In this document: positions 1-64,000 of the stretch, piece after piece
Layout: each line of letters begins with the position of its first letter
Position numbering within the stretch: position 1 is the first letter of the stretch
NCBI GenBank assembly: GCA_019636285.1
Contig: JAHBXV010000004.1
Span: 124,001-188,000, forward strand
Direction: 5' to 3'
DNA length: 64,000 bases
DNA from: Planctomycetaceae bacterium
GTDB taxonomy: Bacteria > Planctomycetota > Planctomycetia > Planctomycetales > Planctomycetaceae
Program-made: the position numbers and the translations under genes
The notes under the pieces: generated by a model
Database searches by the model: none
What the model was told of the DNA's origin: nothing
Seen by the model: the letters and a program-made list of their open reading frames with translations, nothing else

Positions 1-1193
1 GCGACGCGCTGGGGCTGCTGCCAGGGAGAGATTGGTCGACTTCCATGAACGCGGTGGAGGTTTTGATCGCCGGTTGCCAGTGTCTGGACCTGCCAGGCGG
101 CCAGTTGTCCGCTGGTATCGGAGATCGACTGAGTCGCGAGGAGTTGCTCCGCGTCGCTGGTCAGCCCCGCCGCCACGAGAACAGCGGCGGCCTGTCCCGA
201 AAACTGCAAACGGGTTCTGCCAAACTTGGGCAGGCGCGCGATTGCCGACTTCACCGCTTCGGCATGCTTCGCGGCAGCCGCCTCGTCTTTCGCGATCCGG
301 TACTGCCAGAATAACTCGCAATCGACGGGAATGGTGAAGTAGGGAACATCGCGACCGACCGCCTTGAGCGCATCAAGCTGCTCGAGAGCCCTTGGCAGTC
401 GGCCGGCGGAAGCAGCGGCTTCGGCCGTCAGTCGGCGACAGAACGGTTTGCTGCGATTCTGCTGCGAAACAAGGGACAAGTCAGCCATGCGCTGCAGGAT
501 GGAATCGACGTCCGTTCCGGAGGGAGCCGCGGAATTGACTGGTGAATTCGTTGTCGTCGTGGTTGTCGTATCGGGCGTCCCGGCTGCCGACTTGCCCGGA
601 TCTTTGTTGGCCTCCTCGTTAAACGAGTTCAGGAGCGCGAGATCTTCGCTGCTCATCGACCCGCTGGTCGCGGGAGTTTTTTCCGTCTGAGTTGCAAAGA
701 AGTAGGCAATACCTCCACCAACCAACACCAACGCCACGGCTCCTCCGCCCCAGACAGCAACACCAGGGCCCTGAGACTTCGGGGCTGGGGGAGGTGCTGG
801 CGGCGCCTCGGGAGCCGGAGCGACAAAGACGGGTACGAGGCACTGCGGATTCGCGCATCGAACCGGCTTTCCGGCCGCTTCCTTGGGGATATAGCCCGTG
901 GTTTCGCACATCGGGCATTGGATGGCTTGCGTACGCTGCTTGGTCGGTCGGGCGCTGGCGGGGATCGCCTGTTTGACGTCGTCCGAGTGGGTCAGAATGT
1001 CGTCAGTCTGAGCGGGCTTCGCTGCTCCCTTTGCCGCCGGAGCCTTCGCCGACGGAGGGCTCTTCGTCGCTGCCGCGGCCGGTTTGGCCGTCTTGGCGGG
1101 CGGACCCTTCATCGAGGCCCCGCAAAACGGACAGACTTCCACGTCGTCCTCCAGGACCGACTGTTGACACGACGGGCAGATCTGAAAGTCCAT
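1..1193 (-). CDS. Zinc-ribbon, single-TM membrane protein (3' end beyond window)
   Basis: An open frame runs leftward from an ATG at 1193 off the window edge without a stop (397 codons visible). The first 24 residues form a zinc ribbon, CPSC at 6-9 and CPFC at 21-24. An Ala/Lys/Pro-rich linker follows, then a second Cys cluster near residues 94-115 (CPMC and later CANPQC). Around residues 145-166 there is one strongly hydrophobic Gly/Val/Ala-rich segment that should cross the membrane, then a Thr/Ser-rich stretch and a helical, Ala-rich C-terminal part that could be TPR-like. The layout, cytoplasmic zinc ribbons plus one TM plus an extracytoplasmic helical region, is common in planctomycete proteins of unknown role. 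I do not recognise a family for the C-terminal part and assign no function. The gene is incomplete here only because the window ends. Confidence 0.8.
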   Translation of the reverse strand, partial: MDFQICPSCQQSVLEDDVEVCPFCGASMKGPPAKTAKPAAAATKSPPSAKAPAAKGAAKPAQTDDILTHSDDVKQAIPASARPTKQRTQAIQCPMCETTGYIPKEAAGKPVRCANPQCLVPVFVAPAPEAPPAPPPAPKSQGPGVAVWGGGAVALVLVGGGIAYFFATQTEKTPATSGSMSSEDLALLNSFNEEANKDPGKSAAGTPDTTTTTTTNSPVNSAAPSGTDVDSILQRMADLSLVSQQNRSKPFCRRLTAEAAASAGRLPRALEQLDALKAVGRDVPYFTIPVDCELFWQYRIAKDEAAAAKHAEAVKSAIARLPKFGRTRLQFSGQAAAVLVAAGLTSDAEQLLATQSISDTSGQLAAWQVQTLATGDQNLHRVHGSRPISPWQQPQRV

Positions 1194-2202
1194 CAGGAGA
1201 AGCCTTTGTATTTCGAAGGAGGCCGCCGCGGGGCGTCACCCCAGGGGTTCCTGGCCACGGAATGGGACGAAAGTTCCCTAGGATTGGCCAATTTCAAATT
1301 TGAAACGACTTGCCCTGACCATGCCAAGGGCCGTGCTTTGCGAAGACAGGTGGTAGGTGGAAGCGAAGTTGCCGGAAGTCTACCCGCAGGCGAGTCCGTC
1401 CCACAATTCCCCGGCAAGAACCCGAGGATGATCGGACACCGCTCCTCTTTCATGAGAAACCGCGTGACGACCGAAAGTTTCTACAATCCCGGACTTTCCG
1501 ACAATTCGGCGACGATCGCCGCCGTCCGGCGGGCCAGTTACACGCACTGTTTCGCCCCCCGCCCGTCACCGTTTTTCGTTACTCAAGCGAAGCGGTAAGT
1601 CGACGGTCATGGCGTCGATAAGCCATCAGGGCTTCCCGTCGAAGCGTCTTCGATGGGTTGCGATTGGTCATCACTCGGGAAACACGATGACGGAAAAAAA
1701 CTGATATCTCGAGACATTAACTAAGAGAGCGTCATGACCATTACATTGTGTACCAGCCTTCCGATCGTGCCAACCCTCCGGGTCGTCTTTTCGCTGGTTG
1801 CGGTGAATTTCTTTGATGTAACGTGTTTTTCTGTAAGTATTTGAGTGCGTTCTTTGGGGGAAAGGAGCGGGCTCGAATTTGAAAAAATCGAAGTCAGCCG
1901 AGGTTGGGAGATCCTGCCTTCGGGACGTTCTGGCGGAGTGAATGGGGGAGAATTCTTACATTGATGTCCCGGGCGATTTGCCAGGGAAATCCCCGGAAGT
2001 AAGTTTCCAACTGAGCACCGTCGGGTCGCCCGCGCCGTGCTGGCGTTCGTTTGGAAGGGAACCTTCCGACGTGGTCCCTGACGGTGGTCGGGACGAGAGG
2101 CCTGAGTGAGAGGAAATGAGACGGGACTCGGATGTCGTGGGTTGACGGAAAGATGGTGAGACGAATCGGAATCTGGAGATCTCGATTCGAGGAGTCGCGG
2201 CG
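1194..2202. other. 1-kb intergenic region
   Basis: This region lies between two genes transcribed away from each other. No frame has a recognisable protein. The part from about 1680 to 1890 is visibly more A/T-rich than its surroundings and is the natural place for divergent promoters, but I could not identify a convincing -35/-10 pair. A 36-codon hydrophobic frame at 1734-1844 has only a weak ribosome-binding site and is not called. Confidence 0.6.
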
Positions 2203-3906
2203 ATGGTGAACTTCACAACGTCCATCCCGGAAATGGCGATGGAGAGGCTCGTGACCGACCAGCAGAAGCCGGTTGACGTCACGGACTCGGCCGCGATGGC
2301 CGGGCTGCGCGGCTTTGCCGAGAGCCTCGGTCTCCCCTGGACGGCCTGGGATCGACGTGACTACCACTTCCTGGGAGCCTGCGATGCCAGCATGCTGCCG
2401 GTGCTGCCGCGAATGGTGACCGCTCGGCTGTCGTTAATTTACCGGCCGGAAGTTTGCGACTCGACGGATGACTTTCTGTTTTGCATCGTTCCGGTTCCCG
2501 CCGAAGTTCATCCCGATGCCGTCCTCGTCGGATTCGCTCTCCCTTCGCGGACCGCGCGGCCGCAGTTTCTGCTGGATGCGGCGCGAGAAGCGGGATGGGG
2601 GCAGGCGCGATTCGACGCCTGGCTGGATTCGCTGCCGGTGGGAAGCCCCGGTTTGATCGAGCGTCTAATTCGCAATGTTTCGCGCATTCACGAGATGGAG
2701 CATCGCGACTGCGTGAGGAACCATGAAATCACCTCGCTGCTCAAGCGGTACGATCATGCTTGCAGCGAGTTGGATCTGCTGCACGGCCTGACCCGAAACC
2801 TGCAAGTTTCCTATAGCCCGCACGATCTGGCGGAACTGTGCCTGCACCGATTGCATGTGCGCAACGTGGCGGCGTGCCAGGCCATCGTGCTGGAAGACGA
2901 AATGGGCCAGGTGCATTACCTGGTCGAGGGAAATCGGCTGTTCGACGAATTTGGGCTCGCGCGCCTGTTGTCGCGATTCGAACATCACGACTGGAAACGC
3001 CCGCTCATTCGCAATCACGTTTCGCAGTCCCTGCTGGGAGCTGACTTCCCGGGTCTGGAATCGTTCGTGGCGGCGCCGATCTGTCGCGATCACCATCGCC
3101 AGGGCTGGATTCTCAGCCTGAACTCACTACAGGACCGGGAATTCACGGTTCTGGAAGCGAATCTGCTGTCGTCCATCGCCACGATTCTCGCGAATCATCT
3201 GCGGAATCTGGAACTGTTCAACGAAAACGGCGACTTGCTGGTTTCGTTTGTCCGTTCGCTCGTGTCGACGCTGGATGCCAAGGATCCTTACACACGCGGC
3301 CACAGTGAACGTGTCGCGCTGATCGCGCGGCGGTTGGGAACAGAACTGGGTCTTCCCGAAGCCGACCTGGAAGATATCTATCTCTCGGGTCTGTTACACG
3401 ACATTGGGAAGATTGGCGTCGACGACCGAATTTTGCGGAAGCCGGACCAGTTAACTCCCGATGAGTTTCGACAGATCCAGGAGCATCCGATCATCGGCTA
3501 CCAGATTCTGTCGACGCTGCAGAATCTGAAACCAGTTCTGCCGGGGGTCCGCAGCCATCACGAAGCCTGGAATGGAACCGGTTACCCGGACGGACTGGTC
3601 GGGGAACAGATTCCTTTGATCGCGCGAATCATCGCCGTGGCCGATGCATTTGACGCCATGGGGAGCGACCGACCTTATCGGGCCGGAATGGCGATCCAGA
3701 AACTCGAGCAGATTTTCCGCCAGGGTGCCGGTTCCCAATGGGATCCTCGCATTGTCGAGGCGTACTTCAGCGTACGGGATGACATTCAGGAGATCGTGAA
3801 AGGCTACACGCCCGAGCAGGGGAATCTTCTGCCCGCGCATCTGGAACCGGTGGCCTTCACGGGGGCGGGGCGTCGCAGACTGCTGACGGAACAGTCGCCT
3901 CGCTAG
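2203..3906 (+). CDS. GAF / HD-GYP domain protein, probable c-di-GMP phosphodiesterase
   Basis: 567 residues. The C-terminal domain (about 345-540) has the full HD-GYP signature: H367 in RGHSERV, H399-D400 in LLHDIGKIGV, the HH pair in SHHEAWNGTG, G460-Y461-P462, and a downstream VADAFDAMGSDRPY block. Residues 190-340 look like a GAF-type sensor, preceded by a helix linker. The N-terminal 150 residues are unassigned. HD-GYP proteins with these metal ligands usually hydrolyse cyclic di-GMP, and the predicted lack of membrane segments places it in the cytosol. The ATG at 2203 has GAGGAG about ten bases upstream; in-frame ATGs at 2233 and 2239 are alternatives. Its last 50 bases overlap the end of the convergent membrane-protein gene. 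The signal sensed by the GAF region cannot be read from sequence. Confidence 0.9.
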   Translation: MVNFTTSIPEMAMERLVTDQQKPVDVTDSAAMAGLRGFAESLGLPWTAWDRRDYHFLGACDASMLPVLPRMVTARLSLIYRPEVCDSTDDFLFCIVPVPAEVHPDAVLVGFALPSRTARPQFLLDAAREAGWGQARFDAWLDSLPVGSPGLIERLIRNVSRIHEMEHRDCVRNHEITSLLKRYDHACSELDLLHGLTRNLQVSYSPHDLAELCLHRLHVRNVAACQAIVLEDEMGQVHYLVEGNRLFDEFGLARLLSRFEHHDWKRPLIRNHVSQSLLGADFPGLESFVAAPICRDHHRQGWILSLNSLQDREFTVLEANLLSSIATILANHLRNLELFNENGDLLVSFVRSLVSTLDAKDPYTRGHSERVALIARRLGTELGLPEADLEDIYLSGLLHDIGKIGVDDRILRKPDQLTPDEFRQIQEHPIIGYQILSTLQNLKPVLPGVRSHHEAWNGTGYPDGLVGEQIPLIARIIAVADAFDAMGSDRPYRAGMAIQKLEQIFRQGAGSQWDPRIVEAYFSVRDDIQEIVKGYTPEQGNLLPAHLEPVAFTGAGRRRLLTEQSPR

Positions 3907-4780
3907 CCGTGTCGTTTTTCAGGCTGGCCCGGGCGATTTGGGCCTCGGTCTCGCGGATGTCGACTTCGAGCCGGGCTGCCAGCGCGTGGCAGTCCTCCAG
4001 TTCGCGGCGGAGCTTTGCCAGCCGCTTTTCGGGAGTTCCGGCCGTCAGGCGTTGCAGGGCTTCCAGTAGCAGCAAGGCCCGCCACGCCTTCATGGCGACG
4101 CTGCGCAGGCGATAGGCTTGCCCGGTCGTTTTGGCCAGCCGTTGCAGCCGGGCCAGGCGCGACAATCTGAGAATCCGCAGGTATTCAATCAGCGGCAGCA
4201 GAATGATGACCAGATCCACCCAGTGGCTTTTGCAGTAGGTCAACCAGTTTCGGCTGATGGAACACATCAGGATGAATTCCGCCGTGAACAGCATCCAGAT
4301 CAAGGAATTCGCCCCGATCACCAGGTTCTGCAACCGGGGATGATCGGAAAATCGCTGCTCGAACAGCATGATCGGGAGCACGGACAGCGCGAGGAGGATC
4401 ATTGGCGCGTTGAGTTTTTTCTGCAGCCGGTACTCCATATGGACGTCAACGTTCTGCCATCCCCAACCGGGTAACCACAGCCAGGTCCGGGACCGCGGGT
4501 CGCGGGCGGCAAGCCGCAAAGGGGGAATCAGGCAGTACAGGAGATCCCACCTCAGACGCCGGAGGCCGTGGCGGCGGTTGACGGCGAGTTCCACCCAGTA
4601 CAGCGGCCAGATCGCGAGCGCCCCCACGATGCACCAGAATTGCGTAATAGGGTGGTTGAGAAAGTGAAGCAGCCCGGCGAAAAAGACGAGCGATGCAATC
4701 GACGCCCAGAACATTCCCGCCGCCCGGAACGTGTCCGTCGGGCTAAACGGGTGCGATCTGGCAGGGGCTGCGGATGACAT
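3857..4780 (-). CDS. Voltage-sensor-like membrane protein with C-terminal coiled coil
   Basis: 307 residues. Hydrophobic segments lie near 20-41 and 47-66. A four-helix set follows: S1 about 122-140, S2 about 150-172, S3 about 186-200 and S4 about 200-217. S4 carries a basic residue exactly every third position (R202, R205, R208, R211, R214, K217), alternating with Leu/Ile/Ala. S2 has an acidic residue (E168) and S3 begins HWVDL (D189), as in the charge-transfer centre of voltage-sensor domains. No S5-pore-S6 with a selectivity filter follows; instead residues about 250-287 are charged heptad-like helix. This is the domain order of proton channels and voltage-sensing phosphatases, but with two extra N-terminal TM segments. 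Function as a channel is inference. The gene converges on and overlaps the HD-GYP gene by 50 bases. Confidence 0.75.
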   Translation of the reverse strand: MSSAAPARSHPFSPTDTFRAAGMFWASIASLVFFAGLLHFLNHPITQFWCIVGALAIWPLYWVELAVNRRHGLRRLRWDLLYCLIPPLRLAARDPRSRTWLWLPGWGWQNVDVHMEYRLQKKLNAPMILLALSVLPIMLFEQRFSDHPRLQNLVIGANSLIWMLFTAEFILMCSISRNWLTYCKSHWVDLVIILLPLIEYLRILRLSRLARLQRLAKTTGQAYRLRSVAMKAWRALLLLEALQRLTAGTPEKRLAKLRRELEDCHALAARLEVDIRETEAQIARASLKNDTASEATVPSAVCDAPPP

Positions 4781-5547
4781 AACCCTCTATCGCTCCGGGA
4801 AATGGAGACGGCAAACGAAAGTATCCGGCGATTGTACCAGGGATGCCGGCGTCGCCACGGCCGAGAATGGCGAGCGTCGCCAGGAGCTGAACCAGGCGAA
4901 TGCGCCCGTCGACGAAGGTTCCATCGGCATACGACATCCAACGCATTCAGTGTACCAGGAACCAGGACATCCCCCGACCCTGGGCCAGTGCCAACTCCCA
5001 AGGGGCATGGAAGACTCGACTTCGCGACTGCCCCGCAAGCGAGGGTTTCCAGTGCGTGGAAAAATTCTTTAAGCCTTGACGGCGCTGATCTTTCCTTCCG
5101 CAGGGGTGGCCGCTATGCTTCCAGCACGGCAACCCGTGCGTCCGCTCGTGTCGTTCCGCGTCTTGAGCCACCATCGGGAGTTGTCTCGACAAGACTGGGC
5201 TTCAAGACCTGCGAGACGTCGCAAGATCGGGACGACCACGGGGCCTGTCGGTGGGTCGAAATGATCATCGAATGGGCTGCCAGGAATTGAAGAGAGTTCT
5301 TGTAAGTAGCGATGCGAAATGGTGTTGCAGCGAATGGCCCCGATGAGGCGGCCGAGTTCGCGCGACACGGCGGATTGATGGATTCGATCGCTGGTGGAAT
5401 TTCGTACGCCGCAGGATGTGACGCGACAGGGACTGTCCGAGGCATGGAATTGGTTTTGGGTCGCCGCCTCCGGCCCGTTCTCGAAGACCGGACTGCAATC
5501 GGAAGCCGGCTTCGTTTCGTGATCCCCGACAAGCTGTAGTGTTTCCC
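4781..5547. other. Intergenic region upstream of fusA
   Basis: About 770 bases between the divergent voltage-sensor gene and fusA. Open frames of 162 and 75 codons occur here, but they have high-GC shadow composition, no clear ribosome-binding sites and no recognisable protein. The 75-codon frame (5312-5539) ends eight bases before the fusA ATG, so a leader-peptide role cannot be fully excluded. I see no riboswitch or RNA gene. Confidence 0.5.
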
Positions 5548-7686
5548 ATGGCCGTTGATCTTGGCAAGTATCGGAACATCGGAGTTTCCGCCCACATCGA
5601 CTCGGGCAAGACCACGCTGTCGGAGCGTATTTTGTTTTACTCCGGCCGAATTCACGCCATTCACGAAGTGAAGGGCAAGGACGGCGTCGGCGCGACCATG
5701 GACCATATGGACCTGGAGCGAGAAAAGGGGATCACGATCACCTCGGCCGCGACCCAGGTGACGTGGAAAGGCTATACGATCAACCTGATCGACACCCCCG
5801 GGCACGTGGACTTCACCGTCGAAGTGGAGCGAAGTCTGCGGGTGCTCGACGGCGCCATTCTGGTGCTGTGCTCGGTGGCTGGCGTGCAAAGCCAGTCGCT
5901 GACGGTGGACCGCCAGATGAAGCGCTACAAAGTGCCGCGCATCGCCTTCATCAACAAGATGGACCGGACGGGGGCCAACCCCAAGAAGGTCATCAAGATG
6001 ATCGAAGAAAAACTGATGGTCACCCCCTGCCCGCTCCAGATCAACATGGGGGCGGAGTCGGCGTTTGAAGGCGTGATCGATCTCATCGAGATGCAGGCCG
6101 TTTACTTCGACGGCGAAGACGGCGAAGACATCCGCCGCGAGGCGATTCCGGCCCAGTATCAGGCCGCGGCTGAAGAAGCGCGCCAGCAGATGCTGGAAAC
6201 GCTCTCGATGTCGAGCGATGAACTGATGTCGCTGCTGCTCGAAGAGCAGGAAATTCCCACGGACCTGATCTACAAGACCATTCGAGAAGCGACGCTCAGC
6301 CATACGATCACTCCGGTGATGATGGGTTCGGCGTACAAGAACAAGGGGGTTCAGGAACTGCTGGACGCCGTCACGCGGTTCCTGCCCTCGCCGCTCGACC
6401 GCGATCTGGTGGCGATCGACAACGACATGAAGCCCGATCCCAATAATCCGCCGACCGAACCCGGCTGGAACAAGGTTCCGTTGTCTTCCGATCCGGAAAA
6501 GCCGACCGTTTGCATGGCGTTCAAGACGGTGGTCGAACAGTTCGGACAGTTGACGTACACCCGCGTTTACCAGGGCAAACTGGTGAAGGGGGAGAGTTAC
6601 GTCAACACCCGAACCGGTAAGCGGGTCCGCTTCGGGCGACTGGTGCGGATGCACTCCAACGCCCGCGAGGACGTGGACGTGGCGGAAGCCGGCGACATCG
6701 TGGCCGTGGTCGGCGTGGAATGCGCGACCGGGGACACGTTCTGCAGCGAAGGTCTGAACTACTCGCTCGAAAGTATTTACGCCGCCGAGCCTGTGATTCG
6801 CCTGGCGATTGAACCTGTCAAGCGCGACGGTGCCGACAAGCTGGGCAAAGCGCTGGAACGCTTCCGCCGCGAAGACCCGACGTTCCACGTTCTGACCGAT
6901 GAAGAAACCGGCGAAACTCTGATTGCCGGGATGGGGCAGTTGCACCTCGACATTTACGTTGAGCGGATCAAGCGCGAGTACGGCGTGGAATGCAAGATCG
7001 GTCAGCCGAAAGTGGCTTACCGCGAATGCCCCACGCAGTCGGTGGAATTCAACCACAAGCATAAGAAGCAGACCGGTGGTTCGGGTCAGTATGCCCACGT
7101 CGTGGGACGTCTGGATCCGCTGCCGGAAACGAGCGAAGTTCCCTACGAATTCGTCAACGACATCTCGGGCGGACGCATTCCGAAGGAATACATCGCGCCG
7201 ATCGACAAGGGTTTCCGCCGGGCGATCGTCAAGGGACCGCTCTGCGAGTGCGAAGTCGTGAACGTCCGCATGACGATCAACGACGGCAGCTACCACGACG
7301 TCGACTCGAGCGAAATGGCGTTCGACATCTGCGGATTCGACTGCATGCGTGAAGCCCTGAAGCAGGCCGGCATGGCGCTGCTCGAACCGATCATGAAGCT
7401 CGAAGTGGAAATTCCCGACGAGTTTCAGGGTGCGGTGACGGGGCACCTGTCGAGCAAGCGCGGCGTCATCACGTCGACCGAAACCAACATGGGAACGTGC
7501 GTCATCAACGCCGAAGTGCCGCTGGCGAGCATGTTTGACTATGCCAACGAACTGCGGTCGATGACGCAGGGCAAAGGGACGTTCACGATGGAATTCGCCA
7601 AGTACTCGCAGGTTCCGCGGAACCTGCAGGACGAAGTCGTCGAGAAGCGACGCAAGGAACGGGCCGAACGCGCGAACGCGAAGTAA
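5548..7686 (+). CDS. fusA: Elongation factor G, mitochondrial EFG1-like (spd) type
   Basis: 712 residues, full length for EF-G. It catalyses GTP-dependent translocation on the ribosome. G motifs are intact: AHIDSGKTT (15-23), DTPGHVDF (about 84-91) and NKMDR (about 138). The P-loop has Ser where most bacterial EF-Gs have Ala (HIDAGKT). The stretches [37 protein letters not shown] and [15 protein letters not shown] closely resemble mitochondrial EFG1 rather than E. coli FusA. Published phylogenies place planctomycete and spirochaete copies (spdEFG1) with that branch. I chose the ATG at 5548 because it matches the family N-terminus; an in-frame GTG at 5539 would add three residues. No good Shine-Dalgarno is visible. 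A strong hairpin terminator follows. A 936-codon antisense frame across this gene is a codon-bias shadow. Confidence 0.95.
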
Positions 7687-7715
7687 GGCCAGTTTCACTG
7701 CGATCAAGTCATACG

Positions 7716-7745
7716 ACAGCCCGCGGGATTCGTTCCGCGGGCTGT
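7716..7745 (+). terminator. Hairpin terminator after fusA
   Basis: A perfect 11-bp stem (7716-7726 pairing with 7735-7745, GC-rich, core GCCCGCGG) with an eight-base loop lies 30 bases past the fusA stop and is followed by TTCGTT. It separates fusA from the next gene. The T-tract is short, so termination may be partial. Confidence 0.7.
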
Positions 7746-7787
7746 TTCGTTGAATCGGGCGGTTTCGTTGGATGAGGTTGCTGACCG

Positions 7788-8759
7788 ATGAGGCTCTTCG
7801 ACCGGATCGAACTGGCCTGTCTGTTGGAGGCGACCGCCCGCAAGCCGGGGAACGTCCATCCGGGGGCGAGTTTTCCGGATCTTGCGTACGCCGACTTCGT
7901 CGCGGCAGCCGCGGCCGTTGCACCCGTGTTGTCGCAAACCGAACCGAGAGAAGTCGGGGAGTCGGTCTTGCGGGCGGTGAGCGCGACGCGGGAGCGAGTT
8001 GCCACGAACGCGAACCTGGGCATCGTGCTGCTGCTGGCGCCGCTCCGCGCGGCCGACGACAACGGTGCGATTGATCCCGTGCGGGTGGAAGAGGTTCTCG
8101 CGGGGCTGACTATCGACGATGCGAGCCAGGTCTATGCGGCGATTCGCCTCGCCATGCCAGGTGGACTTGGGCAAGCGAGCGAGCAGGACGTCTCGGACAC
8201 TCCGACGGTCACGCTGCGAACGGCCATGGAACTGGCGGCGGATCGCGACCTGGTGGCAAGACAGTACGCGAACGGATTCAGCGAGGCGTTCCGGCTGGCG
8301 AACGACTTGGAAGAGCGACTTCGTCAGCGCTTTTCGCGTGCCGATCGGTCCGATCCCCTCCCCGCTTTGACGACTCACGAACTGGTGGAAATCTGGGAGG
8401 AGGCGATTGTCGGGGCGTTTGTCCGTTTTCTGGCAGAGACGCCCGATACTTTGATCGCTCGCAAATGCGGGCAGGCGGTCGCCGAAGAGTCATCGCATCG
8501 GGCACAACTCGCCTGTTCGGGAGAGAATGATCCGTCTGAAAGCCAACGGATCGCGGAGTTCGATGACTGGTTGCGGGCGGATGGACATGCCCGGAATCCG
8601 GGAGCGACGGCCGACCTGATGGCGGCTGCCCTGTTCATCATTCTTTCGGGGAAGTACGTTCAAACGCAGAGGATTCCCGTTCCCACGCGCGATGAACTGT
8701 TGAACTGGGCATCGACCGTCGGAACCGGCGGCAGCACCAATGTGATTTGCGACCTATGA
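7788..8759 (+). CDS. Triphosphoribosyl-dephospho-CoA synthase family protein (CitG/MdcB-like)
   Basis: 323 residues. The N-terminus has the CitG-family pattern: LEATARKPGNVHPGASF (KPGNV-HP), then a central ATRERVATNANLGIVLLLAPL (TN-NLG) and RNPGATADLMAAALFI near the C-terminus (NPG-TADL). Classical CitG/MdcB makes the prosthetic-group precursor of citrate or malonate decarboxylase. No such decarboxylase is visible here. The protein belongs to the stand-alone branch (COG1767) found in methylotrophs and planctomycetes, where such genes occur with tetrahydromethanopterin-type C1 genes; that role is inference. Its stop overlaps the start of the PTPS-family gene in an ATGA, which implies coupled translation and a shared pathway. 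The spacing from fusA is about 100 bases with a terminator between. Confidence 0.85.
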   Translation: MRLFDRIELACLLEATARKPGNVHPGASFPDLAYADFVAAAAAVAPVLSQTEPREVGESVLRAVSATRERVATNANLGIVLLLAPLRAADDNGAIDPVRVEEVLAGLTIDDASQVYAAIRLAMPGGLGQASEQDVSDTPTVTLRTAMELAADRDLVARQYANGFSEAFRLANDLEERLRQRFSRADRSDPLPALTTHELVEIWEEAIVGAFVRFLAETPDTLIARKCGQAVAEESSHRAQLACSGENDPSESQRIAEFDDWLRADGHARNPGATADLMAAALFIILSGKYVQTQRIPVPTRDELLNWASTVGTGGSTNVICDL

Positions 8760-9253
8760 CGTCCCAGCCCTACACCGTGCGAGTGACGAAGGACCACCTG
8801 GTCTTCAGCGCGGCTCATTTCATCACGTTCAACGGCAACATCTGCGAGCGGCTGCACGGCCATAACTGGCGCGTCGCCGTCGAAGTCGATGGCGAGCTCG
8901 ATGAAAATGGCTACGTGTTCGATTTCATCGCGCTGCGCGACGCCACCCAAAAGCTGGTCTCGGAATTGGATCATCGCATGCTTCTGCCGACGGAACATCG
9001 GCAGATTCTGGTGACCCCGGACGAGCACGAAGTGACGGTCCGCTTCGAGGAACGACGCTGGGTCTTTCCGCGCGACGAGTGCGTGCTATTGCCGATCGCG
9101 AATACGACGGCGGAGTTGATTGCGAGCTGGATGGGAGCCTCTTTGCGGTCGACGGTCGAGCCGTCTTCGGGATCGCATGTGACAGAATTGCGGGTCATGG
9201 TGGAAGAGAATTTTGGACAATGGGCGACCTGGCGGACACGCTTGGCGCCATGA
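8756..9253 (+). CDS. 6-pyruvoyl-tetrahydropterin synthase / QueD family enzyme
   Basis: 165 residues. The zinc site is visible as H21 (FSAAHF) and H34/H36 in the motif CERLHGHNW. The spacing Cys-x3-His-Gly-His is the QueD (6-carboxy-tetrahydropterin synthase) signature rather than that of eukaryotic PTPS. VFDFIALRDA and LDHRMLLP are the other family blocks, and the acidic residue near the C-terminus (VMVEENFGQWATW) fits the substrate-binding Glu. The family converts 7,8-dihydroneopterin triphosphate. The start is the ATG at 8756, overlapping the previous stop (ATGA); an in-frame TTG at 8747 is less likely. An insert of about 25 residues rich in charged residues follows the LDHRMLLP block. No queC, queE or queF is nearby, so a pterin-cofactor role linked to its partner is as likely as queuosine synthesis. 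Confidence 0.85.
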   Translation: MTSQPYTVRVTKDHLVFSAAHFITFNGNICERLHGHNWRVAVEVDGELDENGYVFDFIALRDATQKLVSELDHRMLLPTEHRQILVTPDEHEVTVRFEERRWVFPRDECVLLPIANTTAELIASWMGASLRSTVEPSSGSHVTELRVMVEENFGQWATWRTRLAP

Positions 9254-9315
9254 GGTTGATGCGGGCTGTGTGTATCCTGGAAAACTGAAGGGCGTTTTGA
9301 GGAGGCCTGACAGCC

Positions 9316-10692
9316 ATGACTCCAACCATCGTCCGCAAGTGTCTGTTGTTCGTCGTGGCGGGAATGGCTTCGACGGCTTGGGGGCAAGGGTTTCCCGGAG
9401 GTAATAACGGCGGAAACGGGTTCAATAACGCCGGCGGCATTCGCATCGACGCGGACGGACTGGTAACGGCCGCCGCTTTGGGAAACCGGCAAGCGGGACT
9501 GGATCGCAAACGGCTGGAGGCTGTTGCGAGTGAAGCGCTTCCCGGCGAGATGAACCGGTCGAGTCCGCTGCGGCATGTCTCCCTGGTCCGGCTTGAGCGG
9601 GCTCTGTCCGAATATGCCGGTACGAAGGGGACGATTCCGCCGGAAATGTGGTATCTCGCGGGTCTCCAGCGGATCGATCACCTCTTCATACTGCCGGAGA
9701 CGAACGATGTCGTGATCGCCGGACCGGCCGAAGGATTCGCTCCGGATGCCCTGGGGCGCGCGATCGGAGTGTCAACCGGCCGGCCCGTGCTGAGGATCGA
9801 CGATTTCGCGATCGCGCTGCGCGGCCTGGGGCAGAACTCGTTGATTGGCTGTTCCATCGACCCGGCGCCACAAAATCTGGCGGCGCTGCAGCAGTTTCTG
9901 GCGGCGAACAGCGGTCCCGCGACGGTGGACGTTGTCCAGCGGCGTTACCGCGAGATGGCACGGCTGCTGGGTGAGCAGTCGGTGAGCGTGACCGGTGTGC
10001 CTGGCGATTCCCACGTGGCCGCGGTGCTCGTCGAGGCGGACTGGCGGATGAAGCGACTCGCTTTGGGGCTCGAGGCTCATCGCGTGCGCGGCCTGCGCAG
10101 CCACCTTTCGATGATCGCCGCCGGCAGCGGCAACAGTCTGCAGCGCTGGTGGTTCGCTCCGTACTTCGAGGGGCTGTATCGCACGGAAGATGGACTGGCC
10201 TATCAATGGACCGGTCAGCGCGTGCAACTGTTGGCGCAGGAGGAATTGTCGAACCGGGGAAATCGGACAGGAGCCCCGACGACCCGGCTGTCGACCCAGG
10301 CATTCGCGAAGCAATTCACCGATCGCTACGACGATCTGGCGGCACAGTCGGCCGTGTTCGCCGAGTTGCAGAACCTGGTGGATTGGTCGCTGGTGGCGTC
10401 GCTGCTGCGCCGTCAGGGATTGGCCGAGCGCGTCGGCTGGAAGATGGAATTCCTGCTCGATGCCGAGCGACTCGACTACCCGAAGAACGCGGTTCCCCGG
10501 AAAGTGGAATCGCTGGTCAACGTGCGACCAGGTGGGAGCGTCGTGGTCGGTCTACTCGGCGGGGTGGAAATCGCGGCGGATCCGGCTGGATCGATCGAAG
10601 CGTTTGTCGCTCCTCCGGCTGAGATCACGCTCGATGCCGCGCGGCGTGACGCGATGAAAGCCGTAGCGGCGGACCGCTGGTGGTGGGACTAA
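9316..10692 (+). CDS. Secreted DUF1598-type planctomycete protein
   Basis: 458 residues with a signal peptide (KCLLFVVAGMASTAWGQ, cleavage after about residue 23), then a Gly/Asn-rich linker of about 20 residues. The body contains the stretch SSPLRHVSLVRLERAL, a Pro/Glu-rich turn, and AGLQRIDHLFILPETNDVVIAGPAEGF, which resembles the DUF1598 family known mainly from planctomycetes. No catalytic motif is evident. GGAG lies 16 bases upstream of the ATG (AGGAGGCCTGACAGCC), a little far but usable. The gene ends in Arg-Trp-Trp-Trp-Asp-stop, and this 3' end is duplicated 125 bases downstream by an inserted hairpin element (see repeat). Function unknown; export to the periplasm or cell surface is predicted. 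Confidence 0.8.
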   Translation: MTPTIVRKCLLFVVAGMASTAWGQGFPGGNNGGNGFNNAGGIRIDADGLVTAAALGNRQAGLDRKRLEAVASEALPGEMNRSSPLRHVSLVRLERALSEYAGTKGTIPPEMWYLAGLQRIDHLFILPETNDVVIAGPAEGFAPDALGRAIGVSTGRPVLRIDDFAIALRGLGQNSLIGCSIDPAPQNLAALQQFLAANSGPATVDVVQRRYREMARLLGEQSVSVTGVPGDSHVAAVLVEADWRMKRLALGLEAHRVRGLRSHLSMIAAGSGNSLQRWWFAPYFEGLYRTEDGLAYQWTGQRVQLLAQEELSNRGNRTGAPTTRLSTQAFAKQFTDRYDDLAAQSAVFAELQNLVDWSLVASLLRRQGLAERVGWKMEFLLDAERLDYPKNAVPRKVESLVNVRPGGSVVVGLLGGVEIAADPAGSIEAFVAPPAEITLDAARRDAMKAVAADRWWWD

Positions 10693-10815
10693 TGGCGAGT
10701 GGCCGTGGTCGCGTGGCACGCCCTGAGTCTTCGAAGGGCGTGACGAATGAACAACTCCCACGCCCTTTCGCAAAGCCTGGAGGGCGTGCCAACCCCATTC
10801 GCTGGTGGTGGGACT
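10675..10815. repeat. Double-hairpin element (copy A) flanked by 16-bp direct repeats
   Basis: The sequence CGCTGGTGGTGGGACT occurs at 10675-10690 and again at 10800-10815. Between them lies a 109-bp insert (10691-10799) beginning AATGG and ending CCATT, its inverse. Inside, TGGCACGCCCT (10714-10724) pairs with AGGGCGTGCCA (10781-10791), and CGAAGGGCGTG (10732-10742) pairs with the reverse complement at 10759-10770, so it can fold as one long stem or two tandem hairpins. The left direct repeat is the 3' end of the DUF1598-type gene, whose TAA spans the junction. This has the look of a small non-autonomous mobile element with a target duplication. Copies B and C near 50.3 and 57.9 kb share the architecture. 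Confidence 0.75.
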
Positions 10816-10860
10816 GAAGCGTGTAGCTGAATCGGCTTGAGCTGCGTCTCTCAAGCGGCA

Positions 10861-11289
10861 TCACGCGAGTGCGTTGAGCGCACCGCCGAAGGCTGCCGCC
10901 GAGCCCATGCCGTCAATGGGTGCTGGTCCTGCGAGTGCCTGGTCGATCTGCTGGCCGATTCCAGAGGCGAGCGCGAGGCCGGCGAGAAACGCCATCGCTT
11001 CGGAGGATGGACCGTCACCTTTTTTCTCTTCGCCTTTGAGCGCGCCGGACAGCATGAGCGCGATGAGAATCTCGGCGGATGAGAGATCGCGAAATGCTTC
11101 AGCCAACTGGTTGAGCCGCGGGTTCGCCGAAAGATTCGACGTGCAGGCTTCGGCGGTTCCTCCGGGCCCGGTGGCTCCCGCCGTGCTCCCGAGCCCCGCG
11201 GCAGACGCCGGGGCGGTCATCGACGCGCCGGCAAAGCCAGCCATGCCCACCCCGCCAATCGCACCCATGCCCGTCATGCTGCTACCCAT
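10861..11289 (-). CDS. Small Gly/Ala-rich protein of unknown function
   Basis: 142 residues. The N-terminal 50 residues are rich in Gly, Ala, Ser and Met with little charge. The middle (about 52-85) is an amphipathic helix pair including LAEAFRDLSSAEILIALML, followed by a charged loop (KGEEKKGD) and a hydrophobic helix near 97-115. The composition resembles type-III-secretion-like or surface-associated small proteins, but I recognise no family. A frame of 143 codons on the other strand covers the same bases; the minus-strand reading is preferred because it gives sensible amphipathic helices and acidic/basic balance. No clear Shine-Dalgarno precedes the ATG at 11289. It lies between two plus-strand genes. 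Treat as a probable but unproven gene. Confidence 0.45.
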   Translation of the reverse strand: MGSSMTGMGAIGGVGMAGFAGASMTAPASAAGLGSTAGATGPGGTAEACTSNLSANPRLNQLAEAFRDLSSAEILIALMLSGALKGEEKKGDGPSSEAMAFLAGLALASGIGQQIDQALAGPAPIDGMGSAAAFGGALNALA

Positions 11290-11608
11290 GCGAATAAAGG
11301 GCTAAATCGCGCGAACCCGATCGTCGCGCTGCTTCGTCACCCGCCGGGCGAACGGAGAGTTGCCGACGGGTACTTGGCGAAGCTCTCGCAATCTTCAGGC
11401 CAAGGCTGGTGGCGCGACGACGGGAATCACGCAACGCGAGGATGTGTCGCGTTTTGGGGCGGAACCATCCTCCGAAGGGGGCGTTGCTTTAACGCATCAT
11501 CAGTGGGGGCGACGACGCTGATGGTGATTTCCGGCAACAGGCTTTAGACTGCGAAGAGAACAGTCATGAACGCCGCCGCGTTGGGTTTGAATGTCGAGGA
11601 AGTCCGGA
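11290..11608. other. Divergent intergenic region
   Basis: About 320 bases between the small minus-strand gene and the thioredoxin-TPR gene. No reading frame, RNA gene or convincing promoter is seen. Confidence 0.4.
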
Positions 11609-12475
11609 ATGAGCGCTGCATCGCCATCGGTCGTGGATGTCACGATCAAGACGTTTGAAGAACAGATTCTCAAGGCGCCGCCGCAGGTGCTGGTGGTCGT
11701 CGACTTCTGGGCGCCCTGGTGCGCGCCGTGCCGCCAGTTGGCTCCCATTCTGGAAAAGCTGGCGGGCGAATACGGCGGCCGGATCCTCCTGGCAAAGGTC
11801 AATACCGAGGAAGAACAGCAGCTCGCCGCGGCGTTTGGCGTGCAGTCGATTCCGCTCGTGGTGGCGTTTCGTGGCGGGCAGCCGGTCGATCAGTTCAATG
11901 GTCTATTGCCGGAAGCAGCGATCCGTCAATGGATCGACCGGCTGTTACCGAGTGCGGCGGAACTGCTGATGGCCGAAGCGGAAGCGTTGGAGAGCACGGA
12001 CCGAGCGACATCGATCGCCAAGTATCGCGAAGTTCTGGAACTGGATGGGAAGTTCGAATACGCGAAGATCGGGCTGGCGCGGGTTCTGCTTGCCGATGGT
12101 CGGCTGCACGAGTGCCGTGAACTGCTCGATGAACTCGCGGAACGCGGGTATCTCGAACCCGAGGCTGAGCGGCTCCAGTCGGAACTGGATGTCCGCACGG
12201 CGGCGGCTGAGTCCGGGGGAGTGGAAGAGGCCCGCAAAGCGGCCGAGGCCGACCCGGACAATCCGCAATTGACCATTCAACTCGCCGACGCACTGGCGGC
12301 TTCTGCGAAACATCGCGAAGCGCTGGAATTGCTGCTGGGGCTGGTCCAGGCGAATCCGTCGAGCGAGTCCGGCAAACAGGCCAAAGAGACGATGGTCAAG
12401 GTCTTCGCGATGTTGGGGAATGGCTCGGAGCTGGCGGGCGAGTTTCGCCGCAAGCTGGCGAGTGCCATGTACTGA
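11609..12475 (+). CDS. Thioredoxin-TPR protein (CnoX/YbbN-like co-chaperone)
   Basis: 288 residues. Residues about 10-112 are a thioredoxin domain with the redox site WCAPC (C38, C41) and the cis-proline block QSIPLVVAF. Residues 115-288 are TPR-like helices: EALESTDRATSIAKYREVL, ARVLLADGRLHECRELL and ADALAASAKHREALELL. This is the domain order of E. coli CnoX (YbbN), which protects unfolding proteins from oxidation and passes them to DnaK or GroEL. E. coli CnoX lacks the active CxxC, whereas this one has it, so true thiol-disulfide activity is likely. No signal peptide is seen, so it is cytosolic. The ATG at 11609 has GAGGAAG about six bases upstream; an in-frame ATG at 11591 has no such site. 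It converges on the stator cluster with 18 bases between stops. Confidence 0.9.
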   Translation: MSAASPSVVDVTIKTFEEQILKAPPQVLVVVDFWAPWCAPCRQLAPILEKLAGEYGGRILLAKVNTEEEQQLAAAFGVQSIPLVVAFRGGQPVDQFNGLLPEAAIRQWIDRLLPSAAELLMAEAEALESTDRATSIAKYREVLELDGKFEYAKIGLARVLLADGRLHECRELLDELAERGYLEPEAERLQSELDVRTAAAESGGVEEARKAAEADPDNPQLTIQLADALAASAKHREALELLLGLVQANPSSESGKQAKETMVKVFAMLGNGSELAGEFRRKLASAMY

Positions 12476-12493
12476 GCCTGACGCGTGATCGAC

Positions 12494-13624
12494 CTATTGG
12501 GCCGATGATCGCGACCCATTGGGAGATCCGGAGATCGGTACGCCGGTGGGAAGCGGGCGGCCGGCAACCAGAAACCCATGTTCGTGGGCGAATTTCTGCA
12601 ACTCGCGAAATGTCTCGAAGCTGTCGGGATAGACCCAGAACGTGAGGACGCCGCCGGGCCTTCCGCGAGAGAGAGACTGCTGAAATCGCGAACCGGCGCT
12701 CAGCGCCTGGTCAACGGTCTCCGCGGGGAGATCGTGCTGTGGCTTCAAGGTCCATTCCGTGACGGCAATGCGGAAGACGCTTGTGCCGTACCGCAGCTCG
12801 TCGAGGACGCTGGTTCCCTGCCGTTCGAGGGTGTACTCCATGACGTACCCCTCGATGGGGCCGACCGTACCAACGTATCGGGAGGTCTTGAGGACCGTGT
12901 CGCGCCGCCGCTCGACCTGACCCCTGAGGCGATCAATGAGCGGTTCGAGGGGGATGACCGAGACGCGTTGATTGGAGACCCGAAAGTGATGCTCTACCCC
13001 TTCGACCATTTTGCCGATGGGGGTCACGCGGTGTTCCAGTGACTTCGCCGACGGCGAGGTGGCTTCCACCTGCCGTACCATTCGGGACATTTCGATCAAC
13101 TGGCGGCGGAGAGCTTCCAGTTCCTCCGCTTCGGCCGATTGCCGATCGCGGCGTTCGGTCAGCAATGTCTCCTGTTCGCGCAGAAGCTGTCGCTTCCGCT
13201 CGATGGCTTCGCGCAGTTCAGCGGATTTCTCGCGGGCGGCAATCAGTTGCTGTTCCACCCGCTGGCGCTGAGCCCGCAGTCGGGCGAGTTCTTCATCGAG
13301 TGTCTCTGCCTCGTTCGACAGCGCAGCCGGGACGGCGAGCGGCGGCAATGGAAGCGGAGCGGGCGGTGGTTCAACCGGCTCGTCCGCGAATGCCAATGGC
13401 GGATAGTAGTCCGGGTCGGGGGCCGCGCTCGGAATCTCGGGTTCGGAAATGATCGGAGCCGGTCGAGGGGCTTCCTCGACCTCGGTCTTCGCGATCAGCG
13501 GCCCGGTTTTGACGCGCACTCCGACGATCACGATCAAGATGATCAGAATACCGACCATGTTGGCGATAACGTCGAGAAACGAGTCGGCGGAGAGTTCCTC
13601 TCCCTTGTTGTTGCGGCGACTCAT
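12494..13624 (-). CDS. ExbD/TolR-like stator partner 2 (carries the TM aspartate)
   Basis: 376 residues. A short cytoplasmic N-terminus is followed by one TM helix (about 15-36) reading SFLDVIANMVGILIILIVIV. D18 falls where ExbD, TolR and MotB have the proton-binding Asp. After the membrane come a Pro-rich linker (45-100), a long coiled coil (about 101-190, Glu/Arg/Gln-rich) and an alpha/beta module (about 210-355) including VLTFWVYPDS and AHEHGFLVAGRPL. The ATG at 13624 overlaps the stop of the upstream gene by four bases, so translation is coupled. No OmpA-like peptidoglycan-binding domain is seen. It is the last gene of the set ExbB-like, partner 1, partner 2. I infer a proton-driven stator that applies force to an unknown periplasmic target. 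Confidence 0.75.
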   Translation of the reverse strand: MSRRNNKGEELSADSFLDVIANMVGILIILIVIVGVRVKTGPLIAKTEVEEAPRPAPIISEPEIPSAAPDPDYYPPLAFADEPVEPPPAPLPLPPLAVPAALSNEAETLDEELARLRAQRQRVEQQLIAAREKSAELREAIERKRQLLREQETLLTERRDRQSAEAEELEALRRQLIEMSRMVRQVEATSPSAKSLEHRVTPIGKMVEGVEHHFRVSNQRVSVIPLEPLIDRLRGQVERRRDTVLKTSRYVGTVGPIEGYVMEYTLERQGTSVLDELRYGTSVFRIAVTEWTLKPQHDLPAETVDQALSAGSRFQQSLSRGRPGGVLTFWVYPDSFETFRELQKFAHEHGFLVAGRPLPTGVPISGSPNGSRSSAQ

Positions 13625-15597
13625 GGCAGGCTCCCCGACGTCTGCGCGGCCGGTTCCAGAGTAAACGTCCGGGTCGTGGTCAGACCGGAGCGTACCGCCA
13701 GCGGCTGAAGACGTTCAAAGTGCTGGTTGCCGCCCGGACTAACGTGGAAGTTCAGAGACGGCCTCCAGAAGAATCCATTGGGCGGCGCGCCCCAGCTTCG
13801 CGTTTCGGCTTCCACTTCAGACAGGATCGCCGCGAATGCGTCGCTGGCCGATTCCCCCTGCCCCACGGGAAGGATCCGGTCAGTGCCGACGATGATCTTC
13901 TCGGCATCGACCCGCACGTTGATGCCCTGTTCGAGGCCGATGATGGCGTTTTGCGGCGAGTTCCCCCACTTGCGATTGCGCAGGTTCTCGAGCGGAATCG
14001 CGGCGGCCGACGACGATGAAGGTTGCCCCTCGTCGAGTCCCAGGGATCGATCGGTAATGGTCGGCCGATTCTGTGGAAGACGAGGAAGTCCCGGCCCCAG
14101 GGGAGTCGGACGCGGAAAACGCGACGGGTCGTCTGGCTTCCGTGGGGATTGCTGAGTCGGAACCTCTTCGACCGAAACGTCCGGCGCGCTCGAGGGAGAT
14201 GGCATATTGCTGACAGTCGCCCCTTCGGGGATCGGGCGTGGTGGACGGAGGCGTTCCGAAGACGCACTACCGGCCGATCCCGATGGCTGTTCCCACTGAA
14301 CCGGCGGTGAAGACGTGGAGGCCGTCGAGCCCTGGCGCGATGGCGGCGAATTTTCGAAGCGATCGATCTTTTCCCAGCTTCGTCCAGTTCGGCCGCCCCG
14401 CTCGTCGAGACCGACGCTCTTCAGGTCAAAACGGTTGTTGGTACCGGCACTGCCTCCACCGCCGCCACTGCCAGCGCCGCCGTTACCGCCGCCGTTGCCC
14501 GCTGCTGGTGTCGCGCCATTCGCGGCCGATCGCAACGTGGCGACGACGTTGGAACGATGCGCGAGTGCTCGCTCGACCGCTTCGCGGCAGGCTGTCTGGG
14601 CAGCCGGGTCGGCCGTCGGGTAACCCAGATTGATCGAGTCGTCCACCAGTTCGTAACCATGGGCGTTGCGCAGGGTGCCGAGGTATTGCATCGCGAGATA
14701 GTAGGCCACCGTGCCGCTGGGGCGAACGACGATCAGCACATAGGGTTCGGGCGGTTCTTCGCCGGGAGTCGTGGGCTGGGACTGCCAGTGACGGATCAGG
14801 GCCACCGCGCCGGCCAGAATGGGATTGTAGGTGTCGGTAAAGCCCTTGAGGTCTTCCGGGGTCAGTCGGACATTCTCGGGCTGGAAGATGATCGCTTCGT
14901 CGGTGCATTCAATGATGATGGGTCGCCGCGTCGTGCCGGACTGGGGATCGAAGGCGACCAGGCTGAACTGGCTGGAGGACTGCTGATTGCGTTCCGCTGC
15001 CGTCGTGAGACGCTCGCGCAAAGCCTCGAGTTGAGACTCGATCAGCTTTCGGTCGGCCCGGCTCTTCGAAGCCGGCGGTCCGTCGGACAGGCTCGACGAC
15101 GATGTGTCGAGCTGACTATCGATCTGTTGTAGTTGACCTCGGAGCTCGCTGGCATCCTTGGCCGCGCTCTCGGCCAGCAGGCGGTGTTGCTCAACCAGTC
15201 TTTGGTCGCGGTCGCGTGCCTGCCGCAATTCGCGAACGCGTCCCTCCCAGTCTTGCAGGAGTTTGGCGATCTGGTGTTCGCGTTCGGCTCGCTCTTCGGG
15301 CGTGGGACCGGCCGGCAGAGAGGGCTTGGCAACAATCTCTTCGGGAGGCGGAGGAAGCGGAATCGGCTCCGCAATGACGGTCGGCACGCGCTGCGGAGGA
15401 ACCTGTTCGGATTCCCGCGACTCGGGCAACGGACTGGCCGGAGCAGGACCGGGACGCGCGACCATTTCCTGTTCGCGGCGAATGCGATCGGTCGTTGCCA
15501 GCAGCAGAAAGATGAGCGATCCCATCGTGCATAGCAGCACGGCGAGAAAGGGAAACAGCGTGACCGGGTTGCCGGCCGAGGAGCGTCGTTTCGCCAT
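13621..15597 (-). CDS. ExbD-like stator partner 1 (TM aspartate replaced by Ala)
   Basis: 658 residues. The N-terminus has one TM helix (14-35) reading LFPFLAVLLCTMGSLIFLLL, which aligns with that of its neighbour (F-L-x-V then a conserved Gly) but has A19 where the neighbour has D18. A Pro-rich linker (47-97), coiled coil (100-205), an alpha/beta module (about 224-320, with PYVLIVVRPSG and NAHGYELVDD), a Gly/Ser/Pro-rich disordered linker (about 355-540) and a second, similar module (about 550-648, with LNFHVSPGG and VRSGLTTTRTF) follow. Its start is about 200 bases after the stop of the ExbB-like gene. It is a paralogue of the next gene and probably its partner in one complex. No enzyme motif is present. 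Confidence 0.7.
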   Translation of the reverse strand: MAKRRSSAGNPVTLFPFLAVLLCTMGSLIFLLLATTDRIRREQEMVARPGPAPASPLPESRESEQVPPQRVPTVIAEPIPLPPPPEEIVAKPSLPAGPTPEERAEREHQIAKLLQDWEGRVRELRQARDRDQRLVEQHRLLAESAAKDASELRGQLQQIDSQLDTSSSSLSDGPPASKSRADRKLIESQLEALRERLTTAAERNQQSSSQFSLVAFDPQSGTTRRPIIIECTDEAIIFQPENVRLTPEDLKGFTDTYNPILAGAVALIRHWQSQPTTPGEEPPEPYVLIVVRPSGTVAYYLAMQYLGTLRNAHGYELVDDSINLGYPTADPAAQTACREAVERALAHRSNVVATLRSAANGATPAAGNGGGNGGAGSGGGGGSAGTNNRFDLKSVGLDERGGRTGRSWEKIDRFENSPPSRQGSTASTSSPPVQWEQPSGSAGSASSERLRPPRPIPEGATVSNMPSPSSAPDVSVEEVPTQQSPRKPDDPSRFPRPTPLGPGLPRLPQNRPTITDRSLGLDEGQPSSSSAAAIPLENLRNRKWGNSPQNAIIGLEQGINVRVDAEKIIVGTDRILPVGQGESASDAFAAILSEVEAETRSWGAPPNGFFWRPSLNFHVSPGGNQHFERLQPLAVRSGLTTTRTFTLEPAAQTSGSLP

Positions 15598-15800
15598 GCT
15601 GATTGGAACGAACTACCAGGTAGTGCTGACACAAGCTCCGTGCCGTGAGACCTTTGCGTATCTATTGGCACGCTTCGGACGGACACGATCGGTTGTGTTC
15701 GAGGTTCTAAAAGTTGCTTCAAGATCCCCGGGACATCTCACGCAAACGCCGCATTGCCGCGATCAAACCCGCCTCGGGAATTTGTGACGTCCAACACGGG

Positions 15801-17225
15801 TCAAGCGGCCTTGTTTCGAGTCTTCGACGAAAGAACGCTGACGGCCGCGTTCAGGCTCAGCAGCGTTTCTTCGAGGGTGTCGACCGCGCGAACGGCTTGC
15901 AGGTTTTCGGCCAGGCGTTCCTCAAGCCGGATGAGTTGACCTTCCTGCTCGGCGAGTTTCAGGAGCTGACCGGTCTGGTCGTGCAACTGCGCGGCGGAAT
16001 CCTGCAGAACGGTTTCGAGACGGGCGACGTCGGTCAGCCAGTTTCGCGTGGCTTCGGTCATGGATTCGATGACCTCGCTCGACCGCGTGGACAGTTCTTC
16101 GTGCTGTGTCTGCTGGCGATTCGAGAGCTCATTGAGCGCGACGGCGACCGTTCCGCCCGCTTCCCGCAGCTGTTCCGCGAGTTCGGCTCCGGTCTCGCGG
16201 ACCGTGGCGGCGAAGTCGCGCCGGGCTGTTTCAATCATCTCGGCGTTGGCCTTGAGAGCCTGGGTGAGGCTCTCTTTCAGCGACGACTCAAGCGTGTCCT
16301 GCTGTCGCGAGAGGGCGCCGGTCCAGCGGTCGCGCAGTTGTTCCAGCGATTGTCGCCACAAGTCGGTCTGGCGACCGACCATGGATTCGGTCTCGCCAAG
16401 CAGATGCGCCGCCGCGGCGGCTTCGGCGGCAAGCAACGGGCTTCCGATAGAAGCCGAACCGGACGAGGTGGGGAAAATCGTGAGGAGCCGACGAATCCCG
16501 TAATCCTCGGTCTCGTCGAGAATGGCCTGCTCGGCCCGTTCGGTAATATAGGTGGCAAAAACGACAATCATCGACAACGCCAGGGCGAGGGCCGTGGTGT
16601 CAAAGGCGACCGCCAAACCTCCCGTGACCTGATTCAGCGACGACTCAAGCTGATCGGGCGTGATGTTGGCAATCGCCATCGTGATGCCGATGACGGTTCC
16701 GAGAAATCCAAGAATGGGGATGGCCCAGGTGATCGTTCGTATGAGGGCATAGCTGTCGGACAGGCGAGTCGCGGCCATTTCCGCCAGATAGCTCAGATGT
16801 CCTTCGAGGCCATCCGATGAACGCCGCCCCGAGACGAACTGGCACAAGTCATCGATTCGGCGTACGAGCTGCGTTTGTCGCGAATGACGGGCCGTCAGCT
16901 TGGCATGCTCCTGAACCCGAGCCGCGACCGATTCGCCCGACAAGCCAGACGATAGGCTCAGTCCGTCAAGCGGGTCGCTTTTCAACACGGACCACTCGCG
17001 GGGCAGCCGCGCGGCCTTGGAAACGAGTGTCGACAGGGCGATGAAGAACAGGCCCGTGCTGGCGTACTCGACCCAGTGCGCATTGAAGTATCGCTGGACC
17101 CAGTCCTGTGAGACTGGCGCGAATGGGAGGATCGCGTAAAAAGCAAGTGTCAGGCAGACTCCGCCCAGCCAGGCACCGGCTCCCGAACCTGACCGCTTCG
17201 TTGCTTCGGACGTGGGGTTTGTCAC
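15801..17225 (-). CDS. MotA/TolQ/ExbB-family proton-channel protein with long helical tail
   Basis: 474 residues. TM helices lie near 20-37 and 55-70, followed by a cytoplasmic helical segment and the family core at 160-230: ILGFLGTVIGITMAI (TM3) and GGLAVAFDTTALALALSMIVV (TM4). T177 and the T210-T211 pair occupy the positions of the conserved channel-lining threonines of ExbB/TolQ. Residues 227-474 form a long, mostly helical tail rich in Glu, Gln, Ala and Arg, much longer than in ExbB (about 240 residues in total) and reminiscent of ZorA. The protein would form a pentamer in the inner membrane and use proton flow through an interface with an ExbD-like partner. The start codon is GTG (17225). 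It heads the three-gene set with the two ExbD-like proteins, with a PP2C gene 283 bases upstream. Confidence 0.85.
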   Translation of the reverse strand: MTNPTSEATKRSGSGAGAWLGGVCLTLAFYAILPFAPVSQDWVQRYFNAHWVEYASTGLFFIALSTLVSKAARLPREWSVLKSDPLDGLSLSSGLSGESVAARVQEHAKLTARHSRQTQLVRRIDDLCQFVSGRRSSDGLEGHLSYLAEMAATRLSDSYALIRTITWAIPILGFLGTVIGITMAIANITPDQLESSLNQVTGGLAVAFDTTALALALSMIVVFATYITERAEQAILDETEDYGIRRLLTIFPTSSGSASIGSPLLAAEAAAAAHLLGETESMVGRQTDLWRQSLEQLRDRWTGALSRQQDTLESSLKESLTQALKANAEMIETARRDFAATVRETGAELAEQLREAGGTVAVALNELSNRQQTQHEELSTRSSEVIESMTEATRNWLTDVARLETVLQDSAAQLHDQTGQLLKLAEQEGQLIRLEERLAENLQAVRAVDTLEETLLSLNAAVSVLSSKTRNKAA

Positions 17226-17508
17226 GATCTTTGATCCCGAACCAGTGGGGGAGTCTGACTTTGCGTTCGTATCTCGACGATCGGTCGGCCGCGAGGAACG
17301 CGTTCCACGGGTCGACGAGCTCCCTGAAACCGGGCGCTTTTTCGGTTAAGATCGACTAATCGGGTTCTATGAATTGAACCGAACTGCCCGGTTGTAAGTG
17401 GGACAGCGTGAGTGAGACGGCCGCTCTTTAGGCAATTGACGTGCCGAGAAGGGGGCAAATAGCACGACCTTGGCGGGTCGCGAATTCGCCGATGGGGAGG
17501 GACGCCAC

Positions 17509-18906
17509 TTACTCGCTGACGGGATCGGCCGAGTCAACGCCGCGCGGCTGGGCCGGGTCGGTACTGCTCGGCGACGTTCCCGATGGACCGGTCGAACGCT
17601 GTGGAGGCTGCTTGCCCCACTTCGCTTCATGCTGCGCTCGGCGCCGCTGTTCAAGCAGGCCGGTCATGAGCAGGTCGAAACTGCGGGCATATTCGGCCAA
17701 GGCCAGCGACAATCGCTTCCTTTCGGCCGCCGACATCGCCTTGCGAAGGTGATCTTCGAGACGTTCCCAGTCGATCCGCCAACCTTCTTCGCGCGCCGCG
17801 CGCTGCAATTCCCCCTCGAGCCGGGCCACTTCTTCGAGGAAGCGGATCTGGAGCTTTGCGGGGGCCGTGCGATACGGTCGCCACACGACCGTCGACAGGG
17901 GATCAAACGACGAAGCTCGCACCGGGCCATCGCTGCGTCTGCGGATGGTCACGAACAGCGTTGCGATCCAGAGGAGCGCGCTCAGAATCATAATGGCTGA
18001 GCCTTGGATGATCTGCCCGCGCACCGCGGCCGCGTAGAGCCCGGACAGGAGAGCGATCGCCAGGGTGGCCGAAATCACGAATGGTCCCCAGCCGCCAGAA
18101 ACGGCACGCATGGCCACGCTGGGCTGATCGAGCGAGGCACCGTCTGGAATCGCACCAACCTTCACGACGATGGCCGTGATGTTGTCGGGGCCGCCCCGAA
18201 GATTGGCAAGGTGGACCATCAGACGGCAGGCGTCGGCCGGCGGCAGTTCGCCGGCAATCATGCCGATTTCGGGATCGGACAGCTGATTGGACAGACCGTC
18301 CGAACACAGGACGAAGACGTCCCCGGGGAATACCGGCGAGGGGCCTTCGAGATCGACCTGAACGGTCGGTTCCGGACCCAGCGAGCGGGTGATGACATTT
18401 CGCGGAAACAACCGGTCGGCGTCGCGCGGGTGAACCTTCCGACGCTGGATCAATTCCCAGACCAGGCTGTGATCGGCCGTGAGCTGATCGATGCGTTTGT
18501 CGCGTATGCGGTAGATTCGGCTGTCGCCGACGTGACTGATGCTGGCACCGTGCGGGCCGAGCACGAGAGCCGAACAGGTGGTTCCCATGCGTAGAAATTC
18601 GGGGTTTCGCAGCCCGCGATCGTGAATCACCTCGTTGGCGCTCTCGACGGCGGCGCGCAACGCTTCATGCACGGGCAGATCGCGGCGTTTGTCGAAGGCG
18701 TGTGGAATGGTGTCAACGGCCAGTTTGCTGGCCAGTTCGCCCACCGCATGTCCGCCCATTCCATCAGCGACGACAAACAGGTTGCCGCGCTCCTGCCAGG
18801 TTTCGACGTCACCGGCGAGTTTGACGGCGAGCGAGTCCTGATTGTTCTGCCGACGGAAACCGACGTCGGTCAATGCGGCGTACTGGATCGGCTGTTGCCA
18901 GTACAT
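17509..18906 (-). CDS. PP2C-family serine/threonine phosphatase, membrane-anchored
   Basis: 465 residues. The N-terminal 260 residues are a complete PP2C domain with metal-binding acids: TDVG (D14), NNQD (D24), VADGMGGH (D48), HVGDSRIYR, LCSDGLSNQL and GGPDNITAI. Two hydrophobic helices follow (about 285-308 and 315-335), then a charged helical cytoplasmic tail (about 360-440) and a Pro/Ser-rich end. It should remove phosphate from Ser/Thr residues at the inner face of the membrane. I preferred the ATG at 18906, twelve residues before the TDVG motif; a GTG at 18954 would add 16 residues of atypical sequence. It lies upstream of the proton-channel cluster in the same direction with a 283-base gap, so co-regulation is possible but not shown. 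Confidence 0.88.
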   Translation of the reverse strand: MYWQQPIQYAALTDVGFRRQNNQDSLAVKLAGDVETWQERGNLFVVADGMGGHAVGELASKLAVDTIPHAFDKRRDLPVHEALRAAVESANEVIHDRGLRNPEFLRMGTTCSALVLGPHGASISHVGDSRIYRIRDKRIDQLTADHSLVWELIQRRKVHPRDADRLFPRNVITRSLGPEPTVQVDLEGPSPVFPGDVFVLCSDGLSNQLSDPEIGMIAGELPPADACRLMVHLANLRGGPDNITAIVVKVGAIPDGASLDQPSVAMRAVSGGWGPFVISATLAIALLSGLYAAAVRGQIIQGSAIMILSALLWIATLFVTIRRRSDGPVRASSFDPLSTVVWRPYRTAPAKLQIRFLEEVARLEGELQRAAREEGWRIDWERLEDHLRKAMSAAERKRLSLALAEYARSFDLLMTGLLEQRRRAQHEAKWGKQPPQRSTGPSGTSPSSTDPAQPRGVDSADPVSE

Positions 18907-19062
18907 GACGACGAGGTGCTTCCGAACGAGAGCGCGACGAAAGAAAGGCGGCACGGGTTACCGCGACACATTCCGGAATTCTAGCGTCCGGACGCCGAAA
19001 ACACCCCAACCAGAGGGTGAGATCATGAGAACGACGGGAATTGCCCGCATGCAAACCGTTTA

Positions 19063-19971
19063 TCAGGGATCGGCCGTCCCGGCGACGACCGTGAGCAGAT
19101 CACCGCTGTCGATCGACGGACACCAGTGCTTTTCGATGTGTTCGATGACGAGTTCCGTGCCGCGGGCGTGGCTGACGTGGGGCTTTTCCCGAGGGTCGTA
19201 CATGCAGTCGGTCAAGTCACGAGCCAAAACCACGTTGAAACCCAGCTTGACCAACTGGCGAATGCCGAATGGCCGGCCGAGAACGCACAGGTTGGTGTGG
19301 ACTCCCGTCATGACGACGTTCTTGATGCCGTGATTGCGGAAGTAGCTGAAGATTTCGTCGCCGCGATCACTGATGCCGTCGTAGCCGATGATGGCGATGC
19401 CGGGGTGTTGGCGGTCGAACACTTTGACCATCTCGCCCACGACCGGGTCGTCGCAGTAGTGCGTCTTGGCCTCGATGGGAAGCGGCGGTTCCCGCGCCGG
19501 GTCGAGATCGCACCAACCGGTGATGTCGAAGGGAGCCTGCACGCGCGGCGTTTGTTTGAGCCTCTGGCGAAACGGCGTGTTGTCGTAAAGGTCGACGACG
19601 CCGCTAGGAGAATGGATGATGACGGCGCCATGGTCACGGGCCGCCGTCAGGACGCGATTGAGCCGGGGGACCATTTCGTTTACCCGGTGCGCGGAGAGCT
19701 TGCAATAATGGTCGTCCCACATGTCGCAGATGATGATGGCAGTTTCCGCGCAGGCCCAGCGCTGGGGAATCTCGACGACGTCCCACCGCTCGGGGGATTC
19801 GCCTTCGAGCAAGACGCGGCTGCGCTGTTTCAGTTCGAAGAGACCTGGCACGACCGGCCGTGCCGGAATGACCTCGGCGGGTGCGGTTGACTCGGTCGGT
19901 TCGGCTGCCGTCACAAAGCCGGCGGCGAGCATGGGGATGAGCAATAGCGCGATCGTCCGGAATGAATCCAT
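19063..19971 (-). CDS. Secreted cysteine hydrolase (isochorismatase-like family)
   Basis: 302 residues from the ATG at 19971, which opens a clear signal peptide (SFRTIALLLIPMLAAGFVTAA). The frame extends upstream through the neighbouring gene without meaning. The isochorismatase/nicotinamidase fold is recognisable: AIIICDMWDDHYC supplies the Asp, NVVMTGVHTNLCVLG the nucleophile Cys, and the IGYDGISDRGD and GFNVVLARDLTDCMYDP blocks follow. Export suggests that the substrate is outside the cytosol, which is unusual for the family but common in planctomycetes. GGAG lies about eleven bases upstream. It begins 26 bases after the formylglycine-generating enzyme gene, probably in one operon. The substrate is unknown. 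Confidence 0.85.
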   Translation of the reverse strand: MDSFRTIALLLIPMLAAGFVTAAEPTESTAPAEVIPARPVVPGLFELKQRSRVLLEGESPERWDVVEIPQRWACAETAIIICDMWDDHYCKLSAHRVNEMVPRLNRVLTAARDHGAVIIHSPSGVVDLYDNTPFRQRLKQTPRVQAPFDITGWCDLDPAREPPLPIEAKTHYCDDPVVGEMVKVFDRQHPGIAIIGYDGISDRGDEIFSYFRNHGIKNVVMTGVHTNLCVLGRPFGIRQLVKLGFNVVLARDLTDCMYDPREKPHVSHARGTELVIEHIEKHWCPSIDSGDLLTVVAGTADP

Positions 19972-19997
19972 GAGACAAGACTCCGTGGCAAACCGAT

Positions 19998-21143
19998 TCA
20001 GGGTCGTTCGTCTCGAGCGACTTCCCGCGGGGGCGTTTTGACCATGCGAAAGCCGCAATGGAAGGTTCCCGTTTGCAGATCCCCCTTCATGCGAGCCGCG
20101 TTGCGATAACCGATGCAGTAGTTGTCGCTGCACATGAATGAACCGCCGCGCTGGACCTTCTTGGGAATGGTCGGTTCGAGCGGGTCGAGACTGTCGGCGG
20201 GACCGAGGGGATTGCGTGACGGGCTGTCGCGATAGTAATCCGGGCGATACCAGTCGTAGCACCATTCCCAGACATTGCCCGACATGTCGTACAGGCCATA
20301 GGCATTGGGGGGGAACGCGCCGGCCGGCGAGGTCTGAGCGTGGCCGTCCTCGTTGCGGTTGGTGATCGGAAACTCTCCCTGCCAGATGTTGTGCAGCCAT
20401 TTCCCCTCGGGGTTCCGCTCGTTGCCCCAGGGAAATTCTTCACCATCAAGTCCGCCTCGGGCTGCGTATTCCCACTCGGCTTCGGTCGGCAAGCGACCGC
20501 CGCGCCATTTGCAGTACGCGACCGCGTCTTCCCAGGCGATGTGGACGACGGGGTGATCGAGCCGATCGTCGATCGACGAATCGGGACCATCGGGATGCCG
20601 CCAGTTGGCCCCTTTTTCGTACTTCCAGACCTGGTACGGCCAGAGGGGATGGTCCTTTCGGAGCGTCTTCGGATCGAACTTGGGGTTGTAACAGATGGAA
20701 CCGGGGACGAGGTTTTCGAGGGGAATGGACGCCGGGTCGACGCCGGGGAGTTGAGCGGCAATGTCCTCGGCCTTGGGCGCTTTCTCGGCCATGGTGACGT
20801 AACCGGTCGCTTCGACGAACTCCCGGTATTGGCGATTGGTCACCTCGTGCGCGTCCATCCAGAAGCCGTCGATGATGACTTCGTGGGCGGGGGATTCATC
20901 GGGAAACTTGGGGTTGTTGGTTCCCATGGTGAATTGGCCGCCGGGGATCCAGACCATTCCCTCGGGGGACGGGCCCGGTGCCTCGACGCGAATCGGCCGA
21001 TCGGCGGCTGGCTTTGATGATTCGGATGCCGTCGGTGTTTGCGGCTCTGGCGTGGGCACGTTTCCCTGGCATCCGGCAAATGCGAGAAAGAGTGCCAACA
21101 GGCAGCCTGTTGAATTGGGTGTCGTGATGCGCGGGGCCAGCAT
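19998..21143 (-). CDS. Formylglycine-generating enzyme (FGE/SUMF1 family), putative lipoprotein
   Basis: 381 residues. The start at 21143 opens a lipoprotein-type signal (CLLALFLAFAGC, lipid Cys probably C25), then a Pro/Thr linker. The rest is one FGE-sulfatase domain: MVWIPGGQFTMGTN, DGFWMDAHEVTNRQYREFV, RLPTEAEWEYAARGG, GLYDMSGNVWEWCYDWY and RGGSFMCSDNYC. Both catalytic cysteines (C338, C343) are present with the five-residue spacing of human SUMF1 (336/341), so it should convert sulfatase Cys to formylglycine rather than be one of the many inactive SUMF-like proteins. The lipobox has Phe at -3, which is not ideal. Placement outside the membrane would require that it act on exported sulfatases. 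The longest frame starts further upstream at 21281 but lacks a signal. It shares the operon with a cysteine hydrolase. Confidence 0.88.
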   Translation of the reverse strand: MLAPRITTPNSTGCLLALFLAFAGCQGNVPTPEPQTPTASESSKPAADRPIRVEAPGPSPEGMVWIPGGQFTMGTNNPKFPDESPAHEVIIDGFWMDAHEVTNRQYREFVEATGYVTMAEKAPKAEDIAAQLPGVDPASIPLENLVPGSICYNPKFDPKTLRKDHPLWPYQVWKYEKGANWRHPDGPDSSIDDRLDHPVVHIAWEDAVAYCKWRGGRLPTEAEWEYAARGGLDGEEFPWGNERNPEGKWLHNIWQGEFPITNRNEDGHAQTSPAGAFPPNAYGLYDMSGNVWEWCYDWYRPDYYRDSPSRNPLGPADSLDPLEPTIPKKVQRGGSFMCSDNYCIGYRNAARMKGDLQTGTFHCGFRMVKTPPREVARDERP

Positions 21144-21347
21144 CGTAAAGTCACTCCGACAACTGTCAGAATCGTCGCGATGGAAGGCTGGTTTCCACCT
21201 CGTGTTTGCCAGGGACGCACCATGCAGTGTAGCGGTCTGGGAGCGCTGATCGCCATTTCGCAGGCGGGGCCAAGGTTGCACTCGCGGGTTGAGCCGTCAA
21301 GAATCGAAGTTCTGCGAGAGTTCTGCCTGGTAGAGAGGGAGGCGACG

Positions 21348-22037
21348 ATGGTTCGAAACATCCGAATGGGTCGGTTGGCAGGTTTTGTGGCTTTGCCGCT
21401 CCTGATCGTTGGCTGTAACGGATCGACGCCGACGGCTCCGAACTCGTCCATGGCGGGTGCCACCGCTGCCGACGACGTTCCGCTGGATCCGCCGCCGCAG
21501 ACCGAGCCACCTGTTGTCTCGGAACCGATCGAATCGGAAAAGCCGGAATCCGCCGAGATGGACTCGGCCCTGACGCCGCGAATGGTGGATTGGGCCGGGG
21601 TCCAGACAGAAGTTGCCAAGCATGCGGGCAAAGTGGTGGTACTCGATGTCTGGTCGACCGCCTGCGAACCCTGCATGCGCGAGTTCCCGTACCTGGTCAC
21701 CTTGCAGGCGGATCATCCGGAAGATGTCGTGTGCATTGCCTTCAGCGTCGACTATGCGGGCATCAAGAGCAAGCCCCCCGAGTTCTACCTGCCACGAGTG
21801 ACAGAGTTTCTAGCGTCGCAGAAGGCGGAGCGGGTGATTCACCTGATGTCGAGCGTCGCGGCGGACGACCTCTTCATCGAGATGGATCTCGATTCCATCC
21901 CCGCGATCTATGTGTTCGACCGCGACGGCAAGCTCAGCAAGCGGTTTGATAACCGCACGCCCGCCGAGGGGGAAGAAGGGATTTCCTATCCCAAGCAGGT
22001 GCTGCCGCTGGTGGCGGAGCTGCTTGGTTCGCGGTAA
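21348..22037 (+). CDS. TlpA-like thioredoxin lipoprotein
   Basis: 229 residues. The start at 21348 has GGGAGG about six bases upstream and opens a lipoprotein signal (GFVALPLLIVGC, C23). A low-complexity Pro/Glu/Ser linker (24-75) is followed by a thioredoxin-like domain with VVVLDVWSTACEPC (C106, C109), a long LMSSVAADD loop and DSIPAIYVFDRDGK containing the cis-Pro. The family reduces disulfides or assists cytochrome c maturation in the periplasm. Upstream in-frame codons to 21180 are not used. The gene is divergent from the formylglycine-generating enzyme gene, with 204 bases between starts for promoters, and converges on the acetyltransferase. Confidence 0.88.
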   Translation: MVRNIRMGRLAGFVALPLLIVGCNGSTPTAPNSSMAGATAADDVPLDPPPQTEPPVVSEPIESEKPESAEMDSALTPRMVDWAGVQTEVAKHAGKVVVLDVWSTACEPCMREFPYLVTLQADHPEDVVCIAFSVDYAGIKSKPPEFYLPRVTEFLASQKAERVIHLMSSVAADDLFIEMDLDSIPAIYVFDRDGKLSKRFDNRTPAEGEEGISYPKQVLPLVAELLGSR

Positions 22038-22054
22038 CCGCCGGCAAACTGCCG

Positions 22055-22621
22055 CTATCTCAATAGCTCTTCAGGTTCCACCGCGCGGTACATGCTCCGC
22101 GCGATGCGGAAGCCCAAGTCGCGATAGAGGGCGACCGCGGCCATGTTGTGGGCTGTCACTTCCAGAGTGACGCGGCGACAGCCGACTTCGGCAAAACCCC
22201 GCAGGGCTTGCCCCACGAGCATCCGCCCAAGGCCGCGATGCCGATACTCGGGAATGATCCCGACGTTCTGGATCGATCCCAGCTCCGACGAAACGAGCAA
22301 GCCCTGAATCGTCCCCACGTCTTCGGGCATCAGGCCGGCGGGCGCGGCTCGGGTGAGCAGCCAGGTGGCGCGTGGCTCGAACTGGGATTGATGGGAAATG
22401 TCGCGCATCAGCCGCAGGCAACCGTAGTAATCGCCCAGGCACGGAAAGACCTGCGAGTCGAGTTCGTCATGAAAGCTAAGGTACTTCACGAGCGCATGGC
22501 GCTCGACATCGGCCGGCTGCCAGTGCTGCCAGGCGAATTCCTCGGGCAACGAAGCCACTGGGAACCGAACCTGCGAGAGTTCGAGTTCCATGCGAAAGCG
22601 TTTGAAGTAATAGAGCGCCAT
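22055..22621 (-). CDS. GNAT-family N-acetyltransferase
   Basis: 188 residues. The C-terminal half is a GNAT domain: IQNVGIIPEYRHRGLGRMLV holds the acetyl-CoA pyrophosphate loop (R-x-x-G-x-G), and VTLEVTAHNMAAVALYRDLGF is the usual N-x-x-A-x-x-x-Y-x-x-x-G-F block. The N-terminal half is divergent and may bind the substrate. The enzyme transfers acetyl from acetyl-CoA to an amine that cannot be named from sequence. It is transcribed away from the R-M genes with about 120 bases between; a short hairpin lies in the gap. Confidence 0.85.
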   Translation of the reverse strand: MALYYFKRFRMELELSQVRFPVASLPEEFAWQHWQPADVERHALVKYLSFHDELDSQVFPCLGDYYGCLRLMRDISHQSQFEPRATWLLTRAAPAGLMPEDVGTIQGLLVSSELGSIQNVGIIPEYRHRGLGRMLVGQALRGFAEVGCRRVTLEVTAHNMAAVALYRDLGFRIARSMYRAVEPEELLR

Positions 22622-22638
22622 GATGCGACGCGATTCTC

Positions 22639-22662
22639 GAAAGGGCGATAGACGACCCTTTC
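22639..22662 (-). terminator. Short hairpin between R-M genes and the GNAT gene
   Basis: GAAAGGG (22639-22645) pairs perfectly with CCCTTTC (22656-22662) around a ten-base loop. On the minus strand it lies 80 bases past the HNH stop and just before the GNAT start. There is no T-tract, so this may be a weak terminator or a processing site. Confidence 0.35.
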
Positions 22663-22744
22663 AGGATACCAAAGGACGACTAAACTGACAAAAGGAATTG
22701 GCGAGCACCAACCGGGAAATTCAAGCGATGCTCGTGAATCGCTG

Positions 22745-23344
22745 TCAGTTCTTGTCAGCAGAATCGTCAGACTCAACCACAATCAAACGAAATTTCTTCA
22801 GCAGCCAGTCGAGAACGGCTCGTTGATCGGAGATGGTCGCGCGTCGAACTTGCGACAATAGATGAATCGTGTCCGGCTTGGGGGGTGAGGCGTTTTGGAG
22901 GCCTTCATTACAGTTTGTGCAGACGGCTCGAAGATTTCGAGGCGAATCATCGCCGCCTTTCGACTTGTCAACGATGTGTCCCATCGTCAGGCGGACCGGG
23001 CGATTGCCGCCAAGTGGGTCGGGATCGCCGGCTGCGACGCCGCACATTTGGCATGTATATCCATTTCGCTCAAGGACTAATGCCCTCGTCTCTTTTGAAA
23101 TACTGCGAGAGAATGCGGGGACTCGAGTGATCGTTTCCAGCAGGTATTGATTCGGTTTGAGGTCCGCGCGGTCCTTGTGAGAGAGAATCTGGTAGCCATC
23201 TTCGTTACGAAGTTCCCGGACTCGCCTTGCCCATTCCACGGCGCCACCGCTTGCGGTCTGAATTTCGCGAGACGTAACGACCTTACCCAAGTTCGCCAAA
23301 AAGTACTCGAGAATTCGTTGCTTTGACCCCGGCTTTTTTGCCAT
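22745..23344 (-). CDS. HNH restriction endonuclease (type II R-M)
   Basis: 199 residues from the ATG at 23344. The N-terminal 60 residues look like a winged-helix DNA-binding domain (KQRILEYFLANLGKVVTSREI). Residues 95-150 are an HNH nuclease with a structural zinc site: CQMC (98-101) and CTNC (142-145) flank MGHIVDKSKGGDDSPRNLRA, with H123 and N137 as catalytic HNH residues. The start lies inside the methyltransferase gene (62-base overlap), so expression is coupled with and follows the methylase, the safe order for an R-M pair. An in-frame upstream start at 23386 is possible. Base composition is less GC-rich than the neighbours, consistent with horizontal transfer. Cleavage specificity cannot be read from the sequence. 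Confidence 0.85.
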   Translation of the reverse strand: MAKKPGSKQRILEYFLANLGKVVTSREIQTASGGAVEWARRVRELRNEDGYQILSHKDRADLKPNQYLLETITRVPAFSRSISKETRALVLERNGYTCQMCGVAAGDPDPLGGNRPVRLTMGHIVDKSKGGDDSPRNLRAVCTNCNEGLQNASPPKPDTIHLLSQVRRATISDQRAVLDWLLKKFRLIVVESDDSADKN

Positions 23345-24179
23345 TCCGACTTCGCTCCGCCTTGGCCATGCTGGCGTATTTCGCATTCAATTCAATCAAG
23401 ACCGCGTTTCGCCCGGCTTCATTGGCGGCCACTCCTGTCGTACCACACCCACCGAATGGGTCCAAAACGAGGTCTCCAGGACGGGATCCCAGCAAAATGC
23501 AGCGGCGTGCCAATTCTCTCGGAAAGGCGGCTGGGTGGCCGTATGTGGTTGGATCGGGACCCAGCGTCCAGTAGTTTCTCAAGTTCGCGCCCGTGGGTTC
23601 CCGGACGGCTTTGTGGTCATAGTAATAGCCACCTGCCTTCGCGAATAGAAACACATCTTCAGTTGCGTTCGTAGGGCGATTCTTCACGCTTTCCGGCATT
23701 GCAGACTTTTTGATCCATGTGATTCTCGAGCGAAGAATCCAGCCATCGGCCTGGAGTGCGAACGCAACTCGCCACGGCAGGCCCATGAGATCGCGGTCTT
23801 TCAGTCCCCAAACTTCGGGAACCTTGCAATTCCGCTTTTGAATCATCTTGCGAGTGTTTCCAACGACAGCGTTCGGGCCATGCATTCCCGTGCCGCCATT
23901 TCGTGCATATCCATCGCCCACGTTCAGCCATAGCGTGCCATCTTTGCGCAGGACTCGTCGTACTTCGGCAAAAACGGCAACGAGATTTTGCACGTATTGT
24001 TCTGGGGACGGTTCCGCACCAATTTGCGCACTATGGTCGTAATCGCGCAGTCCCCAGTACGGCGGGGAGGTCACACAGCACTGAACGGAATCAGCCGCGA
24101 GCGCAGGGAGCACCTGCAGGCTATCGCCGACGATAATCTGGCAGAATGGACGGTTCGGGGCGTTAGCCGAATTGCTCAC
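23283..24179 (-). CDS. Site-specific DNA methyltransferase (N4-cytosine/N6-adenine class)
   Basis: 298 residues. Motif IV, VTSPPYWGLRDY (about 36-47), is near the N-terminus and motif I, DPFGGCGTTG, near the C-terminus; this is the beta-type circular permutation seen in amino-methyltransferases of type II systems. The central region VWGLKDRDLMGLPWRVAFAL is also family-typical. It transfers methyl from S-adenosylmethionine to a base in the recognition site, protecting it from the HNH enzyme whose gene starts within this one. I chose the GTG at 24179 because GAGGGA lies seven bases upstream; the longest frame would begin with a TTG at 24248. GC content is lower than in flanking genes. Confidence 0.9.
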   Translation of the reverse strand: MSNSANAPNRPFCQIIVGDSLQVLPALAADSVQCCVTSPPYWGLRDYDHSAQIGAEPSPEQYVQNLVAVFAEVRRVLRKDGTLWLNVGDGYARNGGTGMHGPNAVVGNTRKMIQKRNCKVPEVWGLKDRDLMGLPWRVAFALQADGWILRSRITWIKKSAMPESVKNRPTNATEDVFLFAKAGGYYYDHKAVREPTGANLRNYWTLGPDPTTYGHPAAFPRELARRCILLGSRPGDLVLDPFGGCGTTGVAANEAGRNAVLIELNAKYASMAKAERSRNGKKAGVKATNSRVLFGELG

Positions 24180-24291
24180 GGAAATCCCTCGTGGCAGGTA
24201 CTGGTCAACGACTGGTGCAAGATTCAGATGATCCCTCGCGAAACGCAAGTCAAGCGCGGCCTGAGAACGTGTCCTTTGATGCGATCACAGT

Positions 24292-25167
24292 CTACCGCAT
24301 CCCCAATCGCCGCAGAATCGTAGGAATCGCGGCGATGAATGCTCCGGCGGCGAGGCCGCCCGCGTGGGCGGCGTTGGCGATTGGGCCAACCAGTCCAGTG
24401 AAGCAAAGAACGAACCAGATCAGCATCAGCGTGACGATGTTGGGGGCCAGCCCCAGGCCGCTCTCGGGTTCCAGCTTGCCCTTCACCCACAGGTAGCCAA
24501 ACAGCCCGTAGTTCACTCCCGACATTCCCAGAAAGAACAGGGTTCCGGCCAGGAATTGGGCAAGGTTGGAGACAAGGGCCAGAAACAGGACGAACGTCAC
24601 GAACCAGGGTGTCCCCTTCCTCGATTCGAGGATCATTCCGAAGTCTCGCAGCCACATCATGTTGAACAAAATGTGCAACAGGGAGCCGTGGGCCAGAATG
24701 GGGGTGAATAACCGCCAGACTTCGCCGGCACGGACTTCGGGGAGCGAGGGCCGCGTGCCGATGAAAAACTGCATCAGCAGCTCTTTGTCGCCCATGATCT
24801 CCGTGAAATAGAAGACGATCACGCAGGCGGCGATCAGGGCAAACGTGAACGGGCAGGCAGACGCGGCGGGTCGAGCCCAGCGATCTCGCATCGAGACCTG
24901 GTTGCGCCGCGCGGCGGCCTGGCGGGCCAGGTCGCGATCCAGTTTCTCCCGAGCGCGATCCGCGGCGTCGCGAAACTTGGGGGCACAGGGATTCTCGCGA
25001 AACTGACGGAGCTCTTCCCGCGCCCAGTCGAGGTGATCTTCGTCCTGAATCCACAGGGCAAAGCCATCGCCTTCCGGCTCGACCGAGCAACCACGCCCAG
25101 AACCACGCAGATGATCGGCAAAGTGTTCGGCTTGTTGTCGATCGTTGAGTTGACCAATTTGACGCAT
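24292..25167 (-). CDS. Rhomboid intramembrane serine protease
   Basis: 291 residues. Residues 1-60 resemble the cytoplasmic domain of GlpG-type rhomboids, followed by a charged linker and six or so TM helices from about 104. The catalytic Ser is S216 in GMSGVNYG, the catalytic His is H268 in NAAHAGGLAAG, and H165/N169 in LLHILFNMMW complete the oxyanion site. It should cleave TM helices of membrane proteins in the inner membrane. It lies between the methyltransferase and the protease fusion gene, all in the same direction, with about 100 bases on either side. Confidence 0.92.
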   Translation of the reverse strand: MRQIGQLNDRQQAEHFADHLRGSGRGCSVEPEGDGFALWIQDEDHLDWAREELRQFRENPCAPKFRDAADRAREKLDRDLARQAAARRNQVSMRDRWARPAASACPFTFALIAACVIVFYFTEIMGDKELLMQFFIGTRPSLPEVRAGEVWRLFTPILAHGSLLHILFNMMWLRDFGMILESRKGTPWFVTFVLFLALVSNLAQFLAGTLFFLGMSGVNYGLFGYLWVKGKLEPESGLGLAPNIVTLMLIWFVLCFTGLVGPIANAAHAGGLAAGAFIAAIPTILRRLGMR

Positions 25168-25269
25168 CGAGGCGATTCAATCTCTTACCAGGAGGCCATG
25201 TCGCGATTATCCACCCCAAAAGGAGTGGCGTGCGGTGCTCCGGAAGCCCCGGAACCTTCTGGAAAGAGT

Positions 25270-27528
25270 CTACTCGTTCCGGCGGCGTTCTTCGCGGGTC
25301 AGAGCGCGATCGAGGTCGACGATTGCTTCGCGACTGATGGCCTGGTTGTCGTGGCCGAGCAGCCAGTTGACGTCGACTCGCGCTTCGTCGAGGCGCTCGG
25401 TCTGATAGCAGAGCACGGCCCGGAAGAAGCGATCCTGCTCGGATTCTGGCCGGATCGTCAGGACGCTGTCGGTATAGCGGAGCATCGACTCGCGGTCGCC
25501 TTCGTCACGGGCGACGCTGAAGAGGTTCCGCAGCATGCGCACGATGATGTCCTCGGCCGGTTGTGGGTCGAGGTAGGACTCGTCCCAGTCGATATCGCCG
25601 AGTTCCTCGACGCGCGACATCGCATCCTCGCGCGACAGGCGTTTGCCGCGGTCGAAGACGTCGATCAACTCGGTGGCTCCCTCTTTGGGTTCGAACCGCA
25701 CCATGAAGTGGCCCGGGAGGCCGATTCCCACGACGGGAAGATCCAGCCGGCGGGCCAGTTCGAGGTAGACGATGGAGAGCGTGATGGGGAGCCCCTCGCG
25801 ATCGTCGAGCACTTCGTTCAAATAGCTGTTCGAGCGATTGGAATAGTCGGTCCGGCTGCCATGAAACCCGAGTTCCTCGAAAACGGCGCGGTCGAGCGCG
25901 CGCAACGTGTCGGCCGGAGAGGATGCCATGGGGATTTGTCCGCCGATCCGACTGGCCATGCGATCGAGCAAACGCAGATAGGCGTCAACATCGACTTCCC
26001 GGTTATCCAACCGGGCGACCAGCAACGCGGCGTGCATCAGGTCGATCTCTCCGTCTCGATTGGCGAGGACGGCTTTAAGTTCCCGCTGGGTCTGGCGAAC
26101 GTGAATCTCCTCACCGATGCGGCGAATGCGGGCCGCGCGTCGTTCCAGTTCATCGGCGGCGGCGGCCAGAAGCTCGGGAGCTTCGGGGACGCCCGCGGTC
26201 AACTCGTTGACGAGCTGGACTCGCGGAGTTTGATCGTCGCGAATCTCGTCGACGAGTGAGTCGACTCGCTCGCGAATGTCCGCATCGGCTTGGCGCGAGG
26301 CAATCGTCGCGGCGACTTCGAAGTTGCGGAACTCGGCTTCGGTCTGCCGAAACTTGCAGAGTCCCACTGCCCCCTGCCGATAGGTCGTGTCCGTCGACTG
26401 GATGACGGCTTCGTCATTCAGGTAGCAGATCATCCGATCGGCTTCGACCCGAATTTTGAGGTCGTTCCAGCCCTCGCGCAGGAGTTTCCGAGGATCGATT
26501 TCGGTCAGAACCTGCCAGGCGTAAACATCGGGGCCATCAAAGCGGCTGAACCGCAGGCGTCCGCCACTAATGTAGAATCCGTAGTGGCGGTCTTTGCCAT
26601 CGGAGTGAACGACCAGTCCGGCGGCCCCTTCCCGAGGTGTGAATCGAACCTGCACCGCCACTTCGAACGGGATCGGCGGGACGGTTTCGGTCGACAGGCA
26701 AAGTCCTCGTGAGCCGAAGCCAGTCCCCTCCCCTTCCACGAGGATGCGACCGGCCCGCTGCCGCCAGCGCCCGCCGGGTCGCACGATCCATTCGGTCGGA
26801 TCAAGCACACCGATGGTCAGCCACCGGGACATGGGGATGGGGTTGGGATGTTCCAGCAGGGGCTTGAGCGAATTGCCGGGGACCGCGAACCCCAGATTGG
26901 CGGTCTGAAGACTTTTCAGAGTCACCACGCCATGCACGCGGCCCTCCATGTCGAGCAGTGGCCCGCCGCTGTTGCCGCGTTCGATGGGCATGGCGATTTG
27001 CAGCATGGGACGTCCTTCAATGTCGCGGCGTCCGGAAAGGACGCCCGAGACGACGCTCCACTGGAGACCGACCGGGTTTCCGAGAGCGATGACCGGAGCT
27101 CCCTCGCGAAGAGAGTCGGAGTCAGCCAATTCCAGAGCTGGCAAATCCGTGGCATCGACCTTGAGAATGGCCAGATCCTGGGACTTGGACGTTGCATGAA
27201 CGGCGCTGACGGGGAACTTGCGGTCGTCGGCGAGCTTCACCTGGATGGGGCGGGCTTCGCCAATCACGTGCAGATTCGTCGCGATCAGGCCGTCCGAGGA
27301 GATAATGAACCCGGAACCCAGGCCCTGCCTTTCGCCGTCACGTCCTTCGAAGGTGATCACCACCACGGACTTGCGCGCCTCGGTAAAGACCTCTTCCACC
27401 GTCTTCTTTTTCGGGGGAGCCGTGGCGGACAACGCATCGGCGGCGGGGGCGTCCTCGGCGGGAAGGACGGCGGGCCAGAGAACCAGGAGCAGGAACAGAA
27501 AGTTCGCCAATTTACCCGCGTCAACCAT
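25270..27528 (-). CDS. Trypsin-like (HtrA) protease fused to jelly-roll and SirB1/transglutaminase-like domains
   Basis: 752 residues from the ATG at 27528 (AAAGG seven bases upstream), with a signal peptide (FLFLLLVLWPAVLPA). Residues 45-230 are an S1C protease: H87 (ATNLHVIG), D118 (SQDLAIL) and S187 (RGNSGGPLL) form an intact triad. No PDZ domain follows; instead about 285-420 is a beta-rich LamG/DUF1080-like domain (FYISGGRLRFSRFDG, WNDLKIRVEADRMICYLN). Residues about 460-752 match the SirB1/Transglut_core2 region with TPR-like helices (PADTLRALDRAVFEELGF, GLPITLSIVYLELARRL, GLPGHFMVRF). The Cys of true transglutaminases is absent at the usual place. It probably works outside the membrane in protein quality control, but the fusion is unusual. 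A longer frame uses a TTG at 27558. Confidence 0.85.
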   Translation of the reverse strand: MVDAGKLANFLFLLLVLWPAVLPAEDAPAADALSATAPPKKKTVEEVFTEARKSVVVITFEGRDGERQGLGSGFIISSDGLIATNLHVIGEARPIQVKLADDRKFPVSAVHATSKSQDLAILKVDATDLPALELADSDSLREGAPVIALGNPVGLQWSVVSGVLSGRRDIEGRPMLQIAMPIERGNSGGPLLDMEGRVHGVVTLKSLQTANLGFAVPGNSLKPLLEHPNPIPMSRWLTIGVLDPTEWIVRPGGRWRQRAGRILVEGEGTGFGSRGLCLSTETVPPIPFEVAVQVRFTPREGAAGLVVHSDGKDRHYGFYISGGRLRFSRFDGPDVYAWQVLTEIDPRKLLREGWNDLKIRVEADRMICYLNDEAVIQSTDTTYRQGAVGLCKFRQTEAEFRNFEVAATIASRQADADIRERVDSLVDEIRDDQTPRVQLVNELTAGVPEAPELLAAAADELERRAARIRRIGEEIHVRQTQRELKAVLANRDGEIDLMHAALLVARLDNREVDVDAYLRLLDRMASRIGGQIPMASSPADTLRALDRAVFEELGFHGSRTDYSNRSNSYLNEVLDDREGLPITLSIVYLELARRLDLPVVGIGLPGHFMVRFEPKEGATELIDVFDRGKRLSREDAMSRVEELGDIDWDESYLDPQPAEDIIVRMLRNLFSVARDEGDRESMLRYTDSVLTIRPESEQDRFFRAVLCYQTERLDEARVDVNWLLGHDNQAISREAIVDLDRALTREERRRNE

Positions 27529-27866
27529 TCCCTTGCCTTTTGAAAGGGGGCTGTTCAACGACTCAGAGGTTGCTGCCGCGCTCCCGACCAGTTTAGACGG
27601 ATGTTCGGGCTCTGACGAGACCGGAAGCGGCCGAAGGGAGTTGAAGCGGCATGGCTTCGGCAGATTCCGCCATAAAAAGTCGCGTTCCCGGACTCAGTTG
27701 ACAATTTTGCCAGCGAACGCCTGCGAAGCACGGTACGGCGTCTTGACCCTTGCCGGGGCATGTGGGAATAAGCCACGAACTGGATCTCTGAGCGATCTTG
27801 TCTCCCTTGAAATCCATTGTTGAAACGTCTGGGTGACACCGGTCGCGGTGACCAAGGAAGGTCCGC
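27529..27866. other. Divergent intergenic region
   Basis: 338 bases between the protease fusion (minus) and the repeat lipoprotein (plus). A perfect TTGACA occurs at 27698-27703 on the plus strand, but no good -10 follows at the normal spacing. No gene is seen. Confidence 0.4.
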
Positions 27867-29930
27867 ATGTTTCGGGATCGTCGATTTCTCGTCTGCTGCG
27901 CTGCGATTTCGCTGCTGAACGGCGGGGGATGCTCGCACCTGATGGAAACTCGGGCCATCGAGCAGTTTGCCGTGAGCCTGGACAAACAGGATCTCGACAA
28001 GCTGCGCGGCAGTTCGTCGAGCGCGTTCGCGGATCGCGCCTTGCGCACGTCGGAGGCGATGGAAGACCTGAAGATTCTGAACCTTCCGGACGGCAAGACG
28101 TCTGTCGTTGAGGTCGAGGAAGTCAACGATAAGCGCCGCCGCGTTACCGTGCAGGTTGGCGAGAAGAAGCGAGAAGTCTTCTACGAACTGCAGAAGAACA
28201 GCGACGGGCGCTGGGTCGTCGACGAGGTGTATCTGCGGCAGAAACATCAGGGCGTGGAAGTTTACAAGTCCGTCTCGGAACAGATGGATCTTCTCCTGAC
28301 GGTTCGCGAGTTTCTCACGGCCTGGCAGGGTGCGGATCGCGAAGCGGCCCTCGCGGCGACATCGGAGACGCTCCGCGCGGAACTGGAAAAACTACCGCCG
28401 AGCTACCTGGCCTCGCTGACCAGTCGCGTCACCAGCGGACGTCCGAAGTCTGGCACGCAGCGACCGCGTGCGAGCCTGGATGAAAAGACGGCCGTGGTTC
28501 GGCTGCCCCGGCTCGATGGCGAGACACTGCTGACCCTGGAAATGCAGGACGGCGAGTGGAAGGTAACCGACATTGGGGTTTCCACCTCCAATGAAGAAGA
28601 AATGATCCCGTCGGTCTATAAGCAGGCTTTGGCCGTGAACGCCTGCACGAAATTTCTGCAGGCTTTTGAACTGGAAGACAAAGACGCGCTCCGCGAAATG
28701 GCGACACCGGCGTTTTTCGAGGGGAGTCTCGCGGTTGGTCAATTGCGGCGGGTCAGCCTTCCTTCGCCGCAACTCTCGGAACACCGGATGAAGGTGAAAT
28801 TGCAGTCGAGCCGGGCCGACTTCATTCTCGAGAACGACTTTCAGATCGTTCAAATGAACATGCGGCGCGAAGACGCCGAACAACTCGACCAGCCGCCGCG
28901 GTTTAGCGTGGCGGACGTGACGATTTACGACATGGCGACGCGCCAGGAAATGCGGCTGTCGGCGCTGTTCACCGCGCAGGCGATGCTCGACATTTTCGCG
29001 CAGTCGCTGGCAAATCGCGATCTGACGCACCTGCGCCACAGCAGCACTCGCGATTTTTCGACCCGGGTCTGGCAGCAATTGAATGACGAGTCGCTCGAAT
29101 CGTTGCCGCTGACGATCTTCGCTACGCCGGAGTACCAGGTGGTCGAGACACAGTTTCAGGGGTCGCTCACCCGAATTGTCGTCGATCAGGGAGGTCAGCG
29201 ACTGACCTATCTGATGCGGGAAGAGGGGGGCCGCTTTTATGTCGACGACGTGCTGTGGACCCTGCCGGGGCGGCCCGAGTCGATGAAAGTGACGATGGAA
29301 CTCCTGGTGCCCGTCCATCGGTTCGCCTCGGCGATCGCGGCAGGACGCGACGCCAGCCATCAGCAGACCGCCCTGACGCAACTCCAAAAGACGTGCTCGG
29401 CCGATTTCAATCGCATGGTCTGGCAGCAGACGAGTTTCGTCCCGAACAACGGCTATTCGGCGGACACTTTTCTGCGGACCGAGTTGACGTCGGTCGTACA
29501 GACGGACAAACACGTGACCTTGCAATTCGGCAACGCGGAGTTCGGGGCTCGCGTGCAACTGGCGCGCGAGTACGAACACTGGACGGTCGACGACATTGAA
29601 CTGATCGCCGGGGAAACGACGGCCGATCGTCTGGGACTCAAGAAGACGCTCCGCGTGGCTTTGGCCGAAGGCCAGGCACGACCGCCGGCGGGTTATCGCC
29701 GAGTCGATTCGGAAGTCATTCCCGCCAAGGCGGAAACGATCGTGGAGATCCCGGATAAGGGCGACCCGTTCGCCGAGATCGGCCCCGTTGACAACGCCTC
29801 TGAAACCAGTCGTCAGCCGGCGGAATCGAGAGCACCCCGAAAAGTCATGCACGACACGGACGTGATTCCGATCCCGACGCAGTCGAATACGAATCCGGCG
29901 AGTCCCGCCAGGACGACCGTTGGCGAGTGA
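27867..29930 (+). CDS. Lipoprotein with five NTF2/cystatin-like repeats
   Basis: 687 residues. A lipoprotein signal ends at LLNGGGC (C22). The mature part holds about five units of 95-100 residues, at roughly 30-123, 145-238, 258-355, 370-465 and 482-580. Each starts with a helix of the type FLTAWQGADREAAL or FAQSLANRDLTHLR, contains a Ser/Ala-rich turn, and ends in a strand pair with W/F-x-V-x-D-[VI] (GRWVVDEVYL, GEWKVTDIGV, PRFSVADVTIY, GRFYVDDVLW, EHWTVDDIEL). This is the layout of NTF2-like or DUF4878-type folds repeated in tandem. The last 100 residues are Pro/Glu/Thr-rich and probably disordered. No catalytic residues are evident; a scaffold or binding role at the cell envelope is inferred. 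Confidence 0.75.
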   Translation: MFRDRRFLVCCAAISLLNGGGCSHLMETRAIEQFAVSLDKQDLDKLRGSSSSAFADRALRTSEAMEDLKILNLPDGKTSVVEVEEVNDKRRRVTVQVGEKKREVFYELQKNSDGRWVVDEVYLRQKHQGVEVYKSVSEQMDLLLTVREFLTAWQGADREAALAATSETLRAELEKLPPSYLASLTSRVTSGRPKSGTQRPRASLDEKTAVVRLPRLDGETLLTLEMQDGEWKVTDIGVSTSNEEEMIPSVYKQALAVNACTKFLQAFELEDKDALREMATPAFFEGSLAVGQLRRVSLPSPQLSEHRMKVKLQSSRADFILENDFQIVQMNMRREDAEQLDQPPRFSVADVTIYDMATRQEMRLSALFTAQAMLDIFAQSLANRDLTHLRHSSTRDFSTRVWQQLNDESLESLPLTIFATPEYQVVETQFQGSLTRIVVDQGGQRLTYLMREEGGRFYVDDVLWTLPGRPESMKVTMELLVPVHRFASAIAAGRDASHQQTALTQLQKTCSADFNRMVWQQTSFVPNNGYSADTFLRTELTSVVQTDKHVTLQFGNAEFGARVQLAREYEHWTVDDIELIAGETTADRLGLKKTLRVALAEGQARPPAGYRRVDSEVIPAKAETIVEIPDKGDPFAEIGPVDNASETSRQPAESRAPRKVMHDTDVIPIPTQSNTNPASPARTTVGE

Positions 29931-30179
29931 CGCCCGAGCAAGATGTCGTGTCGAGCCGCTCTCCAATATCTCAAGGGATGACCGGCGGTAGCCCGAGCGT
30001 TAATTTCTGGATGACGAAATTACCGGCATGGACCCCCGCGCATCGCGTTGCCGATGGTTTGCGACGCCGCGCCCGCTCCACTATTCTGCCAGACTGGGTC
30101 GTTGGCGGGCCGCGAAGCGAATCGTGGCTGCCATCGAGGAACCCTTCGCGGCGGAAGGATCGCAGGACGGCGGAGCGGA

Positions 30180-33100
30180 ATGGCTGGCGAGTCCAAGGCA
30201 GGAGTGACCGAGACACCATTTGACTGGGATGCCGCCTGGCGGGATCTGTTGGGGTATCTCAACTTTTCCAGCGGTCGGCCCGATGCCAAGTTTCAGTCCG
30301 TCCTCAATGAGGTCTGTCATCGACTGCCGGCCCGACAATTGGCCGGGAAACTCGGCGAGGCCCTGGAGCGGCTGCGGTCGACAAACAGTGCTTTTGGCGA
30401 TTCGTCGCAATGCGACGCCGTCATTCGATTGGCGCTGGACCGAGGGGTGGACTCCTACCGGGAATTCCACGCCGATCTACTGGCGCATGTTCCGGAAGTC
30501 GAATTCTGGAATCCGTTCTTTCTGGCGCGGCTGTGCGAAGCCGTGCTGCAGGAAGGGCCGCCGTGGGACGAGGACGAACGCATTCTGAGCGGGGTACTCG
30601 CGCGGATTAACGATTTCGTCGGTTTTCGCCCGGTCGCGGTACTTGAAAACGGCCGGCTGACTCAGCCGTATTCTCACGAAAAACTGCGGCCCTTCCCGCT
30701 TTATCTGGCCGGTGCCGGGATTATCGATGGTCCCCTCAAGCCCGTGATCGAGGGGGCACTGCAACTGTTGCGGGAAACCCCGGAGGAGATTCGCCGGCAA
30801 TCGCACCTTTATCTGGAAAATTTGCAGGAACTTTCAGTCGACCCTCGCGCGCACGATCACCTTCATCCGGTCAACAAGCGAACCAACTATTTATTCGGCG
30901 AGTGGGATCCCCGACAGATCGATTTGAAGGGAAACTACACCCGGTTCATCGTGCGCCGCGTAATTCTGCAGGCGCTTCAGGAATGGATGGCGACGCAGAA
31001 ACGGACCGCGAAAGCCGAAGTGGTGTTCGACGCGTCGGCCGTTCTGGCTGGCACCATGCTGATGGCATCGGCGATCAGCGGCAGCGGGCCGCAGACACAC
31101 GATTCGACGATCACTTTAACGAAACTGCTGCCAATGGTGGCCCGGCAGCGTGATGCATTCTACGAGCGGATTTTGGCCGAGGCTTCAGGCCAACGGGCGA
31201 AGCGGCTGGAACGTCACGCACGGCTGACGCAACAACCATTCGGGCATGTGCGGCAGGCGTTAAACATGTACCTCGCCCAATACGGGGCCCAGCAGGTTCA
31301 GCGGCGGCAGGTTTCTTATCTGTATGCGCGGATGGGGTTCGCCGAAGCGGCCAGGCGGCAGGCCGCGATCATTGAGTGTCCGTCGGCTCGCTTCGAGTGC
31401 GAAATCCAATGCCGTTTGACGACCACGCGCGTCGCGATCGGCAAAGGCGAAGTCGCCCGCGCGTTTCGCCAGGTTCTGGAGTGCGAAGACCTGTTGCAGC
31501 GCGGCATCGAGTGCGGCGCGATTGTCGATCCGTGGAACATTCTCGGATTTCAGGGCCAGTTCCCGCTGTTTGGATCGCAGGAAGACAGTGTTCCCGATCA
31601 GCGCGTGGAAGTGCTGCTGGACCTGGTCGATGGGCTAATGGGGGCCTTCGCTGCCTGTCTGGAAGAAGCTTCGGCACGCGGTGACGAGATCAAGGATACC
31701 ATTCGCCAACGCTTTGAGCGGTTCGCGACGAACTGGGATCGCTACGGGACGACCGTCGTCGCCGATCTGCCGCGCGTCTCGGGCCGGGAAACCTTCGCCG
31801 CCGCGGAGCACATTTCCCAGGCGCTGGCCGATTGGCGGACCGCGGGCGATGCCTCGGGAAGCGTCGCGTTCTGGCGGAAACACGTCGAACGATTCGAGTC
31901 TTCTCGTGCCTACGCACGCGTCGTTATCGCCCTGCTCGACCGCAAAGACAAGGTTGCGTCGCTGGGACTGATGATGCAGTGGCTGAGTGACGTCGAAACG
32001 GTTGGTTTCGATGCCGGCGATACGTCGCTCGATGGTCTGCTGATTCGCTGGATCGAGGTGGTCGCCGACGCCGGTGCGACTCCCGACGACCCCTGGTTGA
32101 CCTTGCGCCGTGCCTTCGACTTTCTGGAAGCGAATGCCGGAGATTACTGGAAGCCCCCGGTCCTGTCCGAGGCGACAGGCGCCTCTGCCCCCGGACCTGC
32201 CGCTGAAGAGGGCGGACCGGAGGAGGTCGATGAACTTTACGGTGCGGCCTACGAAGGAGTCGTCTTCCGCGACAGCACCGACGATGGAGTGGAAGGCCCG
32301 ATCGCCGATGGGGCCTCGTCGACCGGCGACGGCGAAATGGAATGGCTGGAGAAGTGGCTGGAGCCACGACTGAAGTTCCTGCGGACCGTTTCCCTGTTGT
32401 GGCAGAAGTCGTCGGCAATTCTCGTGCAGCGGCGACGGCCCGAAGAAGCACCGGAGGGGTCCCCTGCCCCAGCGCCAGAACCCTGGTCGGCCGAGCAGCG
32501 GGAATACTTCGCCTCTTGGCTGGAGACAACGTCGCAGTGGCAAGAGGGTCTCATACGGCTGATGCGGGAATTGCAGGGCCGCGAGATTGCCGAGTCGAGC
32601 GGCGAGCAGGAAGCGAATCTGGAATTCGATCAGCAGTTGCAGACGCAGTTCTACCTGTTGCAGACCACGGTTCTGACGTGCCTGAGCTGCCGCGCGGCCG
32701 GTTGGAGTCTCGCGGCCGCGCTGGGTGAAACGGGACAGGGCGAGAAATCGACCGACGGGCTGGAGCAGAGCCTCGCCGGGGTTTATACCTCCGTCTTTCG
32801 GCAAGACCCGGTCAATGTTCGCCGCCAGTTGCCGGCGTTGCTCAAGCAGTTGCAGAAGCGCCCGCTGCTGTATGTGCCGCTGGAACACGGCGGGGCTGCC
32901 GAACAGATTCTGGAAGCGCGCACGCATCAGGCAATCATTCGGTTTCTGCTGTCTCATCTGCCACGTTTGGGGATGCTGCGCGAAACCTGGCACGTGCTGC
33001 GCGTGGCGTATGCCATGGAGCGGTCGTCCCGTCCACAGGGACTGGCGGTGACCGAGTTCGACCGGCTGTTCCGGATTGCCCTGCGGGGATCGCTCGAACA

Positions 33101-34148
33101 GACACTGTTGGCCGCCGAACACTGGAAGGGTGGCAGGTTCCCCGACGAAGAGCTGATCGACATCGTGGGCTCGATCGTCGAGTTCTATCTCGAACAGTGG
33201 CTTGAGCACAGCCAGTCGATGCGACTGACCAGCGTCGAAACACTGCGGATGGAAGCGCTCTGGGATGAGACGCGCGAGTTCATCCAACGCTTCGGCGGCG
33301 AACTGCTGCATGCCCGCATTCTGACGTTGGGTCATGTTCGCGCGATTCTGCACAACGGCATCGGCAAGTTTCTCGATTACCTCGACGAGAACGAAGATCC
33401 TCTGCACCCTTCGCCACTGCTGGAGGCAATTCGTTCCGGGGCCGCGGATCGGGGGGAAGTCGAGGAACAACTGCGCCTGATCTACCAGATTGTGGTCGAG
33501 AAGTTCGACCGTTTTCTGGAATACAATACCACGACGACGCAGTCGGATTACGGCGAAATGTTTTACACGCTCCTCGATTTTCTGCGGCTGGAAGCCGCAT
33601 ACGATCGAGATGCCTGGAACTCGTCCCCGGTTCCCCTGGCGCACGAAGTGCTAGCCCGGTCCGGCCGCGAAGAAGCTGCCCGTATCTGGGAAGATGTGTT
33701 CGCGGTCAAAACCGAGGAACTGGCTGGCCAGCACCTTGCCGACCTTAGGCGTCTGGAAAAGGCATACGGCATGCGCTTGCCATCCATCCGTAGCCGGCTC
33801 GAGGAGGAATTTGTTAAACCGCTAGCCGTTAACAAAATGATTGCCCGCATCGGGCAATGCCTCAGCGATTCGCGCGAAGAGCGCCCCGAATCGGCCGCAT
33901 TCCACAAACTGAGCGAAGAAGTCGAAGAGTATTTGAAGTCTTCAACCGGATCGGGGCTCGAAGTACCGGCCTGGCTGCGGCTGCTGGAGGAAGAAATCGG
34001 CCGCCAACAGTACGGCGACGCCGGAGCACCCGCCGATTCGGAACCCGACGTCTCCCTCCCGCCGCCGCACCTCAACCTCCGCGAAATGCGGCAGCAACTC
34101 CGCCAGTGGAAGCAACCCCTCACCGCCCGCAAACGCGGGAATGCGTGA
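30180..34148 (+). CDS. Large (1,322-residue) protein of unknown function
   Basis: The ATG at 30180 has GGAG five bases upstream and is preferred over an in-frame start at 30048 whose first 44 residues are Arg/Gly/Cys-rich and atypical. No signal peptide or TM helix is seen, so the protein is probably cytosolic. It is almost entirely helical, with Leu, Glu, Arg and Trp, and has HEAT/TPR-like periodicity in places, but no repeat is clean enough to name. A Pro/Gly/Glu-rich acidic break lies near residues 710-770. I recognise no enzyme motif. The gap to the next large gene is 218 bases. Function unknown. Confidence 0.75.
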   Translation: MAGESKAGVTETPFDWDAAWRDLLGYLNFSSGRPDAKFQSVLNEVCHRLPARQLAGKLGEALERLRSTNSAFGDSSQCDAVIRLALDRGVDSYREFHADLLAHVPEVEFWNPFFLARLCEAVLQEGPPWDEDERILSGVLARINDFVGFRPVAVLENGRLTQPYSHEKLRPFPLYLAGAGIIDGPLKPVIEGALQLLRETPEEIRRQSHLYLENLQELSVDPRAHDHLHPVNKRTNYLFGEWDPRQIDLKGNYTRFIVRRVILQALQEWMATQKRTAKAEVVFDASAVLAGTMLMASAISGSGPQTHDSTITLTKLLPMVARQRDAFYERILAEASGQRAKRLERHARLTQQPFGHVRQALNMYLAQYGAQQVQRRQVSYLYARMGFAEAARRQAAIIECPSARFECEIQCRLTTTRVAIGKGEVARAFRQVLECEDLLQRGIECGAIVDPWNILGFQGQFPLFGSQEDSVPDQRVEVLLDLVDGLMGAFAACLEEASARGDEIKDTIRQRFERFATNWDRYGTTVVADLPRVSGRETFAAAEHISQALADWRTAGDASGSVAFWRKHVERFESSRAYARVVIALLDRKDKVASLGLMMQWLSDVETVGFDAGDTSLDGLLIRWIEVVADAGATPDDPWLTLRRAFDFLEANAGDYWKPPVLSEATGASAPGPAAEEGGPEEVDELYGAAYEGVVFRDSTDDGVEGPIADGASSTGDGEMEWLEKWLEPRLKFLRTVSLLWQKSSAILVQRRRPEEAPEGSPAPAPEPWSAEQREYFASWLETTSQWQEGLIRLMRELQGREIAESSGEQEANLEFDQQLQTQFYLLQTTVLTCLSCRAAGWSLAAALGETGQGEKSTDGLEQSLAGVYTSVFRQDPVNVRRQLPALLKQLQKRPLLYVPLEHGGAAEQILEARTHQAIIRFLLSHLPRLGMLRETWHVLRVAYAMERSSRPQGLAVTEFDRLFRIALRGSLEQTLLAAEHWKGGRFPDEELIDIVGSIVEFYLEQWLEHSQSMRLTSVETLRMEALWDETREFIQRFGGELLHARILTLGHVRAILHNGIGKFLDYLDENEDPLHPSPLLEAIRSGAADRGEVEEQLRLIYQIVVEKFDRFLEYNTTTTQSDYGEMFYTLLDFLRLEAAYDRDAWNSSPVPLAHEVLARSGREEAARIWEDVFAVKTEELAGQHLADLRRLEKAYGMRLPSIRSRLEEEFVKPLAVNKMIARIGQCLSDSREERPESAAFHKLSEEVEEYLKSSTGSGLEVPAWLRLLEEEIGRQQYGDAGAPADSEPDVSLPPPHLNLREMRQQLRQWKQPLTARKRGNA

Positions 34149-34367
34149 GCCGGGTCGAGTTCGTCTCGACGTGACCGTCATGAGTACGTCACGTCCGGGG
34201 CTCTTCATCGCTCCATACGCGTATCAGGGTGAGTACCTAGGTCTCGTCGACACGACTTGCATTCGCTGCGCGGGGGTGGCAACGTAGCCCTGAAGCTTGA
34301 AGATGGCGGCCGTCAGCGCGAGACCATTGAAGCCGCCTCTTGAGTCCCTCTTTTCAAGGGTGTTGCC

Positions 34368-37300
34368 ATGTCCAGCGACAACAGCGGGGCCGATCTGGCG
34401 CCGACGGGCAAGAAGCAGCGATCTCAAGTCGAGAAACTGGTGGTCTGGGGCGGTATTGCGATCTTCGCGATCGCGGCCCTCGTCGAGGCGATGTCGCAAC
34501 GATCGTACAATGCAACGCTCACGAGTGTCGTGGAGCGGTTGGAGGCGGACGAATCGGCGCGGAAAGAGACAGCCGCCGAAGATCTGCAAAAGCTGGTCCA
34601 GGGATGGCCGCTGAAAAATACGACCGCAGTGCGAGACAGCCAGGTCATCGTCTTCCGCTGGCCAAGTGTTTTCAAAAGATACCACATTGAGTGGTTCGTT
34701 AACCCAGAGGGAAACGTCAACGAGTTCGCGACGGAGCCAGTGCTGGCGGATCGCGGGGTCGCTGTGAAAGTCGAACTACCACCAGGTTCGGTACCCGATA
34801 TTCCCGATGGACGGCTGGTGGTTACCAGTCAGCACGGACACGAACCTGGTTTACTGAAGGAGCTTGCCCGTCAGGCGTTGTTCGTTTGTGGTGCCGAGAC
34901 GTTTGGGACTGTGCCGGTCGATGAGTTGCTGCGTGAGACACTTACAACCAATTCGGCTACCGCAGTTGAATCCGCAAGCGAACAGTCGGGCCAACCAGGT
35001 GCCCGTACCTCACTTTTCGTCACCCTGACACGGCGGCCAAAGAATACAGCCTCGCGAGATAGCGTTGTAGCCGTCGATGTGTTACTTCCGACGCCGCAGG
35101 GACGCAAAACGATCTTCAGTGGTGAGGTTTCCGCACCGACGTCCATGCTTGTTGCGAAATTCGCGAGCCAGGCCGAACAGTGGTCCCGAGACGACTTTGT
35201 AAGTGTTCTAGAGAAAGCGGGATTTCAGAGGAGTGTGGATTCGGCAGGACTGGGGAGTGAGTCAGCCCGCGTGGATGACGAGACGGTAGCCCTGCTTGAG
35301 TCGCTGAATTCAGTCTCTCAGGTGTTGGCACTTCAGTCTCTCGCAATTGAGACAAAGCAGCGAGTACAGTCAGTTGAAGTCCTTACGGCGACAGCTCGCT
35401 CTTACGCGATGTTGGGGAGCTTGATCGAACCCCATTGGAGCATGATGCATAAAGCCATGAAGGCCCGCGGACTTCTTCTGGCCGAACGGGCCGTGCGATT
35501 GTGGCCGAAGTCCGGTTTGGCTTGGCAATCTCGCGCGTACGTCCGGGCGTTGGTGGGACTGCACGATCTGGCGATCGCGGACCTCGAGACCGCCGAATCA
35601 CTTGGTGGGGTGAAATCTCCCGAGTGGGTTTCACCAGTCGCCGCGTACTGTCAATGGGATGATGCCGCTTTGCAAAAACTGAAGTCCGACGGGAATCGGC
35701 TGGCAATGTATTTTCGACTCCTGGCGGCCGAAATTGCTGGAAGTCCCAGTGAACAGGTCGACGCTGCGAGACAACTGGTGGAGGCTGAACCGGATTGCTG
35801 GCGAGCAATGGCATCGTTGTCGCGCTCGCACGCTATTGGAATTGGACACTTCGTGAACTCGACTGGATTGGATGCAATTCACGTGAGCCTGCCTCGATTG
35901 CTGGGTTTGGCCAAGGAACTTCCTGCGGAATTTAAGACATTACGGGATCCGACAAACGAGGAGATATCGCGGGGCGACCAGATACCGGAAAATCTGACCG
36001 CTGATCCCCTGGCAGAACGGTCGAGAGAAATCGTCCGATTGCTCAAGGAAGAGCCTGTGGACAAAAACTTTGGATATCCGTGCGTGTCATGGCCGGCAAC
36101 AGCTGCAATCGTCGAGGACTCTCTATTTCAACTGGCGACCGAAACGCTCCGATTCGAACGGTTTGCTCTCGGTATTGACCCGGCAAACTCCATCATCCGT
36201 GCGAAGTCGCTACTGGAGGATCACCCGTTGGCCCCGGCCATTGAGGGATTCCATGTCGACGGTGAGATCGCAAGGCGAAGTCTTCAAGATCTTTCATCAA
36301 GGCTGGGATCGACCGATCTCTCCACAGGCGCAATGGATCTCTATCAGTCACTGGCCTGGCGCGACGCAGGTTTGTCATCCATATTTCGGCGGGTTGACGA
36401 ACAAAACGATGATGTCCTTCCCGATACGGCCAGGCGCTTGTCGCGGCTGGTTGACACGGACGGAATTGTTCCGATTGACGATCTCGTGGGGCTGGCGTCC
36501 GAATGTCCGCTGACCTTGATTCTGCGAGTCAAGTCGAACTGGGAAGACAGCCGTGACATGGCCCGCGAATGGGAAGAGCGACATCCCACTAATGTAGAAC
36601 TGTTTCGCGAACTGGCGCTCAAGTATGAAGAGGATCGCTCTCATTCCGATGCGGAAAGGTGTTACCGGAAAGTTGTTGATCTGTCCGACGACCCCTCCGC
36701 TGCAACTCAACTGGCTAACTTTTACTGGAGAAATAGTGACTGGGAAAAAGAACGCAAGGCACTCGAGCATGCGCTCGAACTTCCTGCGGTTGGTCTGGAG
36801 CATGCGTCTGCGTCCATGCGGATCGCTTATGGTTACATGGCGCGCGGACAGTGGGAGGAAGCCTTGCCGCATGCGCTCAACTCGGCCGAGTCCTATTCAG
36901 CGTGGGGGCTCTTGTGCGCTGCCGATTGTTATGAGGGCCTTGAGGATTGGGAGGCGGCTGAAGACTATCATCGCAAGTGTTCCGAACGCTACGCCAGTTC
37001 CGGGGCGACCTGGTACTTCTGGTGTCGTCGGACCGGTCACGGAAGCCTTCGCAAATCCAGGCGGTTGGCCGAACAGACCTTCGCCGCGCCGAGCGATCAG
37101 TCATTGGCTGAGTTAACACATGCTCAAGCCATCTTTGCCATGCTTGAGGGGAACGCTGTCGAATCGTATCGCCTTTTTCGCGAGTATTATGGGGAATCGC
37201 CAAGTCCAAAAGATCGTTTTCTGGCTGCAATATGGGCAAACGATCTGAAGTTGATCGACGACCGCGACAAGGCACTGCAGGAACTTGCAGATGATCGTGA

Positions 37301-38831
37301 ATCTCTCCTTCATCGACTACTGGCAAATTCGATTCTGGAATCGCTTGTCGGGAAGTCAACACCGCTCAGCGAGGATGCGCTGCTGTTCGGCGTAATGTGT
37401 GATCTGCGGAACGGATTTCCAACAAACAACTTGTTCTGTGTTGCCGAATATCTGCGAACAGTGGGCGAACAGGAGAGAGCGAACAAGTGGTATAGGCTAT
37501 GTCGCTCCTCACCGCAGCGCAATAAACTGATGGCGGCGATCGCCGGGCATCGTCTGTCGCAATTTGGTATTCCCGCAGAGGGGCTGCGGCCAACGGAATT
37601 GGCCGATGTTGATCTGCGGATCGTTCAGCTGCTACAGACTCCGAGTGACAACGGGACGTCGGAACCGGAATCGGGGTGGATCAAGCAATATCGTGAAGCG
37701 TCGCAACTGGCGCCAGAGCTTGCTCCGGTGCATTACATGCATGGCCTGGAGGCGCTGCAACTGGGAAAGTACGACGAAGCAATTCGCGAACTGTCTACAG
37801 CGATCGAATTTGGTCCGAAGATAGCGGAATTGCATCTGTCACGGGCAGATGCCTATCAAGCAGCGAGCGAGCCAATTCCGGCGATTCAAGATCTGGAAAC
37901 GGCATTGAAGCTGGCGCCAAATCACTCCAAGGCCCATTATCAGCTTGCGCTTATCCTCTTGACCGATCTTGATGATAGTGTTCGCGATGTTGAACGTGCG
38001 CGGCAGCATCTGGAGGTCTTTAATAGGCATGTCCATGCGGCTGAACATGAAAAACTGTCAGGACGGGCACTTCTGGAAGCGGAGGCAGGGCATTTTGATG
38101 AGGCAATTCGCCTGGAACAGGCCGCGATTGCTGCAGTCTCCGATAATAAGCGTTTTCTGACGAGTGCGCTGAGTTCTTTCATGCAGCGTCAGCCGTATCG
38201 CGTGACACCCGTTTCGGTGCCGCTGTTGAGTTCGCTTCCGGCGGACGGTTCCTGGAGCCGGTATCGTCTTGCTATTGCCGAGAAGAAGGAGCGATTTGAA
38301 GGAGTGGTTGAAGTACGTTCAGTCGGTCAGTTCGAGAGAGAAGGCGAAATACTACGGGCTGTCGAAGTCTCGATTCAGGGGAAGAACGACCTGGTGCCAG
38401 ACATCGCCTACCGAATTATTGTGCCCGAATCGAAATGTGGATTCTGCAGGCTTCCAGTGCAACACATTCAACGGCTGTGGACGGAAGAAAATGGCGAGAT
38501 CAGCGAACAATTCAAAGGCACTCCAGCCTGGGACGACCTCGGGCGATGGCTAGGTGGACCGAACAAAATGATGAGCCGCACAGTGACAAGTGAGTCGGTA
38601 AATGGACCGCAAGGAAGCTGGGTGTGCCAAGTCTTTAAGGGCGATTCAGAACTCGGAGTTGGATTTCCTCCGCTTTCCGGTAACTGGACAGTTAGAAAAA
38701 GTGCTGAGGTGCCTTTTGCCGTAGTTAAGGTTTCACTGGAAATTCTACATAGGCGCCCGATGACCATTGAGCTGACGCTCGAAGACTTCGGCGACGGGGC
38801 AAAAGCGTCAATGCCGGAACTTGTGCCGTAA
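34368..38831 (+). CDS. Membrane-anchored giant TPR protein (1,487 residues)
   Basis: A 22-residue cytoplasmic N-terminus precedes one TM helix (about 24-41, VVWGGIAIFAIAALVEAM), leaving a very large extracytoplasmic part. Clear TPR units appear near 1,120-1,210 (YMHGLEALQLGKYDEAIREL, RADAYQAASEPIPAIQDLE, AHYQLALILL), with weaker ones at 340-420, 740-850 and near 1,230. The final 230 residues are beta-rich with CGFCRLPVQH (a Cys-x2-Cys pair) and NGPQGSWVCQVFKG. AAGGG lies eight bases before the ATG. Codon third positions carry more A and T than in the flanking genes, suggesting different ancestry or low expression. The role is probably protein-protein assembly; no specific function is assigned. 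Confidence 0.78.
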   Translation: MSSDNSGADLAPTGKKQRSQVEKLVVWGGIAIFAIAALVEAMSQRSYNATLTSVVERLEADESARKETAAEDLQKLVQGWPLKNTTAVRDSQVIVFRWPSVFKRYHIEWFVNPEGNVNEFATEPVLADRGVAVKVELPPGSVPDIPDGRLVVTSQHGHEPGLLKELARQALFVCGAETFGTVPVDELLRETLTTNSATAVESASEQSGQPGARTSLFVTLTRRPKNTASRDSVVAVDVLLPTPQGRKTIFSGEVSAPTSMLVAKFASQAEQWSRDDFVSVLEKAGFQRSVDSAGLGSESARVDDETVALLESLNSVSQVLALQSLAIETKQRVQSVEVLTATARSYAMLGSLIEPHWSMMHKAMKARGLLLAERAVRLWPKSGLAWQSRAYVRALVGLHDLAIADLETAESLGGVKSPEWVSPVAAYCQWDDAALQKLKSDGNRLAMYFRLLAAEIAGSPSEQVDAARQLVEAEPDCWRAMASLSRSHAIGIGHFVNSTGLDAIHVSLPRLLGLAKELPAEFKTLRDPTNEEISRGDQIPENLTADPLAERSREIVRLLKEEPVDKNFGYPCVSWPATAAIVEDSLFQLATETLRFERFALGIDPANSIIRAKSLLEDHPLAPAIEGFHVDGEIARRSLQDLSSRLGSTDLSTGAMDLYQSLAWRDAGLSSIFRRVDEQNDDVLPDTARRLSRLVDTDGIVPIDDLVGLASECPLTLILRVKSNWEDSRDMAREWEERHPTNVELFRELALKYEEDRSHSDAERCYRKVVDLSDDPSAATQLANFYWRNSDWEKERKALEHALELPAVGLEHASASMRIAYGYMARGQWEEALPHALNSAESYSAWGLLCAADCYEGLEDWEAAEDYHRKCSERYASSGATWYFWCRRTGHGSLRKSRRLAEQTFAAPSDQSLAELTHAQAIFAMLEGNAVESYRLFREYYGESPSPKDRFLAAIWANDLKLIDDRDKALQELADDRESLLHRLLANSILESLVGKSTPLSEDALLFGVMCDLRNGFPTNNLFCVAEYLRTVGEQERANKWYRLCRSSPQRNKLMAAIAGHRLSQFGIPAEGLRPTELADVDLRIVQLLQTPSDNGTSEPESGWIKQYREASQLAPELAPVHYMHGLEALQLGKYDEAIRELSTAIEFGPKIAELHLSRADAYQAASEPIPAIQDLETALKLAPNHSKAHYQLALILLTDLDDSVRDVERARQHLEVFNRHVHAAEHEKLSGRALLEAEAGHFDEAIRLEQAAIAAVSDNKRFLTSALSSFMQRQPYRVTPVSVPLLSSLPADGSWSRYRLAIAEKKERFEGVVEVRSVGQFEREGEILRAVEVSIQGKNDLVPDIAYRIIVPESKCGFCRLPVQHIQRLWTEENGEISEQFKGTPAWDDLGRWLGGPNKMMSRTVTSESVNGPQGSWVCQVFKGDSELGVGFPPLSGNWTVRKSAEVPFAVVKVSLEILHRRPMTIELTLEDFGDGAKASMPELVP

Positions 38832-38852
38832 TGCGGGCCTGCCCGGCTTGAT

Positions 38853-39329
38853 CTATACCCCGTCGAACGCCGCTTGCAGGGTGGCGATGTCGAATTTTTT
38901 CATCTTCAGAAAGGCGCGCGTGACGCGGCCAACTTTCTCCGAATCGGTGGAGCGCATCATTTCGTTCATGATGCTGGGGACGATCTGCCAGGAGAGGCCG
39001 TATTTGTCTTTGAGCCAGCCGCATTGCTCGGCTTCGGGGACGGCGGACAGCTTCGCCCAGTAATGGTCGATCTCGCCCTGCGTGTCGCAATTGACCATGA
39101 AGGAAATCGACTCATTGAATTTGAAATAGGGGCCGGCACTGATCGCCATAAACGGCTGACCGCAGAGCGTGAACGAAACGACATCGCAATCGCCGGAGGG
39201 CGTTTCTGTCTGTGTCGTGACGCTCGTGATTTGTGAATCAGGAAAGAGCGAGCAATAAAACTCCGCCGCTTCCCTGGCCTGGGTGTCGTACCAGAGGTGG
39301 GGGACGATTTTGGGGGTGATGGTTGGCAT
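38853..39329 (-). CDS. VOC-family protein (PhnB-like)
   Basis: 158 residues. The sequence has the PhnB/3-demethylubiquinone-methyltransferase-like VOC pattern: PHLWYDTQAREAAEFYCSLF, CDVVSFTLCGQPFMAISAGP, SISFMVNC and GWLKDKYGLSWQIVP. Such proteins are small beta-alpha-beta-beta-beta domains that often form dimers, and their substrates are usually unknown. It converges on the giant TPR gene with 21 bases between the stops. Confidence 0.88.
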   Translation of the reverse strand: MPTITPKIVPHLWYDTQAREAAEFYCSLFPDSQITSVTTQTETPSGDCDVVSFTLCGQPFMAISAGPYFKFNESISFMVNCDTQGEIDHYWAKLSAVPEAEQCGWLKDKYGLSWQIVPSIMNEMMRSTDSEKVGRVTRAFLKMKKFDIATLQAAFDGV

Positions 39330-39473
39330 TGGCAGTTTCTGGATGATGTTGACGTAATGACGTTTGTCAGGCGCTGGACGAACATCATTGACAGTCCCAT
39401 GGTCCGTGGAACTGCCAACGCAGTGAAATCAGAGTCTCCGGCAATGATACTCATTCGCCATCGCAAAACTGGC

Positions 39474-40427
39474 CTACTTCTCCACACCATACTTTTCCGC
39501 GTTTTTAAGAACATGATTCGCGGCTGCTCGCAGGCGTTCTATCCCCAGGGACTCGTCGCGAAGTTTTTTCGCGGCAGTGACTGCCGATTGAGTGATCGGT
39601 TCGCCTCGCCTCAATCCCGTCGCCGCAGTCGCACGGAGTTCGACGGGATTTTGCTCGTTTGCAAATTCAAGCATCGCCAGTTGATGCAGTGACCAGAAAG
39701 TCGTTTCCTCGACATGGCCGCGAGTGAGTTCGCCCCCCGGCGTCAGGCTCAGCCATTCCCAGATCAATTGCTTGCGAGTGGGTGACGATGTGGCTTCATC
39801 GTACCCGGCGAGCAGGCAATTGATGCCTTCATCGAGTGTTCCTCCCTCGTAGACGCTGCCCCAGATACAGACATATTTGCCGATGCAGACGCAAGTCTCG
39901 TCCGTCGTCGCCGGATCGCGAAGCAGGCGCGACCACTCGCGCATCGAGGCGCGGGCCGCGATTCGCGAGGCTCCAAGAACCACGGTCGCCGACTGAATGT
40001 GCGGGCCGCCTTTGAGTTGCCGGAACAGCCATCGTTCCAACTCTCGCGGGCGCGGCGAACAGCAGAGCCCTTTGCCGGCAATAACGACAGCCCACAATTC
40101 CACGGACTCGGGAACATCTGGACGCTCCGCCAGTTCCAGGAGCTTTTTCCAGGGAATCTCCTCGGGCGGTAATGACAAACCCAGTTCGACGAGCGCGTCA
40201 GTCACTTTTTCCGGCGACAATGACATGTCGAAGACATCGGCCGTGATGGCGTCGCGCGTTCGTTGTCGTGTCTCTAAGTCCCGGAACCGGGGGTGTTCCT
40301 GAAAGACGAGTTCGTAAGACTCTCGATTCACCGGAGCATTCTCGGGCTCGGCCGCCGCGGCGATGGCGGCATCGAGAAACAGCAACACCGAGAGTGTCGC
40401 TAGACAAACTCGTTGAACGCCGACCAT
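39474..40427 (-). CDS. Secreted helical protein of unknown function
   Basis: 317 residues from the ATG at 40427 (AAGG nine bases upstream); a second ATG at 40436 would add three. The N-terminus is a signal peptide (VQRVCLATLSVLLFLDAAIAAAA). The mature part is helical with HEAT/ARM-like texture (WLFRQLKGGPHIQSATVVLG, LRATAATGLRRGEPITQSAV) and several Cys. No family is recognised. It lies 74 bases after the FHA-GAF-PP2C gene in the same direction, so the two may be co-transcribed. Confidence 0.65.
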   Translation of the reverse strand: MVGVQRVCLATLSVLLFLDAAIAAAAEPENAPVNRESYELVFQEHPRFRDLETRQRTRDAITADVFDMSLSPEKVTDALVELGLSLPPEEIPWKKLLELAERPDVPESVELWAVVIAGKGLCCSPRPRELERWLFRQLKGGPHIQSATVVLGASRIAARASMREWSRLLRDPATTDETCVCIGKYVCIWGSVYEGGTLDEGINCLLAGYDEATSSPTRKQLIWEWLSLTPGGELTRGHVEETTFWSLHQLAMLEFANEQNPVELRATAATGLRRGEPITQSAVTAAKKLRDESLGIERLRAAANHVLKNAEKYGVEK

Positions 40428-40501
40428 GTTTCGCATCCTTGCGAGAGCCGAACCGACGATTCTGGTTTTATTGGGACACGATGGCTAACGGAGCCCGGTT
40501 C

Positions 40502-42199
40502 CTATCCCTTCCGCCCAAACACCATCATCGTGATATCGTCGTTCTGGTCGCGGCCGGCGGCGTGGCGGCGGACGTCTTCACGGAGGGTTTTGCCGAGTTC
40601 GGCGGCGGAGCCTGAGTTGCAGCCCGCGACGATTTCGCGGATGCGCTCCATGCCGTAGAGATCGGAGTTGGGGTTCATCGCCTCGCTGACGCCGTCGGTG
40701 TAGATGACAGCCATTTCGCCGGGGGCGAGAACGTATTCGATAACGTCGTACGGATAGTCTTCCATCACGCCCAGCGGACAGCCGATTTCCGCTTCGCCGA
40801 TTTCGACGATCGATCCATCGGCCTTGCGGATCATCAGCGGCATATGGCCGGCGTTGATGTGCGTGAACTTGCCCGAGTCGAGTTCGAGCACTCCGAGAAC
40901 GAACGTGACGAAGCGACCTTCGACCGCCTTGGCGCACATCTGGTTGTTGACGCGGGCTGCCGCTTCGCCCACATCGGACAGGAAGGCCATCACGTTCATG
41001 ACAATGCTCGACAGGCGGGACATGACGAGCGAGGCGGGCACCCCCTTCCCGGCGACGTCGCCGAAGGCGATGCAGATGCGGTTGTCGTCCAGACGCAGGC
41101 AATCGTAGTAGTCGCCGCCGACTGCCTGAGCCGAATCGTAGGAGGCAAAGAACTCCCAACCGGGGACGGAGGGCATCTCTTCCGGAAGCAGGGCATGCTG
41201 GACATCGCGGGCGATGCCCATTTCGCTGTCCTGCTTGGCCTTTTCCATGGCGGTCACGAGCAGTTTGGCCGACTCGTAAGACAGCGCGGCCTGACCGGCG
41301 ACCGCGACCAGAAGGTCCAGGTCTTCGTTCTTGAACTGGTTGAAGGCGTTCTGCGTATCGATGTGGATCACCCCCATCGGCTCGCCCGCCAGGCTGAGCA
41401 AGGGGACGCACATCATCGAGCGGATGGTGAGGTTCGAGATCGACTCGCTGGCCTCGAAACGGGCATCGTTGGTGGCGTCGGCGGAGAGAACGGCCGCCTT
41501 TTGTTCGAGGACCGCCTTGAGAACAGTCCGGCTGAGCTTGACCGTTTCATCGTCGCCGGACCGGCGATGCTTCATCGCGCGGGGGATCATGCGGCCGGTG
41601 ACCGTGTCTTTCAGAAGGACACAACCACGGTCGGCATGGGGGAAAATGTTGAACAGTGAATCGAGCATTCGCGGGAGAATGGCATTAAGGTCAACCGTCC
41701 CGGCGAGGCTGCGGCTGATTTCGAGGACCGCCTTCAGCTTGGCTTCGGGTTGGACTTCGAGGCGGCCGAAACCGGAGACGCCGTCCGTCTGGCCCATGAT
41801 GGTCGCGCCGTCCCCCTCGTCGTCTTCGCCCAGGTCGACACCGAGGGTCGCCATCGGATCGAGGACCGGCTTACGCGGAACGACGGTGGGAGAGCCCGGG
41901 CGAGCGGCTGGCTGGTCGGACTCGAATCGCAGCAGAATCGGTCCGAGTTTGATGCGGTCTTCGTGATTGAGGGCAGTCGGGGCTTCGATCTTGCGGCTGT
42001 TGACGAAGGTGCCGTTACCGCTTCCCAAGTCCTCGATATAGAACAGCCCGTCCTGCGCGAAGACGCGGGCGTGCTTGCGCGAGACCATGTTGGAATTGAT
42101 CTGGATTTCGCATTCCGGATGGCGGCCCAGAACGGAACCCTGCCCGATGAGGGAATGGGGGATTGCCTGGCCATCCTGCAGCAAGACCAATGATGCCAT
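40502..42199 (-). CDS. FHA-GAF-PP2C (SpoIIE/RsbU-type) phosphatase
   Basis: 565 residues from the ATG at 42199; a GTG at 42211 would add four. Residues 1-95 are an FHA domain ([29 protein letters not shown]), which binds phosphothreonine. A Pro/Asp-rich linker follows, then a GAF domain (about 155-310; VCLLLKD-type start, [19 protein letters not shown]), a helical linker (about 315-335), and a SpoIIE-type phosphatase (about 340-562) with [48 protein letters not shown] and [11 protein letters not shown], which keep the metal-binding Asp residues. This is the plan of a partner-switching regulator such as RsbU. No anti-sigma factor or antagonist gene is adjacent. Confidence 0.9.
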
Positions 42200-42409
42200 G
42201 TCGAGTACCACTGTGCGCGGGGAGACGGGAAGAGCCCGATTCTACCGGTCGGCGCGGGTGGCGCAAAGATGCATCAAGACAAGAAATGGAGGTAATGGGC
42301 GCCTCGAAACGCCGCTGGACGGCGGGACGGCTCCGTTCGAGGACGCCTGTGTTTCCGGGCAATCCCTGGTATTGGTGGTTCCCCTCGCTTTTGCTGTTTT
42401 CAGGCCGGA

Positions 42410-43693
42410 TCAGCCCATGTTGAAAATTGTCTCGACGTTTCCACGCAGTGTCTGACGGGCGAGCTCGAGGGCTCGATCTTCGGACCAGCCGCGTCCGATC
42501 ACGAAATCGTCAGCCAGAACCTTGGCGAGCACCTGCTTGTACATGCGGAACTTCGGCCAGCCGAACTCCAGCTTGTACATGTCGCTGTAGTAGCCGATCT
42601 GCTTGTTGGCGGGGACGGCCTGCAAGCGGGCGCGGCAATCGATTTCGATGTACGCGGGGATGTTCGAGTACCACCAGTGACCGTTGGTGACGACGTTGGG
42701 GAAAATCCAGGCGTAGCTGACCAGTTCCATGTTGCTGGACTGGGCCAGAACCGAGATGGGGAACGTCACCTTGGGAAATGCGTTGAACAATTCCTGGTAT
42801 TGAATCAGCGAAACGCGCTGATCGAACAGATCCTGTCCCTGGTAGACACCGTCGCGATAGACCTGCCGATTGACGCCAATCATCAGGTCGAACGGCAGGC
42901 CGGTCTCGGCACAATGTTCGGCAAGCGTCCAGAAGACAAAGCGGCTGATCTGGCCCGATTCATGAGCGGTCAGTGACGCGCCGGCGAGCAGCCGTGAGAA
43001 GGCGGATGAGACTTCGTCAGCCGCGACGCGATCGGGAGAAAACCACGGCGGCAGCGAGATCGCGCAGGCACGAGCCCCCTTCTCGACAAAGTGGCTGAAG
43101 AGTTTGCCGACGGCAGACTTCAGAGTTTCGGGACCGCGCACATCGACGCCTGTGGCCTTGGCCAATCGCTCGCGCGTGGCGGGCTTAGCGAGGTGGAAGA
43201 CAAGGTCGTCGGTCCGCAGACACGGGATGTAGCGAGTGCTGTCAAATCCTTCGAGCGGGTCGTCAAAGTCATTCGTCAGGAATATCTTTTCGAGGCCCGA
43301 CTTCCGCAGAACTTCGTCTTCCCACGTCGGCTGGGCCATTTTCTTCGCGGCGGTGTCGTAGAGAGCTTCCCAGTTGTCGACCGTGAGACGATCGTCGGCG
43401 AAGCTAAAGAAGTGCTGGCACAGCCGTACGAGCCAATCGACCTGGATGGTGTTGCCGAGCCGATCGAGTTGCTCGACGAGACGGCCGACTTTGGTTTTCG
43501 GATCGAGGCCGGGTTCTTCAATTTGCGACTTGGCCAGCCCCGAAGAATGAGCCAGCTCGGTGTAGTAGTGATACCCCAGAATGTCGGCAAGCGTCGTCGA
43601 GGCGGGGGCGTGGGGATTGATGTGCGTGTGCGGATCAATCAGCACGAGGCGATCAATTTCCGCGAACAGACGGCTGGCAAGTTCCAGGGACAT
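42410..43693 (-). CDS. UxaC-like glucuronate isomerase / amidohydrolase
   Basis: 427 residues, somewhat shorter than E. coli UxaC (470). The metal site appears as DPHTHINP (about 20-27), with EIDRLVLI before it. The C-terminal pattern GHWWYSNIPAYIEIDCRARL and YYSDMYKLEFGWPKFRMY fits the uronate-isomerase family, as do LTNDFDDPLEGF and MIGVNRQVYRDG. The enzyme interconverts glucuronate or galacturonate with the keto forms, or acts on a related sugar acid in this branch. No other uronate genes are nearby. The assignment to the family is firm, the substrate less so. Confidence 0.75.
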   Translation of the reverse strand: MSLELASRLFAEIDRLVLIDPHTHINPHAPASTTLADILGYHYYTELAHSSGLAKSQIEEPGLDPKTKVGRLVEQLDRLGNTIQVDWLVRLCQHFFSFADDRLTVDNWEALYDTAAKKMAQPTWEDEVLRKSGLEKIFLTNDFDDPLEGFDSTRYIPCLRTDDLVFHLAKPATRERLAKATGVDVRGPETLKSAVGKLFSHFVEKGARACAISLPPWFSPDRVAADEVSSAFSRLLAGASLTAHESGQISRFVFWTLAEHCAETGLPFDLMIGVNRQVYRDGVYQGQDLFDQRVSLIQYQELFNAFPKVTFPISVLAQSSNMELVSYAWIFPNVVTNGHWWYSNIPAYIEIDCRARLQAVPANKQIGYYSDMYKLEFGWPKFRMYKQVLAKVLADDFVIGRGWSEDRALELARQTLRGNVETIFNMG

Positions 43694-43840
43694 GGAGCAC
43701 GGACTTCCCGGCTAAAAGACATTCCAAACCACGACAGGACCGCGAAAACCGTCCGTTGACGATTATCGAGCCAAACGCCGTAGTCTGGCCGGGAGAGGCC
43801 GGGGAATCAAGCTGCAGGAGACAACTCGCCTCGGGCGGCG

Positions 43841-46744
43841 CTACCGTGCCGCCTGCTGGTCGCTGGGTGGCTTGGGGGGATCGAACTTGAAGAGTTCCTG
43901 GGCGTTCGTGCCGTTCCAGACTCGCAGCACGCCGTCTTCCCCGCCGGCGACAATCAGCGATTCGTCGCGGGAGACGTCGACGGCATACACGAACTCGGCC
44001 ATGCCCGTGAAGTTGCGGTAGTTGCCGCCGTCGTTCGAGCGGTGCATCCGCACGTTCTTGTCACCGCTGCCGGAGGCAATGTTGTCGGTAACGCCGATGT
44101 ATTCGATCGCCGTCACCTGCTTGCCATAGTTGGAGATCGTCCGGTGCTGTTCGCCGGTTTCGACGTTCCAGATTTTGATGGCGTTGTCGGCCCCGGCGGA
44201 AGCAATCCGGCTGTTATCCGACTTGAGCGTCACGCCGAGGACATGATGGGTGTGGCCTTCGAACGCGCGAATCAACTTGCCATCGGCGACGTTAAACAGC
44301 TTGACGAACTTGTCGGCCGCCCCGGAGACGAGCCAGTTCCCTTCGCGGGAAAACTCGACGCTGAAGACCGTATCGCTATGGGCTTCTTCGATCACTCGGG
44401 CGATCGATCGTGACGCGACATCCCACAGGATCAGTTCGCCGCTGCGTGACGGATCGCCGCCGCCCGTGGCCAGCAGTTTGCCGTCGGGGCTGAAGGCGAG
44501 TGCCAGCACACGGCTGATGAACGGCGAATTGCTGACGTCGAGCGGTGTTTCCGGGTTTGGACCGAGCACGCCAACAAGCCGCCATGCGGGATCTGCGTCC
44601 CACACGGTCAGCTTCGGTTCGGCGGTGATCGAGACCAGCCCGCCGGTTGGCGCGAACAGCAGCTTCTGAACGGCCACCCCTTGCTGCAACGTATCAAGCG
44701 GCTTGCCGGCTTTCGCGTCGTAGGTACGCACCACGCCGTCTTCACCACCGACGGCGAAGAGTCGACCGTTCGGCGAGAACGCGATGGCGGCCAACGGCTT
44801 TTCAAACGACGGCAGCGCTGCTTTCGCCTCATTGAGTTTGGCTGTCGCCTGCTCGGCAGCGGTGTTCTCTGCCGCGTGACGGGCAGTTTCCGCTTGCTGC
44901 AATTCCTGCGACGTCTTCAGACCTTGTTCCAACTGCGTGATCGCGCGGTTAGCCGATTCGACGGCTTCCTTGGCCTTGGTGACCGCTTCGGTTTCTTTGG
45001 CGAGAGCCGCGTCGGCGTCGGTCTTCTTCTTTTTGAGGGCCTCATCGTCCGGCTTATCGGCCAGCTCCTTTGCAGCGGCGTCGACGGCTTCCTTCGCCGT
45101 TTGTTCCTTGGGCATGGCTTCCGCAAGGGCCTTGTCGGCATTGGTCTTGGTTTCCATCGCCTTCTTGAGGCTTTCTTCACGCTCCTTGACCGTCTTCTCC
45201 GCCTGCTCCTGAGACGCCTTCGCGAGCGCGGCTCGCGACTTGGCGACCGTTTCGTTCTCCGTTAGTTGCACGATCCCGCGATCGGCGTCGAAACTTCCTT
45301 TCACTTCCGCGAGTTGCTTGCCGTCTGCCAGTTGCCACAACCGGGCTCGTGATCCGCCGACACCCGCGAGCGCCTGACCATCGGGGCGAACGGCCACAGC
45401 CGAGACCGGGGCATCGAGTCCATACGCGCGGACCTGATTGCCGTTCGCAAGATCCCACAGACGCACGGTGCCGTCCTGGCTGCCGGAAACAAGCTGGGCT
45501 CCGGCCGGGGTGACAAGTGCCAACGCGTTCACGGGGCCGCCGTGTCCCTGGCTGGTGAGAACAGGCTGAACCGGCTGAGCGGGCTGATCTCCCTCGGCAG
45601 GCTTCGGCTGATCGAAAGGAACATTCCAGCCGCGAATCAGGTTGTCAGCATGTCCGGTGAAGACGCGTTTACCATCGACGGCTAGGGCAACACTCAGCAC
45701 TTCCGCCGGTGTTTCGAGCAAGCCCGATTGGGTACCGTCGGCGATCGTCCATTGACGGACGCTCTTGTCGGCCCCCGCTGAAAAGACCATGGTCGATGCG
45801 GCGTCAAAGGCGATCGCGCGCACCGCGCCGGCATGTCCATTCAGGGCCTTTGCGACGGCGCCATCGCTGGCCTGCAGCAATCGCACGCCGCCGTCCGCGA
45901 GTCCGATGGCGTACCATTTTCCATCGGGACTGGCGGCCACGGCAGTTGGGGGCTGTTCGACAGCCGCATCCAGGCTGCGGACATTGGACGGGCGCTGCCA
46001 CAGCTTCACAACACGAAATCCGCCCGTGGCCATCAAATCGCCCGACGGGCTGAACGCCACCGACTGGACGAAGTCGCGGTGCGCGGCGCCGCGCGGGTAG
46101 AGCTTCTGGCCGTTCACTTCGACCGTCGCCAGCGCCGGATCGGTCAGGCGTCCGACATAGTCTCCGACGACGAGGTCATAGACATCGAGTTGGTTGGCGC
46201 GGCCGCACGCCACGAACCGATTCCAGGGCGACAGGGCGAGGCCATAGATGGAGTTGAGATTCTCGGGAATTGACTGCCACGCGATCGATGCGGAGGACTT
46301 CGTCTCGCTCGACGTGGCCCCTTCGAGAATCCACTGGCGAATGAGGCCGAGCTCTTCGGGAGTGACGGCAGCCGCCGAGACGTTGTTCGGCAGTGGCGGC
46401 ATGTGCATTTCCGGCGTCATGCTGCGCGCGGCGGCCGTGTAAACCAGGCTCTTGTCCGGATCTTTCGGAACGACGCCCGGACCCCGCTTGCCCCCCTTCA
46501 AAATCGCGGGGATATCCTCGATGTTAAACCGGCTTTCGCTGATGGCGACGTTATGGCAAGCCGTGCATTTTTCATCGAAGATCGGAACGATGTCCTTGTC
46601 GAAGTCGACCGGACGATCGAGTTTGACTTCCGCCGGCTGAATGCCGGGTTTCGCCTCCTGAGCGAGGGCGAACTGGGGGCATAGCGAAAGACTGGCGACG
46701 AGCAGCGTCAGCGGGCGGAGGAAGCGGCGGGACTGGCAGGGCAT
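43841..46744 (-). CDS. Cytochrome-c-like / WD40 protein with inserted coiled coil
   Basis: 967 residues with a signal peptide (LTLLVASLSLCPQFALA). Residues 50-140 form a PSCyt1-type cytochrome domain with the haem motif CTACH (C60, C63, H64) and a later Met-rich MTPEMHMPPLP. WD40 repeats follow (about 155-470, e.g. GHAGAVRAIAFD, GHGGPVNALALV), then a coiled coil rich in Ala, Lys and Glu (about 480-640), then further WD40 repeats (645-955, e.g. GHTHHVLGVTL). The coil therefore splits the propeller blades. The carrier is probably periplasmic. It is downstream in the array DUF1549/DUF1553 gene, PPC gene, this gene, all on the minus strand. The coil shares a motif with the neighbouring PPC protein. 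Confidence 0.85.
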   Translation of the reverse strand: MPCQSRRFLRPLTLLVASLSLCPQFALAQEAKPGIQPAEVKLDRPVDFDKDIVPIFDEKCTACHNVAISESRFNIEDIPAILKGGKRGPGVVPKDPDKSLVYTAAARSMTPEMHMPPLPNNVSAAAVTPEELGLIRQWILEGATSSETKSSASIAWQSIPENLNSIYGLALSPWNRFVACGRANQLDVYDLVVGDYVGRLTDPALATVEVNGQKLYPRGAAHRDFVQSVAFSPSGDLMATGGFRVVKLWQRPSNVRSLDAAVEQPPTAVAASPDGKWYAIGLADGGVRLLQASDGAVAKALNGHAGAVRAIAFDAASTMVFSAGADKSVRQWTIADGTQSGLLETPAEVLSVALAVDGKRVFTGHADNLIRGWNVPFDQPKPAEGDQPAQPVQPVLTSQGHGGPVNALALVTPAGAQLVSGSQDGTVRLWDLANGNQVRAYGLDAPVSAVAVRPDGQALAGVGGSRARLWQLADGKQLAEVKGSFDADRGIVQLTENETVAKSRAALAKASQEQAEKTVKEREESLKKAMETKTNADKALAEAMPKEQTAKEAVDAAAKELADKPDDEALKKKKTDADAALAKETEAVTKAKEAVESANRAITQLEQGLKTSQELQQAETARHAAENTAAEQATAKLNEAKAALPSFEKPLAAIAFSPNGRLFAVGGEDGVVRTYDAKAGKPLDTLQQGVAVQKLLFAPTGGLVSITAEPKLTVWDADPAWRLVGVLGPNPETPLDVSNSPFISRVLALAFSPDGKLLATGGGDPSRSGELILWDVASRSIARVIEEAHSDTVFSVEFSREGNWLVSGAADKFVKLFNVADGKLIRAFEGHTHHVLGVTLKSDNSRIASAGADNAIKIWNVETGEQHRTISNYGKQVTAIEYIGVTDNIASGSGDKNVRMHRSNDGGNYRNFTGMAEFVYAVDVSRDESLIVAGGEDGVLRVWNGTNAQELFKFDPPKPPSDQQAAR

Positions 46745-46835
46745 GTTTGAGCCTCGTGGAAGCGGATGCTCGGGAGGAATTTCGGGTCGGCAAGAATCAG
46801 GTCAGTGGGGAGACGCGGACGAGTTCTCGCGGAGG

Positions 46836-49800
46836 TTATTTCGTGATCTTCAGAGGAATCGGGGCATCGACGGCGGCTGGCCCGTCGAACTCGGACTTAA
46901 CTCGGATGACAGCATTTTTGATCTCCCCTTCGGGAGCATCGGCAGCAGCGCGAATCACGAGCTGACCTTCGGACTGATCAGCGGGGATCGTGACCGGATC
47001 GGCTGTCAGACCGGTCGCCCCCGGCGGCAGTTCGAGTGTCAACGTCGCGGGACCGGCAAAGTTATTCTGCCGCTTGACGGTGACCTTCACGCTGATCGAT
47101 TCTCCCACTTTAACGGCCCCGCCATTGGGAACTTCGACTGGCAGTGTATACGGGGCGTTCTTGATCGTCAGCACGATCGGAGTGCTGGGGGGAAAGGCGT
47201 TGATGCTTTGGGCTTTCGCCGCCTTGTCGGCGTCCTGAAAGGCTTTTTCTGCCGCGGCTCGCGTTGCCATCGCGGCCTTTTGAGCATCGTCGGTCGCCTT
47301 CACGGCGGCTTCCGCGGCAGCAACCGCCTGCTCGGCATTCTTTGAGTTGGTCTCGGCAACGGTGGCGGCTTCCGTCGCCTTAGTCAGGGCATCCTTCGCG
47401 GCGACGACGGCCGCTTGCGCATCGGCCAAGGCTTTTTCCGCGGCAGCCTTCTCGTCCGCGTTATCGCCCACCTTTTCGAGGGCTTCCTTGGCCTTGGCTT
47501 CAGCAGCTTCGGCATCTTTCACGGCCTGCTCAGCCTTGGTCTTGGCCTCAACCATCGTCTTGGCGTCCGCCTGCGCGGTGGCCAGCGTCTTTTTCGCTTC
47601 ATCGCGTGCGGTCACCGCTTCGGCGGCCTTCGCCATGGCCGCTTTGAGGGCCGCGTCGGAGGCGTCGAACACGGCTTTCAGGCGATCGGCTTTTTGCGGA
47701 TTCCGTCGATAGGACACCGCTGCCTGGCCAATCAGGTGCAACTCATAGGTTCCTACCGGCGCGTTCGCGGGGACGAAAATCCGATAGACCTCGCTGGTCG
47801 CTTCTTTCGGGATTGGCTTGTTCTCGACCTGCACGTTCTGGGGCTGGCCAACGAACGTCGCCGTGACGGCTTCGGCGAAATCATTTCTTCGCGTCAGGGC
47901 CAGCGGAACCAGAATTTGCGTGTTGTGATTGGCGACGATTTCGTGGACGGGTGTCTTGAGGACGAACGGCGCCGGTTCCTCGATGACCGACAGTCCCAGA
48001 TGCGAAGCCAGCCGCGCTTGTCCGGGCTGATTGACCGGGGCTGACCAGACAACCGTGCCATAACGCGACGGGCGAACAAGTTCTTTTCGGCCAGCCGTCT
48101 GGGCCGTTTGCGCGGCAGCCAGAGCGGCGTTCGCTTCTGCCAACTTCTGCTCGTTCGCCTTGTGAGCTTCACGCGCGGCAACCGCCGCGTCGTCCGCCGT
48201 TTTTTTCGCTGCTTCCGTGTCGGCAACTGCCTTCTTCAGATCTTCGTTGTCCGGTTGATCGGCTGATGCCTTGGCGGCCGCTTCGGCGGCCGTTTTTGCG
48301 ACCTGAGCAATCTGATCGGCAGCGGTCACCGCCATGGCGGCTTTCGCGACTTCGGCAGTCGCAGCAGTCACAGCGGCAGCGGCCGCATTCACTGCGGCGA
48401 CAAGCGCCGGATCTTCCAGCGTCGTGCGACCGACGATCTGAATCTGTCCCGACCAGGCAGGTGCATCCTCGGCGGATTCAAAGACCAGGATGCCCGAGTT
48501 CTGCTGCGGACCGAGTTGGATCGGCTTGCACGTTACGCCTGGCGGAAGACCTTCCGCGGAAATGTGGATCACAGTGTCGAGCCCGTCCCGGCGGAGTACC
48601 ACCACGTTCACCGAATCCTGGTCGCCGCGCCGCAGGCCGAGCGCCCAGGTCGCGCCGAGTTTCTGCCCGGCAGCCACCGGTTGGGACGGGACTGAGACCA
48701 GCCGAAAGTCCGGTGCGGCCGGACGCACACTCAAGTGGTAACGCAGCGAAGGGTCACCCCGGCTGGCGGAATAGCGATCGCGAACCGTCAACTGGTAAAC
48801 ACCATCCGCGGGAACTGCCAGTCTATAGACCGGATCGTCACTCAACGTATCGTAGACGAACGGAAGCGGGTTCACGCCGTCGTCATCGACGGCGGCGATT
48901 CGCTTAAGTGACTCTTCCTGCTTGTCGTTGACGACGACTTGATCGATGAGAAGATACGGATCGGCATCGGACCCGAGGCGATGGGCGGTGACGTCGATCC
49001 AGTAGACTTCGCCCGCTTTGGCCGGAAAGCGGAAAACATCGGTATCGCGTTGAGTTTGAAACAACCCGCTGACCTCGGCGGGCAGCGTGAGCTTCATGGC
49101 ATTCGCGGGAGCGTCGTTGGGCTCAACTTCAACAGTCGGTGTGCCGTGGGCAAACGGAATAAAGATCGCGTTCGAGCGGCCGGCGGGCGAATCGAGCGTG
49201 TACTGGAACCCGTCTTCAATACTTGATTCCGGATGCAGCGGGCGCGAGAGGTCGAGCGATGCCGCGTCGGCTGGCACGGCGACCGAAACGTCGAGCTTTT
49301 GCAGGGGACCGTGACGCGAAGCGATGCCGGCATCCTGACCGCCGGGCAGATTACGGCCATACAACGTGAACGTCTGAGTTGAGCCGGGCACGGCGGCAGC
49401 TGGCTGGATCGATTCGATGAACGGCCGCTGGTTGAGGTCGAGTCGATAGAAATACTCTTCACCGCCGGCATAGACAAAGTCGTAGACCTTCAATCGGTAT
49501 TCGCCGTCCGAAGGAAGCGTCTGAATCAACAAAGGATCCTGGCGGACCGTGTTCCGGGCGATTGCCAATCGCTGACCGGAGGGGGCGAAGAGTTCGATCG
49601 TCCCGTCGAGTCGCGAGTCGAGACGTTTCCCCCAGATCTGGGCGACAAACGTCTGCCCGGCCTGGCCCGAAAATTTGAACCAGTCGACATCGGCCCCGCC
49701 ATTGATCTTGCCGTTAATGATTGTTCCCGGTGTCGCTTCCTGAGCCTGTTCCGAGAACTGATTCGGCTCGGTCTCCTGAATTTCGGGGGTCGCACCGACG

Positions 49801-50174
49801 GCGAACGTACGCGGGTTGCTCAAGCCATACAAACCACGCGAGCGAATCTCATACAAGCCGGGTGGAACATCGGCGGCGACGGTCACCGAAAACTGATTCG
49901 GGATCGGGACCATCTGTCCGTTTTCGTCGCGCGTCTTCGCGACAGCTTTCAAGCCCGGATGATCGAACACCAGTTCCGAGAGCTCTTCCGAGTCGGCTGA
50001 ACTGGTGACATTCACATCGAACGTCGTGCCAACCTGCCCGCCTGCCGGAAAGACCGCGTAGAGACGGTTCTGCGGAAGCTGTCCCCAGCTAATGGCGGGA
50101 AACAGGAGCAAACACCCCATGCCTCCCATCGAAAACCAGCGAAGCGCGTGCGAGAACTCGCGGTGGAAACTCAT
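46836..50174 (-). CDS. Secreted PPC-domain protein with coiled-coil inserts
   Basis: 1,112 residues with a signal peptide (MGGMGCLLLFPAISWG). The first 500 residues contain bacterial pre-peptidase C-terminal (PPC) beta-sandwich domains, seen as DVDWFKFSGQAGQTFVAQI, DGEYRLKVYDFVYAG, DTDVFRFPAKAGEVYWIDV and DGVYQLTVRDRYSA. Two coiled-coil inserts lie near 605-700 and 840-1,000, both very rich in Ala, Lys, Glu and Asp. Beta-rich stretches separate and follow them (NNFAGPATLTLELPPGATGL near the end). No protease domain is present. It is placed between the DUF1549/DUF1553 gene and the WD40-cytochrome gene (91 bases away) and probably works with them at the cell surface. Confidence 0.82.
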   Translation of the reverse strand: MSFHREFSHALRWFSMGGMGCLLLFPAISWGQLPQNRLYAVFPAGGQVGTTFDVNVTSSADSEELSELVFDHPGLKAVAKTRDENGQMVPIPNQFSVTVAADVPPGLYEIRSRGLYGLSNPRTFAVGATPEIQETEPNQFSEQAQEATPGTIINGKINGGADVDWFKFSGQAGQTFVAQIWGKRLDSRLDGTIELFAPSGQRLAIARNTVRQDPLLIQTLPSDGEYRLKVYDFVYAGGEEYFYRLDLNQRPFIESIQPAAAVPGSTQTFTLYGRNLPGGQDAGIASRHGPLQKLDVSVAVPADAASLDLSRPLHPESSIEDGFQYTLDSPAGRSNAIFIPFAHGTPTVEVEPNDAPANAMKLTLPAEVSGLFQTQRDTDVFRFPAKAGEVYWIDVTAHRLGSDADPYLLIDQVVVNDKQEESLKRIAAVDDDGVNPLPFVYDTLSDDPVYRLAVPADGVYQLTVRDRYSASRGDPSLRYHLSVRPAAPDFRLVSVPSQPVAAGQKLGATWALGLRRGDQDSVNVVVLRRDGLDTVIHISAEGLPPGVTCKPIQLGPQQNSGILVFESAEDAPAWSGQIQIVGRTTLEDPALVAAVNAAAAAVTAATAEVAKAAMAVTAADQIAQVAKTAAEAAAKASADQPDNEDLKKAVADTEAAKKTADDAAVAAREAHKANEQKLAEANAALAAAQTAQTAGRKELVRPSRYGTVVWSAPVNQPGQARLASHLGLSVIEEPAPFVLKTPVHEIVANHNTQILVPLALTRRNDFAEAVTATFVGQPQNVQVENKPIPKEATSEVYRIFVPANAPVGTYELHLIGQAAVSYRRNPQKADRLKAVFDASDAALKAAMAKAAEAVTARDEAKKTLATAQADAKTMVEAKTKAEQAVKDAEAAEAKAKEALEKVGDNADEKAAAEKALADAQAAVVAAKDALTKATEAATVAETNSKNAEQAVAAAEAAVKATDDAQKAAMATRAAAEKAFQDADKAAKAQSINAFPPSTPIVLTIKNAPYTLPVEVPNGGAVKVGESISVKVTVKRQNNFAGPATLTLELPPGATGLTADPVTIPADQSEGQLVIRAAADAPEGEIKNAVIRVKSEFDGPAAVDAPIPLKITK

Positions 50175-50292
50175 GGCAGGAATCCTTGCGGCAGACTGCG
50201 CGTCTAGCCAACTGTCATCCGAGGTGTTGAGCGTGCAGGCATTCGGCGGGGGAGTCGGCGGGGAGGCAGCATCGATCCATCGGGTAGCGGGA

Positions 50293-50426
50293 GTCGTGTT
50301 CTGTCAGGGGCTTGCTTTTCGTGTGCCACTGGCACCGCCAGTGCGCCTTGAGTCTTTGATCCACAAAATTGCACTGGCGGGAGACAGTGGCACACACCCG
50401 AATCCTGAACATTGATGGAGCACTAG
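50293..50426. repeat. Double-hairpin element (copy B)
   Basis: A 134-bp element lying just after the DUF1549/DUF1553 gene. GTGTGCCACTG (50321-50331) is inverted perfectly at 50385-50395, and an internal hairpin CACTGGC/GCCAGTG sits at 50327-50343. The outer ends (50293-50305 and 50414-50426) resemble the ends of copy C with mostly transition differences. The TAG stop of the gene lies inside the right end (50423-50425 on the minus strand). No coding capacity. Confidence 0.7.
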
Positions 50427-52936
50427 TGGTTGAACAAGAATTCCTTGGTGTTGATCAGCGCCCAGGTGATGTCCTCGAACGCCAGTTTGGGGTTGTCGGC
50501 ATGCTTCTGCAGGTGGGCGACCGCGACCGCGACCTCATCGGGCGCCGGCTCGCGAGAGTAGACCCAGCGATAGAGTTCGCGAATCCGTTCTTCGACGGGC
50601 CGCTGATCGGCAGCCAGTTTCGCCGCGCGACCTTCGCCGGCAGAAATCTTGGTCTGCACTTCGCTGCTGTTCAGGAGGTGCAGGCTCTGGGCGAGATTGG
50701 CTTCCTGCGAGCGTTCGCATTCGCAAGCAGTGTCTGCCTGCGGCTGACCGAAGACCTTCAGGAAGTACGGCCCGACCGACGGATCGGGCAACTGGACGGC
50801 CTTTGTTCCGGCCGGAAGGCCGTTGTAAGCCTGCGAGCTGGCCGTGATCTGGTGGAAGGCATCGTAGAGGACTTCGGCCGTCAGACGCTTGGGGTAGTAC
50901 CGCGAGAAGTTCTGCTTGTCGCGCAGGTTGTACTCATTTGGCAGGGCCGTCAACTGGTAGGTCGACGACTTGCAGATCGTGCGTACGAGATCCTTGATGT
51001 TGAATCCCGACTGGATGAAGTGCGAGGCCAGGCCATTGAGCAGTTCTGGATTCGCGGGCGGATTGGTTTCCCGCATGTCGTCTTCCGGTTCGACGATGCC
51101 ACGACTGAAGAAGTGCTTCCAGTAGCGGTTCACCAGCGACTTGGCAAAGAACGGGTTCTCAGGGGACGACATCCAGTCGGCCAGCAGCACGCGCGGGTCT
51201 TCGTCAGCGGTCAAGGTGAGCGCTGGCGCGCCGAGGCCGGTCGGAGCGAGCATCTTGCCCGTGCGCTCGTTGCGAGCCTGGGCCGGGCCCTGCGAATCGA
51301 TGTGGAAGATGCGCTTATCCTGTGCTGCCGGCTTGGACGAAATGTTCTTCTTGCCGACCCGGCTGAAGAAGGCCGCCAGACCGTAGTAATCGTCCTGGCT
51401 CCACTTCTCGAAGGGGTGGTGGTGGCAGCGGGCGCACTGGATTCGCAGACCCAGGAACAACTGGGCCACGTCTTCGACTTGCTCGTTGGCTTCGTTGACT
51501 TCGCGATACCAGGCCGCCGGAGGGCAGTCTTCCGGGCTGCCGGACGCGGTCAGAATCTCACGCACGAACTGGTCGTACGGCTTATTCTCGTACAGGCTCG
51601 ACCAGATCCAGCGGTTGAAGGCATACGTTGACGACAACTCGAACTGGTTGCGCTGCTTGTTCCGCAGCACCATGTTCCACTTGTTCGTAAAATAGTCGGC
51701 ATACTCGGTCGAATCGACGAGACGGTCGACCAGCTTGTCACGCTTGGCCGGATCGGGATCGGCCAGGAACGCAGCCACTTCGTCAGCCGAGGGGATGGTT
51801 CCCGTCAGGTCGATGTAGACCCGACGGAGGAACGTCGCATCGTCGGCCAGCGGTGAGGGGGGAATGCCCAGGACGTCGAGCTTCTGGAAGACGGCTTCGT
51901 CAATGAAGTTCTTGACCGGCGGACGTTCGGCGATTTCCGCGCCCAGTGGAATCGTCGCGCGGAATGTGGAGACCTGTCCCTGGTAGCGAGCCATGATGGC
52001 GACTTCGCCCGCGAGGTCCAAAGTCTTGACCAGGCCAGTCGTCGTGACGTCGGCCATCTCCGGATCGTTGGCTTCGAATAGGGCGCGTCGGGTGACGTCC
52101 TCGGTCGATCCGTCGCTGTAGACAGCCATCACGGTGATCTGCTGATCGCCACCGCGGGGCATCACGCGGCCTTCGGGCAGGCAGCGAATCCCAACAACGT
52201 GCGGATCGTCGGGCTTGCCGTAGGGCATTCCCTGCTCGATCCAGCGAGCCACCATCCGGTACTCATCGGTCCCCACTTCCATCCGCTTGCCACCGCCGTG
52301 CGGCATCTGGCCCACGGCCTTCTGCAGCAGCAGGCTCTGTTCGGGTGACGGCGGGAAAATGCGACGACCGCGACCTTCCTTGACCAGGAATTCATGGTCG
52401 TCTTCCGGATAGAAACCGAGCAGCGACAGCTTGAAGCCGTTCTGTCCGCTGGCTTTCCCGTGACAGCCCCCGCTGTTGCAGGCCAGCTTCGTAAAGACCG
52501 GAACGACCTGGTTCGGGAAGTTGATCGGCACGTCGCTCGCGACGCCCGTGACTGACAATTTCACTTCGGCCGTCTGGCCGTCGCCCGTTGCCCGCAGCAC
52601 CCCTTCGCCGTCGCGAGCGGGAATCAGGTACCCGGTCGAATCGATGTTCGCGAGGTCGGCTGGTTCAACGGTGTACTGCACCCGGTGAGTGTGGTCCCGC
52701 AGTTGCGTGGACGAATAGGTTCCGGTCACGAAGACCTGCTGCCGCGAGTCGCGCCCGCGCAGATGAATGACGCCCTCCAACGCTGGTTCGATGGTCAACG
52801 AGACCAGCGATCCAACGTCGCCCAGTCCCTTCGGTTCGGCGGACAGTCCAATTCCACAACAGCAGGCCAGAAGCACTGCCGGGGCGAAAGTGCGGGCGAT
52901 TGTCGACGGAGTTCGCATCCTGAACGAAGTCGTCAT
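50423..52936 (-). CDS. DUF1549/DUF1553 planctomycete cytochrome-type protein
   Basis: 837 residues. The ATG at 52936 has GAGGAA six bases upstream and opens a signal peptide (TFAPAVLLACCCGIGLSA). An Ig-like domain (about 45-132) is followed by a cytochrome-like motif CNSGGCH (C153, C158, H159), in which four residues rather than two separate the cysteines. A second Ig-like domain (about 270-350), a DUF1549 domain (about 370-560, containing a canonical CARCH, and RRVYIDLTGTIPSADEV) and a DUF1553 domain (about 600-830, ending NTKEFLFNH) follow. Such proteins are abundant in planctomycetes and tied to complex polysaccharide use. It is the first gene of a three-gene array and has a good upstream promoter (see separate feature). 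Confidence 0.9.
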   Translation of the reverse strand: MTTSFRMRTPSTIARTFAPAVLLACCCGIGLSAEPKGLGDVGSLVSLTIEPALEGVIHLRGRDSRQQVFVTGTYSSTQLRDHTHRVQYTVEPADLANIDSTGYLIPARDGEGVLRATGDGQTAEVKLSVTGVASDVPINFPNQVVPVFTKLACNSGGCHGKASGQNGFKLSLLGFYPEDDHEFLVKEGRGRRIFPPSPEQSLLLQKAVGQMPHGGGKRMEVGTDEYRMVARWIEQGMPYGKPDDPHVVGIRCLPEGRVMPRGGDQQITVMAVYSDGSTEDVTRRALFEANDPEMADVTTTGLVKTLDLAGEVAIMARYQGQVSTFRATIPLGAEIAERPPVKNFIDEAVFQKLDVLGIPPSPLADDATFLRRVYIDLTGTIPSADEVAAFLADPDPAKRDKLVDRLVDSTEYADYFTNKWNMVLRNKQRNQFELSSTYAFNRWIWSSLYENKPYDQFVREILTASGSPEDCPPAAWYREVNEANEQVEDVAQLFLGLRIQCARCHHHPFEKWSQDDYYGLAAFFSRVGKKNISSKPAAQDKRIFHIDSQGPAQARNERTGKMLAPTGLGAPALTLTADEDPRVLLADWMSSPENPFFAKSLVNRYWKHFFSRGIVEPEDDMRETNPPANPELLNGLASHFIQSGFNIKDLVRTICKSSTYQLTALPNEYNLRDKQNFSRYYPKRLTAEVLYDAFHQITASSQAYNGLPAGTKAVQLPDPSVGPYFLKVFGQPQADTACECERSQEANLAQSLHLLNSSEVQTKISAGEGRAAKLAADQRPVEERIRELYRWVYSREPAPDEVAVAVAHLQKHADNPKLAFEDITWALINTKEFLFNH

Positions 52937-53388
52937 CGATTTCCTCGCATCGTCATACAGGGGATTCGAGCGGGGCTTATCGCCAGCGGAACCGGTCTTC
53001 AGCCGCGCTGGCAATAAGACGGTGGGGGCAGGTCAATTTGTGCAGCCATCCTGATTCTCTGCCCATCCGATGAGATGGGCGAAGAATCGTGGCAACATCT
53101 GTCCACCGTTCAAAATGTTACGGCAGCGGATGCACCAACCAATCCAACATATCAATGTGCTTTGTTTTGTCAAGAATCGAGTGGGGTCGGCTGGCTGGCA
53201 GGGTGAGCGGATCCCGGTAACTGGTCTTCCTCTGTCGGGGCAGCCGATTTTTCCAGAGCACTCGGCTGGGGCGGTCGATCCGGACATCCCGGTTTTGCCG
53301 GGCAGCGTGAACCCGTGCGCGAAGCCGGGGTCAACCGGATACAATTGTAGTGGATGGCAACTGGCTGAACTTGTGGCGCGAGATCTTC
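52937..53388. other. Divergent intergenic region upstream of the array and ribBA
   Basis: 450 bases holding the minus-strand promoter described separately and a 7-bp hairpin GCCCATC/GATGGGC (53061-53067 with 53074-53080). I looked for an FMN riboswitch ahead of ribBA and saw none of its conserved segments. Confidence 0.5.
53146..53173 (-). promoter_or_regulatory. Sigma-70-type promoter for the DUF1549/PPC/WD40 array
   Basis: On the minus strand, a perfect TTGACA (53168-53173) is followed after 16 bases by TATGTT (53146-53151). It points at the DUF1549/DUF1553 gene about 210 bases away. It is located in a locally A/T-rich stretch. Confidence 0.5.
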
Positions 53389-54624
53389 ATGCCCGGCACT
53401 CTCGACAGTATTGACGACGCGCTCGCCGCCCTGCAGGCGGGCAAAATGGTGATCGTTCTGGACGCCGAGGAGCGGGAGAATGAGGGAGATTTCATTCTTC
53501 CGGCGGAGTCGATCACGCCCGACCAGGTCAAATTCATGCTCCGGCACGGGGCGGGTGTGTTGTGCGTGGCCATGCTCCAGGAGGCCGCTGACCGGCTCCA
53601 ATTGTCTCCCATCGTCGAGAGCACGCGCAATACGGCGCCCAACCGGACCGCGTTTCTAACGCCTGTCGACCATTTTGATGCGGGAAGCGGCGTCAGCGCG
53701 GACAACCGGGCCAAGACGATTCGCGCCCTGTCAGCGCCGACGTCCCGAGCCGAGGATTTTGTTCGCCCCGGACATATTTATCCTTTGCTGGCCAAGGAGG
53801 GAGGCGTCCTGCGGCGCGCGGGCCACACCGAAGCCGCGGTCGACCTGATGCGGCTAGCCGGCCTGGCACCCGTCGGGGTGCTGATTGAAATTCTCAGCGA
53901 GTCCGGCAGCGGCATGGCCGATGGCGGCGAATTGCGCAAAATTGCCGCTGAACACGGGTTGCCGATCATTTCGATCGATGAGCTCATCCGCTATCGCCGC
54001 CGCCGCGAGCGTTTGGTGAATCGCGAGGCTGATGTCGAGTTTGAAACCCGGCGGTACGGCAAGTTTCGCGTCATTGCCTATTCGGTTCAGCATGAGGACC
54101 AGCAACCGCTCGCGATTGTGTGGGGCGATTTGAAGTCCGTCGAGGCTCCGCTGATTCGCATGCACTCGTCGTGCTTCACCGGGGACGTGCTCGATTCTCT
54201 CCGCTGCGATTGCGGAGATCAGCTGCACCAGGCCATGGAGACCATTCACCGCGAAGGAACGGGGGCGGTGGTCTATTTGCCGCAGGAAGGACGCGGCATC
54301 GGCCTGACTGCGAAATTGAAGGCTTATCAGCTTCAGGATCAGGGGTTCGACACGGTCGAGGCGAACCACAAGCTGGGCTTCAAAGCGGACAGTCGCGACT
54401 ATGGAATCGGCCTGCAAATCCTGAAAGATCTGGGCCTGTCGGCGGTCAAGTTGCTCACGAACAACCCCCAGAAAGTGAATGCGTTTCCCGGGTTCGACCT
54501 GACGGTCGTCGAGCAGGTGCCGATCATCGCGCCGCCGGAACAGCACCGCGCCGGCTATTTGAAGACGAAGCGAGACAAGATGGGGCACCTGTTGCCGCCC
54601 GACTTCCCGCCTCTGGGCGACTGA
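53389..54624 (+). CDS. ribBA: Bifunctional DHBP synthase / GTP cyclohydrolase II
   Basis: 411 residues, joining two riboflavin-synthesis enzymes. Residues 1-200 are 3,4-dihydroxy-2-butanone-4-phosphate synthase, with DAEERENEGDF (metal and substrate acids) and RAGHTEAAVDLMRLAG. Residues 205-411 are GTP cyclohydrolase II, with the zinc ligands of CFTGDVLDSLRCDCGDQL, the catalytic stretch YLPQEGRGIGL and LLTNNPQKV. Start at the ATG 53389, which gives the usual N-terminus; a GTG at 53350 would add 13 residues. No FMN riboswitch is seen upstream. A 7-bp hairpin follows the stop. Confidence 0.95.
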   Translation: MPGTLDSIDDALAALQAGKMVIVLDAEERENEGDFILPAESITPDQVKFMLRHGAGVLCVAMLQEAADRLQLSPIVESTRNTAPNRTAFLTPVDHFDAGSGVSADNRAKTIRALSAPTSRAEDFVRPGHIYPLLAKEGGVLRRAGHTEAAVDLMRLAGLAPVGVLIEILSESGSGMADGGELRKIAAEHGLPIISIDELIRYRRRRERLVNREADVEFETRRYGKFRVIAYSVQHEDQQPLAIVWGDLKSVEAPLIRMHSSCFTGDVLDSLRCDCGDQLHQAMETIHREGTGAVVYLPQEGRGIGLTAKLKAYQLQDQGFDTVEANHKLGFKADSRDYGIGLQILKDLGLSAVKLLTNNPQKVNAFPGFDLTVVEQVPIIAPPEQHRAGYLKTKRDKMGHLLPPDFPPLGD

Positions 54625-54643
54625 GCATACCGGGTTCGGAAGG

Positions 54644-54664
54644 GCCCACCATCAACCGGTGGGC
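54644..54664. terminator. Hairpin between ribBA and csrA
   Basis: GCCCACC (54644-54650) pairs with GGTGGGC (54658-54664) around a seven-base loop, 20 bases after the ribBA stop and 110 bases before the convergent csrA stop. No T-tract. It may serve either or both genes. Confidence 0.4.
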
Positions 54665-54775
54665 GCGTTCCCCCTTGGGTTGTCCGCGCGCCATCGGTCG
54701 ACGTGGTCATTCCGCCTAATTCGCTCGTCGGGTGCATCCTGCCCCCTTTCTGAAGAGTTCCAGCCGGACACGGGT

Positions 54776-55045
54776 TCAGGCGGGAACGGCTTCAGCGAAG
54801 GCTGCCAGGAAGCGTTCGGCCGTCAGAGGCTCTTCATCTTCGTCGTGGTCAACGAGGAGGCCATCGACAATCGGACAGCCGAGGCGGCAGTTGGGGTCGT
54901 CTGCCAGTTCCGCCCGCAGAACGCGAACGTGAGACGGGGCCTCGATGCCGAGTTTGACCGTTCCCTTACTGGTGTGAATCACCTTGATGACGATGTCTTC
55001 GCCAACCTTGATGCACTCTGAACGCTTGCGAGTCAAAACGAGCAT
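54776..55045 (-). CDS. csrA: Carbon storage regulator CsrA (with C-terminal extension)
   Basis: 89 residues. The first 48 match CsrA: MLVLTRKRSECIKVGEDIVI, KGTVKLGIEAPSHVRVLRAEL. CsrA binds GGA-containing hairpins in mRNA leaders and controls translation. A 41-residue tail (DDPNCRLGCPIVDGLL, then acidic DEDEEPLT and a helix) exceeds typical 60-residue CsrA. The ATG at 55045 has GGAG nine bases upstream. Five GGA triplets lie in the 45 bases upstream of the start (see finding), suggesting autoregulation. No fliW or flagellar gene is nearby. It converges on ribBA. Confidence 0.92.
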   Translation of the reverse strand: MLVLTRKRSECIKVGEDIVIKVIHTSKGTVKLGIEAPSHVRVLRAELADDPNCRLGCPIVDGLLVDHDEDEEPLTAERFLAAFAEAVPA

Positions 55046-55627
55046 GATTCCACTCCATGTTTGGCAGATTCCGTTCCAGCGAAGGATTCCGTCACCTTCG
55101 CAGGCCAACCGGCGGCTTGCCGTGTTGGCTGAAAGGAGCTATTGCGAAGGTCGTGCCAAACCAGTCAAGATCAGTTCGGCAGGATTTGCCGGTTGTGTAA
55201 TATGTTTAATGGTATGGTGTTGCGTTTCATTTGTGTTACGGGTGATGTTTCAAATTCGGTCTGGACTCATCGTGTCAAGACGGGTTTTGGAGAAAGTTAC
55301 ATTCCTCGAGATCGGCCAGTATCACTTTGTGGGAAGAAATTGCACAATCGGGGGCTCGAGCGATCTTCAGGAGCCATGATGCCGTGATTCGCTGTCTCAG
55401 TCCTGATGACAGGGTTGCCAGCTATTCACTGTGGGCCATGGCTTTCGATACCGTCGACATTGCGGAACGATTCGGACGACCTCTCAGCGAACCGGCTTCG
55501 CTTGCATCGTTTGTGGCATCGTCTATACTGCCCGATCCGGAGAGGTGGCTCGGTCACATCGTCTCTTCAGGAAGAATGTTAAGACGGCAAGCCGAGCTGT
55601 CTGGATGTCAGGAAAGGTCGGATCGAA
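55046..55627. other. Divergent intergenic region csrA / rpmB
   Basis: 580 bases. It contains the csrA leader with GGA motifs, an A/T-rich section at about 55195-55260 and the rpmB promoter described separately. Frames of 66-131 codons seen here are not supported. Confidence 0.5.
55502..55529 (+). promoter_or_regulatory. Sigma-70-type promoter upstream of rpmB
   Basis: TTGCAT (55502-55507), 16-base spacer, TATACT (55524-55529), about 100 bases ahead of the rpmB ATG. Four of six and five of six bases match the consensus. Confidence 0.5.
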
Positions 55628-55897
55628 ATGACTGCCGAATGCTATCTGTGCGCGAAGCGACCCGTGCGGGGCAACTCTTTGCGGCAACGCGGTAAGCCGA
55701 AGTACCTCGGCGGTAACGGTCGCAAGACGACCGGCATCACCAAGCGGTGGTTCAAGCCGAACCTCCAGGCGATCAATATTCAGGAAGGTGCCGAGGCGAA
55801 GAAGGTTCGCGTTTGCGCCCAGTGCATTCGCAGTGGCCTGGTGACGAAGAAGATCGTCCGCGCCGCCTTTACTCTGCCGACTGCCGCGAAGAACTAA
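55628..55897 (+). CDS. rpmB: 50S ribosomal protein L28 (zinc-type)
   Basis: 89 residues. The bL28 signature is recognisable: a short N-terminus with CYLCAKRPVRGNSL, then GRKTTGITKRWFKPNLQ and a C-terminal RVCAQCIRSGLVTKKI. Two Cys pairs (C5/C8 and C63/C66) would hold a zinc ion, the C+ form. AGGAAAGG lies about nine bases upstream of the ATG. It is followed 67 bases later by gatC, probably on the same transcript. Confidence 0.92.
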   Translation: MTAECYLCAKRPVRGNSLRQRGKPKYLGGNGRKTTGITKRWFKPNLQAINIQEGAEAKKVRVCAQCIRSGLVTKKIVRAAFTLPTAAKN

Positions 55898-55967
55898 GGG
55901 GAGTATCCCCAGGTCTTCGAGTATCTTTCGCGAACAGCGTGCATTCAGAGTCTCTCGGAGTGGCATG

Positions 55968-56258
55968 ATGTCGCTGACATCGGAGCAGGTGCGCAAAGTG
56001 GCGAGCCTCGCCCGCCTGGAACTCAGCGACGCCGAGCTGTCCGATCTGGGTGCCAAGCTGGGGCAGACGCTCGACTACGTGGCCCGTCTGAACGAGCTGG
56101 ACACGGATGGCGTCGAGCCGCTGGTTCACGCGATCGAACTGTCCAACGTCTTGCGTCCGGATGTGCTCGCGCCCAGTCTGCCTCGCGATCGGGGCCTGGC
56201 CAACGCGCCGCGGACGGACGGAAAACATTTTCTGGTTCCCGCCATTCTTGAGGGCTAG
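55968..56258 (+). CDS. gatC: Aspartyl/glutamyl-tRNA amidotransferase subunit C
   Basis: 96 residues of typical GatC: SEQVRKVASLARLELSDAEL at the N-terminus, LGQTLDYVARLNELDTDGVEP and a C-terminal DGKHFLVPAILE. The subunit tethers GatA to GatB. The ATG at 55968 has GGAG seven bases upstream; the ATG at 55965 is also possible. It is upstream of gatA by 187 bases. Confidence 0.93.
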   Translation: MSLTSEQVRKVASLARLELSDAELSDLGAKLGQTLDYVARLNELDTDGVEPLVHAIELSNVLRPDVLAPSLPRDRGLANAPRTDGKHFLVPAILEG

Positions 56259-56445
56259 TGCCCGGTTGGGGGCTGGTTCACTGCGTTGATCGGCGGGATG
56301 GAATTCACGAACGGTCGACCGAGAAGTGACGACCGGCGAAGCGGGACACTCAAACAGCGTCAAGACCCTCTGGACAAGCGAAAATCGGCTGAAATCGCAG
56401 CGGTTTCCGAGCCGCCAACCGGGTCTTGACGGAGGCTCTCGTCAC

Positions 56446-57918
56446 ATGTCTTCCCTGCTGAATCTTCCCGCGGCCGAACTGGTGACTCGACTGGCTGCCG
56501 GTGATGTCACTTCGGCGGCGCTCACCGAGGAATGTTTGGCGGCCATCTCTCAGCGAGATTCGTCCGTTCGAGCATTTCTGAATGTTGATGTCGAGCGATC
56601 GCTGGCGCAGGCCCGGTCGATTGACGCCCGGCGGGCGGCCGGTGAATCAATCGGCATACTGCAAGGTCTCCCGATCGCTGTGAAGGATCTCATCTGCGAA
56701 GAGGGAGTCTCCTGCACCTGTGCCAGTCGGATGCTGGAAAACTACATTTCGCCCTACAGTGCTCATGTGATTGAACGGCTGCGCGCGGCGGGAGCCGTAC
56801 TGGTCGGTCGGGCCAACATGGACGAATTCGCGATGGGTTCGTCGGGCGAGAACTCGGCCTTTCAGGTGACAGCCAATCCGTGGGATCTCGAACGAACACC
56901 GGGGGGATCGAGCAGCGGATCGGCGGCGGCGGTGGCGGGACGACTGACGCCTATGTCGCTGGGAAGCGATACCGGCGGATCGATCCGGCAGCCGGCGAGT
57001 CTGTGCGGTGTCGTCGGCCTCAAGCCAACGTATGGCCGCGTTTCGCGATATGGACTGGTCGCCTTCGCCAGTTCGCTCGATCAAATCGGTCCCTTCGCGA
57101 GCGATGTTCACGGAGCGGCTTTATTGCTGGAAGCCATGGCTGGTCACGATCCGCGCGACTCGACTTCGGTCGATCGACCGGTCCCTAGCTATACCAACTC
57201 GCTGAACGAGCCGCTGAAGGGGCTGCGAATTGGCGTAGCCCGGGAACATTTTGCGGAAGGACTGGACGACGAAGTGGCAGAGGTCGTACGCCGCGCGCTG
57301 GACGTCTACCGCTCGCTGGGGGCGGAACTGATCGACATTGAGCTGCCGCACTCGAAGTACGCGGTCGCGGTTTACTACCTGATCGCGCCGAGCGAGGCGT
57401 CGAGCAACCTGGCCCGCTACGAGGGGATTCATTACGGGCATCGGACGGAGAAAGCCGGTTCCCTGGCGGACTTGTACGCTCGCAGTCGCGGCGAAGCCTT
57501 CGGGACCGAGGTCAAACGCCGGATCATGCTGGGCGTGTATGCCCTCTCCTCCGGCTACTACGACCAGTACTACGTCAAGGCGCTCAAAGTTCGACGGCTG
57601 ATTCGCAATGACTTTGATGCGGCTTTCGCCAAGGTTGATGTCATCGCCGGCCCGGTCACTCCTTCAACGGCTTTCAAGCTGGGCGAGCGGACCAGCGATC
57701 CGATGGCCATGTATCTGTCCGATATCTACACCATCCCCGCGAATCTGGCCGGAATCCCCGGGATCTCGATTCCAGCAGGACTGTCGCCCTCGGGGTTACC
57801 CGTCGGCTTACAGTTGCAGGCGGCACCATTCGCCGAAGAGACGCTGCTGCGGGCGGCAAGAATGTTCGAGGCGGCGACCGACCACCACCGGCTGATCCCA
57901 CCGATGGCACGGAGTTAG
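56446..57918 (+). CDS. gatA: Asp/Glu-tRNA amidotransferase subunit A (glutamyl amidase)
   Basis: 490 residues of the amidase-signature family. The catalytic Lys is in [10 protein letters not shown], the cis-Ser in [16 protein letters not shown], and [12 protein letters not shown] provides the signature. The enzyme releases ammonia from glutamine, which GatB uses to convert Glu-tRNA(Gln) and/or Asp-tRNA(Asn). GGAGG lies ten bases before the ATG at 56446; the longer frame from 56326 has no typical N-terminus. Its TAG stop falls within the left end of repeat copy C. Confidence 0.95.
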
Positions 57919-58050
57919 TGTTTTGTCACGCTTGAGTATTTGGGTGGCACTGGCTCTGCCAGTGTGCCTTAGTTTTTTTTGCCATAGGACAAGATGCACT
58001 GGCAGAGCCAGTGGCACACGTCCGCGTCGATAGCATAGACAGAGTGCTAA
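57915..58050. repeat. Double-hairpin element (copy C) between gatA and gatB
   Basis: 136 bp. The ends TTAGTGTTTTGTC (57915-57927) and GACAGAGTGCTAA (58038-58050) are imperfect inverted repeats in which all four mismatches are transitions. Inside lie two hairpins: CACTGGC/GCCAGTG at 57948-57964 and again at 57997-58013. The inner 17-bp segments are inverted copies of each other. The gatA stop codon TAG is part of the left end. Related to copies A and B. Confidence 0.75.
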
Positions 58051-58119
58051 CCATATCTCGCGGGACTCGTTGGCGAATTCGCCGGTTCGACGCAGCACAC
58101 ATTGATGGGCGGAAGCGGC

Positions 58120-59604
58120 ATGAGCTATGACGTGATTATCGGGCTGGAAGTTCACGTCCAGTTGCAGACGGTCTCCAAGATCTTCTGCGGCTGCAGCACG
58201 GCTTTCAATCCCGATCAGCCGAACGTGCAGACGTGCCCGGTGTGCCTGGGGCTGCCCGGTGCCCTTCCCGTTCTGAACGCGGAAGCCTTTCGCCTGGCCG
58301 TGAAGACCGCGCTGGCGCTCAACTGCCAGATCGCCGGATTCACCAAGTGGGATCGTAAGCAGTACTTCTATCCCGATCTTCCCAAGGGTTATCAGATCAG
58401 CCAGTATGACTTGCCGTTCAGCCACGACGGTCATGTCGACGTGGTGACGGAGGCAGACGGCGGGGCGGTTCGTCGTGTCCGCATTCTGCGGGCGCATTTG
58501 GAAGAAGACGCCGGCAAGAACATGCACGACGAAAGCGGTCGCGGTCGCGACAGCTTGGTCGACCTGAATCGCGCCGGCACGCCGCTCGTCGAGATCGTGA
58601 CGCATCCCGATCTGCGGTCCGCCGAAGAGGCTCGGCTGTTCCTGCAGGATTTACGATTGCTGCTGACGGACATCGGTGTGTCGGACTGCAACATGCAGGA
58701 GGGCAGCCTGCGCTGCGATGCGAACGTCAACCTGCACGTCCATCAGCCCGATGGCAGCAAGGTGGCGACGCCGATTGTCGAAGTGAAGAACATCAACAGC
58801 TTCCGGTTTACCGAGCAAGCAATTCTTCACGAAGTCGAACGGCAGTGGGAGCTTTATCAGAAAACGAAACAGACCATCAAGGACGCTCCCAAGTCGACGC
58901 GCGGCTTCGACCCCGCGCGGGGCGTTACCTATGCGATGCGCGAAAAGGAAGAAGCCGCCGACTATCGCTATTTCCCCGATCCTGATTTGGTCCCGGTGAC
59001 TGTCACCGACGAACAGATCGCCACATTGCGGGGTGAGTTGGGCGAACTGCCGGCCGCACGGCGAGCACGCTATCGCGACCAGTACCAGCTTTCAGCCTAT
59101 GACGCGGGCGTCATCATCGACCAGGGCCGCGAGTACTCCAGGTACTTTGAAGTTGTTGCCGAGGGCTGCGGCGATGGCAAGCAGGCCGCGAACTGGCTGA
59201 CGCAGGACGTCCAGCGCGAACTCAACGAGCGCGGCCTGACGATTGCCACGTTCCCCGTTCCGGCGGACGTGTTGGCGGACCTGCTCAAGCGGGTGACGAA
59301 CAAGCAGTTGACCATCAAGGCCGCCCGCGAAGTGTTTGGCGCACTGCTGGAAGGCGAAGAGACCGCCACGACTGCACGAATCGAGGCGATCGTCGCCGAG
59401 CGCGGTTTGGCGATCGTGCAGGATGACGGGGCGATCGACGCGGCCATCGCGGATGTGATCGCCCGCAATCCGAAACCCGTCGCCGACTTCAAAGCGGGCA
59501 AACAGCAGGCCGCCGGAGCGCTCATCGGTCAGGTGATGCGGGCCGTCAAAGGAGCCGACCCGCAGCAGGTTCGTGAACGCTTGATTGCCAAGCTCAGTGA
59601 GTAG
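58120..59604 (+). CDS. gatB: Asp/Glu-tRNA amidotransferase subunit B
   Basis: 494 residues. GatB signatures: [57 protein letters not shown]-type ([13 protein letters not shown]), [14 protein letters not shown] and VEVKNINSF, with a C-terminal YqeY-like helical domain ([19 protein letters not shown]). Two Cys pairs (residues about 26-45) match a zinc site. It activates the acyl-tRNA by phosphorylation and uses ammonia from GatA. The ATG at 58120 matches the family start; ATG at 58105 and TTG at 58102 are alternatives. Separated from gatA by the repeat element. Confidence 0.95.
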
Positions 59605-59615
59605 CGCTCGCTGAG

Positions 59616-60401
59616 TTATACCGGTCGCGATTCCACCGTCACTTCCGTCCCCACTTCCACAATTCCACCGCCGCGCGAGATCATGCGCGTGTTGGCAGTC
59701 AGTCGGTAGAAGTGGTTAAACCGTTCGCGGGGGACCGAAGCCGGGAGCGTGGCTTCACGCCTCGCTGCGAACGTCTTCTGAAACATCGCGGTCGGTTCGC
59801 CCGTGTGGGAGTCGCGCGACGGCACAGCGCACCGCTGACAGGGGTTTGTCACTTCGAGGACAACGTCCCCCAAGCGGATGGTGCCCCCCTGCCCCGTTGC
59901 GCTCAAGAGCGAGTCTTCCCAGAACGGCGGGACGTCTTCGACTTCGAGGTTCGCACGAAACCGGCGACGGACTTCATCGACGGTCAAACTGGGGAACCAG
60001 CTCGCGACCATTTCGAGAGTGGCCGTACTGACGAGCGTTGGCCCCGGAGAGTCGAGGTCATCGGGAAATCCGTTCTCGGTATTTTCGATGAGGCGACAGG
60101 CGATTTCGAGGTGTTCGGACAATCGTTGTTCGATCTCGACGCGATCGGCATCGATGTGAAGAGTTGGGGCGGTTTCGTCGGACGCCCCGAAACGGCACGC
60201 TCGGGCGACGGGATCGATTGCGATGGTCAGGCGATGGAAGGCCGGAAGTCGCTTTGCCGTCAGAATCTGGCCTGCCGAATCGACGAGGGCGAAGCGGCGG
60301 TCTTGCTCGATCGCCCCTGTCGGGAGGAAAACGGCTTGACTGGTGGAGAATCCCGGCGACGATTTAAGAGGATAGATCGTGACGCGGGCGAGTCGAGCCA
60401 T
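59616..60401 (-). CDS. MOSC-domain protein (YcbX/mARC-like)
   Basis: 261 residues. The N-terminal 110 residues are the MOSC beta-barrel (VTIYPLKSSPGF, DRRFALVDSAGQILTAKRLP). The C-terminal MOSC domain contains RRRFRANLEVED, FWEDSLLSATGQGGTIRLGDV and NPCQRCAVPSRDSHTGE; the Cys of that motif coordinates molybdenum in the mARC group. The family reduces N-hydroxylated compounds or traffics sulfur. No molybdenum-cofactor genes are nearby. It is divergent from the CPXCG gene and closely convergent with gatB (11 bases between stops). Confidence 0.88.
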   Translation of the reverse strand: MARLARVTIYPLKSSPGFSTSQAVFLPTGAIEQDRRFALVDSAGQILTAKRLPAFHRLTIAIDPVARACRFGASDETAPTLHIDADRVEIEQRLSEHLEIACRLIENTENGFPDDLDSPGPTLVSTATLEMVASWFPSLTVDEVRRRFRANLEVEDVPPFWEDSLLSATGQGGTIRLGDVVLEVTNPCQRCAVPSRDSHTGEPTAMFQKTFAARREATLPASVPRERFNHFYRLTANTRMISRGGGIVEVGTEVTVESRPV

Positions 60402-60499
60402 GTCGATAGCCTGAAGTTCGTGCTCCGGGAAGTCTTCGCGAGGAAGATCGCCAGACTGGATCGTATGCGAAGACGGTTCCGGAAAGGAGTGTGGTCAGC

Positions 60500-60721
60500 A
60501 TGAGTCGCAACCGGAAACATGGGCACGGCGTCCCCGCCTCGCCCGAAGCCAGTTACATCTGTCAGCACTGCGGCGAGGAAATCGTGATCCCCGTCGACCC
60601 GACGCAGGGCGAGCACCAGGAATATACGGAAGACTGCCCCGTCTGCTGCTTCCCGCACCTCATTCACGTCGACGTGGACGAAGAGGGACGCTGTATGGTC
60701 TGGGCCGAGACAGAAGACTAA
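60500..60721 (+). CDS. CPXCG-motif small zinc-ribbon protein
   Basis: 73 residues. Cys pairs C21-x2-C24 (ICQHCGEEI) and C46-x2-C49 (CPVCC) with a central EHQEYTEDCPVC correspond to the CPXCG family of single zinc ribbons. Function is unknown in all members. AAAGGAG lies ten bases upstream of the ATG at 60500, which excludes a GTG at 60491. A hairpin follows its stop. Confidence 0.85.
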   Translation: MSRNRKHGHGVPASPEASYICQHCGEEIVIPVDPTQGEHQEYTEDCPVCCFPHLIHVDVDEEGRCMVWAETED

Positions 60722-60724
60722 GAT

Positions 60725-60759
60725 CCGGGGCTTTCATCGAGCACTGACGAAAGCCCCGG
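60725..60759. terminator. Hairpin between convergent CPXCG and membrane-protein genes
   Basis: An 11-bp perfect stem (CCGGGGCTTTC at 60725-60735 with its complement at 60749-60759) and 13-base loop follow three bases after the CPXCG stop and lie 15 bases from the next gene's stop. No T-tract. It may stop both transcripts. Confidence 0.5.
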
Positions 60760-60774
60760 GTAAAGTCGAGTGAC

Positions 60775-62544
60775 TTATTCGCCGGTCATCGGTGGCGGCT
60801 CATTCGTCAGTTCCGAAGTCATTCTCATCTTGCGCGCGCTCACGGCGAGCCCGGCCGCGAAGCAGATGAGCCCACCCAGGACCGAAGCCCACGCCATGGG
60901 GTTGCGGCTCAAGAGCAGCAGCGACCCTGCGAGCAGGCCGAGATACAGACCGGCCGCCGTGGTCACCATGATCGCCGCCGTCAGATGGTCGCGCTGACGG
61001 CTCATCCACCAGGCACCCCAGAAGGGAAACGCCATCCCGATCAGGTAGGTCATCGCCAGTGGCGGCGTCAGCCCATAGAGCGACCGGGCCGAAAGGATTG
61101 CCGCGCCAAAGACGAACGCGACTGCCATCGCGGCGGCCAACTGGCCGAGCATGCGAGCCAGCGAATCGTTCCAGATCACGCTGGCCGCGAGCATGGCGAT
61201 CATCGCGAGGTGCCAGGGAATCGCGCCGCGGCTGCTCGTCCAGAGCGTATTCCACAAAAACGTATTCGTCGCCAGAAGCAGGAGTCCCGCTCCCAGAATC
61301 CAATAACGGGAATGGTGCGGCGCGCGGATTCCCTGCCAGATCGAAAGCGCCGTTGCGGCGAGTAACGGCAGGCCGTTTGTCGGGCCAAAGGTTTCCACCT
61401 CAAAGGTATGCGGACCGACAACAGCCGCGAGCGCGGTCAGGCCGATCAGGGCGTCGATTGTCCACGCGGGACCGCTGCGGAATAGCGCATAGACATGCAG
61501 CGCCACGAGCCCAACGAGTGCGACCTGCAACGGCGATCCGAAGTATTCGGCATGCAGATGTAGGAAGTTCGCCTCCGGAATGGCGACTGGCGCTCCAGTG
61601 AGCGAAAGCGGAACGCAGACGAGCGGCACCGCGAGGGCGAGGTTTTGGGTCATGCGGTATCCAACCGAACGCCCAAGTTCAAACACGACCATCGCGACGG
61701 GAATCACGAAGGGCGTCAGAAAATACGGCGCGAATTCGCTGACCGTACCGCTGCGGGGATGGAACGAGATGGTCAGATAGAACGCCCGCAAAACGACGGC
61801 GATTCCCATCGCGACGAAAAGCGACCACGGATAGGCGGGCCAGATCCACGGAGTTTGCCGCATGACGGCAACATCACGTCCTCGCCACGCAGCGGGGAGC
61901 AGCGTTAGCGTGACCAGACCGGCCGCGGCGGGAAACAACATGACACCCAAGAGCGTCTGTCTCAGACCGGCCGCATTGTCGGCCAGGCCAACAACGTTCA
62001 GTGAGTGATCGAGGACCAGCGGATACAGAAAGAAGAGCGAGAAGAACAGGTACATTGGAACGCGCAGACACCAGGGGAAATGAATGCGCGTCAGCCGTAG
62101 CGTGACTTCACTCAGGACGATCGCAAACGCGAGCCCTCCGGCCAGCAGATAGGGCGCGATGGGGACGTGCAGCGAAATCGGTTTATCGCAATTGACGCTC
62201 ATCGCGACGAGTAGCAAGACCAGCGTCAGTAACAACGTTCTCGCGTCGTCCCAGATGCGGCCCCAGCGGACGACCCAGACGGCCGTCGCCGCCAGCACGA
62301 TGGAGTATCCCGCGAAGACCAGCCAGAGGATGGTGTTGTTGAAACCGACTTCGGTGATATTGCGGGCGGCCTCCTCGTCATGAAACAGACCATGCAGGCC
62401 GAGGAGGATGAAGACCGCGCTGAGAGGATAAAACGGATTGTGATTCGTGATGTATTTCGCGAGAGAACCGAAGGGACTGGCAGTGGCTAATGGCGGGAGG
62501 GGCGGCGATTCATCGGGAGGAATGGGGATGGAGGCAGAGGACAT
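60775..62544 (-). CDS. Polytopic membrane protein, unknown function
   Basis: 589 residues with roughly 14-16 TM helices. The ATG at 62544 has GGAG nine bases upstream. A Pro-rich cytoplasmic N-terminus (about 40 residues) is followed by closely spaced hydrophobic helices, with few charged loops; TWLVRWGRIWDDAR-like short basic loops mark the inside. No transporter signature is recognised. A polymer-biosynthesis or sensor role is possible but not supported. A perfect palindrome lies 114-127 bases upstream. Confidence 0.75.
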   Translation of the reverse strand: MSSASIPIPPDESPPLPPLATASPFGSLAKYITNHNPFYPLSAVFILLGLHGLFHDEEAARNITEVGFNNTILWLVFAGYSIVLAATAVWVVRWGRIWDDARTLLLTLVLLLVAMSVNCDKPISLHVPIAPYLLAGGLAFAIVLSEVTLRLTRIHFPWCLRVPMYLFFSLFFLYPLVLDHSLNVVGLADNAAGLRQTLLGVMLFPAAAGLVTLTLLPAAWRGRDVAVMRQTPWIWPAYPWSLFVAMGIAVVLRAFYLTISFHPRSGTVSEFAPYFLTPFVIPVAMVVFELGRSVGYRMTQNLALAVPLVCVPLSLTGAPVAIPEANFLHLHAEYFGSPLQVALVGLVALHVYALFRSGPAWTIDALIGLTALAAVVGPHTFEVETFGPTNGLPLLAATALSIWQGIRAPHHSRYWILGAGLLLLATNTFLWNTLWTSSRGAIPWHLAMIAMLAASVIWNDSLARMLGQLAAAMAVAFVFGAAILSARSLYGLTPPLAMTYLIGMAFPFWGAWWMSRQRDHLTAAIMVTTAAGLYLGLLAGSLLLLSRNPMAWASVLGGLICFAAGLAVSARKMRMTSELTNEPPPMTGE

Positions 62545-63110
62545 GGCGCGTCTCCTGGCGGCCGACCTGCCGGTCGCGGGCATCCCTGGCGGTCCGGGTG
62601 CCTGTCAGCCGTTGGACAGTCGTCGAGACGAGACGCCGCGACCTTTAGAACATCTAACACAACCGGTTGTGCCTGCCAGAAACCTGTGGAATACCAAGGG
62701 AACGCTACATTGCACAGAGGTTGTGTGAGATCTTTTACAGAGTGATGCGTCGCGCACGGACGTCGGCAGCGACCCTCCAGGAGCGAACTGGCCCTATGAA
62801 TCGTCAGGGAAACAGGGAAAAACTGAAACGGCGAACAATGCCGCTTCAACGGATAACGAAATGAAGGAAAACGGACGTTAAACGTCGCTCAGCGAGTCAG
62901 AGAGATAGGAACACGGATCGGGCCGAATGACCAGGTTTGAGAGGACTGTTGGATTGTACCCTTGGACGATCAGGCCGAATACCCCCTGTTTGTGAAACTC
63001 GCAATGCGACACGACCGGGACGTGGTCCTTTCGTTGCCTCCCAAGCAAGGCTATTCTGAGACGATTCGCGCTCGGATTTTCCGTCAGCCGTCCTTCACGA
63101 GGCCACTTCC
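62545..63110. other. Intergenic region with palindrome
   Basis: 566 bases between divergent genes. It carries the 14-bp palindrome described separately and a further GGTTGTG half near 62717. No reading frame, RNA gene or clear promoter is seen. Confidence 0.5.
62658..62671. promoter_or_regulatory. 14-bp perfect palindrome, candidate operator
   Basis: CACAACCGGTTGTG reads the same on both strands. It lies 114-127 bases upstream of the membrane-protein start and about 440 bases before the oxidoreductase. A related half (GGTTGTG) follows about 45 bases downstream. A dimeric regulator could bind here. Confidence 0.35.
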
Positions 63111-64000
63111 ATGACGCATCAGACCACTCGCCGGAATTTTCTGAAAACGACAGCAGCTCTCGCCGGAGCCACGCTGCCGTACTGGCATACCGCGGCATCG
63201 AACCGGGCCTTGGGCCATGCGCTGGTGAACGGTCGGCCGACGCTGGGATGCATTGGAACCGGTGATCGTTGGCAGGGAGTCGGTCCGGCTGCGATGGAAT
63301 TCGCGGACTGCATAGCCGTCTGCGACGTCGACCTCGCCCACCGGGAAGCGGGCCGCGAGCGGGTTAAGTCGGTGCAGTCGAACAAGGGGTTCTCGGGCGA
63401 TGTCGAGATGTACGAAGACTATCGGGCGCTGCTCGATCGTAAGGACATTGATGTTGTCACGATCGTGACTCCGGACCACTGGCACACGAAAAATGCGATC
63501 GACGCGATGCGGGCCGGCAAGGACGTCTACTGCGAAAAGCCGCTGACGCTGACGATTCACGAAGGGAAGCAGATTCGCAAGGTCTTGCAAGAGACCAAGC
63601 GCGTCTTCCAGGTCGGCACGCAGCAGCGCAGCGAAATGGGACTCCGTTTTCTGCAGGCCGTGGCCATGGTCAAAGACCGCCGGATCGGCAAGGTGAAGAA
63701 AGTGGTCTGCGATATCGGCGGATCGACCGACAGCGGATTCATCGAAACAGCCGATGTTCCGGAGGGTTTGAACTGGGATATGTGGCTTGGCCAGGCACCC
63801 ATGACGGCCTACCGTTCGAGCACGACCGCCAAGTCGTCGAACAGTCGCTACCCCGCCTCACGGTGTCATTACGAGTTCCGCTGGTGGTATGAGTATTCCG
63901 GCGGCAAGATGACCGACTGGGGCGCTCACCACGTCGATATCGCCTCGTGGGCGCTGGGCATCGACGAAACCGGCCCGACCGCTGTGGAAGGGACAGCAAA
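63111..64000 (+). CDS. Gfo/Idh/MocA-family oxidoreductase, Tat-exported (3' end beyond window)
   Basis: The frame is open from the ATG at 63111 to the window edge (296 codons). GAGG lies nine bases upstream. The N-terminus is a twin-arginine signal (TTRRNFLKTTAALAGATLP). The NAD-binding domain has GCIGTGDRWQG (a variant of G-x-G-x-x-G) and VCDVDLAHREAG, and residues near 125-150 have TIVTPDHWHTKNAIDAMRAG and KDVYCEKPLTL, with the EKP catalytic Lys. WGAHHVDIASWALG near the visible end is the usual His pair. Such Tat-exported dehydrogenases are very numerous in planctomycetes. The substrate is probably a sugar derivative. Confidence 0.9.
   Translation, partial: MTHQTTRRNFLKTTAALAGATLPYWHTAASNRALGHALVNGRPTLGCIGTGDRWQGVGPAAMEFADCIAVCDVDLAHREAGRERVKSVQSNKGFSGDVEMYEDYRALLDRKDIDVVTIVTPDHWHTKNAIDAMRAGKDVYCEKPLTLTIHEGKQIRKVLQETKRVFQVGTQQRSEMGLRFLQAVAMVKDRRIGKVKKVVCDIGGSTDSGFIETADVPEGLNWDMWLGQAPMTAYRSSTTAKSSNSRYPASRCHYEFRWWYEYSGGKMTDWGAHHVDIASWALGIDETGPTAVEGTA

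Follow-up and report, generated by a model that had tools for sequence, protein, structure and literature searches.

A three-gene operon from a member of the Planctomycetaceae encodes a channel subunit of the MotA/TolQ/ExbB type (P1) together with two unlike partner proteins (P2 and P3), whose membrane helices are homologous and of which only P3 constantly carries an aspartate at the aligned position. Among the 90 distinct loci in which both helices are readable (distinct meaning that the last 150 residues differ, with close relatives remaining in the set), this residue is Asp in all 90 copies of P3, and something other than Asp in 78 of the 90 copies of P2. The favoured reading, to which we give a probability of roughly 0.55, is that the three proteins form a proton-driven motor of composition 5:1:1 with one Asp in its axle; the stoichiometry, the rotation and the task of this motor are what we infer.

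The operon and its products

The three genes span positions 12494-17225 of the window, the 64,000-nucleotide stretch of DNA that was analysed. All lie on the minus strand and are transcribed in the order P1, P2 (with Ala), P3 (with Asp), with a gap of 203 bases between P1 and P2 (Table 1). The preliminary description had placed a channel gene ahead of two partner genes, which holds when the genes are read as transcribed, and the remainder of its account of the locus is likewise borne out: the end of P2 and the start of P3 share the four bases ATGA, and the codons of P3 Asp18 and P2 Ala19 confirm an Asp in one partner and an Ala in the other. The N-terminus of P2 reads MAKRRSSAGNPVTLFPFLAVLLCTMGSLIFLLL and that of P3 reads MSRRNNKGEELSADSFLDVIANMVGILIIL. 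Across the neighbourhoods of 97 loci no partner gene is constant, the commonest neighbour, present in 33 of 97 loci, being a divergent gene that matches no Pfam family.

Table 1. Features of the P1-P2-P3 operon, in window coordinates
Feature	Position	Strand	Basis or remark
P1, MotA/TolQ/ExbB-type channel subunit, 474 aa	15801..17225	-	PF01618 E=3.3e-13
P1 core membrane segments, residues 155-235, GFLGTVIGIT...GLAVAFDTTALAL	16521..16763	-	conserved columns P170, G173, G176, T177, T211
P1 Asp209	16599-16601	-	codon inside AFDTT
P2, Ala-type axle partner (putative), 658 aa	13621..15597	-	translation; orthologues within same operon
P2 membrane helix, residues 15-47, Ala19 within	15457..15555	-	AlphaFold2 helix
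P2 Ala19	15541-15543	-	codon
P2 stalk helices, residues 100-207	14977..15300	-	model helices 100-172 and 177-207
P2 head domain 1, residues 209-360	14518..14973	-	modelled alpha/beta domain
P2 linker, residues 366-530	14008..14502	-	pLDDT <50 throughout
P2 head domain 2, residues 536-650	13648..13992	-	modelled
ATGA overlap, P2 stop/P3 start	13621..13624	-	sequence
P3, Asp-type axle partner (putative), 376 aa	12494..13624	-	translation
P3 membrane helix, residues 13-40, Asp18 within	13505..13588	-	model helix
P3 Asp18	13571-13573	-	codon
P3 stalk helix, residues 100-188	13061..13327	-	one helix, high confidence (model)
P3 head domain, residues 200-376	12497..13027	-	model

The assignment of P1 to the TolQ/ExbB/MotA family, also made in the preliminary description, is upheld by a Pfam search, in which P1 scores 49.9 bits for PF01618 (MotA_ExbB), a family whose cut-off is 22.9. 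Two threonines of the core segments are nearly invariant, T177 and T211 each being present in 81 of 82 readable rows, with Ser and Val, respectively, in the remaining one. Threonine residues in the last two membrane segments line the pore and are typical of motors driven by the proton motive force (PMF). The conserved Asp209 likewise lies in a membrane segment, and the ring may therefore carry additional acid sites. Residue 209 sits two positions before the conserved Thr211. Following the last membrane segment, P1 continues as a helical tail of about 240 residues. A sequence search for solved relatives returned no useful match for P1 or P3.

The architecture of the two partners is drawn from AlphaFold2 models (mean pLDDT 83.6 and pTM 0.50 for P3; 71.2 and 0.48 for P2), which predict a membrane helix, a helical stalk and a head in each protein, and in P2 a second head beyond a linker that is probably disordered. 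Among structures of the ExbD/TolR type, head 1 of P2 best matches TolR 5by4 (Z 6.1, rmsd 5.5, 87 aligned of 105), head 2 matches ExbD 8p9r_A (Z 6.5, rmsd 2.9, 71 of 74) and the head of P3 matches ExbD 8p9r_B (Z 5.0, rmsd 2.6, 70 of 73), all three being tied with unrelated folds. These matches take in the ExbD and TolR periplasmic domains nearly whole, and they fit such an identity for the three modelled heads rather than decide it. Foldseek searches with the P2 and P3 models gave no match at E<=0.001. In the Pfam search neither protein matched PF02472 at E<=1, no family at all was found for P2 at that threshold, P3 had no useful match, and no vWA domain was detected in either. A six-frame search of the genome for ExbD found seven, none of them within the operon.

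The aspartate site across relatives

The alignment of the two partner helices offered in the preliminary description proves to be well beyond chance. An HMM-HMM comparison of the N-terminal segments alone (48 and 46 residues) pairs them with a probability of 95.9% (E=5.2e-9), ungapped over 43 residues and with Ala19 placed on Asp18, while 11 control comparisons, made with reversed segments and with the four membrane segments of P1, reached 3.7% at most. Canonical ExbD helices match the P2 and P3 profiles weakly (E 0.001 and 0.01), with the ExbD Asp falling on Ala19 and Asp18 and two of the seven ExbD rows aligned in the wrong frame. This genome also encodes seven canonical ExbDs, six of them arranged as three adjacent pairs, and all seven have Asp as read by pattern. 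Since adjacent pairs in this very genome all retain Asp, the adjacency of two partners as such does not explain its loss.

Relatives of P3 occur in 52 of 59 genomes searched and, in a sample of the phylum, in at least 39 of 292 genomes (E<=1e-8, six candidates scored per genome). Of these 39, 25 belong to the same family, 11 to the same class, and the three others have weak scores. A pattern scan of public genomes found at least 438 relatives among at least 590 stretches, and the best 80 of the 438 entered the set. All loci were found by way of P3, so that a P2 lacking a P3 could have escaped. The 113 distinct P3 sequences include 102 that could be read, every one with Asp; the 11 unread are seven of a family termed f2, in which no P1 is recognisable, L064 (weak and unrelated), L090 and L136 (both cut), and L112, whose helix reads Asp in six-frame translation despite a broken open frame. 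For P2, 106 distinct sequences, less 15 unread (five of family f2 and 10 whose helix falls outside the available DNA, all of them at or near a contig end) and one paralogue with Ser (L061), leave the 90 counted here.

At the P2 site the residue is Ala in 74 loci, Asp in 12 and Thr in four. An Asp/Ala split conserved in orthologues, which the preliminary description had proposed to check, thus stands without exception on the side of P3 and for the large majority of P2, and fails for the 12; frequent Asp in the second partner, which that description had named as evidence against itself, is found to this extent. Judged by these residues, the same motor also comes in a two-Asp version, so that having a single Asp is no fixed requirement. 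The 74 Ala codons comprise 33 GCC, 3 GCT, 26 GCG and 12 GCA, and the 12 Asp codons are all GAC. A single base change turns GCC or GCT (36 here) into an Asp codon and GCA or GCG (38 here) into a Glu codon. An acid is therefore easily reached at this position, yet it is seldom kept. On trees whose roots were not inferred, the Asp state of P2 takes three changes with P3 and P1 combined and six with P3 alone. Rows with Asp are nested among rows with Ala, and Ala is spread across the deep branches, from which we infer that Ala came first and that Asp was regained.

The P2 proteins with Asp are mostly paired with another channel type. Overall, an orthologue of P1 adjoins P2 and P3 in 82 of the 90 loci (67 Ala-type, 11 Asp-type and 4 Thr-type, after the residue in P2). 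The gene order is P1-P2-P3 in 67 of 74 Ala loci and in all four Thr loci; among the 12 Asp loci it is P2-P3-P1 in nine and P1-P2-P3 in two, and one has no P1 nearby. Eight loci have no adjoining P1, and in both of the genomes searched from among them a full-length relative of P1 is encoded elsewhere.

Family f2, represented by seven genomes, keeps heads of the P2 and P3 types, adjacent in six genomes and split by a contig end in the seventh. A six-frame scan of the seven loci detected neither helix motif: the best score was 0.2, whereas five control loci scored 30 to 52. A P1 adjoins the heads in none of the seven. The P1 profile reaches E=2e-42 at best in these genomes, and most matches lie between 1e-20 and 1e-32; in other genomes with the operon, the same search gave the true P1 a value of 1e-93 or better. 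The commonest f2 channel forms a clade of its own outside P1, on a long branch, and has its own partner, read in part of the genomes. If P1 has been lost in f2, then the Ala helix has decayed as much as the Asp helix, as is expected where both serve the channel; the f2 P1 may instead have diverged far. The P2 helices of f2 have Glu near their start in five of five readable cases.

Stalk lengths and the composition of the proposed axle

The best evidence for a mixed P2/P3 axle is a match in the length of the stalks, defined as the number of residues that separate the Ala/Asp site from the beginning of the head domain and measured separately for each protein with head-domain profiles in 88 of the 90 loci. 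Stalks range from 145 to 287 residues in P2 and from 142 to 287 in P3, and their lengths are correlated (Spearman 0.78, Pearson 0.85), also when phylogenetic contrasts are taken (r=0.85, rank 0.73; 88 loci), a value reached by none of 10000 shuffles of the contrasts. Lengths from f2 were excluded (n=5, with a P3 helix start in L046 at residue 10 or 39 depending on the threshold). The correlation of contrasts is 0.71 without the six longest stalks, 0.67 without 13 extremes and 0.84 in the 72 Ala-type loci alone; for the 66 loci with mid-range stalks the raw Spearman coefficient is 0.49. Control contrasts with the length of the P1 tail give -0.006 for P2 and -0.050 for P3 (74 loci), and those with the rest of P2 give 0.04 and 0.15 (88 loci), the raw Spearman coefficients of the controls being 0.30, 0.10, 0.12 and 0.31. 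Proteins that stand side by side on one membrane and rise to an equal height would show a match of this kind, and a common target at one height could produce it as well. Coil lengths of P2 and P3, estimated crudely as Pro-free runs, are uncorrelated (Spearman 0.05; 49 loci, strict patterns), while linker lengths are correlated (0.68), which argues against a simple zipped coil. The heterodimeric axle of the preliminary description is thus supported in part: the conserved split, the matched stalks and the strong motifs kept in both helices fit it, and the Asp in 12 of 90 P2 proteins counts against its strong form. The lack of a PF02472 match in P2 and P3 and the acid at P1 residue 209 weigh against the favoured reading as well.

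Under the favoured reading, the operon would specify a PMF-driven envelope motor of the MotA/TolQ/ExbB type, in which five copies of P1 make the ring while a single P2 pairs with a single P3 to make the axle. Asp18 of P3 would be the sole proton-binding residue of the axle, and the P2 helix would take the other axle position but offer no proton site. Two aspartates are thought to give ten steps of 36 degrees per turn; with the fivefold symmetry of the ring kept, a single Asp would give about five steps of 72 degrees. P2 and P3 would run in parallel, by way of their Pro-rich linkers and helical stalks, up to the ExbD-like heads, and the flexible linker of about 165 residues could let the extra head of P2 extend to a partner located in the cell wall or the outer membrane. 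The full form of this proposal, a rotary proton motor with an asymmetric axle (an Asp helix and an Asp-less helix within one pentamer), a single proton site, 72-degree steps and a one-residue evolutionary switch to the two-Asp form when the channel type changes, is put forward more tentatively, its chances being slightly short of even.

P2 might instead be an accessory transducer outside the ring, comparable to TonB or TolA, with P1 pentamers holding P3 homodimers as an ordinary 5:2 motor with two aspartates. P2 does resemble those proteins in outline: it is longer, contains a stretch rich in Pro as well as a long flexible linker, and ends in an additional C-terminal domain. The absence of Asp in 78 of 90 loci would suit such a role. 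The helix of P2 is, however, homologous to that of P3 in register, its stalk length follows that of P3, and 12 loci have Asp at the very same site of P2, most of them together with a changed channel; we regard this alternative as unlikely, though deserving of weight. Binding by TonB and TolA involves a Ser-His-Leu-Ser motif, according to the available text of PMC12204202; a transducer of this type was rejected for P2, which has no such motif and no His in any of the 90 helix segments. Alternatively, P2 and P3 might each dimerise with themselves and compete for the same P1 ring, in which case the P2 homodimer would be an inactive or plugged state that tunes the motor. A P2-P2 axle would indeed have no axle proton site in the 78 loci, but matched stalks are expected of proteins side by side, unless both reach the same target, and 12 P2 proteins do have Asp. 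This arrangement seems improbable.

The acid of the ring must also be weighed, for residue 209 of P1 varies with the state of P2. Of the 66 Ala-type channels that could be read, 63 have Asp there, two have Gly and one has Asn; all four Thr-type channels have Asp. Asn occupies the site in 11 of 12 Asp-type channels, the same 11 in which residue 180 changes from Gly to His. The pairing of a P2 Asp with a P1 Asn209 fits 78 of 80 loci, unlinked channels included, and independent pairs on the P3 tree give four concordant, none opposite and one tie (p=0.125; five pairs allow no lower). The link is suggestive and ties the P2 residue to the channel. It would also agree with a motor in which the ring carries the working acid, Asp209 replacing the missing Asp of P2 and the axle Asp being structural. 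Exceptions nevertheless run in either direction (L141, and L071 together with the unlinked channel L199), and the Asp of P3 is the most constant residue. Nor is there strictness at the ring site among the paralogous Ser-type three-gene systems (L061, L175, L176 and L177), in which a non-Asp partner (FPFLS, with Ser) accompanies an Asp partner (SLLD), the P1 residue being Asn in L175 and L061 and Asp in L176 and L177; a working ring acid is accordingly given very little credence. Hardly credible, finally, is a system that is no motor at all, a proton or ion leak or a signalling channel with envelope-anchoring partners, given the conserved channel threonines (T177 and T211) and Asp, which are as in PMF motors.

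Known motors and the significance of an Asp-less partner

The operon shares with ExbBD, TolQR, MotAB and GldLM the channel family and a partner with a single N-terminal membrane helix that bears an Asp and is followed by a periplasmic part. In those 5:2 motors the two partners are identical, whereas here they are unlike; ExbD, TolR and MotB each contribute two identical partners, both with the Asp (in part after the available text of PMC9389320). Pairs of unlike partners are known from other systems. In AglR/AglQ/AglS of Myxococcus xanthus, which functions in gliding, one cluster combines one MotA/TolQ-like channel with two unlike partners similar to TolR and ExbD (PMC9389320, PMC3169522, available parts), and whether AglQ and AglS form homo- or heterodimers was undecided in 2022, as stated in the portion of PMC9389320 at hand. 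Each of AglQ and AglS carries the Asp and matches PF02472, whereas P2 mostly lacks the Asp and neither partner here matches that family; the AglRQS trait of an Asp in both partners is thus absent in 78 of 90 loci.

Two kinds of heterologous pair, TolR-like ones from the PVC group and vWA ones, were described beside a TolQ-like gene in 2025. For vWA pairs with transpore helices these helices are predicted to lie inside the pentamer, the Asp being kept in each, while the text at hand makes no statement on the Asp of the PVC pair (PMC12204202, available text). The possession of heterologous partner pairs is common to these systems and the P2/P3 operon, but their clusters, as far as described there, carry vWA or TPR genes, and P2 and P3 have no vWA domain. 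P1 also shares a long helical tail with ZorA of the Zorya system and matches ZorA weakly (25.4 bits against a cut-off of 100; PADLOC E=8.4e-9). An identity with ZorA/ZorB was rejected, P1 falling far below every ZorA cut-off and no ZorB model appearing among the matches of P2 and P3.

The preliminary description spoke of a new kind of stator, which is too strong, since heterologous pairs had already been published (PMC9389320, PMC12204202, parts available); what is new is the partner without an Asp. A word search of the accessible text of the 2025 MotAB survey (PMC12505986) found nothing on aspartates. No report of an Asp-less partner was found in open-licence full texts, subscription papers and preprints aside.

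To our knowledge, all detailed models of 5:2 motors have two identical axle helices that alternate in ion binding. If the favoured reading is true, a natural one-site motor together with its close two-site relatives would provide a ready-made test of step size, torque and the number of ions used per turn, and the same comparison would show whether turn-taking is needed at all. The family likewise provides a lead on many unnamed envelope motors of the planctomycetes.

Genes upstream of the channel

Upstream of the channel gene P1, a gene on the opposite strand is present in 33 of 97 loci, comprising L045 and its relatives. Its L045 product matches no Pfam family at E<=0.05, and no gene of this type was found in the window. 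The gene directly upstream of P1 in the window encodes a PP2C-type protein phosphatase, which is absent from the frequent neighbours of the operon loci.

Coordinates of the upstream genes and of channel and partner loci in families f2 and f3
Feature	Location	Orientation	Length or Pfam match
Opposite-strand gene, L045 copy	L045:1-1808	opposite to P1	602 aa
PP2C-type protein phosphatase	window 17509-18954	as P1	PF13672, E=6.4e-16
Adjacent, overlapping partner pair, f3	L185:938-1810 and L185:1801-2337
f2's own channel followed by a single partner	L183:3170-3934
f2's own channel followed by a single partner	L188:3446-4168
f2's own channel followed by a single partner	L193:5454-6206

Partners in families f2 and f3

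The P1-P2-P3 operon is missing from all six family f3 genomes searched. At L185 in this family, a large channel protein lies close to a partner pair in which both members carry Asp (STSFLDLLSCGMG and STSFLDLLSCGLG). The family f2 homologues of P2, the Ala-type partner, have lost the usual helix motif, and all five that were readable (L046, L049, L053, L054, and L055) share a Glu close to the helix start. The single partner linked to f2's own channel has the helix EDSFVAVVVTKLTGALLFIL, in which Lys is present and Asp absent, with the L183 copy additionally containing an Ig-like domain. Such an acid-free motor partner would be odd.

A second three-gene motor family

Loci L061, L175, L176, and L177 constitute a second three-gene motor family, found in the same class.

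The channel of these loci has the same membrane core as P1, with a zinc-ribbon-like stretch at the N-terminus in L175 at least. One partner carries the Ser-type motif FPFLSVxACxIG and the other the Asp-type motif SLLDTMxNVVG, a pairing that is the split between P2 and the Asp-type P3 in another guise.
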